In this document: in pieces, positions 1 through 64,000 of the stretch
How the letters are laid out: the number at the start of each line of letters is the position of its first letter
Position numbering within the stretch: position 1 is the first letter of the stretch
NCBI GenBank assembly: GCA_902622875.1
Contig: CACNRW010000001.1
Location: forward strand, 62,001 to 126,000
DNA length: 64,000 nucleotides
DNA from: an uncultured SAR116 cluster alpha proteobacterium
Lineage (GTDB): Bacteria; Pseudomonadota; Alphaproteobacteria; Puniceispirillales; Marisalimonadaceae
Reading direction: 5' to 3'
Notes under the pieces: generated by a model
What the model saw: the letters and a program-made list of their open reading frames with translations, nothing else
What the model was told of the DNA's origin: nothing
Database searches by the model: none
Position numbers and translations under genes: made by a program

Positions 1-942
1 GGTTGGATAATACTCGATAAGCAGAGTGGAATAACATCTCGTCAAGCAGTAACCAAAATTTCCAAAATATTGAATATAAAAAAAATTGGACATGGAGGCA
101 CGCTTGATCCAATGGCAACTGGAGTTTTACCTATAGCAGTTGGTGAAGCAACAAAATGTATTTCTTTTATTCAGAATAAAAGTAAAAAATATTCCTTTGT
201 TATTAAATGGGGTCAAAAAACAGATACAGATGACTCAGAAGGAAAAATTTTAGAAAATTCAAATGTAAGACCAACTAAAAATCAGATATTTAAAATAATA
301 AAGTCTTTTAGTGGTATAATATATCAAAAACCTCCTGTTTATTCAGCAATTAAAATAAATGGTGATCGTTCATATAATTTAGCTAGAAACAATATATTTG
401 TTGAACATCAACCAAGACAAGTAGAAATACATCAGTGCATATTAAAAAAAATCATTAATTCTGATTTAGCCGAATTTGAAGTTATCTGTGGTAAAGGAAC
501 ATATGTTAGGTCATTGGCTAGAGATATTGCTGAAAAACTTAATACAAAAGGACACTTAATATCGCTTAGAAGACACAGTGTAGGGGATTTTGGAGAAAAA
601 GATACGATTTTTATAGATTTTTTCAAAGAAATAATACATAGTCCATCAATTTTAAAAAAAATGTTACCAATTGAAGCTGCGCTAGACGACATCCCGGCGT
701 TAGCTTTAAATGAAATTGAGGCGAGGAAGTTAAAGCTAGGTCAAAAAATTCAATTTAATTCTTTAGAATTTAAAAATAAATTTCTTATTAAACACCCAAA
801 TTTTCAAGAATTCGAAAAAATCTGCGCTATTAGAAATAATAATCTTATAGCCCTTGTTAAAATTGAGACTGACTTAGTTAAGCCGAAGCGCATAATTAAT
901 ATAAAAATAGAAGGGAAATATGATGTCGATAGAAAAGAATAA
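1..942 (+). CDS. truB: tRNA pseudouridine(55) synthase TruB (5' end cut by window)
   Basis: Frame is open from base 1 ([17 protein letters not shown]...[25 protein letters not shown]); classic TruB motifs; followed by rpsO. Confidence 0.96.
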
Positions 943-1192
943 AACAATTGAATTAATTAAAAACTTTGGAAATGGCGAAACTGATTCTGGTTCAGCTGAT
1001 GTTCAAGTAGCTATTTTGACTGAAAGAATTAAAAATCTAACTGAACACCTTAAAAATCATAAAAAGGATTTTGGTTCACGACGTGGACTATTAAGTATGG
1101 TCGGTCAAAGAAGAAATTTATTAAAATATATTAAAAATAAAAATCAAGATCGTTATCTAAATCTAATTAAAAAATTAGGTTTAAGAAGATAA
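920..1192 (+). CDS. rpsO: 30S ribosomal protein S15
   Basis: 90 aa, S15 signature ([21 protein letters not shown]...[18 protein letters not shown]); truB-rpsO-pnp synteny; start may be 920 or 923. Confidence 0.97.
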
Positions 1193-1267
1193 ATTCAAAA
1201 AACTATGTAGTTATGTTTCAGAACATTTAAAGTGTAAGAGTTAAAGAAGTAGGTAGAGGTTATTATT

Positions 1268-3379
1268 ATGTTTGAAGTTTATAGAAAAGAAGTCATGTGG
1301 GGTGGTAAATTATTAACATTCGAAACTGGAAAGATTGCCCGCCAAGCAGATGGAGCAGTTATTGTGACTTATGGCGGTACTACTGTATTATGTACAGCGG
1401 TTGGTGCTTCGAGTGCCAAGCCTGGAGTGGATTTTTTTCCTCTTACCGTTAATTACCAAGAAAAGACATTTGCTGCTGGTAGAATACCAGGTGGTTTTTT
1501 TAAAAGGGAAGGAAGACCTTCAGAAAAAGAAACATTAGTTTCAAGATTAATAGACAGACCAATTAGACCGTTATTTCATAAAAACTATAAAAATGAAACT
1601 CAAGTTATTGCTACAGTACTTTCTCACGATATGGAAAATGATCCCGATATAGTAGCCATCTTAGGCGCGTCTGCTGCTTTAACAATTTCAGGATTGCCAT
1701 TTATGGGACCGATAGGTGCCTGCCGAGTCGGTTGGGATGGAAATAATTATATTTTGAATCCGACAATAGATCAGATGAAAGATGCAGATCTAGACTTGGT
1801 TATTGCCGGTACCACAGATGGAGTTTTAATGGTTGAATCAGAAGCATCTGAGCTATCTGAAGAAATAATGTTAGGAGCAGTCGATTACGGTCACAACGAG
1901 ATCGAACATGTAATAAAAGCTATAATAGACTTAGCCGAAGTTGCAGCCAAAGAACCAAGGCCTTTACCAGACGAACCAAAAGAAAAAGAAGATTATTTAA
2001 AAACGATAAAATCATTCAAAAAAAAGTTTGAGAAAGCTTATAAAGAAATGGATAAATCAAATAGATCTAAAATTTTATCTGATATAAGGAACGATATACT
2101 TTCAAAGTTTGCTGAGTCTTCAAATTCAGCACTTATATTATCACTAACAAAAGATATGGAAGCAGATATTGTAAGAGGTAATATTTTAAAAACTAAAAAA
2201 AGAATTGATGGTAGAGATACTAAAACAGTTCGACCAATTATAGCTGAAGTTGGCACCTTACCAAGAGCCCATGGCTCAGCTTTATTTACTAGAGGAGAAA
2301 CTCAAACGCTAGTTGTAGCTACCTTAGGAACAGGTCAAGATGAGCAAATAATTGATGCTTTAGAGGGCGAATATAGGTCAAAATTTATGCTGCACTATAA
2401 TTTTCCCCCCTATTCAGTTGGTGAAGCAGGTAGAGTAGGAACTCCGGGCAGAAGAGAAGTAGGGCATGGAAAGCTAGCATGGCGAGCTGTTAACCCTTTG
2501 TTACCTTCAGTTAATGATTTTCCTTATACAGTAAGAATTGTTTCTGAAGTGACTGAATCAAATGGTTCATCTTCAATGGCTACTGTATGTGGTGCTTCAC
2601 TTGCTTTAATGGATGCTGGTGTTCCTATAAAAAAACCTGTTGCAGGGATTGCCATGGGTCTGATTAAAGAAAAAAAAGAATTTTCAGTTTTGTCAGATAT
2701 TTTAGGTGATGAAGATCATTTAGGCGATATGGATTTTAAAGTTGCTGGAACTGAAGATGGAATCACAAGTCTTCAAATGGACATAAAAATTACGTCTATA
2801 ACTAAAGAAATAATGGAAATTGCATTAGATCAAGCAAAAGAAGGTAGAATTCACATATTAAATGAAATGAGTAAAGCAATAGGATCTTCTAGAGAAGCTT
2901 TAGCAGATTCTGCTCCAAAAATTACCACTATGAAAGTTAAATTAGAAAAAATTCGTGATATTATAGGACCTGGCGGTAAAATGATTAGAGAAATATGTGA
3001 AACAACAGGAGCTAAGGTGGATATCGAAGATGATGGTACAATTAAGATTGCTGCGTCAGATACAGAATCTTCCGAAGCGGCTCAAAAAAGAATTAATGAT
3101 ATCGTTGCTGAAGCTGAACTAGGTGTTATATATACTGGAAAAGTAGTAAAAACTGTAGACTTCGGAGCCTTTGTCAATTTTCTTGGAACAAAAGATGGAT
3201 TAGTTCATATTTCTGAATTGCAAAATGCTCGAACTGAGAAAACTACTGATATTTGTAAAGAGGGCGACGAAGTAAAAGTAAAAGTCATAGGTTTTGATGA
3301 TAGGGGAAAAGTTAAATTATCTATGAAACGTGTTGACCAGGATACTGGTGAAGATATCGAAAACAAAAAAGAAGATTAA
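1268..3379 (+). CDS. pnp: Polyribonucleotide nucleotidyltransferase
   Basis: 703 aa; RNase PH repeats, KH ([15 protein letters not shown]) and S1 ([22 protein letters not shown]) domains. Confidence 0.98.
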
Positions 3380-3402
3380 CTTAAATATTACAGGAGGATC
3401 TT

Positions 3403-4194
3403 ATGAATAGTATTGTTCCAAAAAGTGAGTGGATAAAAACTTGGATAGAGAATGGTATAGGATGGGTTCAATTAAATCATGAAAATAAGCTTAATCCTTT
3501 GTCAGCTGGTTTTATACTAGCTATAAAAGATGCAACTGAAAAATTTGATAATGATTTATCTGTAGGTTGCATAGTTTTGATTGGTTCTGAGAAAGCATTT
3601 GCAGCCGGTGCTGACTTAAAAGAGATGGTAAAACATAATTATGCATCAGTGTCTGAAACAAGATATATAGAAAATGGATGGCTTGATATTCCAAAAATTC
3701 AAACTCCGATAATTGCTGGTGTCAAAGGATATGCTCTCGGTGGAGGCTGCGAATTGGCTATGATGTGTGATTTTATAATCGCTTCGGATAACGCTAGGTT
3801 CGGTCAACCTGAAATAAATATTGGTGCTATACCTGGTGCAGGAGGAACACAAAGATTGACTAGATCAATTGGCAAATCAAAAGCAATGTTAGCAATTTTG
3901 ACTGGAGACATGATGTCTGCTGATGAAGCAGAAAAATCAGGATTAGTAGCAAAAGTGATTGGTAACGACGAATTTGACATTTCTTTAAAAAATATAGCTC
4001 AAAAAATTGCCAATCAATCCAAACCTTTAGCCAAACTAGCAAAACAAGCTGTTAATGTTGCATATGAAACAACTCTTGAAGAGGGCATTCGTTCTGAAAG
4101 AGCCTTATTTTACTCAACTTTTGCACTTGAAGATCATGTCGAAGGTATGGAAGCTTTTTCAGAAAAAAGAAAACCCATCTGGAATAATAAATAG
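3403..4194 (+). CDS. Enoyl-CoA hydratase/isomerase family protein
   Basis: Crotonase motifs (AFAAGADLKEM, GGGCELAMMCDFIIASDNARFGQPEINIGAIPGAGGTQRL). Confidence 0.93.
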   Translation: MNSIVPKSEWIKTWIENGIGWVQLNHENKLNPLSAGFILAIKDATEKFDNDLSVGCIVLIGSEKAFAAGADLKEMVKHNYASVSETRYIENGWLDIPKIQTPIIAGVKGYALGGGCELAMMCDFIIASDNARFGQPEINIGAIPGAGGTQRLTRSIGKSKAMLAILTGDMMSADEAEKSGLVAKVIGNDEFDISLKNIAQKIANQSKPLAKLAKQAVNVAYETTLEEGIRSERALFYSTFALEDHVEGMEAFSEKRKPIWNNK

Positions 4195-4200
4195 TTTAAA

Positions 4201-5004
4201 TTACTCTAGATCATTTGATTTGGGAATAGCAACACTATGTAATCCGCCATCTACATGGTGAATATTACCTGTTACACCAGATGATAAATCAGATATTAGG
4301 TATAATGCGGAATTACCAACTTCTTTTAATTCTGGGTTAAATTTTAGTGGTGCCACACTCTCTGAGTACCTATATACATGGCGAGCACCAGAAATAGCTG
4401 CACCGGCAAGCGTTTTTACTGGTCCTGCTGATAACCCATTAACTCTAATATTATTTTTACCTAGATCCATCGCTAAATATTTGATTGAAGCTTCTAATGC
4501 TGACTTTGCCACCCCCATAACATTGTAGTTAGGAGTAGTTCTTTCAGCTCCAAGATAAGATAAAGTTAACAAACTCCCACCTTTAGAATACATAAGGGGA
4601 AAAGCTGATTTAGCAGTTCTTGTAAAACTAAATGCTGAAATATCAAGTGAATTTAGAAAGTTTTTTCTACTACAATTAACATACTTCCCCTTTAACTCTT
4701 CTTTATCTGAATATGCGAGGGCGTGCACAACAAAATCAATTTCATCCCAAGTTTCTAAAATTTTATAAAACATATTTTCTATAGAGCTTGTCTCATTAAT
4801 ATCTTTGGATACATCACATTCATAAAATTTGCTTGCTTTTATAGAATCCATTAAAGGAATTAATCTTTTTTTAAATCCGTTATTTTGATAGGAAAAAGCT
4901 AATTCTGCACCATTATCAGCGAAGGTTTTAGCAATACCCCAAGCTATTGAACGTTCATTAGCAACTCCCATTATTAGACCTTTTTTACCCTTCAATATAG
5001 ACAT
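4201..5004 (-). CDS. fabI: Enoyl-[acyl-carrier-protein] reductase (NADH)
   Basis: FabI-type SDR (KKGLIMGVANERSIAWGIAKTFADNGAELAFSYQ); operon with fabB and fabA. Confidence 0.95.
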   Translation of the reverse strand: MSILKGKKGLIMGVANERSIAWGIAKTFADNGAELAFSYQNNGFKKRLIPLMDSIKASKFYECDVSKDINETSSIENMFYKILETWDEIDFVVHALAYSDKEELKGKYVNCSRKNFLNSLDISAFSFTRTAKSAFPLMYSKGGSLLTLSYLGAERTTPNYNVMGVAKSALEASIKYLAMDLGKNNIRVNGLSAGPVKTLAGAAISGARHVYRYSESVAPLKFNPELKEVGNSALYLISDLSSGVTGNIHHVDGGLHSVAIPKSNDLE

Positions 5005-5015
5005 AATATACTTTC

Positions 5016-6245
5016 TTAATTAAATTTAGATAAAGCAATACACGCATTTGTTCCTCCAAATCCAAAAGAATTTGAAAGTGCTAAATTAATATTTATATTT
5101 TGGATGGTTTTTCTAGGTATGTCGATAGAGCCTATTTCTGGGTCATGATTACTAATATTAGCAGACCCAGAAATAAAATTATTATTCATCATTAGTAATG
5201 TATAGATAGCCTCCTGTACACCTGTGGCTCCTAAAGAGTGACCTGTTAGGGACTTAGTGCTTGTAAGTTTTGGAAGATAGCCTCTATCTTTAAAGACCTC
5301 TCTTACAGCATGAAGTTCTTGCATATCTCCGACAGGGGTACTTGTTCCATGAGCATTTATATAATCTACTTTTTGATTAGTTTTTGTTAATGCTTGCTGC
5401 ATACATCTAACTGCACCTTCTCCGCTTGGTGCAACCATATCATGCCCATCAGAATTTGCACAATGGCCAACTATTTCACCATAAACCTTTGCACCTCTTG
5501 CTTTTGCATGCCCAAGTTCTTCTAAAACAAGCATTCCTCCACCTCCTGCGATTACAAATCCGTCTCTATCCAAATCGTAAGGTCTTGAAGCTAACTCAGG
5601 GGTTTCATTATACTTGCTAGACATTGCACCCATTGCATCAAATAGTACAGAAAGTGTCCAGTCAAGTTCTTCGCCACCTCCTGCAAAAATTATATTTTGA
5701 TTTCCGTACTTAATTTGATCTGCTCCAATACCAATACAATGTGCCGACGTAGAACAAGCAGAAGTAATTGAAAAATTTACACCCTTAATTTTAAAAAAAG
5801 TAGCAATACAGGCTGATACAGACGAACTCATACATCGTGGAACCATAAAAGGACCTACTCTTTTAGGACCTTTTTCTCTTGCAATATCGAATGACTGTAG
5901 CAAGTTTACTGTACTGGGTCCACCAGACCCAGCAATGAGGCCTGTGTTTGGGTTAGAAACTTCTTCAGGAGTTAACCCAGAATCTTTAATAGCTTGTTCC
6001 ATAGAAAGGACAGAATATGCAGCTCCTGCACCCATAAACCTAAGTTGTTTTTTATCAATATGATCTTCTAAATTGAGTTTTACTTCACCATGAATTTGAC
6101 TTCGAAAACCCATTTCTTTGTATGTGTCAGCTTGAACAATGCCTGATTTTTGATTTATTAAAGAATTTTTAACTTCTTCTACGTTATTACCAATAGAGCT
6201 AACTATACCCATACCAGTTATAACAACTCTTTTTTCATTACTCAT
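5016..6245 (-). CDS. fabB: Beta-ketoacyl-ACP synthase I
   Basis: KAS motifs ([35 protein letters not shown]); adjacent to fabA. Confidence 0.95.
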
Positions 6246-6272
6246 GTTTAATCCTATTTATGTAAGAATTAA

Positions 6273-6779
6273 TTAATCTTGAAAAAGCCCAACTCTTATG
6301 TCAGATGCTTCAAAAACGGTCTTATTGTCACAAACCACTCGTCCATCAGCTATGCCTAAAATTAGCTTTCTCATTATAATTCTTTTAAAATCAAGAAAAT
6401 ATTCTACTTTTTTGGCAATCGGTAATATTTGTCCAGTAAATTTTACTTCTCCTACAGATATAGCTCTACCTTTACCTCTGCCGCCCATATTTCCTAATGA
6501 AAAACCTAAAAGTTGCCATAGTGCGTCCATTCCCAGGCATCCTGGCATTACAGGATCGTTTTCAAAATGACAAGGAAAGAACCATTTATCTGGAGTGATT
6601 TTAAATTGTGCATGAGCTGTACCTTTGTCATAGTTTCCACCGGTCTCTTTAATATTTGTGATTTCATCAAACATAAGCATAGGTGGTAACGGGAGTTTAG
6701 GAAAATCAACACCTGCTAGTCGTCCTTTTGCACAATCTATTAATTCCTGATAATTGAATGAGTTTTTAAATAAAGTCAC
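6273..6779 (-). CDS. fabA: 3-hydroxydecanoyl-ACP dehydratase/isomerase
   Basis: 168 aa, FabA motif (CHFENDPVMPGCLGMDALWQLLGF). Confidence 0.96.
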   Translation of the reverse strand: MTLFKNSFNYQELIDCAKGRLAGVDFPKLPLPPMLMFDEITNIKETGGNYDKGTAHAQFKITPDKWFFPCHFENDPVMPGCLGMDALWQLLGFSLGNMGGRGKGRAISVGEVKFTGQILPIAKKVEYFLDFKRIIMRKLILGIADGRVVCDNKTVFEASDIRVGLFQD

Positions 6780-6852
6780 ATTAAAATACCTTTAACAATT
6801 CGTAATCAAATCTTACATCATTCTTAAAATAGAATAAATGAAATAATTATAG

Positions 6853-7410
6853 TTAATTATTTACAGAGCCCCAGATTGTATTCTTCTCAACCCACCCAAC
6901 AAATTTTTTATTTTTAAAAACTTCAATATTACACCATTGCAAATTACATTTTTTTATTTTAATTAATAAATCTGGAAGTAATTTAGCTAGATTTTTACTC
7001 GAAACTGAAGGTCTTCTTTTCAACGAAGTATTTGTAATAAGTAATCCAGTTCTGAATGAGGACAATAATTGTGTATGTATCCAACCAGATAAGTTGTTTT
7101 TGGTATTTACTTTTCTCCAATTATTAAACTCAGCAATTATTTCAACAGGGTGTCCTTTTTGATTAACTTCAAACTTTATTGGGAATTCCTTTCCAGGTCC
7201 AGTTCTCATAAATGTTAATGAGTTCTTCAACGAGACTACCCTGGGAATTGTTAAACCGCTTCCATTTATAGAATATTTTATTTCAGAATGTGTCTGTTTT
7301 GCATAAAATATTAAATTAATTGCAAAAACAAATATAATAAAAAGTTGAAATTTGTAATTTTTAGTAAATATAAAAAATTTTAAGCTTATAATATAGAGCA
7401 TACTGGGCAC
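6853..7410 (-). CDS. SH3-domain (bacterial SH3) exported protein
   Basis: N-terminal hydrophobic signal; SH3b-like repeats (SLKNSLTFMRTGPGKEFPIKFEV... NLSGWIHTQLLS); overlaps the upstream gene. Confidence 0.8.
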   Translation of the reverse strand: MPSMLYIISLKFFIFTKNYKFQLFIIFVFAINLIFYAKQTHSEIKYSINGSGLTIPRVVSLKNSLTFMRTGPGKEFPIKFEVNQKGHPVEIIAEFNNWRKVNTKNNLSGWIHTQLLSSFRTGLLITNTSLKRRPSVSSKNLAKLLPDLLIKIKKCNLQWCNIEVFKNKKFVGWVEKNTIWGSVNN

Positions 7411-8138
7411 TTTTTATTTTTAGTTAGTTTTATTTTATCTAAACTTTGAGCTAATCCATCATATAAAAATAAATACCCTGCCCTTGAATTACAATTTTTT
7501 AAAGCTATTTCCTTTATTCCTTCATTTACCTGCATGCTACCAATTAAACCTGTTATTGGTCCAATTATTCCTGCTTGCCTACAATTTGTAATAGGAGCTA
7601 ATTCTTTGGTCTTTGGAAAAACACATTCATAGCAGGGATAATCTTTATTTAATCCACTCTTCCAAATCGCCAACTGCCCTTCCATTTGAACGGCAGAGCC
7701 TGATATTAAAGTTTTTTTACTTAAATGCGATAAAAGATTAATTGTATATTTTGTCTCTTGATTGTCAGAACAATCGAAAATCAAGTCAAAACCACTAATA
7801 TCAGAAGATTTATCAAACTTTTTTTTATTTGGTTTTATAGTAATGTTGGGATTAATTTTTAAGCATTCTTGTACAAGGTTTTCAGCTTTGTTAAAACCAA
7901 TCCTGTTGTTTTTATGAGCAATTTGTCTATTAAGATTAGTAAGATCAATAGTATCATCATCGCAAATTTCTATATGTCCAAAACCTGCTGCAGAAGCATA
8001 TAGCGCAACAGGACAACCTAAACCTCCAGCACCAATAATTAAACACTTTGAAAACAGTAACTTTTCTTGACCCTCTTCATCAAAGTTTGGAATAATTACT
8101 TGTCTTGCATATCTATTTAAATCATCATCATTAAGCAT
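7386..8138 (-). CDS. HesA/MoeB/ThiF family adenylyltransferase
   Basis: RYARQVIIPNFDEEGQEKL, GAGGLGCPVALYASAAGFGHIEICDDDTIDLTNLNRQ; Zn-binding CYEC...CPVC. Confidence 0.93.
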   Translation of the reverse strand: MLNDDDLNRYARQVIIPNFDEEGQEKLLFSKCLIIGAGGLGCPVALYASAAGFGHIEICDDDTIDLTNLNRQIAHKNNRIGFNKAENLVQECLKINPNITIKPNKKKFDKSSDISGFDLIFDCSDNQETKYTINLLSHLSKKTLISGSAVQMEGQLAIWKSGLNKDYPCYECVFPKTKELAPITNCRQAGIIGPITGLIGSMQVNEGIKEIALKNCNSRAGYLFLYDGLAQSLDKIKLTKNKKCPVCSIL

Positions 8139-9585
8139 ACGTATCTCTATTATTAGTGGTATTAAAAATTTTGTTGATTTTATCAGCTAGATTAGAGGCT
8201 ACCGATTTTTTGCTTTGTTGACACCATTCCTCACAATTATGCTTATCAATGAGAAAAACTTTATTAAAATCTTTTCCAAAAACCTTATTTTCACCTACTT
8301 CATTGGCTACTATTAGATCAATTTTTTTTGAAACTAATTTTATCTTTGCATTTTTTATAACGTTATTAGTTTCAGCAGAAAATCCTATAACCATATTAGG
8401 TCTTAAATTGCTTTTTGCAACAGTTGCTAGAATATCCGGGTTTTTTACTGTCTTAAAATATAATTCTTGATCAGTTTTTTTTATTTTGTTTTTTTGATCA
8501 AGCTTATTTTGTGTAAATGTTTCTGGAATTAATTTCCAATCAGCTATCGCGGCACTACATATTAATATATCAGCGGGTAGTTGAGATATTGTTTTTTCAA
8601 ACATTTCTTGAGCAGTCTTTACTCTTATTATATTTGCACATTTTGGAAATGGAATATTAACCGGACCAGTAATTAAAGTCACTTTTGCTCCTCTTTTAGA
8701 CAATTCAGAAGCAATTGCAAAACCTTGTTTACCCGATGATCTGTTGCTAATAAATCGAACGGGATCAATATCTTCTATTGTTGGACCTGCTGTAATTATA
8801 ATAGATACATCTTTAAACTGGTTAGTTGTTGTTTTTCTTTTAATCATGTTTGAAATTACTTGGTTAAAAATTATTTTAGGGTCCGGAAATCTACCTGTTC
8901 CACTTTCTCCACAAGCCATATCTCCAACATCAGGTTCAATAAATTCAACACCTCTCTCTATAAGTTTTTTATAATTTTCTTGTGTTGCTAAGTTACTCCA
9001 CATAATAGGGTTCATTGATGGTGCTAAAATTATTTGAGAAAATGATGCAAGTAAAATTGTACTCGCAAGATCATCAGCGATCCCATTAGCAAGTTTTGCC
9101 ATTATGTTTGCTGTAGCAGGAGCAACTAAAATAAAATCTGGTTTCCTTGCAAGCATAATGTGGTTCATTTTGGTTTCATCCTCGACAGAAAATAAATCAG
9201 TATAACATTTTTTTTCATTTAAGCTTGTTACAAGTAAAGGAGTAATAAATTTTTGAGCAGATTTAGTTATTACAACATCAAGATTAATGTTTGTTTTTTT
9301 TATTAATCTAATTATTTCAAGAGATTTATATGATGCTATTCCTCCGCATATAATTAAAAGTATATTAAAATTATCTAAATATTTGTTTGGAAAAAAATCT
9401 TCGGTATTTATGTTGAGTTGTGAGCTTAGCGATAGTATGGCATTTAGTTTGTTTTTGGGAATTTTATTAAGCTTTCTCCAGTTTGAAACTGCAGAAGACT
9501 TTATTTCAAGTTTTTCAGCTACAAATCCTGTTCCACCAAGTAGTGAAATGAGTTCTGAGATGTTATTCATTAGATTAATTCCCAA
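8131..9585 (-). CDS. coaBC: Bifunctional phosphopantothenoylcysteine decarboxylase/phosphopantothenate-cysteine ligase with N-terminal HTH extension
   Basis: CoaC (GGIASYKSLEIIRLIK, APSMNPIMW) and CoaB (ITAGPTIEDIDPVRFISNRSSGKQGFAIA) motifs; about 65 extra N-terminal residues look like a Cro/YdaS-type HTH; likely start 9570 (MNNISEL). Confidence 0.95.
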   Translation of the reverse strand: MGINLMNNISELISLLGGTGFVAEKLEIKSSAVSNWRKLNKIPKNKLNAILSLSSQLNINTEDFFPNKYLDNFNILLIICGGIASYKSLEIIRLIKKTNINLDVVITKSAQKFITPLLVTSLNEKKCYTDLFSVEDETKMNHIMLARKPDFILVAPATANIMAKLANGIADDLASTILLASFSQIILAPSMNPIMWSNLATQENYKKLIERGVEFIEPDVGDMACGESGTGRFPDPKIIFNQVISNMIKRKTTTNQFKDVSIIITAGPTIEDIDPVRFISNRSSGKQGFAIASELSKRGAKVTLITGPVNIPFPKCANIIRVKTAQEMFEKTISQLPADILICSAAIADWKLIPETFTQNKLDQKNKIKKTDQELYFKTVKNPDILATVAKSNLRPNMVIGFSAETNNVIKNAKIKLVSKKIDLIVANEVGENKVFGKDFNKVFLIDKHNCEEWCQQSKKSVASNLADKINKIFNTTNNRDTYA

Positions 9586-9629
9586 AATAATTCATACATT
9601 ATATCACATAAATTGAATTTATAATGAAA

Positions 9630-11081
9630 TTATTCATTTTTTGATAATATTTTATCAAATTTATCAATAATTTCAGGTATTTTAAGTAAAATTAATTTAT
9701 TTTTATGAAACCATTCTTCAAGAATTTTAAAAGGATCATGAGTGTCATTTATCCATTTGTCAATAAGAGGGGCAGATAAATCCCACATATTAATGTCAGG
9801 ATTGATTTGTCTTGTTGTGCCCTCTGCCATTAACATAGTTTTTTGTAGAAGAGTAAACTGAGGTTGTACTTCAATATTAAATTCTTTTGATAGGCCAAGT
9901 ATCTGTCCCAATAACTTACCTAAAGAAACTTCTCCTATAGGTTTGTTTAATATGGGTGTGCAAATTGCTCTTATAGCTTGAGCAAGGTGATCATGTGAAA
10001 TATCTTTTCCTAACATGTTGTTTTCTGAATGAATTTCCACTACTTTTTTATAGTCTTTATTAAGAAGATATGTAAGCAATAAAGCTAAAAATTGACGATC
10101 TTTATTTGACAGTCTTCCCATAATACCAAAATCAATTGGAACAAGAATACCACTGGGATTAATTAAAATATTACCTGGATGCATATCTCCATGAAAAAAA
10201 CCATCACGAAAAACTTGTAGAAAGAAAACTTCAGTGCCTATTTCTGTTATTTTTTTTATATTATGATTTGCCTTCTTTAGAGCATTTATATCATCAATAC
10301 GAATACCTTCTATGTACTCAAGAACGAGCATTTTTTTACTAGTAAGTTCCCAGTAAATTTTAGGTACTTTGTAATATGAATTATCTTTGAAGTTTTCTGA
10401 AAGTTCTTCTGCCGCTGATGCTTCCAGCGTTAAATCAAGTTCGTTTAATGAAACTTCTGACAATACTTCAACATTTTTTGAAAGTTTTAGTCTTTTAATA
10501 TTTGGCATGATTATCTCAAGACATTTTGAAATCCAGTAGAAAAAGATAAAATCATTAAATAATTTTTTTTTAATATTTGGTTTAAGAAGCTTAACTGCTA
10601 CTTTTTCACCACTTTTCAAGAGAGCAGTATGTACTTGCGCGACAGAAGCATTAGCAATAGGGTTTTCATCAAAAAAACTGAAAATATTTTCAATTAAATT
10701 CTGACTTTCTACTTCAATTATTTTTTTTGCAATAGTACTTGAAAAAGGTTCAATATCATCTTGTAACTTTTTTAAATATTCGCATATGTTTTTATCAACT
10801 AAGTCGGGTCTTGTTGATAAAGCTTGCCCAAACTTAATATATCCTGGACCTAAATCAGTTAAACAGTGGAGAAGTTTTTTTCCTATTTCATCCTTATTAG
10901 GTTTAAAAAAAATAAGATTAAAAAATTTTAAAGTTAAATTTATTCTTTTACTAAAGAAATTTTTATTTATTAAAAGAGTTAAAGCGCCTGCTTTTACTAG
11001 TTTAATAAAAACAAAAAGACCTATTATACAAAAGTATGGCACTTTCCAGATTGGATACTCTAACCTTTGTTTAATTTGCAT
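9630..11081 (-). CDS. ubiB: ABC1/UbiB family protein (ubiquinone biosynthesis)
   Basis: LGPGYIKFGQALSTRPDL, ASVAQVHTALLKSGEKVAVKL, FFHGDMHPGNILI; downstream of ubiE. Confidence 0.95.
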   Translation of the reverse strand: MQIKQRLEYPIWKVPYFCIIGLFVFIKLVKAGALTLLINKNFFSKRINLTLKFFNLIFFKPNKDEIGKKLLHCLTDLGPGYIKFGQALSTRPDLVDKNICEYLKKLQDDIEPFSSTIAKKIIEVESQNLIENIFSFFDENPIANASVAQVHTALLKSGEKVAVKLLKPNIKKKLFNDFIFFYWISKCLEIIMPNIKRLKLSKNVEVLSEVSLNELDLTLEASAAEELSENFKDNSYYKVPKIYWELTSKKMLVLEYIEGIRIDDINALKKANHNIKKITEIGTEVFFLQVFRDGFFHGDMHPGNILINPSGILVPIDFGIMGRLSNKDRQFLALLLTYLLNKDYKKVVEIHSENNMLGKDISHDHLAQAIRAICTPILNKPIGEVSLGKLLGQILGLSKEFNIEVQPQFTLLQKTMLMAEGTTRQINPDINMWDLSAPLIDKWINDTHDPFKILEEWFHKNKLILLKIPEIIDKFDKILSKNE

Positions 11082-11822
11082 TTAAATCTTCCACCCTGAA
11101 TGAAGTGCAACTATACCACTTGATAGGTTTCTATATTTAATCCTTGAAAATCCAACTTCAGAAAACATTTCAGTGAGTTCAGGTTGGGTAGGAAATTGTC
11201 TTATAGATTCAACTAAATAAGAATATGCCTCTTTTTCACCCGTAACTTTTTTTCCTATTAAAGGCATAAAATTAAACGACCAAGTATCATATAATTTTTT
11301 AACTATATCATTTTCTACATGACTAAATTCTAGACAAATAAATCGACCTCCAGGCTTTAATATACGATAAACTTCTTTTAAAGCTTTAATCCTATCAGTT
11401 ATATTTCTTAACCCAAATCCCATTGTTGCTCTTTCAAAAGAAAATTCAGGAGATGGAATATTTTCAGCGCTAGCAATAGTCCATTTTATTTTTTTTATTC
11501 CCTCATTCTTGATTTGACCTTTGTTCAACATCGCTTTATTTACGTCATATACGTGAGCATACCCTCCCCCAGCTTTCAAAAATTTTTTAGCAATATCACC
11601 AGTTCCACCAGCAATATCAGCTAGATTTTGATTCTTTTGAGGAGCTAACCAATTAATTAGATTATTTTTCCATAACCTATGAATACCAAAACTAGTAAGG
11701 TCGTTCATTAAATCATACTTATTAGCAACTGAATCAAATACATTATTAACTAATTTTTGTTTGTCAGATCTTTTTACAGTCTTGTATCCAAAGTCAATTT
11801 GTTGTTTATCTTTATTTAACAT
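11082..11822 (-). CDS. ubiE: Demethylmenaquinone/2-polyprenyl-6-methoxybenzoquinol methyltransferase
   Basis: VFDSVANKYDLMNDLTSFGIHRLWK, ADIAGGTGDIAKKF; UbiE family. Confidence 0.96.
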   Translation of the reverse strand: MLNKDKQQIDFGYKTVKRSDKQKLVNNVFDSVANKYDLMNDLTSFGIHRLWKNNLINWLAPQKNQNLADIAGGTGDIAKKFLKAGGGYAHVYDVNKAMLNKGQIKNEGIKKIKWTIASAENIPSPEFSFERATMGFGLRNITDRIKALKEVYRILKPGGRFICLEFSHVENDIVKKLYDTWSFNFMPLIGKKVTGEKEAYSYLVESIRQFPTQPELTEMFSEVGFSRIKYRNLSSGIVALHSGWKI

Positions 11823-11900
11823 AATTATTCCAATTACTATATACTCAATTCAAATATACTTTTCTAATTTATTTAAAGTTATACAAAAAAGGATAAAAAG

Positions 11901-12734
11901 ATGCCAGAATTACCTGAAGTAGAAACAGTATCTTTGGCTTTATCTAAAGTTATAAAAAATGCTAAAATTGTAAAAACAGAAATATTTAGAAATGACTTAA
12001 GATGGAAAATCAAAAAATCTTTGAAAGAAGATTTACAAGACGATTTTTTTATAAAACCTTTCAGAAGAGGAAAATTTATATTAATACCTACTATTAAGGA
12101 TAATATTTTTCTAATTCATTTAGGCATGAGTGGACAAATTAAAATTAGAGACAGTTTCGAAACTCTTCTCAAACATGATCATGTAAGAATTACAATAAAA
12201 TCTAACAATGATAAAATATATTTTATTACATACAATGATCCAAGAAGGTTTGGTTATATTGACCTATTTAATAAGAAAGAAATTGATCAACATTTTTTAT
12301 TAAAAAAATTAGGTGTTGAACCTTTCACAAAAGAATTAAACGTTAATTACTTAGAAACGATATTTAAGAAAAAAATAAAATGTATTAAAGACACTCTTAT
12401 GGATCAGGCTATAATAGCAGGAATAGGAAACATTTATGCTAGTGAGATACTTTACAGTGCAAAAATAAATCCATACAGAAGTGTAAAAACTTTAAGTAAG
12501 GAAGAAATTAAATCTATTATAAAGGCTACAAGACAAATTTTAAAAAAATCAATTAATATTGGAGGAACCACTCTCCAAAATCATTTGCAGCCAAATGGAA
12601 AACTTGGTTATTTTTTTCAAAAACTTAAAGTTTATGGTAAAAAAAATAAAATTTGTAAAAAATGCAAATGCTTAATTTCTGTAAGTACTTTAAGTAATCG
12701 TTCAACATATTTTTGTAATAATTGTCAAATCTAA
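11901..12734 (+). CDS. mutM: Formamidopyrimidine-DNA glycosylase
   Basis: N-terminal PELPEVETV, Zn finger C-x2-C-x16-C-x2-C at the C-terminus. Confidence 0.97.
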   Translation: MPELPEVETVSLALSKVIKNAKIVKTEIFRNDLRWKIKKSLKEDLQDDFFIKPFRRGKFILIPTIKDNIFLIHLGMSGQIKIRDSFETLLKHDHVRITIKSNNDKIYFITYNDPRRFGYIDLFNKKEIDQHFLLKKLGVEPFTKELNVNYLETIFKKKIKCIKDTLMDQAIIAGIGNIYASEILYSAKINPYRSVKTLSKEEIKSIIKATRQILKKSINIGGTTLQNHLQPNGKLGYFFQKLKVYGKKNKICKKCKCLISVSTLSNRSTYFCNNCQI

Positions 12735-12768
12735 AACCTAATAAAACAATCTTAATATCTTATTTAAC

Positions 12769-12797
12769 TTGACATTTTAATTAGATAAATCTAATTG
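12769..12797 (+). promoter_or_regulatory. Putative rpsT promoter: TTGACA (12769-12774), 17-nt spacer, TAATTG
   Basis: Perfect -35 hexamer; weak -10; a palindrome overlaps the spacer and -10. Confidence 0.5.
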
Positions 12798-12826
12798 CTT
12801 ATTAAAACTATTACTAGGATAAAATA

Positions 12827-13090
12827 ATGGCTAATCATATTTCAGCTAAGAAAAGAATAAGACGTAATTCCAGAATGGGAATAGTTAACAAAGTAAGAAA
12901 AAATAGAGTTAGATCTTTTATTAAAAAAGTTGAGTTAGCAATCGAAAAAGATGATAAAAAATTAGCACAAAAAGCTTTAGCGGCAGCTCAACCAGAGATG
13001 CATAGATCAGTTACTAAAGGTGTTTTTAAAAAAAATACAATTTCAAGAAAGTTATCTAGGCTGTCAGCAAGAATTAAGAAGATAGCATAA
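12827..13090 (+). CDS. rpsT: 30S ribosomal protein S20
   Basis: MANHISAKKRIRRNSRMGIVNKVRKNRVRSFIKKVE; length 87 aa. Confidence 0.97.
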   Translation: MANHISAKKRIRRNSRMGIVNKVRKNRVRSFIKKVELAIEKDDKKLAQKALAAAQPEMHRSVTKGVFKKNTISRKLSRLSARIKKIA

Positions 13091-13117
13091 TTTCAACTTT
13101 TCAAATCAAAAATTCTA

Positions 13118-13142
13118 AGAGGCGTAAAGCCTCTTTTTTTTA
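13118..13142 (+). terminator. Rho-independent terminator after rpsT
   Basis: AGAGGC-gtaaa-GCCTCT followed by a T-run. Confidence 0.9.
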
Positions 13143-13582
13143 TTAAATTTAAGATTAGAAAATAATAAAAGTAACGATTCGTGGCATTCTGTTATTGAGA
13201 CATAATATAAAAATATAAACATTTAAGTAAAGTTCCAAAAATATTGAAAAAAAATTTTTAAATTTTAAAAAAAAAATAATATTAAGAATCATAATAAATT
13301 CAATGTAATAACTTAAATTATTAGAAAATAAATTCAATTTAATGAGTTTAATTAAAAATTATTTAAAAAAAAAATTAATAAAAAAATATTTAAAATTTTT
13401 AATACATTGTTTTATATAATTTTTTTTATGAATATGAAAAATCAATATCTTTTTTTTATTTATTACACATAAGGCTTATTGCGAATAGAAATAAGCTATA
13501 TAGAATTAATTCAATTTAAAATTGTTGCAGCAATAATTTTATATTCTAACTAATTTTTTAATTTTAATAAGTGTCTGTTTAA
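13143..13582. other. oriC: Candidate replication origin region (very AT-rich intergenic upstream of dnaA)
   Basis: About 440 bp without a plausible gene, long A/T runs, directly 5' of dnaA-dnaN-recF-gyrB; no perfect TTATNCACA box seen by eye. Confidence 0.45.
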
Positions 13583-15019
13583 ATGCAAAAAAATGAATCA
13601 CATACAAGTACTAAAGAGATTATAATAGGACAGGACGAAGATATAGTTGATTTTCAAATGTTGCAAAATGACAATTGGGAAAAAACAAAACAGGTAATTT
13701 CGTTGAATATAAAAGAGATTATTTGGAAAGCTTGGATAGAGCCATTAAACTTTATAAAATATGAAAAAAAAGTACTATATCTAGGCTCAACCTCGAAATT
13801 AATTTCAAACAGAGCTGAAACCCAATATTATGAAACAATTTTTTATGAAGCTTCAAAATATTTTGAAGATTTACTGAAGGTTATTATTCTCACAAAAAAT
13901 AAATTCCAAAAATTGAATTCTTCTAAAATTGAAAAACAATTTAATCCTGAGCTTGACACTCTAATTAATAATAATCTTTCATTTATAGACAGCGTGTCTA
14001 TGAATATTAATAAAACACTAAACTTTGATAATTTTGTAGTTGGAAACTCTAATCAGATGCCTTATGCGGCTTCAAAAAGAATATGTGATAAAAGTTCTTT
14101 TATTTATAATCCACTTTATATTTATGGTAATGTTGGTATGGGAAAGACCCATTTATTAAACGCAATTGCAATAGAGCTAAAAAAAAACAATCCAAATATA
14201 AAAGTTGTATTAATGTCTGCGGAACGATTTATGTATCAGTTTATAAAAGCTATAAGACAAAAAGATACTATAAAGTTCAAGGATCAATTTAAATCTGTCG
14301 ATGTTTTAATTATAGATGATATTCAATTTATTGGTGGAAAAGGTTCAACTCAAGAAGAGTTTTTTTATACATTTAATAATTTAATTAATGAGGGCAAAAA
14401 AATCATAATTTCATCTAACAAGTCACCTGTTGAATTAATTGATTTAGATGAGAAGTTAAAGTCAAGATTAGGAGGAGGGTTGGTTGTTGATTTTCTCCCA
14501 ACTAATTATGAGTTAAGACTAGATATACTTAGAAAAAAAGTTAATTTATTAGGTCTTAATATACCATTTGATGTTCTTCAATTTTTAGCCAAAAAAATTG
14601 TAAGTAATGTTAGAGAATTAGAAGGAGCTTTAAATCGTATTTGGGCTAATCACGAACTTTCAGGTAAAGATATAAGTATAGAAAACTCAGAAAATTTATT
14701 ATCGGACATTTTGTTAGTTAATGAAAAAAATATATCTGTTAGTCTTATACAAGAACAAGTCTCACTATTTTTTAATTTGAAATTATCTGATATGATTTCC
14801 TCAAGACGTTCTATTAACATTGCCAGACCTAGGCAAATTGCTATGTATATTAGTAAAACAATAACTAGTTTCTCTTATCCTGAGATAGGTAAAGCCTTTG
14901 GAGGCAAGGACCACACAACTGTAATTCATGCAGTTAAAAAAATTGAGGCATTATCAATTGTAGATCTAAAATTAAAAAAACAAATTTCTGATCTTAAAAA
15001 ATCTATTCTTACCATTTAA
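13583..15019 (+). CDS. dnaA: Chromosomal replication initiator protein DnaA
   Basis: YGNVGMGKTHLLNAIA, VDVLIIDDIQFIGGK, C-terminal DnaA-box-binding signature (GKAFGGKDHTTVIHAVKKIE). Confidence 0.98.
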   Translation: MQKNESHTSTKEIIIGQDEDIVDFQMLQNDNWEKTKQVISLNIKEIIWKAWIEPLNFIKYEKKVLYLGSTSKLISNRAETQYYETIFYEASKYFEDLLKVIILTKNKFQKLNSSKIEKQFNPELDTLINNNLSFIDSVSMNINKTLNFDNFVVGNSNQMPYAASKRICDKSSFIYNPLYIYGNVGMGKTHLLNAIAIELKKNNPNIKVVLMSAERFMYQFIKAIRQKDTIKFKDQFKSVDVLIIDDIQFIGGKGSTQEEFFYTFNNLINEGKKIIISSNKSPVELIDLDEKLKSRLGGGLVVDFLPTNYELRLDILRKKVNLLGLNIPFDVLQFLAKKIVSNVRELEGALNRIWANHELSGKDISIENSENLLSDILLVNEKNISVSLIQEQVSLFFNLKLSDMISSRRSINIARPRQIAMYISKTITSFSYPEIGKAFGGKDHTTVIHAVKKIEALSIVDLKLKKQISDLKKSILTI

Positions 15020-15134
15020 ATTATTCATATTAAACGTAAAATCTTTGACACGTAATTGCTTGCTGAAATAAGTCTAAACATGTTATAATAATTGAATAAT
15101 ATTTATGTTTATTTGTAAGCGATTGAGGTAAATT

Positions 15135-16244
15135 ATGAATTTTACAATTGATAGAAATGCACTTCTTAAACCACTTGGACATATATATTCTGTAGTCGAA
15201 AGAAGAAATACAATACCAATATTATCTAATGTTTTAATAGAAACAAATTCATCAAAAGTATCATTTACAGCTACAGATATGGACATGGATATTGTCGAAG
15301 TCACTGGTTGCGTTGTTTTGAAACAAGGTAAAATCACACTTGCAGCTCATACTCTTTACGATATTGTAAGAAAACTTCCCGATGGAGCTGAGATTAAAAT
15401 TGAACTTGTTGATTTAAATGTGCAAGTTTCAGCGGGTAAATCTAAATTTATTCTTCCAACTTTATCGGTTGACGATTTTCCTGTTATGACAGAAATTGAA
15501 AAGGGTAATGAATTTTCCATAGAATCCGTTGATCTTGCAAATTTGATTGATAACACTAAGTTTGCGATTTCTTCGGAAGAAACTAGATATTACTTAAATG
15601 GTATTTTTTTTCATGTTCCTGAACTAAACAAAGATAAGTTAAGAGCAGTAGCAACGGACGGACATCGTTTAGCTCAAGCTGAAATTCCACTTCCTGAAGG
15701 TGCTGAAACTATGCCTGGTATAATTTTGCCAAAAAAAGCAGTTGGAGAAATAAGAAAACTGACTGATGGAACCGATGGTAAAATTAAAATTATTATTTCC
15801 AGTACTAAAGCAAAATTTATTTTTCCAAATTCCGTTTTAACAACTAAATTGATAGATGGTTCATTTCCAGATTATCAAAGGGTTATACCTAAAGAAAATC
15901 TAAATAAATTAGTAGTTTTTAACTCGGATTTTTCAAAAGCTATTGATCGAGTTTCTACTGTATCTATGGAAAAATCAAGAGCTGTTAAGCTTTCGTTAAA
16001 TAAAAATTTATTATCGTTAAATGTTAATAGTCATGATTTAGGCAATGCATCTGAGGATTTAGAAATAGACTATAATTATGATAATTTAGATATAGGATTT
16101 AATGCAAAATATCTTCTAGATATAGCATCACAAATTCAAGGGAAAGAAATAGAAATTTTATTATCAGATTCAGCTTCGCCCGCCTTGATTACAGATCCAG
16201 ACCAAGATGGTGTTATTTTTGTCTTAATGCCTATGAGAGTTTAA
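15135..16244 (+). CDS. dnaN: DNA polymerase III subunit beta
   Basis: Sliding clamp; ATDGHRLAQAE, C-terminal VLMPMRV. Confidence 0.98.
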   Translation: MNFTIDRNALLKPLGHIYSVVERRNTIPILSNVLIETNSSKVSFTATDMDMDIVEVTGCVVLKQGKITLAAHTLYDIVRKLPDGAEIKIELVDLNVQVSAGKSKFILPTLSVDDFPVMTEIEKGNEFSIESVDLANLIDNTKFAISSEETRYYLNGIFFHVPELNKDKLRAVATDGHRLAQAEIPLPEGAETMPGIILPKKAVGEIRKLTDGTDGKIKIIISSTKAKFIFPNSVLTTKLIDGSFPDYQRVIPKENLNKLVVFNSDFSKAIDRVSTVSMEKSRAVKLSLNKNLLSLNVNSHDLGNASEDLEIDYNYDNLDIGFNAKYLLDIASQIQGKEIEILLSDSASPALITDPDQDGVIFVLMPMRV

Positions 16245-16282
16245 TTTATTTATAAAATTAGATAAGTATATCTAGGATAGAA

Positions 16283-17506
16283 ATGAAAAATAATGTTTTA
16301 AACTTCAGAGATGATATTCAAACGAATGAAATTTCAAATAAATTTTATATAAAAAAACTAAATTTAAAAAATTTTAGAAATCATGTTGATTTAAATTTGA
16401 AGATTTGTAAATCGTCTTTATTAATATATGGAGGTAACGGTTGTGGCAAGACTAATATTTTAGAGGCTGTCTCTTTATTAAATCAAGGCAAAGGTCTTCG
16501 AAAATCAAACATAGAAGATTATATAACTCAGAAAATTTTGTGTAAAGGCAGTTATAATATTTGGGGAATAAATGCAGACTTTGTATGTCCCAATGGTAAG
16601 TTTAACATAGGAACAGGACTGAAAGAAGATTCACTTAAAAAAACGCGAATGGCTAAAATTAATATGGATAAATGTTCTTTAAGTTCGTTAGGAAAAATTC
16701 TAAAAATATCTTGGATTACTCCTCAAATGTGTATTTTATTCCAAACTGGTATGAGTGAAAGGAGGCGTTTTATAGATAGGCTTACTTCTTCGTTAGATAG
16801 TCTACATTTAAATAGAGTATACAAACATGAAAAACTCTTAAGACAAAGAAGTAAACTTTTGACGCAACTCCACAGAGATAATACATGGTTAAATACTTTA
16901 GAAAGTCAAATTTCTGAGTTTTCAGTCGCTATTACCGCTTCTAGATTAGACATGGTTCAAGAGTTAAACGATTTATACAATACGGAATTAATTGAAAATA
17001 ATTTAATAAATCATTTTCCACCCGCAGAGATAAAATTGACAGGAAAAATTGAAGAACTTCTTACCAATAAACCTGCTTCAGAAGTAGAAGGTTATATTAG
17101 AGATGTCTTAAGAAAATCCCGCTTTTCTGAGGAAGAAACTATTTCTGGACCAAATAAGACTATAGTAGAAATATTTAATAGAAAAAATAATAAAAATGTC
17201 AACTTTGCCTCTACAGGTGAACAGAAGCTTTTATTAATTTCTATTATTTTATCTCACGCAAGAATGCTAAACAAAAAATTCAATATGGCGCCCATTTTAT
17301 TGTTAGATGATATTGTAGAGCATTTAGATAAAAAACACAGAAGTGCATTATTTTTAGAGGTATCCAGGCATGAAGGTCAATCTTGGTTTACTAGTACAAG
17401 TAAAGAAGCTTTTGCAGATTATCCAGCTTTAATTGATAAAATAAATCTTCCAAAAATAATTAATTGTTTCAAAGGTCAATATGATTTTAAATATGGAGAA
17501 ATATAG
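16283..17506 (+). CDS. recF: DNA replication/repair protein RecF
   Basis: Walker A GGNGCGKTNILEAVSLL, LKNFRNH N-terminus; dnaN-recF-gyrB synteny. Confidence 0.95.
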   Translation: MKNNVLNFRDDIQTNEISNKFYIKKLNLKNFRNHVDLNLKICKSSLLIYGGNGCGKTNILEAVSLLNQGKGLRKSNIEDYITQKILCKGSYNIWGINADFVCPNGKFNIGTGLKEDSLKKTRMAKINMDKCSLSSLGKILKISWITPQMCILFQTGMSERRRFIDRLTSSLDSLHLNRVYKHEKLLRQRSKLLTQLHRDNTWLNTLESQISEFSVAITASRLDMVQELNDLYNTELIENNLINHFPPAEIKLTGKIEELLTNKPASEVEGYIRDVLRKSRFSEEETISGPNKTIVEIFNRKNNKNVNFASTGEQKLLLISIILSHARMLNKKFNMAPILLLDDIVEHLDKKHRSALFLEVSRHEGQSWFTSTSKEAFADYPALIDKINLPKIINCFKGQYDFKYGEI

Positions 17507-21177
<3,671 letters not shown>

Positions 21178-21214
21178 AAAAATCTCCGTAACGAAATTAT
21201 TGCAAAAAACAATT

Positions 21215-21380
21215 TACCCCATCTGTCACGGAACCTGAAAGATTGACCAAAATTGGCTTACCCCTTCGGTGGATGAAAAATTCATCACTCTCCAGATTAT
21301 CAACTTTTTGTGTTTCGGGAGCCTGAGAGTTTCCGGGGTGGTTGCTCCTTCGGCGGTTAAAAAACACTCTCACACAAAAA
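21215..21380 (-). ncRNA. Tandem glycine riboswitch (two aptamers) in the dadA leader
   Basis: On the minus strand: GTGAGAGTG...CCGCCGAAGGAGCAA...AAACTCTCAGGCTCCCGAAACAC, then TCTGGAGAGTGATGA...CACCGAAGGGGTAAGCC...AATCTTTCAGGTTCCGTGACAGATGGGG; both show glycine aptamer core motifs. Confidence 0.93.
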
Positions 21381-21443
21381 GACATTGATTATTAATTATA
21401 ACAATTAAAAATTAAAAAAACAACATAATTAAGGTTACGACTT

Positions 21444-22298
21444 TTACTTCTCACATCTTGTTACTATAAAAACACCTATACATGAAAGAGATAAGCCAAA
21501 TAGATCAAGATACGAAAATTTTTCGTTTAGGATTATAAATGCCATTAAGGCTGAAACTGGAGGAACTAAGAAAAATAAAGTAGATGTTTGATTAGCTTTA
21601 TTTTGTTCTAACAACCACATCAAAATCAAAAAAGCTCCTAGTGAAACTCCAAATATTTGCCAAGACATAGCAAAAATGAATTCATTCGAAAAGTTTATAA
21701 AATAATTTTCAAAACAAAGCGCAAGAAAAAAGTGAAAAATTGAGGCACTTAACGCTTGAAAAAAATTATTACCTAAAAGTGACAAATCGGATTCTGATTT
21801 CTTTTGCCATATTATTCCAATAGACGAAGAAATCAATCCAATCAACCCTGCAAAAAATGCAAAGAAAGTTAAACCTTCTATTAAGTCAGAAGTGATTATA
21901 ATAAATGCACCGAAAAACCCAAAGCAAATACCCATCAACTGAAATTTAGATAAAGTCTCACTTAAAAAAAAATTTGCAAGAATAGATGTTAAAATAGGTT
22001 GTAATGAAACAATTAGAGCTATAAGACTAGCAGATATACCTTTTGATAAGGCATAAAAAACACTACCTAAATACAGACCATGAAATAATAAACCGCTAAT
22101 GGTCGCGTTTTTTAAAGCTTCTAAAGAGATTTTTTTATTTTTTGAAAAAAAAATAAAAAGTAAGAAAAAAAGAAAAGTTACAATTCCAAATCTAATTGAA
22201 AGTGAAAAAAATGGCGTAGCATTCTCAATTATTATTTTGCTTGTAATAAAAGCAGAAGACCAAAGTAAAACAAAAATTATTGGTATGATATTAAGAAT
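21444..22298 (-). CDS. EamA/DMT-family membrane transporter; start codon unresolved
   Basis: The ORF track begins at an internal TTG (21938), but the same frame stays open to 22310 and encodes typical EamA N-terminal helices (ILNIIPIIFVLLWSSAFITSKIIIENATPFFSLSIRFG...). No ATG/GTG/TTG in frame upstream. Confidence 0.72.
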   Translation of the reverse strand: MLNIIPIIFVLLWSSAFITSKIIIENATPFFSLSIRFGIVTFLFFLLFIFFSKNKKISLEALKNATISGLLFHGLYLGSVFYALSKGISASLIALIVSLQPILTSILANFFLSETLSKFQLMGICFGFFGAFIIITSDLIEGLTFFAFFAGLIGLISSSIGIIWQKKSESDLSLLGNNFFQALSASIFHFFLALCFENYFINFSNEFIFAMSWQIFGVSLGAFLILMWLLEQNKANQTSTLFFLVPPVSALMAFIILNEKFSYLDLFGLSLSCIGVFIVTRCEK

Positions 22299-22631
22299 TT
22301 TTATTCTCTTTCATTAAATAGTATTGTGAAATTATAAAATTTTTTCAATTGGATCCTCTAATCCAAGCTATTTATTATGCCTGCCTACCAACTGAGATCT
22401 ATTTAAGAGTCCAATATTATTAGTTGTAAGAAAAGCAAGAGCTAAACATTTATGTAAGGCATAATAAAATACAAGCATATAATTTTCATTAAAAAATTCT
22501 TTGTGATAGGGATTAATAGGTTCTATAAAAAAAGTACATACTTCTTGTTACTTATTTAGTGCCTATAATAAACTCAGATTTTTTGATTTCTCTAATATCT
22601 GTTATGTCTTTGAATAAATTTATTTAGGAAA

Positions 22632-23576
22632 TTACTGAAGTCTTTTATATATTAAATCAGCAGCTTTTTCTCCAGAAATAAAAGCTGATTCAACATTTGG
22701 TCCCTCCATAAAATCACCTGCAATGGCAATAGGAAATTTTGGATCAATTTGAGGTCCTGATGAAACTTTCGTCACTCTAGCATATTTCCAAATTTGTAAA
22801 CTATGGAAATTAATTTTTAAGTTTTCTTCAAATGGGTATATAATTTTCTTAATTTCGGATAAGATTTCATTTTTAACCAATATCCTATCTTTATTTAAAC
22901 TTTTATTTGAAAAAGTTGCATTAGCGTGTGCAGTCCAAAAACGTAAGCTACTTCCAGCTGCCATCCAGCTTAAAATACCCTGTTTGTTATAATAATCAAA
23001 AAAATGTGGAACATTTTTAGGTTCCTTATCAAAGAAAAACATTAGTGCAACGCAAGAATCGTAAGAAGCAGTCTTAAGAGTGTTTTTTAAGGTTGGAAAT
23101 CCTTTCATTAAGTCTATGTTTTGTGGAGCCGGAGGAGTAGATATTACACCGTCATATGTTTGCCAAATGCTACTTTTGTTGTCAATGACACTGATTTTGT
23201 CATTATAAGGTATTAAATGGCAAACTTTAGCATTTTGGATAATATTAAGATATTGAGATAAATTCATTAAAAAATTTCTCATAGATTCATAACCTCTATA
23301 TCTTGGAGGTGAAAAACTTCCATATTTTTGAATATATTTTTTGTTTACTCCATTTTGGATAATTTTCTGGAAGTTATCTGATTTCGCATTAAAAAACTGT
23401 GCACCATGATAAAAATAATATGTCTTATTTCTAATTTTAACTTCTCGGGTTCCTATCCTTCCTCCTATAAAGTTACCCTTGTCAATTATAGTTGCTTCCA
23501 AACCATAAGATTTTAGCTTTAATGATGAAGAAATTCCTGCTATTCCTGAACCAATAATTAGAATTTTTTTTGACAT
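22632..23576 (-). CDS. NAD(P)/FAD-dependent oxidoreductase (renalase/amine oxidase-like)
   Basis: KKILIIGSGIAGISSSLKLKSYGLEATIIDKGNFIGGRIGTR; C-terminal IAGDFMEGPNVESAFISGEKAADLI. Confidence 0.88.
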   Translation of the reverse strand: MSKKILIIGSGIAGISSSLKLKSYGLEATIIDKGNFIGGRIGTREVKIRNKTYYFYHGAQFFNAKSDNFQKIIQNGVNKKYIQKYGSFSPPRYRGYESMRNFLMNLSQYLNIIQNAKVCHLIPYNDKISVIDNKSSIWQTYDGVISTPPAPQNIDLMKGFPTLKNTLKTASYDSCVALMFFFDKEPKNVPHFFDYYNKQGILSWMAAGSSLRFWTAHANATFSNKSLNKDRILVKNEILSEIKKIIYPFEENLKINFHSLQIWKYARVTKVSSGPQIDPKFPIAIAGDFMEGPNVESAFISGEKAADLIYKRLQ

Positions 23577-23623
23577 ATGTAAACTTTCATAAAAAATATA
23601 TTTTATAGGATAAAAAATATAAT

Positions 23624-24619
23624 ATGGATAATTTTTTTGTAAAATCTGAATTTGTTTTAGAAAAATTTAAATTTGAAGAAAATTTTGCAATTCCATTAGT
23701 TAAAAATATGGATGCAGAAAATGTAGTTAATGTTTATGAAAGTATGCGTCACTTTTTTCCTACTTATCAAGAAAATAGTCAAAGGACAACTTTAGCGCCA
23801 AAGTTAGAAAATATTTTAGATCAATTTGAAGCATTGTTACTTGATGCGTTTGGGGTTTTAAATACTGGTGCTACATTAGTACCAGGAATTGTTAAAACAT
23901 TAAATATAGCTCGAGAAAAAAAAATTACCCTTTTAGTAGTTACAAATGGTGCAAGTAATAATTCATACAAAAAAAGAGAACAACTTTCTTCCTTAGGACT
24001 TGAGTTTTCAGATGAAGAAATAATTTCGAGCAGAGAAGTTGCTGAAATATTTCTATCATACAATCAACCAGAAGGCCCTTTAGGTGTTATGGGCAACATA
24101 GGGGATGACTTAAATATACCTAATCTAAATTGTATTCATCTTGAACAAGATTACTCAATGTTTGAGGAAATGAACTCATTTATTTTGCTAGGCACTCTTC
24201 GATGGGATACCGTATGGCAAGAGCTATTATTTAATTCGTTAAAAGAAAAACCTAGACCGTTATTTGTCGCTAATCCAGATTTGGTTGCTCCTCATGAAGA
24301 AAAGTTTAGCATAGAGCCTGCATATTATGTATCGCACTTAATTAAAAATGGAATTCATCTTCCATTTTGGTTAGGCAAACCTTTTCCAACAATATTTCAA
24401 CTTGCTATGAATAGAATTAATGAATTATCTGGTAGGCACATACCTTTGTCCAAAATAGGTATGGTTGGTGATACGCTGCATACTGATATACTAGGTGCAA
24501 ATAGTTTTGGTTTAAAATCAATATTAATGACTAAACATGGCTTGCTTAAAAACATAAATGTTGGAAAAATGATTAAACATACCAATATTATTCCTGATTA
24601 TATTGTCGAAAGTCCCTAA
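23624..24619 (+). CDS. HAD-superfamily (IIA, NagD-like) hydrolase
   Basis: LLLDAFGVLNTG, VVTNGASNN, GKPFPTIFQLAMNRI, MVGDTLHTDILGANSFGL; about 65-aa N-terminal extension. Confidence 0.85.
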   Translation: MDNFFVKSEFVLEKFKFEENFAIPLVKNMDAENVVNVYESMRHFFPTYQENSQRTTLAPKLENILDQFEALLLDAFGVLNTGATLVPGIVKTLNIAREKKITLLVVTNGASNNSYKKREQLSSLGLEFSDEEIISSREVAEIFLSYNQPEGPLGVMGNIGDDLNIPNLNCIHLEQDYSMFEEMNSFILLGTLRWDTVWQELLFNSLKEKPRPLFVANPDLVAPHEEKFSIEPAYYVSHLIKNGIHLPFWLGKPFPTIFQLAMNRINELSGRHIPLSKIGMVGDTLHTDILGANSFGLKSILMTKHGLLKNINVGKMIKHTNIIPDYIVESP

Positions 24620-24622
24620 AAA

Positions 24623-25420
24623 ATGAATACTTGTTCAATTGATGATTTAATTTTTGACAAGGTATCTTTCTCTTATGAAGATAAGATTAATAAAAAAGAA
24701 ATTTTAAATAATTTTAGTTATAAAATTAAAAAAGGAAAGTTTACAACTATAATAGGTCCTTCTGGTTCAGGAAAAACATCTTTGTTAAAACTAATTTCAG
24801 GTATATTTAAATTTGAAAAAGGAGAAATAAAATTTGAAAATGAAATCTTACAACTAAAATTGAGAGATATAAGTTTAGTGCAACAAACTGCTTCACTAAT
24901 GCCTTGGATGAATGTTTACCAGAATGTTGAGTTAGGAAATATAAATAAAAGAAATAAAAAATTTAATAAAATTAACAAAATTATTAAAGATTTAGGTTTG
25001 CAAGAATATATAAACTTCTTCCCTTATCAATTATCAGGTGGTTTGTTACAAAGAGTTGCTATAGCAAGAGCATTATTATTTAAACCTAAATTATTACTTT
25101 TAGATGAGCCTTTTGCTGCTCTAGATAATTTAAGTAGAGAAATCATATCCACAGAACTTATTTCAATTATTAAAAAAGAAGCAGTTACTGTTATCATGGT
25201 CACTCATTCTATAGAAGAAGCAGCATTACTCAGTGATGAAGTATTAGTAATCGGATTTGCGCCAGTAAATGTTATTAAAAGTTTTATTCCGCCTAAAAGT
25301 AAAAATTCTGAATCTTGGCAGAAATTAGGACTTAGAAAATCATTAGAAGATAAATGTTTTCGTAAGTATTTAAAATCAATAAGGGATACCTCATACAAAG
25401 CTTTACAAAAGGAAATTTAA
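24623..25420 (+). CDS. ABC transporter ATP-binding protein (nitrate/taurine/SsuB-like)
   Basis: Walker A GPSGSGKTSL, signature YQLSGGLLQRVAIARAL, Walker B LLLLDEPFAALD; no permease or SBP adjacent. Confidence 0.9.
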   Translation: MNTCSIDDLIFDKVSFSYEDKINKKEILNNFSYKIKKGKFTTIIGPSGSGKTSLLKLISGIFKFEKGEIKFENEILQLKLRDISLVQQTASLMPWMNVYQNVELGNINKRNKKFNKINKIIKDLGLQEYINFFPYQLSGGLLQRVAIARALLFKPKLLLLDEPFAALDNLSREIISTELISIIKKEAVTVIMVTHSIEEAALLSDEVLVIGFAPVNVIKSFIPPKSKNSESWQKLGLRKSLEDKCFRKYLKSIRDTSYKALQKEI

Positions 25421-25422
25421 CT

Positions 25423-26196
25423 TTGACAAAAAAGAACAAAACAATTTTAGTCACTGCATCTGCAAAAAGATTGGGAAAATTAATAGCAACAGATTTAGTT
25501 AAAGCGGGATGGGGAGTAGCTGTTCATTACAATAAATCAAAACAACTGGCAGAAGAAACTGCAAATGAATTATTAAAAATTGGGGGTAAAGTAACATTAC
25601 ATCAAGCTGATCTAACCATTAATTCAGATATTGTAAAATTAATTAAGGATTTAGAAGAACAAAATTCAATTTGGTGTGGATTAATAAATAATGCAGGTTA
25701 TTTCAACTATGATAATGGTGTTAACTTTGATATTGCATCACTTAATAATCACATGTCGGTAAATTTCACTGCACCAACAATTTTAACTCAAGCATTAGCT
25801 AAACATACTTTAAATTTAAAAAAAAAGAAAAAGAATGCACAAGGTTTTGTTATTAATATAATTGATGCAAAAATTTTTGGACTTAATCCAGATTATTATA
25901 CTTATACTTTATCGAAACAAGCTATGTACGGTCTTACAAAAATGTCTGCATTGACATATTCATCTTCTTTGAGAGTAAACGGTATAGCTCCCGGCATTAC
26001 TTTATTAGCCCCTGGACAGGATGAAAAGGCATTTAGAAAATCTCATAAGAAAAACTTGTTAAAATCATCTTCTACAGTTGAAGAAATTTTAAATACTATC
26101 CAACTTATAATTCACTCTAAATCAATGACTGGACACGTAACACTTCTTGATGGAGGAGCACATCTTGCTCCACCTAGAAGGGATGTCGGTTTATAA
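25423..26196 (+). CDS. SDR family oxidoreductase (FolM/pteridine reductase-like)
   Basis: TGxxxGxG-like TASAKRLGKLIA, INNAGYF, YTLSKQA; immediately upstream of folB; TTG start. Confidence 0.82.
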   Translation: MTKKNKTILVTASAKRLGKLIATDLVKAGWGVAVHYNKSKQLAEETANELLKIGGKVTLHQADLTINSDIVKLIKDLEEQNSIWCGLINNAGYFNYDNGVNFDIASLNNHMSVNFTAPTILTQALAKHTLNLKKKKKNAQGFVINIIDAKIFGLNPDYYTYTLSKQAMYGLTKMSALTYSSSLRVNGIAPGITLLAPGQDEKAFRKSHKKNLLKSSSTVEEILNTIQLIIHSKSMTGHVTLLDGGAHLAPPRRDVGL

Positions 26197-26197
26197 T

Positions 26198-26566
26198 ATG
26201 GATTACACAATGACAACTAGAAAAAGAAAAATATTTATAAATAACTTGATACTGATTGCTTCAATCGGCGTGTATGAACAAGAAAAAAAAAATAAGCAAA
26301 AAATAATTGTCAACTTAGAGATATTACTTACTAATGATACTGAACCTAAAAGTGATAATTTACAACAAACCCAAGATTATAGTCAGTTTAGAAAATGTGT
26401 GACTGACGTAGTGGATAGTAAGCATTTTGATTTACTTGAGATTTTAACTAAAAAAATACATACAGCTATTTCAAAAAACAAATTCGTTGTTGGAGTAAAG
26501 GTAAAAATATCTAAACCGGACATTTTTGATAATTGTGAAGTTGCTTATGAATTATCTAGTATTTAA
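26198..26566 (+). CDS. folB: Dihydroneopterin aldolase family protein
   Basis: IFINNLILIASIGVYEQEKKNKQKIIVNLEI; the track ORF starts at 26147, but ATG 26198 follows the SDR stop and gives the natural N-terminus. Confidence 0.85.
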   Translation: MDYTMTTRKRKIFINNLILIASIGVYEQEKKNKQKIIVNLEILLTNDTEPKSDNLQQTQDYSQFRKCVTDVVDSKHFDLLEILTKKIHTAISKNKFVVGVKVKISKPDIFDNCEVAYELSSI

Positions 26567-27327
26567 AAGTTATCTTTATTTGATCTAATGGCGCTAAAAA
26601 TCTCATTAGGAGTATTTTTTTTTAAACTAATATTATCTATTAAATTTTGATCATCAGCTCTCAAAAAAGGATTAATAAATTTTTCCTTTCCTAATTCAAA
26701 AGGTATTGTTGGTAAACCACTTTTTCTTTTATTTTGTATTTCTATAATGGCTTGTTCTAACAACTGATTATTAGGATCAATGTGTTTGGCAAATTTTGCA
26801 TTTGAAGAAGTGTATTCATGGCCACAATATATTAACGTATCATTAGGTAAAGATCTTAGTTTTATCAAGCTTGACCACATTTGGTCCATTGTACCTTCAA
26901 AAACTCGACCACAACCAAGATAAAATAATGTATCACCAGAAAACAAACATTTTTCATCAGACATGTAAAAACATACATGACCTAAAGTGTGACCAGGTGT
27001 ATGAATGACTCTAGTTTTCGTCCCTGCAATATTAATTAAATCATTATCTGAAACTAAAATATCTATATTTGAAATACGACTTTTATCATATATAGGTGCA
27101 ATTAATTTTGAATTATAAATTTCTAAAAGTTCGGCATTCCCTCCGATATGATCATGGTGGTGATGAGTGTTAACTATTTCGTCTAAATCCCAACCTTTAC
27201 TTTTTAAAAACTTTATTACAGGAGTTGATTCTCCAGGATCAATTACACAAGTAATATTTTTTGCTTCGTTTCGTATTAAATAGATATAATTATCTGAAAA
27301 AGAATCAATTATGTTGATTTCAAGCAT
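26563..27327 (-). CDS. gloB: Hydroxyacylglutathione hydrolase
   Basis: Metallo-beta-lactamase VNTHHHHDHIGG, HTPGHTLGHVCFY, FSGDTLFYLGCGRVFEGT; start taken at MLEINII. Confidence 0.93.
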   Translation of the reverse strand: MLEINIIDSFSDNYIYLIRNEAKNITCVIDPGESTPVIKFLKSKGWDLDEIVNTHHHHDHIGGNAELLEIYNSKLIAPIYDKSRISNIDILVSDNDLINIAGTKTRVIHTPGHTLGHVCFYMSDEKCLFSGDTLFYLGCGRVFEGTMDQMWSSLIKLRSLPNDTLIYCGHEYTSSNAKFAKHIDPNNQLLEQAIIEIQNKRKSGLPTIPFELGKEKFINPFLRADDQNLIDNISLKKNTPNEIFSAIRSNKDNF

Positions 27328-27459
27328 TTTTACCCACATAAATTAAAATAATTAAGAATTTAATTTATGAAATTACATTATTTTACATATTAATATAATC
27401 AAAAAGTTTATTTTATTTTATTAAAGTATATATATAGCAGTAAATATTAAAGGATTAAA

Positions 27460-28002
27460 ATGAGTGAAACAGATTTAGATGATCTTAGATCAAAGATTGA
27501 CCAAATTGATGCTAATTTATGTCAATTGATAAAAGAGAGACAATCTTTAGCCTCAAAAATAATGAGCGCAAAAAATGGTGGCTTTCCTTTTGATCCTAAA
27601 AGAGAAGAAGAATTAATAAAAAAATTAGTTAATTTTGGTTTAGACAAATTTCTAGTTGAAAAAGTTTGGCGCCAAATTATTTCATCAAATTTGTCAATGC
27701 AAAAAGCTCTCAAAATTGGAGTTGCAGGAAATGATGATGAAATACAATCTGCTTATTCTGCGCACTTTGGTAACTATTTTAAAACTACATATTATTTGAG
27801 TGTTGTGAGTTTATTAGCTGCATTAGAAAAAAAAGACATTGAGTTAGGGTTTATAGATAGTAAAAGTATTAACAAAATTAAGAATCAGACAGAAATTAAA
27901 GTTAATTTTGATATTTTAGCAAACGTTCCACTCTACAAAAGTACTAACCAAAAAGATTATAATATTATTAAACTTAAAAATGATAAATTATGGGTTGATT
28001 AA
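27460..28002 (+). CDS. Chorismate mutase with degenerate C-terminal extension
   Basis: DLRSKIDQIDANLCQLIKERQSLASKI...FDPKREEELIKKL; first gene of the hisC-tyrC operon. Confidence 0.87.
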   Translation: MSETDLDDLRSKIDQIDANLCQLIKERQSLASKIMSAKNGGFPFDPKREEELIKKLVNFGLDKFLVEKVWRQIISSNLSMQKALKIGVAGNDDEIQSAYSAHFGNYFKTTYYLSVVSLLAALEKKDIELGFIDSKSINKIKNQTEIKVNFDILANVPLYKSTNQKDYNIIKLKNDKLWVD

Positions 28003-29090
28003 TGAATAATCCTACTGCTAAAGCAAGTATTGAAAAATTAGAGACTTACAAACCAAACTTTGGTAAAAGCAAAATAAATAATCTAATTAGATTATCAGCA
28101 AATGAAGGTGCTTTAGGAACGTCTCTCAAAGCTATAAAAGCCCTAAATTCTTTTACTCAAAATATAAATAGATATCCACCTCAAATTGGTGACGATTTAA
28201 TAAGCGCCATAGCAAATAGATACTCTCTTGATAAGAAGAAAATTATTTTAGGAAATGGGTCTGATGAGTTAATTTCTATAATTACCCAAGCTTTTTTAGA
28301 GTCCACAGATGAGGCTATTTACACAGAATTTGGTTTTCTTCAATTTCCTCAAGCGATATCGGTGGCTGGAGCAAAGGGCATAGTAGCAAAAGATGTCAAT
28401 TTTACAGCTAATGTAGATAATATTCTTTCAAAAATTAATAAAAAAACTAAGTTAATTTTTTTAGCTAATGCTAACAACCCAACAGGTACTTTTATTCCAA
28501 AAGAGGAAGTAATTAGGTTACATAAATCAATGCCGTCCAATATTTTGCTAGTTTATGATGCCGCATATTCAGAATTTATAAATAATGATGACTATATTGA
28601 TGGAAGTAGTTTAGTCAATAATCATGACAATGTGATAATGTTAAGGACATTTTCTAAGTTACATGGTTTAGCCTCTCTAAGGTTAGGCTGGGGATATTGT
28701 TCTGAATATATTTTAACTAATCTTATGAAGGTAAGAGGACCATTTAGTGTAAACAGTGCTGCTATGCTAGCAGGTATTGCAGCGATAGAAGATATAGAAT
28801 TCCAAGAAAAATCCGTTTCACATAATTTAGAATGGATGCGGTGGTTTGAAAAAGAATTAAAATTATTGAACTTAGATTTCCAAACATCAGTTACTAACTT
28901 TTTATTAATAAAATTTCCAAATAATGTTCTCAATAGTGCCCAAAACGCCGTAAAGTTTTTAGCTGAGAAAGGAATTTTAGTCAGAGGAATGAATGCATAT
29001 GGTTTGCCTAATTATTTAAGAGTTTCTATTGGCAATGAAGAAGAAAATATCATTTTTATAAAACAACTAAAAAGTTTCTTAGATAATTAA
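28002..29090 (+). CDS. hisC: Histidinol-phosphate/aromatic aminotransferase
   Basis: RLSANEGALGTS, ANANNPTGTFIP, RTFSKLHGLASLRLGWGY. Confidence 0.93.
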   Translation: MNNPTAKASIEKLETYKPNFGKSKINNLIRLSANEGALGTSLKAIKALNSFTQNINRYPPQIGDDLISAIANRYSLDKKKIILGNGSDELISIITQAFLESTDEAIYTEFGFLQFPQAISVAGAKGIVAKDVNFTANVDNILSKINKKTKLIFLANANNPTGTFIPKEEVIRLHKSMPSNILLVYDAAYSEFINNDDYIDGSSLVNNHDNVIMLRTFSKLHGLASLRLGWGYCSEYILTNLMKVRGPFSVNSAAMLAGIAAIEDIEFQEKSVSHNLEWMRWFEKELKLLNLDFQTSVTNFLLIKFPNNVLNSAQNAVKFLAEKGILVRGMNAYGLPNYLRVSIGNEEENIIFIKQLKSFLDN

Positions 29091-29092
29091 AT

Positions 29093-29971
29093 ATGGATTT
29101 AAATTTTAAAAAAATTTCAATAATAGGATTGGGTTTAATTGGAACTTCGATTTTACACGCAATTAAAGATAAAAAAGAAGATGAATTAGTAACTTTTGCA
29201 TATGATATTAACCCTGAGCATAGAAAGATTGTATTGCAAATGAAGATTGCAACTTTTGTGTGTGAAGATATTAAAGATGCAGTAAGAGAAGCTGATTTAG
29301 TAATTCTTGCTGTACCTGTTGGATCCATGAAGACAGTTGCTAATTTGATAGCACCATTTCTTAAGAAAAATACAGTTGTTACGGACACAGGCTCAACAAA
29401 AGGGTCAGTCGTAAATGATGTTTATCCTTATATGCCTGATAATGTTTATTTTATACCATCACATCCTCTAGCGGGTACTGAATATTCTGGCCCAAAATCA
29501 GGTTTTAGTTCTTTATTTAAAAATAGATATTGGTTAATAGTTTACGATAAAAAAACATATGAAACCAAAAAGTTAATTAATTTTTTTCAAACATTAGGAT
29601 CATTTGTAGAAATTGTAAATACAGAATATCATGATAAAATTTTAGCAATCACCTCTCATTTACCACACTTAATTGCTTATACTATTGTTGGAACGGCATC
29701 TGATCTTGAAACTGATCTAAAAAATGATGTAATTAAATTTTCTGCATCAGGATTTAGAGATTTTACTAGAATAGCATCTTCTGACCCTATAATGTGGAGA
29801 GATGTTTTTCTAAATAACTCAGATGCAGTTCTTGAGATGCTTCAGAGATTTAACGAAGATTTGTCAGACTTACAAAAAGCAATAAGGAAAAAAGATGGAG
29901 TTAAATTACATTCTTTTTTTTCTAGAACAAGGTCAATTCGAAAAAAAATTATTGATGCTGGTCAAATTTAG
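29093..29971 (+). CDS. tyrC: Prephenate/arogenate dehydrogenase
   Basis: ISIIGLGLIGTSILHAIK, TDTGSTKGSVV, PSHPLAGTEYSGP. Confidence 0.93.
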   Translation: MDLNFKKISIIGLGLIGTSILHAIKDKKEDELVTFAYDINPEHRKIVLQMKIATFVCEDIKDAVREADLVILAVPVGSMKTVANLIAPFLKKNTVVTDTGSTKGSVVNDVYPYMPDNVYFIPSHPLAGTEYSGPKSGFSSLFKNRYWLIVYDKKTYETKKLINFFQTLGSFVEIVNTEYHDKILAITSHLPHLIAYTIVGTASDLETDLKNDVIKFSASGFRDFTRIASSDPIMWRDVFLNNSDAVLEMLQRFNEDLSDLQKAIRKKDGVKLHSFFSRTRSIRKKIIDAGQI

Positions 29972-30592
29972 TTAAATTGTTATTTTTTTAAACTGTATCC
30001 TAAGGTTAGCAACAAGGAATTTGCAATACTCAGAAAAAATTAGAGAAAAAGTTTGAAACGAACTTAACCACATTTTTATATTATGTTTGGTAGGAGTTAT
30101 TGGATAGGTAAAGATCTCTAAATTTGGCATTCTACTTTTAAATTCAAGAAAAGCTCTTGGCATGTGGTAATTACTAGTGATTAGTATAAATTCTTCAATA
30201 TTATTTTTTTTAGCCCATTTTAATGTTTCATATGCATTTGAATAAGTATTTGTTGAGATACTATCAAGCTCAATACAACATTCAATCAAGTTTAAATTAA
30301 AATCAAAATTCAGCTTTTTTTCTAAGCTAATTTTTGTAAAACCTTTACCTGTTCCACTAACAAGTATTTTAGAATTAAAAGTAGAAGCTTTTTCAAATTT
30401 ATTAATTATTTTTAACCCATCTTTAATTCTATTCGTACCTCCAGTTAAAATAACAATATTTGAGCCTTTTTTACTTACATATTTTTTGGTTACTAATATT
30501 TTTTCTTTATATTCAACTAACCCAAATAAAAAATAAGTTAAAATCGAAGCTATTAAAATAACGTAAATAGTTCTAAATATTGAAAGTGACAT
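29972..30592 (-). CDS. YdcF/SanA-like DUF218 membrane protein
   Basis: NIVILTGGTNRIKDGLKI, STNTYSNAYETLKWAKKN, LITSNYHMPRA. Confidence 0.85.
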   Translation of the reverse strand: MSLSIFRTIYVILIASILTYFLFGLVEYKEKILVTKKYVSKKGSNIVILTGGTNRIKDGLKIINKFEKASTFNSKILVSGTGKGFTKISLEKKLNFDFNLNLIECCIELDSISTNTYSNAYETLKWAKKNNIEEFILITSNYHMPRAFLEFKSRMPNLEIFTYPITPTKHNIKMWLSSFQTFSLIFSEYCKFLVANLRIQFKKITI

Positions 30593-30689
30593 CTATTAAA
30601 TCATTAAAATTTATACTTTAACATGTTGTCAAAAAAAACTATGTTAGTATACAATAATTAATAATTCTACTCATATGAGGAATTTATTT

Positions 30690-31562
30690 ATGCTTGAAAC
30701 ATGTAATTCATGTGGAACAGTATTTGACATTGATGAAAACATATTATCAAAAAAGATTCAGTGGCTTAGATGTAGTGTTTGTAATGAAAAATGGAGTGTA
30801 ACCACAATTGGCCAAGAAAAACTCGATCAAGACAAAACTAAAAACAATAAAAACTTAGTATCGACACAAAATATATATAAAGACAAGTCCGAACAAGTTA
30901 AGCATGAATTAGCCTCGATAAAGTCAGTAGTAGAAGATAAAACCAAAAAAATGTCTAAAAAAAATAATCCTGTTTTAGAGCAAAAAAATAAAAGTGTTTC
31001 TGAAATAGCATCAGAATTATCAGCTTCAAATCTTAAATTAGATGATAAAATTGAAATTAACCCTAAAAGAAAAGTAAAAATTAGTAATTCTTCTAAAAAA
31101 GAAAATTTTGCTCCATTCATTTTGTTGTTAATTGTATCGCTTTTTTCAGCAATAATTTTTTTTAGATCTATTTTATTAAGTTATGGATTTTTATATTTCC
31201 CTAATCATGTAAAAAATTATGAATCGAAATTGAATGAACTATTTTATTATATCAGATTGCCAATTTTAGCAGAACTTAACCATCTTAAAATGATAAACTT
31301 TGTGGCAACTTTTCAAGATGAAAAAATTAAATTTTTGGGAACAATAAAAAATACTTCCAATAGACCGATATTAGTTCCTAGAGTAAAAATCTTAGCTATA
31401 AGAGAGGATAGAAAAATTATTCTTGAAAAGATTTTAATACCAAAAGATAAAATAATCATGCCTTTATCTGAGACAAAATTCAGTGAAACGTTAGAAATGA
31501 AACAAAAAAAAGAAAATGTTAGCGTGAAAGCAACTTTGATAAAAAAAATTTATGATCTTTAA
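30690..31562 (+). CDS. MJ0042-type zinc-ribbon / DUF3426 membrane protein
   Basis: MLETCNSCGTVFDIDENILSKKIQWLRCSVCNEKW; single TM helix; C-terminal DUF3426-like; track start at 30675. Confidence 0.82.
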   Translation: MLETCNSCGTVFDIDENILSKKIQWLRCSVCNEKWSVTTIGQEKLDQDKTKNNKNLVSTQNIYKDKSEQVKHELASIKSVVEDKTKKMSKKNNPVLEQKNKSVSEIASELSASNLKLDDKIEINPKRKVKISNSSKKENFAPFILLLIVSLFSAIIFFRSILLSYGFLYFPNHVKNYESKLNELFYYIRLPILAELNHLKMINFVATFQDEKIKFLGTIKNTSNRPILVPRVKILAIREDRKIILEKILIPKDKIIMPLSETKFSETLEMKQKKENVSVKATLIKKIYDL

Positions 31563-32821
31563 TCAAATACAATTAATTTTTCTTTAGAAATAATATCTTT
31601 TATTGATTCATTTTTTTTAATTTGAAAATCCTTATGTTTATAAATCATAACTTCTATAGCATCTTTACGTGCATTATAGTTAGATTTCATCACTGACGAA
31701 TAGGCACCAGTTGTTCTAATGGCTAATAGATCATTATTATTAACTTTGTTTATTCTCCTATCTAATGCTAGAAAATCTCCAGTTTCGCAAATTGGCCCGA
31801 CTATATCAGCAATAATTTCAGGTTTGCTAGTTTTCTTAACTGTTTCAATCCTATGATATGCGTCATATAATGTAGGTCGAATTAAATTATTCATAGCCGC
31901 ATCAACAATAATAAAATGTTTATCTTTTGTTTTTTTATTCCTTATTACTTTAGTAATCAGCACACCTGCTTCAGCAATTAGGCTTCTTCCAGGTTCAAAA
32001 CTTAACTGATAGTCAGTATTTTCAAATAAATCTAAGACAACCTCTTTATAATTACTGAAATCAGGCTTCAAACTTTTATTATAATTTATTCCAATTCCTC
32101 CACCTAAATCTAGAGTGGGTACGTTATATCCACTTGATTTAAGATCATCGGCTAATTTTTTAAGATTTAAATATGCTCTGTAAAAAAAATCAAAATCAAA
32201 TATTTGTGATCCTATATGAACACCTAGTCCAACTGGATTTATATATTTTAATTGATGGAGCTTTTTATAAATAGAATCTACACTTTGAAAATCAATACCA
32301 AATTTAGTTTCTTTTTCCCCAGTTGATATCTTCTTATGAGTTTTAGGAGCTATATCAGGGTTGACTCTTAAACATATATTAGCAGTCAACTTAAGCCTGG
32401 AAGCAATTTTATAAATATCATTTAACTCCTCCTCTGACTCGATATTAAATTGTAAAACATTATTTTTTAAAGCAAACTCAATTTCACTATTATCTTTACC
32501 AACACCAGAAAATATTATTTTTTGGGGTGGCATTCCAGCTGCAACACATTTTTGAAACTCTCCTATCGAAACTATATCAGCCCCGCAACCTAATTGTGCA
32601 AAATAGCTTATAATACTTAATGCATCATTTGCTTTAACAGCATAATGAATGTTTCCTTTAACTTCCTTAATGGTATCCAAAAAAATATTATAACTTTCTC
32701 TCATCAACCCAGAATCGTATATGAATAATGGCGTTCCATACTTTTCTGCCAAAGAACTAATTTTAATTCCCTGAACATTAAGGTCATCATTTTCATCTCT
32801 ATAAAAACCAATTTGACTCAT
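31559..32821 (-). CDS. lysA: Diaminopimelate decarboxylase
   Basis: HYAVKANDALSIISYFAQLGCGADIVSIGEF, GVHIGSQIFD, GGGIGINY, CETGDFLA; true start likely MSQIGFYRDEN at 32821 rather than 32884. Confidence 0.95.
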   Translation of the reverse strand: MSQIGFYRDENDDLNVQGIKISSLAEKYGTPLFIYDSGLMRESYNIFLDTIKEVKGNIHYAVKANDALSIISYFAQLGCGADIVSIGEFQKCVAAGMPPQKIIFSGVGKDNSEIEFALKNNVLQFNIESEEELNDIYKIASRLKLTANICLRVNPDIAPKTHKKISTGEKETKFGIDFQSVDSIYKKLHQLKYINPVGLGVHIGSQIFDFDFFYRAYLNLKKLADDLKSSGYNVPTLDLGGGIGINYNKSLKPDFSNYKEVVLDLFENTDYQLSFEPGRSLIAEAGVLITKVIRNKKTKDKHFIIVDAAMNNLIRPTLYDAYHRIETVKKTSKPEIIADIVGPICETGDFLALDRRINKVNNNDLLAIRTTGAYSSVMKSNYNARKDAIEVMIYKHKDFQIKKNESIKDIISKEKLIVFD

Positions 32822-32829
32822 GGATAATT

Positions 32830-32943
32830 CTAATTTTTTGAAATTGTTTGTGAAGGTTTTAATGGAGTATCTTTTCTTCCGCATCCATTAAAAGAAATCA
32901 TTGAAAAAAATAAAATTATTAAGATAATAGTTTTAAATTTCAT
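32830..32943 (-). CDS. lptM: LptM (YifL)-like small lipoprotein
   Basis: 37-aa ORF absent from the track: MKFKTIILIILFFSMISFNGCGRKDTPLKPSQTISKN; lipoprotein signal and CGRK...PLKP motif; sits between argH and lysA. Confidence 0.8.
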   Translation of the reverse strand: MKFKTIILIILFFSMISFNGCGRKDTPLKPSQTISKN

Positions 32944-32947
32944 ATTT

Positions 32948-34342
32948 TTAATCCTTTAAAAATCTTTCTTTTGCTTTTTTAATTGCTTGTAATACATTGT
33001 CTGGGGCAGTCCCACCATAAGAAGTTCTTTTGGAAACAGAGCTTTCTATCTTAAGAACATCTAAAAGGTTCATTTTAGCCTTTGGAATTATTGTTTGAAT
33101 TTCTTCTATGGTTAATTTTTCTAAGCCAGATTTTTTTTTCTCAGCTAATAATACAACCTGACCAGTAAAATGATGTGCATCTCTAAAAGGTATTTTTAAT
33201 TCAGTTACTAAATAATCAGCTAAATCAGTTGCAGTAGGATAGCCATTTTGAAGGGCCTCCATCATTTTATCAGGATTAGGTTCAAGGCTTTTAATCATAC
33301 CTTCCATAGTGATAATGCACGACTCAATAGTTTTAGCAGTGTCAAATAAAGGTTCTTTATCTTCTTGCATATCTTTTCCATATGTCATAGGAAGGCCTTT
33401 TAGTACTGTCATTAAGCTAAATAAATTCCCAAATATTCTACCAGGTTTAGCTCTTATTAATTCAGCAGCATCAGGATTTCTTTTTTGAGGCATAATACTT
33501 GATCCGGTAGTGTAGCTCTCAGGTAATTTAACAAAATTAAAGCTATCTGAAGACCAAATAATTAATTCTTCTGCTAGTCTAGATAAGTGAATAGATATTA
33601 GAGATGAAGCTGACATAAACTCAATAGCAAAATCTCTATCTGACACAGCATCCATGGAGTTTTCAGTAGGTTTGCTGAAATTAAGTTTTTGTGCAACAAA
33701 ATGTCTATCAATCGGATAACTTGTTCCTGCTAAAGCTGCTGAACCTAGCGGTAATTCATTTAACCTTTTTCTACAGTCAGTTAATCTACCCCTATCTCTT
33801 CCAAGCATTTCTACATAGGCTAACAAATGATGTCCAAATGTTACGGGTTGTCCAACTTGTAAATGAGTATACCCTGGCATCAAGAGATCATAATAAGCTT
33901 CTGATTTTTCAATGAGTATTTGTTGTAAACTTTTAAGATTTAGTTCAATTTGGTCTATTTTTTTTCTTAGCCATAATTTAATATCAGTAGCAACTTGATC
34001 ATTTCTTGATCGAGCGGTATGTAATTTTTTTCCTGCATCGCCAATAATTTCAATTAGCCTGTTTTCAATATTCATATGAATATCTTCCAATTTTACTGAA
34101 AAATTAAATTCATTATTAGATATTTCTGATTTTATTTGTTTCAAGCCTGATTTAATTAATCCTAAGTCATTTTTTGAAATAATGTTTTGTTTTGAAAGCA
34201 TTTCAGAATGGGCTATAGATCCTTCGATATCTTCAATATATAAAATTTTATCAAATTGAATAGAAGAATTAAACTCTTCCATGATTTGATCGGTAGAGAT
34301 TGAAAATCTACCTCCCCATATTTTACTATTACTTTTTTTCAT
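32948..34342 (-). CDS. argH: Argininosuccinate lyase
   Basis: WGGRF, HTARSRNDQVATD, TGSSIMPQKRNPDAAELIRAK. Confidence 0.98.
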   Translation of the reverse strand: MKKSNSKIWGGRFSISTDQIMEEFNSSIQFDKILYIEDIEGSIAHSEMLSKQNIISKNDLGLIKSGLKQIKSEISNNEFNFSVKLEDIHMNIENRLIEIIGDAGKKLHTARSRNDQVATDIKLWLRKKIDQIELNLKSLQQILIEKSEAYYDLLMPGYTHLQVGQPVTFGHHLLAYVEMLGRDRGRLTDCRKRLNELPLGSAALAGTSYPIDRHFVAQKLNFSKPTENSMDAVSDRDFAIEFMSASSLISIHLSRLAEELIIWSSDSFNFVKLPESYTTGSSIMPQKRNPDAAELIRAKPGRIFGNLFSLMTVLKGLPMTYGKDMQEDKEPLFDTAKTIESCIITMEGMIKSLEPNPDKMMEALQNGYPTATDLADYLVTELKIPFRDAHHFTGQVVLLAEKKKSGLEKLTIEEIQTIIPKAKMNLLDVLKIESSVSKRTSYGGTAPDNVLQAIKKAKERFLKD

Positions 34343-34394
34343 TTTTTAATCTATACTAAGTTACGGTTAATTATTTCTTCAAACAATCCTAAAC

Positions 34395-34925
34395 ATGCAT
34401 ACATCAAAATTTAATAAAAAAATATTATTATTATTCTTTTTAATTTTAAGTAATAATGTTTTTGCTGCTGAATACATAGAAAAACTTAAAGACCAAATAC
34501 AATTTCCAATATTAACTATTTTAAATAGTAAAGAAAAACCAACAATTTTAAAGTTAAATAAAGATTTAGATAAAAATGGATATGTAGTAAATTTCTGGGC
34601 AACTTGGTGTGTTCCTTGTAAAAAAGAACTTCCTGATCTTAGTATATTAGACAAAAAACTTGAAAAATATAAAATTGACGTGTTAACTATTTCAATTGAC
34701 AAAAAAAATATTAAAGATCAAATTAAATTTCTATTAACAAATGGTGCATACAATTTAACTCATTTTTTTGATAAAGAGATGAATATTTTTAGAGCAATGA
34801 ATTTAAGAGGTGTGCCTACGACTATTATAGTAGATAATACAGGCACAGTCTTATCAAAAAACGAGGGTATTTTAAAATGGTCAGAAGACGAAGTGGTAAA
34901 AGAGATTATAAATTTACTTAATTAA
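34395..34925 (+). CDS. TlpA-family thiol:disulfide oxidoreductase
   Basis: Signal peptide; VVNFWATWCVPCKKELPDL thioredoxin motif; RGVPTTIIVD. Confidence 0.93.
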   Translation: MHTSKFNKKILLLFFLILSNNVFAAEYIEKLKDQIQFPILTILNSKEKPTILKLNKDLDKNGYVVNFWATWCVPCKKELPDLSILDKKLEKYKIDVLTISIDKKNIKDQIKFLLTNGAYNLTHFFDKEMNIFRAMNLRGVPTTIIVDNTGTVLSKNEGILKWSEDEVVKEIINLLN

Positions 34926-35843
34926 CTTTTCCATTTCTGGAACTGCGTTAAATAAATCGTCAGAAAGTCCGTAATCAGACACTGTGAAAATGGGAGCCTC
35001 CTCATCCTTGTTTATAGCGACTATTACCTTACTATCTTTCATACCTGCTAAATGTTGTATTGCCCCGGAGATGCCCGCTGCAATATATAAATTAGGTGCG
35101 ACAACTTTACCAGTTTGTCCTACCTGCCAATCATTTGGAACATAACCGGCATCTACAGCAGCTCTGCTTGCACCCATAGCAGCTCCAAGTTTGTCAGCTA
35201 ACTTTTCAAGAACTTGAAAGTTTTCACCAGACCCTAGTCCTCTTCCACCTGAAACTACTATATCAGCTGCAGTCAATTCTGGACGATCATTTTTTGAAAG
35301 TTCAGAACTTATATATTTTGATAAGTCAGTATTTTTAGTTGGGTTAACAAAAATTATCTTTGCTTGGTTGTTGGTTGATGTAGCTTTTTCAAAAGCTGTA
35401 GTCCTAACAGTTATAATTTTACAATTATCCCTACTTTTACATGTAGCAATAGCGTTGCCAGCATATATAGGTCTTTTAAAGGTTTCGTGATCAATAATTT
35501 CAATTATATCTGGTATAATCATTACATCTAACAATGCTGCTAAGCGAGGTGCAGTGTTTTTTCCATTTGCTGTACTTGCAAATAATATATGAGTGTAAGT
35601 GTTTGCAATTGACTGAATCAAGACAGCTGTATTTTCTGCTAGAGGTGTTTCGTAAATAGGGTCATCTGATGATAAAACTTGGTTTAAACCCTCAATTTTA
35701 CTTCCAGCTTCAACTACATTTTGGCAGTTATATCCTACAACTAACAAGTCTGTATTTCCAATTTGTTTAGCAGCGTTTACAGTATGTAAAGTTGCAGGCA
35801 ATAATTCAGTATTATTATGTTCTGCTATAACAAGAATATTCAT
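34914..35843 (-). CDS. etfA: Electron transfer flavoprotein subunit alpha
   Basis: [59 protein letters not shown]. Confidence 0.97.
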
Positions 35844-35861
35844 TTTTTAACCTCTAATCAT

Positions 35862-36611
35862 TTATATTACTTTTGCTTCATTTTTTAATTTATCTACAAG
35901 TTCGTCTACTGTTTTTAACATAATACCAGACTGACGTTTAGCGGGTTCTTCGACTTTAAGAATATCTAGCCTTTGTTCAATTCTTAAATTGAGTTCATCA
36001 ATTTGAATTTTGTTTATTGGTTTCTTTTTTGCTTTCATAATATTAGGTAAACTTGCATATCTTGGCTCATTTAATCTTAAATCGGTACTGATCACAGCAG
36101 GTAGTTTAACTTCTATATTTTCAATACCTCCGTCAACTTCACGTCCAACTATTGCTTTTTTTTCAGAAATGTGAATTTTACTAGCAAAAGTGGCTTGAGG
36201 CCAATCCAATAAAGCTGCTATCATTTGCCCAGTAGCGTTCATATCATCATCTATAGCTTGTTTGCCTAAAACAATTAAATCTATATTTTCTGTTTTAGCG
36301 ATAGACGAAATAATTTTTGCAATATTAAGAGGTTCGAGACTATTTTCAGTTTCTACAAAAATTCCAGCGTCAGCACCCATTGCAAGAGCGTTCCTAATTG
36401 TTTCTTGAACTTGGGTTGATCCAATTGAGATAGCAACTATCTCAGTTGCAATTCCATTTTCTCTAAGTCTTAAAGCTTCTTCAACAGCAATTTCATCAAA
36501 AGGGTTCATTGACATTTTTACATTATCTAATTCAACGCCAGAATTATCACTTTTAACTCTAACTTTAACGTTATAGTCAACAACTCTTTTTACAGGTACT
36601 AAGACTTTCAA
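35862..36611 (-). CDS. etfB: Electron transfer flavoprotein subunit beta
   Basis: [49 protein letters not shown]. Confidence 0.97.
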
Positions 36612-36643
36612 GTTAACCTCCTTTCAAAATAACATATCAAAAA

Positions 36644-37237
36644 TTATTTTTGGTTTAAACCCGGTATCCACAATATATCTTTTAATCCATTTTCATTCAA
36701 AACTCTACATAAAACAAACAATAAATCAGATAATCTATTTAAGTAAGTTAATGATTCCATGTTAATTTTTTCTTCACTTGAAAGTAGGCTAGTGTCTCTT
36801 TCTGCTCTTCTTGCTATTGTTCTTGAGAGATGTAATAAGGAAGAAGCTTCGGATCCACCAGGTAGAATAAATGAATCCAAAGCAGATAAATTTTCATTGT
36901 AATGGTCTATTTTTCTTTCAAGTTTATCAATTTGGCTTTTTTTAATCCTAAGTGGAGGATATTTTTGTTTACCTTTTGATATGGGGGTTGATAAATCTGC
37001 ACCCAAATCAAATAAGTCATTTTGAATTTCTCTAATTAAATCCTTGATTTCAACTGATAGAGCATTTGCATCTTTCTTACTAAGACAAAAATAAACTAGA
37101 CCTAACGAGGAATTTAATTCATCCACTGATCCATATGCCTGTGGCCTTGATGAATGTTTAGGTACTCTACTTCCATCGGTTAAACCCGTTGATCCATCGT
37201 CACCAGTTCGAGTATAAATTTTATTCAGTTTAACCAT
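36644..37237 (-). CDS. PduO-type cob(I)yrinic acid a,c-diamide adenosyltransferase
   Basis: KIYTRTGDDGSTGLTDGSRV, YGSVDELNSSLG, LSRTIARRAERD. Confidence 0.93.
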   Translation of the reverse strand: MVKLNKIYTRTGDDGSTGLTDGSRVPKHSSRPQAYGSVDELNSSLGLVYFCLSKKDANALSVEIKDLIREIQNDLFDLGADLSTPISKGKQKYPPLRIKKSQIDKLERKIDHYNENLSALDSFILPGGSEASSLLHLSRTIARRAERDTSLLSSEEKINMESLTYLNRLSDLLFVLCRVLNENGLKDILWIPGLNQK

Positions 37238-37433
37238 TATAATATCTCTTATACATCAAAAGACACACAAAGATTAAGATAGCCAAGGCTTGAAAAATAA
37301 TTCTATATCGCATTAAAATATTACTATTAGACTTATTGTATTCACCGCCTCTAGCCATGGTGATTAATCCCCAAGCTAATACGAAAACCACTATAAACAT
37401 TGATATAAATAATGTGATATTAAACCAGTCCAC
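37230..37433 (-). CDS. Small twin-transmembrane (HIG1-like) protein
   Basis: 67 aa, two TM helices flanking ARGGEYNKSNSNILMRYRI; overlaps the adenosyltransferase gene. Confidence 0.75.
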   Translation of the reverse strand: MDWFNITLFISMFIVVFVLAWGLITMARGGEYNKSNSNILMRYRIIFQALAILIFVCLLMYKRYYNG

Positions 37434-38353
37434 TAAAAATAATCTCCTAATATATTCACGAAATTTTGTTTTTTATTTTTATATGCCGCTTTAATGGTGT
37501 TATGCATTAGACAAGCAATTGTCATTGGACCGACTCCTCCCGGAACAGGAGTTATTTTTTTTACAATATTTACTACTTTTTCAAAGTTAATATCGCCAAC
37601 AAGTTTGGTTATACTTGTATTAGTTTTTGAGTTAAGAAGCTGCAATCTATTTATACCTACATCTATAACTATAGCATCTTTTTTTATATATGTTTCGTCA
37701 ATCATCTCTGGAATTCCTACGGCTGAAATTAAAACATCTGCTTTTTTACAATGTTCTTGAAGATTTTTAGTTTTAGAATGTGTTACTGTTACAGAACAAT
37801 TTGAAGATAATAAAAGTGAGGCCATCGGTTTGCCAACAATATTTGATCTACCAATTATTACAGCATTTTTTCCATTTAGATCTTTCAATTCATTTTTTAA
37901 CATGTAAAAGCAACCCATTGGAGTACAGGGTATAAAATTGGGATCTCCCATAAATAGTTTACCAAAATTAATAGGATGAAATCCATCAACATCCTTCATT
38001 GGGTCAATATTATGAATAATTTTTTTTTCTGAAATATGTTTTGGTAAAGGAAGTTGAACAAGAATGCCATCAATATCTTGATTTTCATTTAGTTTAAATA
38101 TCTCATTTAATAAATCTTGCTCTGATACTTCGCTAGAAAGAATAATTTTAATTGATTCGATTCCATTTTTTTCTGCAATATTTACTTTATTTTTCACATA
38201 TATTCCACTCGCTGTGTTATCTCCAACCAATACCACAGCAAGACAAGGCTTTCGATTGAAATTTTTGAAAAATTTAGAACTTAAGGGAATTAATTGTTTT
38301 AAAAGCTCTTCAGAATATTTTTTTCCGTCTATGATTTTTTTATAGTTTTCCAT
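37433..38353 (-). CDS. folD: Bifunctional methylenetetrahydrofolate dehydrogenase/cyclohydrolase
   Basis: VGDNTASGIYVKNK, GILVQLPLPKH, IGRSNIVGKPMASLLL, VPGGVGPMTIACLMHNT. Confidence 0.97.
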   Translation of the reverse strand: MENYKKIIDGKKYSEELLKQLIPLSSKFFKNFNRKPCLAVVLVGDNTASGIYVKNKVNIAEKNGIESIKIILSSEVSEQDLLNEIFKLNENQDIDGILVQLPLPKHISEKKIIHNIDPMKDVDGFHPINFGKLFMGDPNFIPCTPMGCFYMLKNELKDLNGKNAVIIGRSNIVGKPMASLLLSSNCSVTVTHSKTKNLQEHCKKADVLISAVGIPEMIDETYIKKDAIVIDVGINRLQLLNSKTNTSITKLVGDINFEKVVNIVKKITPVPGGVGPMTIACLMHNTIKAAYKNKKQNFVNILGDYF

Positions 38354-38363
38354 AAATTAAATC

Positions 38364-38648
38364 TTATAATTCTAATCTGTAATCTTGAATTAAGTTATTT
38401 AAAAAACTCAGAAAAAGAATGACGATAACTGGAGATAAATCAATTCCTGATAAAGTAGGCATGTATCTCCTTATTTTTCCTAACAAGGGTTCATGTATTG
38501 ATATCAAAGCACGAAATATGGCATTTATAATTTTATTATAACTATTTATCATTTGAAATTGAATTAGAAGACTCATAATAACATACACAAATAGGGTATA
38601 TAAATATAATGTGATTATTTCATTTAATAATATTAAAAATGCATTCAT
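38364..38648 (-). CDS. YggT family membrane protein
   Basis: 94 aa, YVIMSLLIQF..., EPLLGKIRRYMPTLSGIDLSPVIVILFLSFLNNLI. Confidence 0.88.
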   Translation of the reverse strand: MNAFLILLNEIITLYLYTLFVYVIMSLLIQFQMINSYNKIINAIFRALISIHEPLLGKIRRYMPTLSGIDLSPVIVILFLSFLNNLIQDYRLEL

Positions 38649-38763
38649 GATATTTGGTATAAATATGGTATATAAATATGTAAATAATCATTAATAACAA
38701 AAATACTACATTTAATATAAGTTTTTCTATATCTTAAGAACTTCAATAAAAAAGGATAACAAA

Positions 38764-40008
38764 ATGTTAACCAACATCAAAAATATTTTTGTAAAAATAA
38801 TTTTTAATTTATGCTTAATTTATAGTTTGATTTATTTTATTTTTCCTTCTTTTGCCTTTGAAAGAAATAATGATTGGAAAGACGTTTTAAAAAAAGCATA
38901 TGGACAGACTATATATTTTCATGCATGGGGTGGAGCTAAAAATATTAACTCTTATATAAGATGGGCTTCAAGTGAAGTAAAAAAGAAATATAATATTACT
39001 ATTAAACACGTAAAGGTTTCTGACACAGCAAATGTTGTCTCAAAAATTTTATCCGAAAAGAATGTTAATAAAAATAATAATGGTACAGTTGATTTAGTAT
39101 GGATAAATGGTGAGAATTTTTCATTAATGAAAACTAATAACTTATTATTCAGTGAAAGATGGATTTTTGATTTACCTAACTCAAAATTTTTAGACTTTAG
39201 CAATAATCCAAGTTTGCTAAATGACTTTGGGATACCTACCGATGGTATGGAGATGCCATGGGGAGTTTCTCAGTTAAATTTCTATTATGATACTAAATAT
39301 ATAAATTCACCACCCAGATCTGCACTAGAATTAAAAGAATACATTATGAAAAATAAAGGAAGATTTACTTTCCCACAGCCACCTGACTTTGTAGGTACAA
39401 GTTTCTTAAAGCAAATTTTAATTGAATTAATTTCAGATAAAAGTTTATTAAAATCGAAGTATGTTCCTCATGAACATGAAAAAGAGCTTGACCCTTTATG
39501 GCAATGGCTAGACGAGGTAACCTCTCACTTTTGGAGAAATGGAAAAAATTACCCTTCAAACTATTTGGCTATGACAGAATTGGTAGCAGAAAGAGAAATA
39601 GATTTTGGAATGGCATTTAATATTGCACATGCTTCAAATTCTATATCTGAAGGCAAACTTTCAAATTCTGTAAGGAGTTATATCCATAAAAAAGGTACAC
39701 TAGCTAATGTTCATTTTGTAGCTATACCATATAATTCCTCTAATAAAGCTGCATCTAAAGTCTTTGTAGATTTTTTAATTTCGCCCGAAGCCCAAATAAA
39801 AAAACAGAACAAAGAATTTTGGGGTGATCCAAGCGTAATATCCATAAATAAATTAAGTCAAAAGTGGAAAAAAAAATTTTTAATGCTTCCAAGAGGCGTT
39901 GCAACACTTACTAATGAAGATTTAAAAATGAAGCTTGAGGAACCTCATCCTTCTTGGGTAAAAGTTATTGAAGATAAATGGATTAAAAAATATGGGTCTA
40001 GCGATTAA
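38764..40008 (+). CDS. ABC transporter substrate-binding protein (YnjB-like)
   Basis: Signal peptide; FHAWGGAKNINSYIRWASSEVKKKYNITIKHVKVSDTANVVSKI...DLVWINGENF, typical of the YnjB family. Confidence 0.85.
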   Translation: MLTNIKNIFVKIIFNLCLIYSLIYFIFPSFAFERNNDWKDVLKKAYGQTIYFHAWGGAKNINSYIRWASSEVKKKYNITIKHVKVSDTANVVSKILSEKNVNKNNNGTVDLVWINGENFSLMKTNNLLFSERWIFDLPNSKFLDFSNNPSLLNDFGIPTDGMEMPWGVSQLNFYYDTKYINSPPRSALELKEYIMKNKGRFTFPQPPDFVGTSFLKQILIELISDKSLLKSKYVPHEHEKELDPLWQWLDEVTSHFWRNGKNYPSNYLAMTELVAEREIDFGMAFNIAHASNSISEGKLSNSVRSYIHKKGTLANVHFVAIPYNSSNKAASKVFVDFLISPEAQIKKQNKEFWGDPSVISINKLSQKWKKKFLMLPRGVATLTNEDLKMKLEEPHPSWVKVIEDKWIKKYGSSD

Positions 40009-40015
40009 AATGTAA

Positions 40016-41701
40016 ATGGCATCAATTATTTATGGACAAATAGCTAAGATCATAGTTATTTTTATTGCAACGTTAGCAATAATTCCAATTATTTCGGGGT
40101 TTTTTGGTTTCTTTTTACCATCTTTTGGTTATTTTCCTATCTTAGGTAAAAATGAATTCAATTTAAATTATTTTTATTTATCATTCAGCATTCCAGGCAT
40201 TTCAAAATCTATAACACTTTCATTTTTTACTGGTTTAGGTTCAACTCTATTAGCTTTATTTTTTTCGCAAGTTATACTTTTATATCTATTTAAAACAAGA
40301 GTCTATAATTACATAAAAATAATAATATCACCTTTATTAGCATTACCTCATATTACAATGGCTATTGGATTGATATTTATTTTTTCACCAAGTGGCTTGT
40401 TTTTTAGGTTGATTTCACCTTGGTTAACAGAATTTGAAAGACCTCCAAATATTTTTATAATGCCAGATGACTATGGATTTTTTTTAATTTTAGGACTTGT
40501 TTTAAAAGAAATTCCTTTTTTTATTTTAGTTTCTTTAGCTGCTTTACAAGAATTTTCTGCAAGAAAAATATTTGATCTAGGCAGATCTCTTCAAAATTCT
40601 AATTTTTCATCATGGTGCATTTTAATTTTTCCATTAATATATAAAAAAATTAGATTAGTAATTTTTATTGTAATTGCATTCACAGCATCTGTTGTTGATA
40701 TGTCATTAATTTTGGCTCCATCTACTCCATCTACTTTAGCAATTAGAATTTTACAAACTTACCAATCTTCTGACGCTGACTCACTTTTCATTGCTTCAAA
40801 TTTAGCTTTAATACAATTATTTATAATTATAATCTTATTACTATTTTGGATGATTTTAGAAAAAATAGTTAGCCATAAGTTATTTTTTATTTTTTTCATG
40901 AAAATTTTGTCATTTAAAATTTTTTTTATAAAAAAATTATTGTTTATAACAAGTTTAATATTTTTTTTCTTGTCAGTTTTAGGTATAATTTCTTCTTTGC
41001 TATGGGGTTTTAGTCAAAATTGGTATTTTCCTAATTTTTTTCCTAAGAACATTACTTTTGATGTTTTTACAAATTTTTATAATGAAAATAGATTTATAAT
41101 ATTTATTTCTATTTTTATATCTTTCATTGTTTCACTAATTTCCTCTTTAATAACAATTATCTGGGTAGAATTAATAGATATTTTAAAAATAAAAAAATCA
41201 TTTTTAGAATGGATTATCTTTATTCCTCTATTTATACCTCAAATATCTTTTTTAGTTGGTATACAAAGTTTTATGATATTTTTTAACTTTGACAGCTATT
41301 TAGTTTCCTTAATAATTATACAATTATTTTATGTTATTCCTTATAATTTTATAATATTGGCACCATCCTTAAGAGAAATCCAAAAAGATTTAATTATAGT
41401 TGCGACTTCTCTAGGCAAAAATAGATTTCAGAGGTTAATAAATATTAAGATACCAATTGTTATGTCTTCTTTGTTAACATCATTCGCTATAGGAATGCTT
41501 GTTTCATTTTCTCTCTACACACCAGTTTATTTTATTGGTGCAGGAAGAGTTACCACTCTAACTGTAGAGGCTGTGAACTTAGCCTTAAGTGGTTCAAGGC
41601 AAGATCTAGGAGTAGCAACTTTTTTTCAGATATTAATACCAATCTTAATATTAATTAGTGTGGCTTATTTTAATAAGAAAATGATTAAATGGAGATTGTA
41701 A
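40016..41701 (+). CDS. ABC transporter permease, two-domain (YnjC-like)
   Basis: 561 aa with many TM helices and two permease halves; follows the YnjB-like SBP. Confidence 0.85.
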   Translation: MASIIYGQIAKIIVIFIATLAIIPIISGFFGFFLPSFGYFPILGKNEFNLNYFYLSFSIPGISKSITLSFFTGLGSTLLALFFSQVILLYLFKTRVYNYIKIIISPLLALPHITMAIGLIFIFSPSGLFFRLISPWLTEFERPPNIFIMPDDYGFFLILGLVLKEIPFFILVSLAALQEFSARKIFDLGRSLQNSNFSSWCILIFPLIYKKIRLVIFIVIAFTASVVDMSLILAPSTPSTLAIRILQTYQSSDADSLFIASNLALIQLFIIIILLLFWMILEKIVSHKLFFIFFMKILSFKIFFIKKLLFITSLIFFFLSVLGIISSLLWGFSQNWYFPNFFPKNITFDVFTNFYNENRFIIFISIFISFIVSLISSLITIIWVELIDILKIKKSFLEWIIFIPLFIPQISFLVGIQSFMIFFNFDSYLVSLIIIQLFYVIPYNFIILAPSLREIQKDLIIVATSLGKNRFQRLINIKIPIVMSSLLTSFAIGMLVSFSLYTPVYFIGAGRVTTLTVEAVNLALSGSRQDLGVATFFQILIPILILISVAYFNKKMIKWRL

Positions 41702-41774
41702 ATTTATTTAGTTTACTTGATAACCTAAGTTAAATCTTTTATAGAACGTAAATATAATAATTTAGGAGAATGTT

Positions 41775-42332
41775 TTGTCTGTAACTTCCGCTTTTAAAGG
41801 TAAAAAATTTGCTATTATGGTTGCTAGCGGTTTTAATGAAGAGCAATTTTTAATAATACAAAAAACAATATTAGCTGCAGAAGGCTCCTATACTATTGTT
41901 TCAAGAGACATAGGAACGACGAATGGATGGGCTTCTGAAAAATGGGGATTGTCTTACCCAGTAGACTTACCTGTTTCTGAAACGTTAGCGATAGACTTTG
42001 ACGCCTTAATAGTACCTGGTGGAGCAAATCAGATTGAGACGCTAAGCAATGACCTTCACGTAAGAAGAATTTTGAGGGCTTTTCTTAGAGAAAATGAACC
42101 AGTAGCACTAGCTGGAGTTTCAACTATGTTATTAACTACTATTGATGCTGCCAAAGGTAGAAAAATTGCTGCATCAGATGCTGACAGTGCTCTTTTAATT
42201 GCTGCTGGAGCAGAAATCTTAAACAGGCCAACAGTAAGAGATAAAAACTTAATTAGTGCAACTAGTGGAGAAGCCGGAATTTCAGATCTTTTGGAAATGT
42301 TAGCGCAAGCCATCAATGAAAATAAAAATTAG
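41775..42332 (+). CDS. DJ-1/PfpI family protein
   Basis: GKKFAIMVASGFNEEQFLIIQKTILAAEGSYTIVSRD... DALIVPGGANQIETL; TTG start with AGGAG upstream. Confidence 0.83.
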   Translation: MSVTSAFKGKKFAIMVASGFNEEQFLIIQKTILAAEGSYTIVSRDIGTTNGWASEKWGLSYPVDLPVSETLAIDFDALIVPGGANQIETLSNDLHVRRILRAFLRENEPVALAGVSTMLLTTIDAAKGRKIAASDADSALLIAAGAEILNRPTVRDKNLISATSGEAGISDLLEMLAQAINENKN

Positions 42333-42531
42333 TAAAGGAAGCTTAGTGAATAAAAAAAATGTAATTAGTCCTTGTGTGGGGGTCTGTTCAATTGATCTTG
42401 AAAGTGGCTTATGTATTGGATGTCTAAGATCTTCTTCTGAAATTGCTAAATGGCCACAGATAAATAGTCAAACAGCTCTTAAAATTATGAAAAAAATAAA
42501 AAATAGATCTATTGCAAAAAAATTGGATTAA
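42316..42531 (+). CDS. DUF1289 (Fe-S) domain protein
   Basis: SPCVGVCSIDLESGLCIGCLRSSSEIAKW. Confidence 0.9.
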   Translation: MKIKISKGSLVNKKNVISPCVGVCSIDLESGLCIGCLRSSSEIAKWPQINSQTALKIMKKIKNRSIAKKLD

Positions 42532-42549
42532 ATTTTAGGAAAAAATATT

Positions 42550-44328
42550 ATGCATAAATATAGAACTCACAAATGTCATGAATTAAGGATTGAAAACGTC
42601 CAAGAAAGTGTGAAACTCTCAGGCTGGGTTCATAGAAAGAGAGACCATGGCCAATTGATCTTTATAGATTTAAGAGATCATTATGGTTTAACACAAGTTG
42701 TTGTTGATTCATCAAACAAACACTTTTGTACTATTGAGAATATATCTCTAGAGAGCGTTGTTACAATAAGTGGAACAGTTGTTAAAAGATCTGAAGAAAC
42801 AATAAATAAAAATTTGCCAACAGGTAATGTAGAAGTAAATCTTTCTGACTTAAAAATAATCTCCAAATCAAATACATTACCACTACAGGTAAACTCAGAC
42901 GAAGACTATGGAGAAGAGACCAGACTAAAATTTCGATATTTAGATCTCAGGCGAAGTAGGCCTCACTCAAATATTATTTTAAGATCCAATGTAATTCAGA
43001 CTATTAGAAATAAAATGTTAGAAATGGGTTTCATTGAATTTCAAACTCCTATTCTAACTGCTTCCAGCCCAGAAGGAGCTAGAGATTTTTTAGTACCTTC
43101 TAGGTTGAATAAGGGCAAGTTTTATGCTTTACCACAAGCACCTCAGCAGTTTAAACAGCTTATAATGGTTTCAGGTTTTGATAAATATTTTCAAATTGCA
43201 CCTTGTTTTAGAGATGAAGATAGTAGAGCCGACAGGTCTCCAGGAGAATTCTATCAACTAGATTTAGAAATGTCTTATGTAGAACAAGAAGATGTTTTTC
43301 AGGCTGTTGAACCAGTTATAAGAGAAGTTTTTACAAAATTCTCTAATAGAAAAATCGAAGATGTTTTCCCAAAAGTTACTTATAAGGATTCAATGTTAAA
43401 ATATGGAAATGATAAACCTGACTTGCGCTTTTCTCTTGAAATTAGAGATGTCACTGAATTTTTTGCAAATTCTGACTTTACCATTTTTGCAAAATCCATT
43501 GAAAATGGTGCAATAGTAAGAGCAATACCTGGTCCTCATTGTGGTACCAGGTCTGTTGCTGATAGAATGAATAGTTGGGCTCAAAGTGAAGGAGCACCGG
43601 GGATGGCTTATATAATTTTTGGCGAAGAAACTGCAAAAGGTCCTATTGCAAATGCATTGGGCATTGATAAGTCATTAAAGATGAAAGATTTATTTGATCT
43701 TAAAGATGGTGATGCTTTATTTTTTTCGTGTGCGCATGAAAATGAAGCAGCAATTTTAGCAGGTAAAGCAAGAGTTAAGATTGCAACTGACAGAGAATTA
43801 ATAAAGCACGACACCTTTAAATTTTGTTGGGTGGTGGATTATCCAATGTATGAAAAAGATGACAAAACCGGTGAAATAGAATTTTCACATAATCCATTTT
43901 CTATGCCACAAGGCGGAATGGATGCTCTTTTAAATAAAGACCCACTAGAAATATTAGCCTATCAATACGACTTAGTCTGTAATGGAATTGAACTTTCATC
44001 TGGCGCAATACGAAATCATGTGCCTGAAATCATGTATAAAGCTTTTGAAATTGCAGGTCACAAACCTGAAGTAGTAGACAACAAATTCCCTGGTATGATT
44101 AATGCCTTTAAATTCGGAGCACCGCCCCACGGAGGAATAGCCCCTGGAATAGACAGAATCGTAATGTTATTAGCGGATGAACCAAATATTAGAGAAGTGA
44201 TTTTATTTCCAATGACAGGAAAAGCAGAAGACTTAATGATGAATGCCCCCAATGAAATTAACGATGCACAACTTAAGGAACTTGGAATAAGATTAGAGAA
44301 GAAAACCAAAGTCAATCAAGTTTTGTAA
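42550..44328 (+). CDS. aspS: Aspartyl-tRNA synthetase
   Basis: [71 protein letters not shown]. Confidence 0.98.
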
Positions 44329-45325
44329 TTAAATTAAGTCTATGCATGGAACATATTAATGAGATAAATAAAATAACAGCACCTGTTTGATGCATTGCCC
44401 CTAAATACACAGGTACCATATTTATTAGTGTTGCAATGCCTAATAAGAATTGTGAACATACTATTACGGATATGAACAAAGATATTTTTTTAACTTTATT
44501 ATCGACGCTTTTAAAATAATACCTATAACAATAGAAAAGAATACATAAAGTAGTAAACAAAGCTAAATGTCTATGGTGAAATTGAGCAGATGCAGGATTT
44601 TCAAAGGGATCTAATAATTTATATTCACCATAATTTTCAGGTATTAAACTGTCTCCCATAAAAGGATACTCATTATACATTAAACCAGCATCCATGCCTG
44701 CAACAAAAGCGCCAGCAATTATAGTAATAAATAATATAGAAAACGTAAATAAACTAAAATCTGGCTTGATTTGGGAAACACCCTCTTTAACATCAAGATA
44801 AACCCAAATTAAAAGAAAAAGAATTAATAGAGCATTAGATAAATGAATTGCCAGACGATATTGGGAAACAGTTGGGTCATTTACTAGTCCAGACTTAACC
44901 ATCCACCAACCTATAAAGCCTTGTAAACCACCTAAAAACAAGATTAAAAATAGTTTTGATAATACCGATTTTGGTATTTTTTTTATAATAATGAAAAATA
45001 ATAATGGAATTATAAAAACAATGCCTATTAACCTACCCCAAAGCCTATGAAAATATTCCCAAAAAAATATTTCCTTAAAATCATTTAAGCTCATTCCTTT
45101 ATTTTTTAAAATATACTCTGGAGTATTCATATATAATTCAAATACTCTAATCCATTCAATATGCGTAATTGGTGGTAAAAATCCCCAAAGAGGACGCCAT
45201 TCCACCATTGATAAGCCTGAGTCAGTTAATCGTGTAATTCCTCCAATGAGAATCATGATTATGACCATTATTATGGTTAACAATAACCAAGTATTTACTT
45301 GTCTATAATATAGGTTGGATAGCAT
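44312..45325 (-). CDS. ctaA: Heme A synthase (COX15/CtaA)
   Basis: [57 protein letters not shown]. Confidence 0.95.
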
Positions 45326-45405
45326 TTTGATACATTATTATGATTAAGATTTGTATGTGTGAATTAATTTAAAAAAAACAATATTAAAAAAAATTTTATT
45401 TTTGT

Positions 45406-45431
45406 CTTGAAAGTTAACAATAAAACATTAT
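45406..45431 (+). promoter_or_regulatory. Putative RpoH (heat-shock) promoter for groESL
   Basis: CTTGAA (45406-45411), 14-nt spacer, CATTAT (45426-45431); upstream of groES; no CIRCE repeat seen. Confidence 0.55.
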
Positions 45432-45493
45432 TTAAACTTCATCAATAATGGATTTATTGTTTAATTTTAACTTTTTTATAAGGGAGATGAGGC

Positions 45494-45781
45494 ATGAAGT
45501 TTAGGCCACTTCACGATAGAGTTGTAGTTGAGCGACTAGAAGCTGAAGAAAAAACTGCTAGTGGAATAATAATTCCAGATTCAGCACAAGAGAAGCCAAT
45601 GCAAGGTAAAATTATCGCAGCGGGATCTGGTGCTCGTGACGAAACGGGTAAAGTTCAACCTTTGGACGTTAAAGATGGTGATGTTGTACTTTTTGGAAAA
45701 TGGTCCGGCACTGAAGTCAAGCTCGATGGTAAAGATCTATTGATCATGAAAGAAAGCGATATTATGGGAATAATGGGTTAA
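45494..45781 (+). CDS. groES: Co-chaperonin GroES
   Basis: [40 protein letters not shown]. Confidence 0.99.
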
Positions 45782-45820
45782 TTATTCTCTGGATTAAATA
45801 ATAATTACTTTATAATTTGA

Positions 45821-47512
<1,692 letters not shown>

Positions 47513-47536
47513 CCAAAATCTCTATTATAACTCTAT

Positions 47537-47569
47537 AACACCTCTAATTAATATTAGAGGTGTTTTTTT
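47537..47569 (+). terminator. Rho-independent terminator after groEL
   Basis: AACACCTCTAAT-TAAT-ATTAGAGGTGTT (12-bp perfect stem) with T-run. Confidence 0.93.
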
Positions 47570-47645
47570 ATGTCTAGATGTTTATAAATTGTTGCTTACA
47601 TGACTTAACTGATATAGCTATATTATAAAATTATGAGAGTAAATT

Positions 47646-49247
47646 ATGAACAACTCTGAATTACAAAAACTTGCTGAAAAATCAAATTCTTGGCCTTTTG
47701 TAGAAGCAAGAAATTTAAGGGATAGATTAAATCAAATAGGAAGCAAGTCGGGGGAAAAAAATGAATCTCCAGTTTTATTCGAGACTGGATATGGTCCTTC
47801 TGGATTACCCCACATAGGGACTTTTGGAGAAGTGGCTAGGACTAACATAGTACGTTTTGCCTTTCAAACTTTAACAGGGAAAAATACAAAATTAATTTGT
47901 TTTTCAGATGATATGGACGGATTTCGTAAAGTTCCTGAGAATGTTCCTAATAAGTCTTTGCTAAAAAATTACATAGATCATCCACTCACGAATGTTCCAG
48001 ATCCATTTGAAAAGTTTGACAGTTTTGGAGCTCACAATAATTCTAAACTAAAAGAATTTTTGGATCGTTTCAGTTTTGAGTATGAATTTATATCCGCAAC
48101 TAACTGCTACAGAAGTGGTAAGTTTGATAATGCTCTTAAAAAGATTTTATTACATTACGAGGATATTAAAAATATAATCCTTCCCACCTTAGGAGAAGAA
48201 CGAAAAAAAACATATAGTCCATTCTTACCCATTTGTCCTAAATCAGGAAAAGTTTTACAGGTAAATATTACCTCTATTGATAATAAAAATAGTACAGTTA
48301 CTTATTTTGACGAAGATTCAAAAACAACAGTAACAGTATCTATCCTAGGTGGCGCCTGCAAGTTACAATGGAAATGCGATTGGGCAATGCGTTGGCTTGC
48401 CCTTGGAGTAGACTATGAGATGGCAGGAAAGGATTTGTCAGAAAGTGTAATTTTATCTAGTAAAATTTTACGAATTCTTGGATCTTCGCCACCATCTGGT
48501 TTTTCTTATGAACTTTTTCTAGACAATAATGGTGAGAAGATCTCAAAATCAAAAGGGAATGGATTATCTATTGAAGAATGGTTAAGATACGGCACAGCAG
48601 AATCTTTAAGTCTTTTTATGTACACAAATCCAAAGAGAGCTAAAAGACTTTTTTTTGACGTCATCCCAAAAACAACTGACGAATATTTTTCACATTTAAA
48701 AAAATATAATGACCAAACACATGATGAAAAAATTAATAATCCAGTTTGGCATATTCATAAAGGCTTACCAAAAATTAACAATTTACCAGTTTCTTACACC
48801 TTGTTACTAAATTTAGCATCAGTATGTCATGCAAATGATACGGATACTGTTTGGGGATATGTTTCAAACTATGCTTCAGACATAAAAAGAACAGATGAAC
48901 TAGAGGGGTTGATTAATTTGGCCGTTAATTTTTATAAAGAAATGATTGAGCCTCAAAAAAAATATAGATTACCTTCAGAGAAAGAAAAAAAAGGAATTAC
49001 AGAATTAGTGGAAATTTTATCAACTTTAGATAAAGAAACCTCATCAGACGAATTACAATCTATTATATTTTCCATAGGAAAAAAATTAGAATATCAAAAT
49101 TTACGTGACTGGTTTATGGGATTGTATGAAACTGTGTTGGGTCAACCAGAAGGTCCTAGAATGGGAAGTTTTATAAAACTTTATGGTATAGAGAAAACTA
49201 AAAAACTTTTAGAAAAAGTCATTAAAGGTAAATTAGTAAAAGAATAG
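47646..49247 (+). CDS. lysS: Lysyl-tRNA synthetase, class I
   Basis: SWPFVEARNLRDRL, GYGPSGLPHIGTFGEVARTNIVRFAF, KISKSKGNGLSIEEWL; class I LysRS signatures. Confidence 0.95.
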   Translation: MNNSELQKLAEKSNSWPFVEARNLRDRLNQIGSKSGEKNESPVLFETGYGPSGLPHIGTFGEVARTNIVRFAFQTLTGKNTKLICFSDDMDGFRKVPENVPNKSLLKNYIDHPLTNVPDPFEKFDSFGAHNNSKLKEFLDRFSFEYEFISATNCYRSGKFDNALKKILLHYEDIKNIILPTLGEERKKTYSPFLPICPKSGKVLQVNITSIDNKNSTVTYFDEDSKTTVTVSILGGACKLQWKCDWAMRWLALGVDYEMAGKDLSESVILSSKILRILGSSPPSGFSYELFLDNNGEKISKSKGNGLSIEEWLRYGTAESLSLFMYTNPKRAKRLFFDVIPKTTDEYFSHLKKYNDQTHDEKINNPVWHIHKGLPKINNLPVSYTLLLNLASVCHANDTDTVWGYVSNYASDIKRTDELEGLINLAVNFYKEMIEPQKKYRLPSEKEKKGITELVEILSTLDKETSSDELQSIIFSIGKKLEYQNLRDWFMGLYETVLGQPEGPRMGSFIKLYGIEKTKKLLEKVIKGKLVKE

Positions 49248-49254
49248 GTAAAGA

Positions 49255-50382
49255 ATGATTTGGAAATTTATTATTTTTCTTGTTAGAAAACTTGATCCAG
49301 AAATTGCTCATCAAATATCTTTAATTGCGTTGAAGTTAGGATTGCATCCAAGATTAAAGCGAATAGAGATTCCAGTTAAAATTAATAATTTAAATTTCTT
49401 TAATTTTCTTGGTGTTGCAGCAGGTTTTGATAAAAATGCACAGGTAATTGAAAAAATTCATTATTTAAATTTTGGACTTGCTGAAATTGGAACCATTACC
49501 CCATTACCACAATATGGAAACCCCAAACCAAGAATTTTCAGATTAGAAAAAGATCAAGCAATAATAAATAGAAATGGATTTAATAATTTGGGAATGGCGC
49601 AGGCTATAAAAAAGTTAAAACATTATAGAAAAAAATTTCCAGTTGGTAGCGATTTTGTTTTAGGTGTTAATATTGGACCAAACAAGGATAGCAATAATAG
49701 ATTTCAAGATTATGAAATACTTTCTAGAGGTTTGTCAGAGTTTGCCGATTATCTTACAATAAATATATCTTCCCCTAACACACCAAATTTAAGAGATTTT
49801 CATGAAATTGAAAACCTAGAAAAAGTCTTAATATCTGTAAAAAATGGTATCGCCAAATCTAAAAATATGGAGTTATATTTACCAATATTTCTTAAAATTT
49901 CTCCTGATATAAATGAACATAATTTGAATCTAATAATTGAAACCGCTAATAAAAATAATATTTCAGGTTTAATAGTTTCTAATACGACGGTGGATAGATA
50001 CAAATATCTTCATCCTGATAATTTGCATGAAGATGGTGGACTTTCTGGAAAACCACTTTTTAAAAAATCGACTACTTTTTTGGCTATAGCAAATAAAATC
50101 ATAAAACATAGAAAATATAATTTATATCTAATTGCTGCAGGTGGGGTGTTAGATGCTAAATCTGCATATGCTAAAATTTTATGTGGGGCTCATCTTGTCC
50201 AATTATATTCTTCTATGACATTTGATGGCCCTCTAATTGCAGACAAAATTTTAAAAGGACTACTGCAACTAATGAACAGAGACAATATAAGTTCAATTAC
50301 AGACGTAAGAGGATTGGTTGATAATCCTGATGCTGCTATGAAGATTGCTAATAATGGTCTTATAAACAATCTTCAAACTTAA
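49255..50382 (+). CDS. pyrD: Dihydroorotate dehydrogenase (quinone)
   Basis: GVAAGFDKNAQVIEKI, LTINISSPNTPNLRDF, GLSGKPLF, AAGGVLDAKSAYAKI. Confidence 0.97.
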   Translation: MIWKFIIFLVRKLDPEIAHQISLIALKLGLHPRLKRIEIPVKINNLNFFNFLGVAAGFDKNAQVIEKIHYLNFGLAEIGTITPLPQYGNPKPRIFRLEKDQAIINRNGFNNLGMAQAIKKLKHYRKKFPVGSDFVLGVNIGPNKDSNNRFQDYEILSRGLSEFADYLTINISSPNTPNLRDFHEIENLEKVLISVKNGIAKSKNMELYLPIFLKISPDINEHNLNLIIETANKNNISGLIVSNTTVDRYKYLHPDNLHEDGGLSGKPLFKKSTTFLAIANKIIKHRKYNLYLIAAGGVLDAKSAYAKILCGAHLVQLYSSMTFDGPLIADKILKGLLQLMNRDNISSITDVRGLVDNPDAAMKIANNGLINNLQT

Positions 50383-50405
50383 ATTATTTTCTTTTTCCAT
50401 TTAAC

Positions 50406-50434
50406 TTGACCTTTTAAAAAGCATATTTTATAAA
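50406..50434 (+). promoter_or_regulatory. Putative sigma70 promoter for rpmB
   Basis: TTGACC (50406-50411), 17-nt spacer, TATAAA (50429-50434). Confidence 0.65.
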
Positions 50435-50460
50435 CATCTCATTATTTATAGGGATTAAAA

Positions 50461-50745
50461 ATGTCTAGAGTTTGTGAAATTTCTGGTAAAAATGTTATGA
50501 GTGGAAATAACGTCAGTCATGCTAAAAATAAAACAAAAAGAAAATTTTTACCTAATCTTCAAAATGTCAAATTCTTTAGTAAATCATTGGATAAATCTAT
50601 TAATTTGAAAGTAAGTGTAAGAGCTCTAAAATCAGTTGAAAAAAATGGCGGTTTAGACGAATATCTTACCAAGACTAGTAATAGAGTATTAGCCCCAGAA
50701 GCTATAGCTATAAAAAAATTAATATTAAAAGATGTCAAAGATTAA
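50461..50745 (+). CDS. rpmB: 50S ribosomal protein L28
   Basis: MSRVCEISGKNVMSGNNVSHAKNKTKRKFLPNLQ. Confidence 0.97.
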   Translation: MSRVCEISGKNVMSGNNVSHAKNKTKRKFLPNLQNVKFFSKSLDKSINLKVSVRALKSVEKNGGLDEYLTKTSNRVLAPEAIAIKKLILKDVKD

Positions 50746-50762
50746 ATTAAAGCATTTTAAAT

Positions 50763-52589
50763 TCATTCTTCATTAAATAATTCAGCTAATTGTTCTGTTA
50801 ATGCTCCGCCTAATTGTTCAGCATCAGTTAAGGTTACTGCTTTGTTATAGTATCTAGTAACATCGTGCCCTATTCCTATTGCTACCAATTCAATAGGTGA
50901 TTTGCTTTCAATAAAAGAAATTACTTGTTTTAAGTGAAGTTCTAAATAGTTTCCACTATTTGAAGATAATGTGGTGTCATCAACTGGTGCTCCATCACTT
51001 ATTACCATAAGAATTTTTCTATCTTCTAACCTTCCTAGTAATCTTTCATGGGCCCAGATTAATGCCTCGCCATCTATGTTTTCCTTTAAAATACCTTCTT
51101 TTAGCATTAATCCAAGAGAATATTTTGATCTCCTCCATGGAGCATCTGCTGGTTTATATATTATATGTCTTAAGTCGTTCAATCTGCCGGGGTAAGACGG
51201 TTTACCTACATTAATCCATTCTTCTCTTGATTGTCCTCCTTTCCAAGCTTTAGTAGTGAAGCCAAGAATTTCAACCTTTACACCACATCTTTCAAGTGTT
51301 CTTGCCATGATATCAGCACAAATAGCAGCAATTGTAATTGGACGGCCTCTCATAGATCCAGAATTATCTATTAATAATGTCACGATTGTGTCTCTAAATT
51401 TCATATCTTTTTCTTGTTTGTAAGAAAGGGGAAACAAGGGTTGAGTAATTATTCGTGACAATTTAGAGGCATCTAGCATTCCTTCTTCAAGATCGAAATT
51501 CCAAGACCTATTTTGTTTAGCTTGTAATTTTCTTTGTAGCTTATTGGCTAATCGTGCAATAGCTCCTTGTAGTGTTTCCAATTGTTTATCTAAAGTGCCT
51601 CTTAGCCTATTTAATTCGTCCTCCTCGCAAAGATCTATAGCATTAACAATTTCGTCATATTTTGTAGAGAAAACTTTATAATTATAGTTAATATTACTTT
51701 TACTTTGGTTATGACCAGAAAGAGGATTAGATGCTATCTCACCTTCACTTTCACCATCTTGGTCTTCTGAATCGGCATCTTGCGCTTCGCCATTTATTTC
51801 TCCATCTTCATCTTGTGCTTCACTCCCGCCGTCTAAGCCTGCATCTTCATCGTCGTCACTTTCACTTTGAGCAGAAGAATTATCATCTTCACTTTCATCT
51901 GTGTTACTTTCATCAGTGTCGTCTTCTTTTTCACCAGAATTATTTTGATCTGTTTCACCTATGTCTGCTTGCAGAGCAGTCAACAATTCTTTAGTTTTTT
52001 TAGCATAATTTTCCTGATCATCGGTCTTTTCTGCTAATTGATTGAGTAAATTCCCTATTTTACTATTGATCCAAGGACGCCATTTTTCTAGTGATACTAG
52101 TGTGTTTGTTGGTGATCTACATCCAGTAATTTTTTCTCTAATGACTAACTGTAATGCGTTGATTAGTGCTTCTTTATCATCTCTACCTGGTATAGGTAGA
52201 ATTGTTTCTTTAAATTTTTCTTCAATTAAATTTTGCAGGTTATTCTTTATACCAATACGATTTTTTGATCCTACAGTCTCTATACGAGAATCTTCTGCAA
52301 ATTGAAATATTTGAGATGATAGATCAGAAGATGGCAAATATTTATTATGCACGACGGGGTCATGATACTTTATTTTAAGAGCAATTTTATCAGCTTCACC
52401 TCTTAATCTAGAAAGCTGCATACTATCCAATTCTTTTAAAATTTGTGGTAATCTAATTTCTTTTGAGGATAAATAACTTGAAATCCCAGAGAATTTAATC
52501 TCTCTTTCATTGTCCAGATCTCCTGAAACAGCCTTTAAAGTAGAGGCAGTTGCATTTTGGAATTGAGCATTTTCTGATTTTTTAGTCAT
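50763..52589 (-). CDS. cobT: Cobaltochelatase subunit CobT
   Basis: Acidic low-complexity middle; VWA-like [44 protein letters not shown]; next to cobS. Confidence 0.95.
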
Positions 52590-52597
52590 CTGGGGAT

Positions 52598-53608
52598 TTA
52601 AATATCTACGGTTTTGTCAATTTCAATTAAATCTCTTCCAAAACATCTTTGATAATATTCAGATACTATTGGACGTTCCATTTCATCGCATTTATTAAAA
52701 AAGGTTAACTTGAAAGCTAAATCTATATCCTCGACTATATTTGTATTTTCTGCCCACGTTATAACAGTTCTAGGAGACATTACTGTTGAAAGGTCACCAG
52801 AGATAAAGCCATTTCTTGTCAATTCAGCTATAGAAACCATTGATTTAATAGTTTCTTTACCTTCTTTAGTTCTAAAATTTGGCACTTTAGATGCAACTAT
52901 TTCTTCTTCTGCTTTTGCAGGTAGATAATTTAAAGTTGAAACAATCGACCATCTATCCATTTGGCCTTGATTAATCTGTTGAGTACCATGATACAAACCC
53001 GTTGTGTCACCAAGACCTACTGTGTTAGCAGTGGCAAATAATCTAAAGTTTTTATGGGGATTAATTACTCTATTATTGTCAAGGAGTGTTAATTTACCTG
53101 AGACTTCCAAAACTCTTTGAATAACAAACATTACGTCAGCTCTACCTGCATCATATTCGTCAAAAACAATTGCAACAGGATTTTGCAAAGCCCAGGGCAA
53201 AACACCTTCTCGAAATTTTGTAATTTGCTTGCCATCTTTTAAAACAATTGCATCTTTACCTACCAAATCTAAACGACTAATATGACTGTCAAGATTCACT
53301 CTGACGCATGGCCAATTCAATCTTGCAGCAACCTGCTCTATATGTGTTGATTTTCCAGTACCATGATACCCTTGTATCATCACTCGTCTATTATAACAAA
53401 ATCCTGCTAATATTGCTTTTGTAGTTATTTCGTCAAACAAATAAGAATCGTCAATCTCTGGAACAAATTTAGTGTTTTCTTTGAATCCCAAAATCTTCAT
53501 ATTCGTCTTAAAACCAAATACTTTTTCTGTATCAATAACTGAGGTTAGAGAAGTTGGGAAGGTTTCAGAGTTAAAGTCCATGTTGTTAGTTAAACTAACT
53601 TCGTTCAT
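52598..53608 (-). CDS. cobS: Cobaltochelatase subunit CobS (AAA+)
   Basis: [54 protein letters not shown]. Confidence 0.96.
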
Positions 53609-53633
53609 TATGTTCTCTCCAAAAATAGATTTT

Positions 53634-54167
53634 TTAAGTTTTCTGTGTTTTTGTAAATGATTTTAAAATAATTTTATAGGCATTTGTTATATTAATAAAT
53701 TTATCCTTATTTTTAGAATTTATTTCATTTTGTACATCAGGATGCCATTTCTTTGCTAAGATTTTATATTTAGATTTAACCTCTTGTAAATTACAGTTAA
53801 TATCTAAACCTAACTCTTTAAAACAACTTTCTAGTTTCTTATCAACTACTTTTTCTTTGACTGACTTTTTTTGTCCATTAAACGCTCTAAAAGCTTTTTC
53901 AAAATCATGATTCAGATTTTTATTTCCAAACTTCCAACTTGGCCTATCCCAGGTTACAGATTTTCTTATTTCAATTTCTAATTCTTTTTCATTTAAGCCA
54001 GCGAAATAATTCCAAGATTTGTTAAAATGCTTTATACAGTTAATACAAAAATATAGGTATTCCCTTAAGTTTTCTCTTGATTTAGGCGCAGGATAAATTC
54101 CAGTTTCTTTACAATCTGGACTTGAACAAATTTTTTCAGTATTTTCATTTTTTTTAGTGTTAAGCAT
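53634..54167 (-). CDS. J-domain (DnaJ-like) protein
   Basis: C-terminal J-domain ELGLDINCNLQEVKSKYKILAKKWHPDVQ (HPD motif); upstream of cobS. Confidence 0.9.
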   Translation of the reverse strand: MLNTKKNENTEKICSSPDCKETGIYPAPKSRENLREYLYFCINCIKHFNKSWNYFAGLNEKELEIEIRKSVTWDRPSWKFGNKNLNHDFEKAFRAFNGQKKSVKEKVVDKKLESCFKELGLDINCNLQEVKSKYKILAKKWHPDVQNEINSKNKDKFINITNAYKIILKSFTKTQKT

Positions 54168-54252
54168 ATTTTTTTTTAGTTTATTATAGGATTATCTTTT
54201 AATACGTGCAAGATTGGAATTAGATTTTTAACTTAATAAGTGGTATAATATT

Positions 54253-54531
54253 GTGAAAAGAAAATCAAAAATTGAAAAAATAATTACAAATTTTTTTAAA
54301 CCATATTATTTTTCTATTTCAGATGTTTCTGAAGAGCACAGAGGTCACCAAAATTTTAGGGAGAATGTCGAGAGTCATTTTGAGATAATAATAGTTTCTG
54401 AAAAATTTTATAATAGAAATAAAATTGACAGGCATAGAATGGTCAATAAATGTCTTAAAGAAGAATTCCTATTAGATCTTCACTCAGTAATTATTAAGAC
54501 TTATACCATTGATGAATATAAAAATGTTTAG
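54253..54531 (+). CDS. BolA family protein
   Basis: SDVSEEHRGHQNFRENVESHFEIIIVSEKFYNRNKIDRHRMVNKCLKEEF; GTG start. Confidence 0.93.
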   Translation: MKRKSKIEKIITNFFKPYYFSISDVSEEHRGHQNFRENVESHFEIIIVSEKFYNRNKIDRHRMVNKCLKEEFLLDLHSVIIKTYTIDEYKNV

Positions 54532-54539
54532 CTGAATAT

Positions 54540-55802
54540 CTAAATGCTTTTTGTTCCCAATTCGTTCCATAAACGTAATTGCGAAATAAAATTACCTTTT
54601 TTTTGTAAAATTCTAAATCTTATTTCAAAAAATCTAAACTCTTGACCAGGTTCAGGAATTGTTTTTGATTCATATAACACTAATCCAGCAATTGTATTAG
54701 CATTTTGGTCGGGAAGGGACCAGTTAAGTGATCTGTTCAAATCCCTTATTGTAACTGAACCGTCAACGATAAAAGATCCGTCAGGTTGTGGTTTTACACC
54801 TTTAACCTTAATGTCAGTTTCATCATCAATTTCACCCACAATTTCTTCTAATATATCCTCAAGAGTCACAATGCCTCTAAAGTCACCGTATTCGTCAACT
54901 ACGACTGCAAAATGTTCTCTCCTAGTTTTAAAGATTTCTAGTTGATCAAATAACAAAGTAGTTTCTGGGGCAAAATACGGTTGTATCATCAATTCAGATA
55001 AGTTTATTGAGCTCATATTTTTAAAGTTACGTCTTCTTAAATTTCTAAATAGTTCTTTTGCGTGAAGTATTCCAATAATATTGTCCGGATTTCCAGAATA
55101 AATTGGTATTCGAGTAAAGGGGCTTTCCCCTACCACTTTAAAAATCACTTCTAAACTTTCTTCAGAGTCAATCATTGTTACCGCACCTCTATGCGTCATA
55201 ACAGCTTCAATAGTAACATCGTCCATGTCCAGCATGCTTGACATCATTTTTCCTCGTTCTTTTCCTCTACTTTCGTTACCAGCATGTAACCTAATCATTC
55301 CTCTTAGTTCCTCAGTTTTTGCTTCATCATCTTCAACTACAGGGCCGGATACAATTTTGGCCAAACGTTCTGTTATAAATGTTGCTGGAGTTAGTAAAAA
55401 AATAAAAAGTCTAATTATAGGTGCGACTGTTAAAGCTAATTGATCTGCGTTGCTAAAAGCATATGTCTTAGGAATAACTTCAGCAAAAATTACAAGCACA
55501 ATTGTTAACAATATAGTTACAAATATTAAATCAAATTCTCCAAAAAAACTTATAGCAAAACTAGTTGCGTAGACGGAGGCAACAATATTAACAAGATTAT
55601 TTCCTATCAAAATTGTACTTATCATTCTTTCTTTTTTTGCTAAAATTTTTTCTATTGTTACAGCTCTTTTATTACCTTGAAGAGCTAACTCATGGATTCT
55701 AGCTTCGGAAACAGCTGTCAAAGCCGTCTCTGAACTTGAAAAAAAAGCAGATAAAACAATTAATAATAAAATATTAGTTAAAAAAATAATCAATTCTGGC
55801 AT
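54540..55802 (-). CDS. CNNM/CorC-family (DUF21 + CBS) transporter
   Basis: SAFFSSSETALTAVSEARIHELALQGNKRA; CBS pair; CorC_HlyC domain. Confidence 0.94.
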   Translation of the reverse strand: MPELIIFLTNILLLIVLSAFFSSSETALTAVSEARIHELALQGNKRAVTIEKILAKKERMISTILIGNNLVNIVASVYATSFAISFFGEFDLIFVTILLTIVLVIFAEVIPKTYAFSNADQLALTVAPIIRLFIFLLTPATFITERLAKIVSGPVVEDDEAKTEELRGMIRLHAGNESRGKERGKMMSSMLDMDDVTIEAVMTHRGAVTMIDSEESLEVIFKVVGESPFTRIPIYSGNPDNIIGILHAKELFRNLRRRNFKNMSSINLSELMIQPYFAPETTLLFDQLEIFKTRREHFAVVVDEYGDFRGIVTLEDILEEIVGEIDDETDIKVKGVKPQPDGSFIVDGSVTIRDLNRSLNWSLPDQNANTIAGLVLYESKTIPEPGQEFRFFEIRFRILQKKGNFISQLRLWNELGTKSI

Positions 55803-56935
55803 TAAATTTCTTCATTTAAAAATTCGACTAAAACATCAACATCCATATTGTATTTTACAAAAGACTCTCCAATCTTCTTATTTAATATGAATGTAAGTTT
55901 GTTTTGTCTATTTTTTTTATCATATTTGAACTTTTCCATCATTTCTGACACTGAGAACGAAAGGTTTTTGATTTCCCTCAGAGAAGTGGGAAGCTTTGAT
56001 TTTTGAAATATATTAATAACTTTTTCCGTATCAGTTCTTGAACAAAAACTTAATTTATTTGAGAGTTTAAAAGCCAAGCATATCCCTATAGATACAGCTT
56101 CACCATGTATTATTCTTCCATCATAGTTACCAAAGGACTCTATAGCATGAGCAAATGTGTGACCTAGATTGAGAAGAGCTCTTTCTGCTCCTTCTTTTTC
56201 GTCGTTCTTTATAATTTCGGCTTTGATTTGACAAGATTTAGTAATTATTGTTTGTAACTTTTCTTTATCATGATTTAGAATATTTTTATGTTCCTGGGCT
56301 AACCAATTAAAAAAAGTAAAATCTTTTATTAATCCATATTTGATAACTTCAGCAAATCCAGCTCGGAACTCACGTTCAGAAAGTGTCTTAAGTATATTTA
56401 TATCAGCTAGAACTGCTAAAGGTTGGTGAAAAGAACCAATTAAGTTTTTACCTATTTTAGTATTTATTCCGGTCTTACCACCTACAGAACTATCTACTTG
56501 AGATAAAAGAGTAGATGGAACTTGTATAAAATTTATTCCTCTTAATAGAATAGACGCTGCAAAACCAGCAATGTCACCAACAACCCCTCCTCCAAACGCA
56601 ATTATTACACTTTGTCTATCAATTTTATACGCTAATACTTTCTCAATAATTTTATTTAGTTGTTCTATATTTTTTGTCTGATCGCCGCCTGGAATATCAA
56701 TCAATTTAACGGAAGAAGTTATTTTTTTTATAGATTGGATAAATCGCTCAAACAAATTGCTAGGATCATTATTAAAAGAAAAAATACTATCGTGAATAAC
56801 AATAATTTTTTTTTTATATATAAATTCTTTTAAAATTTCTCCCCCTTGACGTAGAAGATCATCTCCAACAATTATTGGGTATGACAACTTTGTTATATCT
56901 CGAGTTAAGGAAACATTAAAAATTTTTGACTTCAT
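55802..56935 (-). CDS. aroB: 3-dehydroquinate synthase
   Basis: FGGGVVGDIAGFAASILLRGINFIQVPSTLLSQVDSSVGGKTGIN. Confidence 0.97.
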   Translation of the reverse strand: MKSKIFNVSLTRDITKLSYPIIVGDDLLRQGGEILKEFIYKKKIIVIHDSIFSFNNDPSNLFERFIQSIKKITSSVKLIDIPGGDQTKNIEQLNKIIEKVLAYKIDRQSVIIAFGGGVVGDIAGFAASILLRGINFIQVPSTLLSQVDSSVGGKTGINTKIGKNLIGSFHQPLAVLADINILKTLSEREFRAGFAEVIKYGLIKDFTFFNWLAQEHKNILNHDKEKLQTIITKSCQIKAEIIKNDEKEGAERALLNLGHTFAHAIESFGNYDGRIIHGEAVSIGICLAFKLSNKLSFCSRTDTEKVINIFQKSKLPTSLREIKNLSFSVSEMMEKFKYDKKNRQNKLTFILNKKIGESFVKYNMDVDVLVEFLNEEI

Positions 56936-56953
56936 TTTGTTACTTTTTTAATT

Positions 56954-57505
56954 CTATTTAGATATTATTTTTATTATTTTTTCAATTATCTGGTTTTGAT
57001 TAAGTTTATCTGTATCTAACTGATCATGACAAAGTGAGTAGTATTTAATTCTTTTTTTTAAAAGTACAGAAATTGATTTTTTTACGTCTCCTCTAATCAT
57101 AGGTCTTTTGGATCCATCCCCAACCCTCTTGACTAATGTTTCAATTGGTGAGTTTAACCAAATTACATGTGAATTTTTTAACAAAAGTTTTCTAGTATTT
57201 ACGTTATCAAACCCTCCCCCACCTAAACTTATTACAGCACTTTGTTTTAATTGAGAAATATCAAAAATTAATTCTTTGATACTATTCTCTTCGGCTTGTC
57301 TAAAAAAATTTTCTCCTTTTTTTTGAAAAAGGTTTTTAATTGTATTGTTAAATTTTTTTTCAATTAATAAATCTATATCATAAAAATTAAAATTATAAGT
57401 TTTTGCTATTATACGACCAAACTTTGATTTCCCTGTGCCCATCATACCAATAAACGTTATTATTTTACTATTATTAGTATTAGAATACTTTTTTTTTTCT
57501 AGCAT
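56954..57505 (-). CDS. aroK: Shikimate kinase
   Basis: FIGMMGTGKSKFGRIIAKTYNFNFYDIDLLIE; GGGGFDN; aroK-aroB pair. Confidence 0.96.
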   Translation of the reverse strand: MLEKKKYSNTNNSKIITFIGMMGTGKSKFGRIIAKTYNFNFYDIDLLIEKKFNNTIKNLFQKKGENFFRQAEENSIKELIFDISQLKQSAVISLGGGGFDNVNTRKLLLKNSHVIWLNSPIETLVKRVGDGSKRPMIRGDVKKSISVLLKKRIKYYSLCHDQLDTDKLNQNQIIEKIIKIISK

Positions 57506-57648
57506 AAAAATAAATTATCACATTAATTTTCTTGAGACATCAAATTTTTAGAAAATTATTAAATTATATGTTAAATAAATACTTAATGAAAATAGACAAA
57601 AACTCGCCATAATTTACTATTATGTTTATGTTTCTTATAGGATTAAAT

Positions 57649-57789
57649 ATGAAAAATTATAAATTTTTACTAATAATCTTTACTTTTATCGTTATAGGAG
57701 TGTTCGCTATAGTGACTTATGTTGATATGCCTGCTCCTAATAAATTAAAGAACAAAATCATAGACATTAATGATAAAATAGTAAGGTAG
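57649..57789 (+). CDS. 46-aa single-pass membrane protein
   Basis: Below the track cutoff: MKNYKFLLIIFTFIVIGVFAIVTYVDMPAPNKLKNKIIDINDKIVR; AGGATT upstream; located before the 57797 gene. Confidence 0.7.
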   Translation: MKNYKFLLIIFTFIVIGVFAIVTYVDMPAPNKLKNKIIDINDKIVR

Positions 57790-57796
57790 TAATAAT

Positions 57797-59461
57797 TTGT
57801 TCAATAAAATTTTAAATTTTTTTTTATGTTATAGCTTTGTTCTCTTTTTAAGTGTAATTGAAATCGAAGCATTTTCTCAAAATACAAAATCAATTAAAAC
57901 AGATCTTTTAGAGAGTAGAAATAACTCATACATAAAAGTGAGCAAATTAAAAAAAACCTCCCTTGGTTCACTTGGCATTACAACAGACGCAAATAAAATA
58001 ATGGGTATAGACATATGGACTAATATGGAAGCATCCGATGTTACTGAACATTTAAATTATATTCCAGATATATTATTAAGTAAGAGCTTACACATTTTTC
58101 TAAGCGATTTGTATTTAAGTACCTCTAACCCACCGGTTGGAAATTCAGATGATATAATAAAATTTTTAGAAACTAGATTACTTAAAATTAAAAGTGGCGG
58201 AAAAAGTGAAAAATTATATCAATTAGTTACTCAATTGCCACAAGGTATAAGGTGGAAATTTTGGAAACGCTGGCAAATTGAATATGAACTAATAAATCGT
58301 CAAGATCAAAAAGCATGCCAAAATATTTATGAAATTTCTAAAACTAACACTGACGATTTTTGGCAGATGTCCAGAATTTTTTGTCTTGCTATTGTTGGTA
58401 AAGTAGACCAGTCCGAATTTGTATTAGACTTAATTAAATCAAGAGGTTTTTCTGACAAAATCTTTGAAAACTTATTCCAAAGTATTAAAGAAAATCAAAA
58501 AAACTTTAATCTTGAAAATGATAATAGTAAAATCCAGCCTTTACATGTCATTATGATGGATTCTTTAAAGATACCGATTAAAGCAAATTATATTGCGCAT
58601 TTTGGGGTCGAATACACAGACTCTCTTTTATCCCTTACTTATTTAACTCCTAGTGCAAGATCTTTTCTTTTAGACAAAAAAATGAATTATAGTTTTGTAA
58701 ATGCTAAACAAATAATTGAAAACTACAAGTCTGTAGCTGATGGCAATATAGATATTAAAAAAGCTTTATCTAACTATACAAAAAATCCAACTGGGTTAAA
58801 TAGAGCTAATGTTTGGCTAGCAGTCAAAACTATTAAAGATGAAATTAAAAAAGCAGAAACAATTATAAAATTTATTAAATTAGAAATTAAAAATGGAAGA
58901 TTTAGAGATGTTTCTGATTTGTATATTCCTATTTTAGAAAAGATAGATAAAGCTTCTTTGACTAAGGAAATAAATAATTCAATAGTTAAACTAAATATCT
59001 TATCTAAACCAAACTTGTACCCTGATAATAGTTTAGCAAATATCATTATGTTAAATAAAAATAAGAATTGGGATTGGGAATTAATATTAAAAGAAAAAGC
59101 GTGGCCTATCATTCCAATTATTGAAAAATCAGGAATGAAAGAACCTAACTCTATTAAATGGCTTGATTATGTAAATAGTTCTAATGAAATAAACTGGGAC
59201 GAAGATAGCTTAATTAAATGGAAAAATAGTTATAGTTTTAAAAACTTTACTTTAACAAAAGCGATAGAACAAGCTGCTAAAAATGATAAAAAGGCATTAA
59301 CAGTTTTACTTATAGCAAGATTAATGGAAGAAATGCCATTAGTTGATTTTGATTTAAATAATATGATGGTTATAAGATCTGCACTTTTTAAAATAGGTTT
59401 GGCTGATTTAGCTAATAACATCACATTTGAAATTATGACTTCTAAGTTTGTTAATTTTTAA
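57797..59461 (+). CDS. Exported protein of unknown function (554 aa)
   Basis: Long ORF with signal peptide (LNFFLCYSFVLFLSVIEIEAFS), between the small membrane protein and xerD; TTG start. Confidence 0.8.
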   Translation: MFNKILNFFLCYSFVLFLSVIEIEAFSQNTKSIKTDLLESRNNSYIKVSKLKKTSLGSLGITTDANKIMGIDIWTNMEASDVTEHLNYIPDILLSKSLHIFLSDLYLSTSNPPVGNSDDIIKFLETRLLKIKSGGKSEKLYQLVTQLPQGIRWKFWKRWQIEYELINRQDQKACQNIYEISKTNTDDFWQMSRIFCLAIVGKVDQSEFVLDLIKSRGFSDKIFENLFQSIKENQKNFNLENDNSKIQPLHVIMMDSLKIPIKANYIAHFGVEYTDSLLSLTYLTPSARSFLLDKKMNYSFVNAKQIIENYKSVADGNIDIKKALSNYTKNPTGLNRANVWLAVKTIKDEIKKAETIIKFIKLEIKNGRFRDVSDLYIPILEKIDKASLTKEINNSIVKLNILSKPNLYPDNSLANIIMLNKNKNWDWELILKEKAWPIIPIIEKSGMKEPNSIKWLDYVNSSNEINWDEDSLIKWKNSYSFKNFTLTKAIEQAAKNDKKALTVLLIARLMEEMPLVDFDLNNMMVIRSALFKIGLADLANNITFEIMTSKFVNF

Positions 59462-59473
59462 TAAAGTTAATTG

Positions 59474-60427
59474 ATGAAAGAACAAAAAGATAAAAATTTT
59501 GAGCTTGTTGACCGAATAATAAATATTATTAGTTTAGAAAAAGGTCTGTCTAAAAATACCAGAAGTGCCTATAAATCTGATATCAATGTAGTTTTTAATT
59601 GGTTCAATGACCTTAAAATTAATGCATTAGAAGCAACAGAACAAAATTTTAGAGAATTATTTACTTTTCTAAAAAGTAAAAATTTTAAACCGAGCTCACT
59701 TAGTAGAAAACTTTCATCTTTAAAGCAATTTTATCAAATTTTAAAGGAAGAAGGTTTTATAAAAAAGAATCCTCTAACTAACCTAGAAAGTTTCAAAAAG
59801 CATATTAAATTACCAAAATCATTATCAGAAGATGCTATAACTCTGCTTTTAGATAAAGCAAGGTATGATTTTGAAAATGCACCAGAATCGTCACCCCAAA
59901 AAAATAAATGCCTACGTACTTTTGCAATACTAGAGATCTTATATTCAACTGGCATGCGAATTACTGAGTTATTAAACTTACCACTATCGGATTTTATAAA
60001 TCTAGGTGATACTTTACAAATTAAAGGTAAGGGTGATGTTTATAGAATTGTTGCTTTTAATAAAGAATCAAAAAGGGTAATAGATCAATGGCTAAAACAT
60101 AGATGTTCTTTAAATCAATCCACAGATAACAAATATATGTTTCCATCAAAAAATAGTACTAGACATATTTCCCGTCAAATAATATTCAAAGACTTATCTT
60201 ATTTATCAAAAGAGATAGGCATAAATAAAGATATTTCTCCACATAATATTAGGCATAGTTTTGCAACTCATATGTTAAACCGAGGAGCTGATTTAAGATC
60301 TTTACAAAAATTACTAGGTCACGCAGATATCAGTACTACTGAAATTTATACTTATGTAAAATCAGAGAGACTTTCGGGCCTTATTAAAGATGTGCATCCT
60401 CTAAACAAAATAAAATTTAAAAATTAA
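59474..60427 (+). CDS. xerD: Tyrosine recombinase XerC/XerD
   Basis: Catalytic STGMRITELLNL...HNIRHSFATHMLNRGADLRSLQKLLGHADISTTEIYTYV. Confidence 0.93.
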   Translation: MKEQKDKNFELVDRIINIISLEKGLSKNTRSAYKSDINVVFNWFNDLKINALEATEQNFRELFTFLKSKNFKPSSLSRKLSSLKQFYQILKEEGFIKKNPLTNLESFKKHIKLPKSLSEDAITLLLDKARYDFENAPESSPQKNKCLRTFAILEILYSTGMRITELLNLPLSDFINLGDTLQIKGKGDVYRIVAFNKESKRVIDQWLKHRCSLNQSTDNKYMFPSKNSTRHISRQIIFKDLSYLSKEIGINKDISPHNIRHSFATHMLNRGADLRSLQKLLGHADISTTEIYTYVKSERLSGLIKDVHPLNKIKFKN

Positions 60428-60441
60428 GAAGGTTATTAAGT

Positions 60442-61386
60442 ATGATTAAACATTTTCTATCTTTTGAAAAACAAATCTCAGATTTAGAAGGAAAAATTGA
60501 AGAACTTCGTCATTTATCCTCTGGAACTGACATAAACATAGCTGAAGAAATTGGTAAACTTCAGGGAGCTGTATCTGAAGAATTGAAGTCAACATACTCA
60601 CAACTTACACCCTGGCAAAAGGTTCAGGTTTCAAGGCATCCTGATAGACCTCATTTTCAAGATATTGCTAAACAACTATTTGAAAATTACACTCCTCTTT
60701 CTGGTGACAGAAATTTTTCTGATGACAATGCACTAACAGGTGGAACGGCAATGTTCAGAGGTAAAAGCATTATTGCTATAGGTATTGATAAAGGAAAAAA
60801 TACAAATGACAGAATTCTCAAAAATTTTGGTATGGCTAGGCCAGAAGGATATAGAAAAGCCGTAAGGCTTATGGAACTAGCTGACAAATTTCTAATACCG
60901 ATCATTATGTTTGTTGATACAGCTGGAGCCTACCCAGGCCAAGGAGCTGAACAAAGAGGACAGGCAGAGGCTATAGCTAGATGCATACAAAAAAGTTTAG
61001 AAATAAAAGTGCCGACTATATCAATAATTACAGGTGAAGGTGGCTCTGGAGGAGCTGTAGCTCTAGCTGTTGCAAATAATACTTTAATGTTAGAACATGC
61101 TATTTATTCAGTTATATCGCCTGAAGGTTGTTCTTCTATTTTATGGAGAAGTGCTGACCATGCAGACAGAGCAGCAGAAGCTCTAAGATTAACTGCACAA
61201 GATATGAAAAAATTTAAGGTCATCGATGAAGTTATTCCAGAACCTATTGGTGGTGCTCACCGAAATGCTGAGATGGCTATAAATGCAATGGGAGATATTT
61301 TGGAAAAAAGACTAGACATTTTATTATCAACAAGTAGAGATGAAATAATAAAACAAAAAGAAGAAAAATATTTAAATATTGGTTGA
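60442..61386 (+). CDS. accA: Acetyl-CoA carboxylase carboxyltransferase subunit alpha
   Basis: DTAGAYPGQGAEQRGQAEAIARCIQ, GEGGSGGAVALAVAN, SPEGCSSILWR. Confidence 0.98.
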   Translation: MIKHFLSFEKQISDLEGKIEELRHLSSGTDINIAEEIGKLQGAVSEELKSTYSQLTPWQKVQVSRHPDRPHFQDIAKQLFENYTPLSGDRNFSDDNALTGGTAMFRGKSIIAIGIDKGKNTNDRILKNFGMARPEGYRKAVRLMELADKFLIPIIMFVDTAGAYPGQGAEQRGQAEAIARCIQKSLEIKVPTISIITGEGGSGGAVALAVANNTLMLEHAIYSVISPEGCSSILWRSADHADRAAEALRLTAQDMKKFKVIDEVIPEPIGGAHRNAEMAINAMGDILEKRLDILLSTSRDEIIKQKEEKYLNIG

Positions 61387-62211
61387 ATATTCTTTTTTGG
61401 CAGTCAAATTTGGAATTGCTTTTCTAGCAATTGTAACTTCTTCTAAATTGATTCTAGAATAAATTATACCTTCTTTTTTATTACCATCGCTTAAAACTTT
61501 CCCCCAAGGAGAAATAATTAAAGAATGTCCATAACTTGTTCTACCACATTGATGTTTGCCAGTTTGTGCAGGTGCAATTATAAATGACCCAGTTTCAATA
61601 GCTCTAGCTTTTAGGAGGGTATGCCAATGATCAGGACCAGTCATATTTGAAAAGGCAGATGGAACAGTAATAATTTCTGCACCATTTTTTGCTAAATCTT
61701 GATATAGATTAGGAAATCTTAAATCATAACAAATCGTCATTCCAATTTTAATTTTATTTTCTTTTATTTTTCCAACAACAGCTTTGTTGCCAGAAGAATA
61801 AGTTTCTGATTCTCTGTAAACATCACCATTTGGTAAATTAACATCGTATAAATGTATTTTATCATATCTATACAAAATTTTTCCATTTGGGCCAATTAAA
61901 AAAGACCTGTTAGTTATTTTATCTTCCAATTTTATTGGTAATGAGCCAACTAAAATATAAACTGCGTTTATATTAGCTAACTTGGTTAAGGTTTGAAGGC
62001 TAAAACTTTCAACTTCAGTTTTCGCTAAATCTTTTGTAATTGATGCATTTTCATGAAGAGAGGTTGCGCATTCTGGCAAAGCAATCAATTCGGCATTAAG
62101 ATCAACAGCTCGTTTAACTAATTGCTTTATAATTTTTAAAGTAAGTAATTCACTCTTGGTTGAAGCATATTGAAGGCACGCGATGGATAGATATCTAGAA
62201 AAATTATTTAT
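61372..62211 (-). CDS. Carbon-nitrogen hydrolase (nitrilase/omega-amidase-like); start codon unresolved
   Basis: Track ORF begins at an internal TTG (62088), but the frame is open upstream to 62211 (NNFSRYLSIACLQYASTKSELLTLKIIKQLVKRAVDLNAELIALPECATSL...). C-x-D/K/E motifs: GMTICYDLRFPNLYQ, KIHLYD. Confidence 0.82.
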   Translation of the reverse strand: MNNFSRYLSIACLQYASTKSELLTLKIIKQLVKRAVDLNAELIALPECATSLHENASITKDLAKTEVESFSLQTLTKLANINAVYILVGSLPIKLEDKITNRSFLIGPNGKILYRYDKIHLYDVNLPNGDVYRESETYSSGNKAVVGKIKENKIKIGMTICYDLRFPNLYQDLAKNGAEIITVPSAFSNMTGPDHWHTLLKARAIETGSFIIAPAQTGKHQCGRTSYGHSLIISPWGKVLSDGNKKEGIIYSRINLEEVTIARKAIPNLTAKKEYSTNI

Positions 62212-62467
62212 TTAAAATCTCCAATCCATTTTTTTGTTCGAGTTCGTACAAATCGTCACATCCGCCAAGATGATAGTTCCCAAAAAAAATTTGTGGCACG
62301 GATGTTTTCCCTTTTGATCTATTGATCATTTCCTTTTTCTTTTCATGGTCTATATCAATATTAATTTCATTAAAAAGAATATTTTTTCTTTTAAGCAAAG
62401 ATTTTGCTTTGTAACAAAAACCACATAACGAACTTGTATATATATCTATCTTGTGAACTGTTTTCAT
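62204..62467 (-). CDS. grxC: Glutaredoxin 3
   Basis: IYTSSLCGFCYKAKSLL, SVPQIFFGNYHLGGCDDLYEL. Confidence 0.95.
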   Translation of the reverse strand: MKTVHKIDIYTSSLCGFCYKAKSLLKRKNILFNEINIDIDHEKKKEMINRSKGKTSVPQIFFGNYHLGGCDDLYELEQKNGLEILNK

Positions 62468-62491
62468 AAGCTTCCTTACATTTATAAATTT

Positions 62492-62908
62492 TCAAAATAA
62501 GTCTTCTAAACAATATATTAGAGCATCATCTGCAGGTGGCATTTTATACTTTCTTAACATGTTAGGTTTGACCCATTTTAGTTCATTACTTTCCATAGAT
62601 ATAGGTTGCCCATCCCATTTTCTACAAATATACAAAAGTAGTAATAATTGAAACTTTTTATAATCAAATTCACTAAATGATAATGGAGCAATACATTTAT
62701 TATTTATATCAATATTTAATTCTTCTTTAATTTCTCTAATTAGAGCTTTTTCAGGAGTTTCCCCTATTTCAACTTTGCCGCCTGGAAATTCCCAAAATCC
62801 TGATAAGTGCCTTTTTTTTGGACGCTTGGATAATAAAATTTCGTCTTCATCATTTATTAGTGCAATTGCAACAACAATTTTTAATTTTTTATGATCTATA
62901 ATCGGCAT
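62492..62908 (-). CDS. mutT: (Deoxy)nucleoside triphosphate pyrophosphohydrolase, MutT/Nudix
   Basis: Nudix box GGKVEIGETPEKALIREIKEELNI. Confidence 0.93.
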   Translation of the reverse strand: MPIIDHKKLKIVVAIALINDEDEILLSKRPKKRHLSGFWEFPGGKVEIGETPEKALIREIKEELNIDINNKCIAPLSFSEFDYKKFQLLLLLYICRKWDGQPISMESNELKWVKPNMLRKYKMPPADDALIYCLEDLF

Positions 62909-64000
62909 TTATTTCAATATATTTATGAGTTAAATCACATGTATAGATTTTTCCACAAGATTTACCAACCCCAACATCTATGGACAAATTAACTTCTGAT
63001 TGTTTTAAATGTTTTGTTGCTCGAACTTCTGAATAATTTTTGTACATCATTCCTTTATAAGTTACCAGCTCGTCACCTATATAAATTTTAATATTATCTC
63101 TGTCTGCAAGTTCTCCTGATTTACCTATAGCCATGATAATTCTTCCCCAATTAGCATCTTCACCTGCTATAGCTGTCTTAACTAAGGGAGAGTTAGCTAT
63201 AGAAAGAGCAATCCTTTTTGCTGATTTTTTTGTACGGGCGCCTGTAACATTTATAGTTACAAATTTTGATGCCCCTTCTCCATCTTTAACGATTAACTTA
63301 GCTAATTCTAACATTAGGCTAGATAATGAGTTTCTAAACTCTCTAAGGCGTCTGTCTGTATGTTTAGAAATCAAATTATGTTTAGCTCTTCTAGTAGCTG
63401 AAAACAAAACTGTGTCACTTGTTGATGTGTCACTATCAACTGTTATTGAGTTAAAACTTGTTTCGTTTGCTTCTTTAAGTATCTTTTGAAGAATGTTTGA
63501 AGGTAAATTAGCATTTGTAAAAATAAACCCTAACATTGTTGCCATATCTGGAGCTATCATACCAGACCCTTTAGCTATACCTACAATGTCGATATTAACA
63601 TTCTCAATTTTACATGTTCTAATTGCAATTTTAGGAAATGTGTCAGTTGTCTTAATTGCTTGAGCGGCTTGCAACCAGTTTTGAGTGTTACAAGAAGTCA
63701 TTGATTTAAAACTATTTATTATTATATCTGAATCTAGTTGTTCACCTATTACTCCAGTAGATGCTGTGTAGATTTGATTAGTATTAGACTTTAGTAATTT
63801 TGAAAGAAACTTGCTTATTTTGGAAACTGTTTCCTCTCCTAATTTACCCGTAAAGGCATTTGCATTTCCTGAATTTACGACAATAGCTCTAGCAGTTGCT
63901 TGCTTTGAAGAACTTAAATTGCTTCTACATTGATTCACTGATGCACTAGATGTTAGAGATTTAGTAAAAACACCAGCAATTGAACACGGTTTATCGAATT
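62889..64000 (-). CDS. argJ: Glutamate N-acetyltransferase/amino-acid N-acetyltransferase ArgJ (5' end cut by window)
   Basis: Frame open to window end (FDKPCSIAGVFTKSLTSSASVNQCRS...VVNSGNANAFTG...GMIAPDMATMLGFIFTNA). Confidence 0.96.
   Translation of the reverse strand, partial: FDKPCSIAGVFTKSLTSSASVNQCRSNLSSSKQATARAIVVNSGNANAFTGKLGEETVSKISKFLSKLLKSNTNQIYTASTGVIGEQLDSDIIINSFKSMTSCNTQNWLQAAQAIKTTDTFPKIAIRTCKIENVNIDIVGIAKGSGMIAPDMATMLGFIFTNANLPSNILQKILKEANETSFNSITVDSDTSTSDTVLFSATRRAKHNLISKHTDRRLREFRNSLSSLMLELAKLIVKDGEGASKFVTINVTGARTKKSAKRIALSIANSPLVKTAIAGEDANWGRIIMAIGKSGELADRDNIKIYIGDELVTYKGMMYKNYSEVRATKHLKQSEVNLSIDVGVGKSCGKIYTCDLTHKYIEINADYRS

Follow-up and report, generated by a model that had tools for sequence, protein, structure and literature searches.

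A tandem glycine riboswitch in the genome of an uncultured SAR116 alphaproteobacterium probably switches on a flavoenzyme of the PRK12409 family that oxidises glycine in place of the lost glycine cleavage system (gcv). The RNA is located in a stretch of 64,000 nt, the whole of which is referred to as the window. That the riboswitch is present and controls the DadA-like gene downstream of it, as already proposed by a first-pass annotation, is almost certain, and the control has strong support in its conservation among Proteobacteria and in the pairing predicted with the ribosome-binding site; an action of the enzyme on glycine is likely, judging from its regulation and from the replacement of gcv. 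On balance, PRK12409 seems to be a widespread glycine dehydrogenase/oxidase, almost always under riboswitch control, which in several genera of SAR116 takes the place of gcv through a glycine-glyoxylate-malate route, and the database name "D-amino acid dehydrogenase" is probably wrong for this family.

The first-pass annotation had placed a tandem glycine riboswitch on the minus strand between 21380 and 21215, about 35 nt before the dadA start, and the covariance model RF00504 gives two matches there with identical scores, both above the gathering score of 32 bits. A cmscan of the whole window returned a single match, corresponding to aptamer 2 (E 4.4e-09), and aptamer 1 was added by a genome-wide RF00504 search (E 3.4e-11 per genome), its absence from the cmscan output being probably due to the 5-nt overlap of the two matches. 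The aptamers and the quoted glycine aptamer core strings were thus recovered in the sequence and the distance from aptamer 2 to the ATG (21177) is exactly 35 nt; the proposed start was corrected from 21380 to 21384, and the leader-linker helix begins just outside the proposed range. The two aptamers abut and, as in a tandem riboswitch, a leader strand pairs with the linker in the predicted minimum-energy fold, so that the complete element, including the leader-linker helix and the 35-nt spacer, extends from 21389 to 21178 on the minus strand (Table 1). The tandem element of the window is the sole glycine riboswitch found in the SAR116 genome, which is 81% complete. The columns of the aptamer core are invariant across 22 aptamers, gcv- and dadA-linked alike, and a ligand-variant aptamer was ruled out on this unchanged core; a chance match or a pseudo-riboswitch was ruled out by the scores and by conservation, since the arrangement of riboswitch and gene recurs throughout the genus. 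As far as its sequence indicates, nothing sets this RNA apart from the known class RF00504.

Table 1. Positions of the features of the riboswitch and of its target gene in the window
Feature	Position	Strand	Basis
Leader strand (AUCAA) of the leader-linker helix, 5' of aptamer 1	21385..21389	-	predicted minimum-energy fold
Glycine aptamer 1	21301..21384	-	RF00504, 56.8 bits
Linker strand (UUGAU) of the leader-linker helix	21299..21303	-	predicted minimum-energy fold
Glycine aptamer 2	21213..21305	-	RF00504, 56.8 bits
Anti-ribosome-binding-site strand UUCCGUGACAGA (J3/1 and 3' strand of P1, aptamer 2)	21222..21233	-	ligand-free fold and 30 relatives
Complementary segment GUUACGGAG with ribosome-binding site GGAG (21187-21184)	21184..21192	-	12-bp helix in the clade
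62-aa ORF, artefact	21197..21385	-	contained in the aptamers and platform
DadA-like FAD oxidoreductase, 412 aa	19939..21177	-	NF009074 (PRK12409), 625.3 bits (cut-off 494)

The 62-aa ORF, which had been regarded as an artefact of the RNA, does exist; it lies almost wholly within the riboswitch and was rejected as a real gene, being the riboswitch RNA itself. On the other side of the RNA, an EamA-type transporter (21444-22290) is encoded upstream on the same strand and, being 5' of the riboswitch, was ruled out as its target. The ORF of this transporter has no conventional in-frame start codon at its 5' end and shares 82% identity with a relative from residue 21 onwards, so that another start or a small frameshift may be involved. 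The window, whose closest named relatives are single-cell genomes of SAR116, is located near the origin, with dnaA-, dnaN-, recF- and gyrB-like ORFs, named from their sequence, at 13583-19942. The gyrB-like gene (plus strand) and the DadA-like gene (minus strand) form a tight convergent junction in which the stop ends overlap by 4 nt (19939-19942), and the gyrB-like neighbour is retained in close relatives.

Control by the riboswitch would be exerted at the ribosome-binding site. The 3' edge of aptamer 2 is complementary to the segment that contains this site, which is sequestered in the predicted ligand-free fold of the window RNA. In 30 relatives, 95.3% of the cells of the 12-bp helix are paired, compared with at most 50.6% in slid controls, and all 30 sequences tested pair better than their shuffles (p ≤0.05); in a wider set, composed mainly of distant homologues, the pairing is less consistent (46% at p ≤0.05). 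Covariation in the platform is limited to one two-sided pair change (G-C to A-U) in two sequences, which is not above shuffles. P1 of aptamer 2 and the sequestering helix have positions 21225-21222 in common, and since P1 uses part of the sequestering strand, glycine binding should free the site, a release that the folding predictions reproduce in part. The modelled 12-bp pairing suggests an ON switch acting on translation, which is what a catabolic gene would be expected to have. No terminator-like site was found at the riboswitch platform and a terminator platform was ruled out.

An OFF switch, or transcription termination instead of control at the ribosome-binding site, draws on the fact that in the bound-like state, with aptamer 2 sequestered, the site can still pair in a predicted weak hairpin (about -3 kcal/mol when taken by itself), and the ON direction is accordingly not clear-cut in the predictions. 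This alternative is unlikely in view of the missing terminator-like site and of the clade-conserved helix that hides the ribosome-binding site in the ligand-free fold; in addition, glycine riboswitches generally activate their catabolic targets (PMC6944388).

The linkage between riboswitch and gene is not an oddity of the window within its clade, since it is general. In the genus, the riboswitch is present in 35 of 36 relatives and is 5' of the gene wherever the sequence was read; in the order (121 genomes), all the placed riboswitches are 5' of PRK12409 (62) or gcvTHP (27), two further GcvP genomes, outside these counts, having the riboswitch unplaced on a separate contig. Moreover, the best 80 homologues from named members of the alpha-, beta- and gammaproteobacteria (14 of SAR116 type, the others from Rhodobacteraceae, Rhizobiales, Burkholderia, Comamonas, Marinobacter and Halomonas relatives) all have an RF00504 match within about 330 nt 5' of the gene. 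Because these 80 homologues were picked by protein similarity, a second, phylum-even sample was drawn, in which the riboswitch is located at 20 of 21 PRK12409 genes versus 2 of 25 DadA-like sister genes (Fisher p 1e-9), five of these sister controls coming from SAR116 itself. The association with the dadA gene singled out by the first-pass annotation is conserved in the genus, in the order and in named Proteobacteria. The two sister genes with a glycine riboswitch (L170:339-443 and L177:293-411) belong to one family and apparently represent a separate hook-up, and one PRK12409 gene (G060, L142) has no riboswitch in 1.6 kb of upstream sequence. No conserved neighbour gene of PRK12409 was found beyond close relatives, and the gene neighbourhood was set aside as a clue to the substrate.

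The distribution of gcv adds a metabolic side to this linkage. None of the 37 genomes of the window's genus, several of which are 93-100% complete, has GcvP or GcvH, and among the 121 genomes of the order 62 have PRK12409 only, 34 GcvP only, three both and 22 neither; the exclusion has a p of 0.02 at the level of genera, the genomes themselves not being independent. In one of the three genomes that combine the two systems, each has a riboswitch of its own, and near-complete genomes of one genus (g5) with neither PRK12409 nor GcvP have no riboswitch. The exclusion fails as a general rule outside SAR116, where GcvP is kept in 14 of 21 PRK12409 genomes; several of these have a second tandem riboswitch near gcv, so that the two systems seem to belong to a single glycine regulon. 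In two genomes (G039 and G065), gcv has no detectable riboswitch in the stretch read and PRK12409 has one (L133, L134). The genome of the window has malate synthase G and serine hydroxymethyltransferase (SHMT). By established pathways, the formation of one-carbon units from serine leaves glycine behind and, the cleavage system being gone, an outlet for this glycine is required, the simplest of which would be its oxidation to glyoxylate followed by condensation to malate.

The protein encoded by the target gene is, as annotated at first, a FAD oxidoreductase similar to DadA, with a Pfam DAO match of 210 bits. It passes the cut-off of NCBIfam NF009074/PRK12409 ("D-amino acid dehydrogenase") and fails those of classical DadA PRK00711 (316.2 vs 383 bits) and of ThiO TIGR02352 (125.3 vs 250.8 bits). 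In a search with the predicted structure (mean pLDDT 85), the closest PDB folds among the matches listed are glycine oxidases, which are likewise placed closest by profile searches; a classical DadA structure is absent among the fold matches listed, so that glycine and D-alanine enzymes are not separated by this search, which was not taken as a proof of substrate. Sarcosine, dimethylglycine and iminodiacetate oxidases are also among the fold matches listed and would fit a methylated or other glycine derivative as the substrate, with glycine reporting the flux; this is unlikely, given that glycine oxidases rank higher by both sequence and fold and that an ON switch sensing its product would follow an unusual logic. 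In the protein tree, the family of the window forms one group and other SAR116 sequences form another, the order of the forks being partly resolved. The PRK12409 gene of Comamonas testosteroni NFYY023 (L095:3001-4230) is interrupted by a stop at codon 182.

A true D-amino acid (D-alanine) dehydrogenase, for which glycine is merely the signal, for example because in excess it replaces the D-alanine of the cell wall and disturbs its pools, would agree with the NCBIfam equivalog name, with the similarity to PRK00711 DadA and with the riboswitch linkage of the two DadA-like sisters of one family. It is rather improbable, since 23 of the 25 sisters are without a riboswitch, no conserved neighbour points to D-alanine and the C-terminal motif differs, being GHGHLGW, invariant in PRK12409, with its second histidine (H385) invariant across 37 PRK12409 proteins, and GHGTLGW in most DadA-like sister proteins; furthermore, the substitution of gcv in SAR116 would be left unexplained. 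The first-pass annotation had offered two readings, a mis-named glycine-oxidase-like enzyme and a glycine/D-amino-acid catabolic switch; the former is favoured and the latter less so, because the riboswitch tracks PRK12409 and not its DadA sister, no neighbour is conserved beyond close relatives and gcv is missing. In particular, the near-universal linkage to the riboswitch and the usual replacement of gcv in these ocean bacteria make a role in glycine breakdown probable. The link with gcv loss and the wide conservation are additions to that annotation.

We infer the binding of glycine, the ON direction, glycine as the substrate and the route to malate, which together would give the following mechanism. 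At low glycine, aptamer 2 would pair through its 3' edge with the ribosome-binding site and keep translation low; the binding of glycine would lead to the formation of P1 in aptamer 2, by which the strand would be withdrawn from the site and the enzyme would be made. Glyoxylate and ammonia would then be produced from glycine by the enzyme, and the glyoxylate would enter the TCA cycle through malate synthase G, substituting for the lost glycine cleavage system.

In the literature searched, a glycine riboswitch on PRK12409, on a glycine oxidase or on a D-amino acid dehydrogenase is unreported, although an earlier listing in the supplementary tables of PMC3766115 or PMC6944388 is possible; within this literature, neither the target nor the re-annotation that it implies seems to have been described. 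They offer a testable correction to a name assigned automatically across alpha-, beta- and gammaproteobacteria and suggest a disposal route, in abundant gcv-less ocean bacteria, for the glycine left from one-carbon metabolism. That PRK12409 and GcvP nearly exclude each other within one order, although each has a riboswitch of the same type, is a clear case of a regulatory RNA that hints at what a probably misnamed enzyme acts on.

Among the closest known systems is the tandem RF00504 riboswitch of gcvTHP, which, like that of the window, has two aptamers, a conserved core and a single platform and which, in sister genera belonging to this order, is located 5' of gcvTHP; the target in the window is, in contrast, a single flavoenzyme gene, and the cleavage system is absent. 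As for the protein, DadA (PRK00711) is the closest sister family of PRK12409, but the protein of the window scores below its cut-off, and the sister genes differ in their motif and in being rarely linked to a riboswitch. The DAO fold is in common with the glycine oxidase ThiO, whose structures are the closest solved ones among the matches listed, whereas the protein of the window scores below the ThiO cut-off, is encoded outside a thiamine operon and shares about 20% identity or less. A further close counterpart is the glycine riboswitch on the malate synthase gene glcB in SAR11 (PMC2211319, PMC5069720), where a glycine-responsive RNA is linked to the glycine-glyoxylate-malate route in another marine alphaproteobacterium; the malate synthase G gene of the window's genome is, in contrast, without a nearby RF00504 match, and the switch of the window would act one step earlier in this route.
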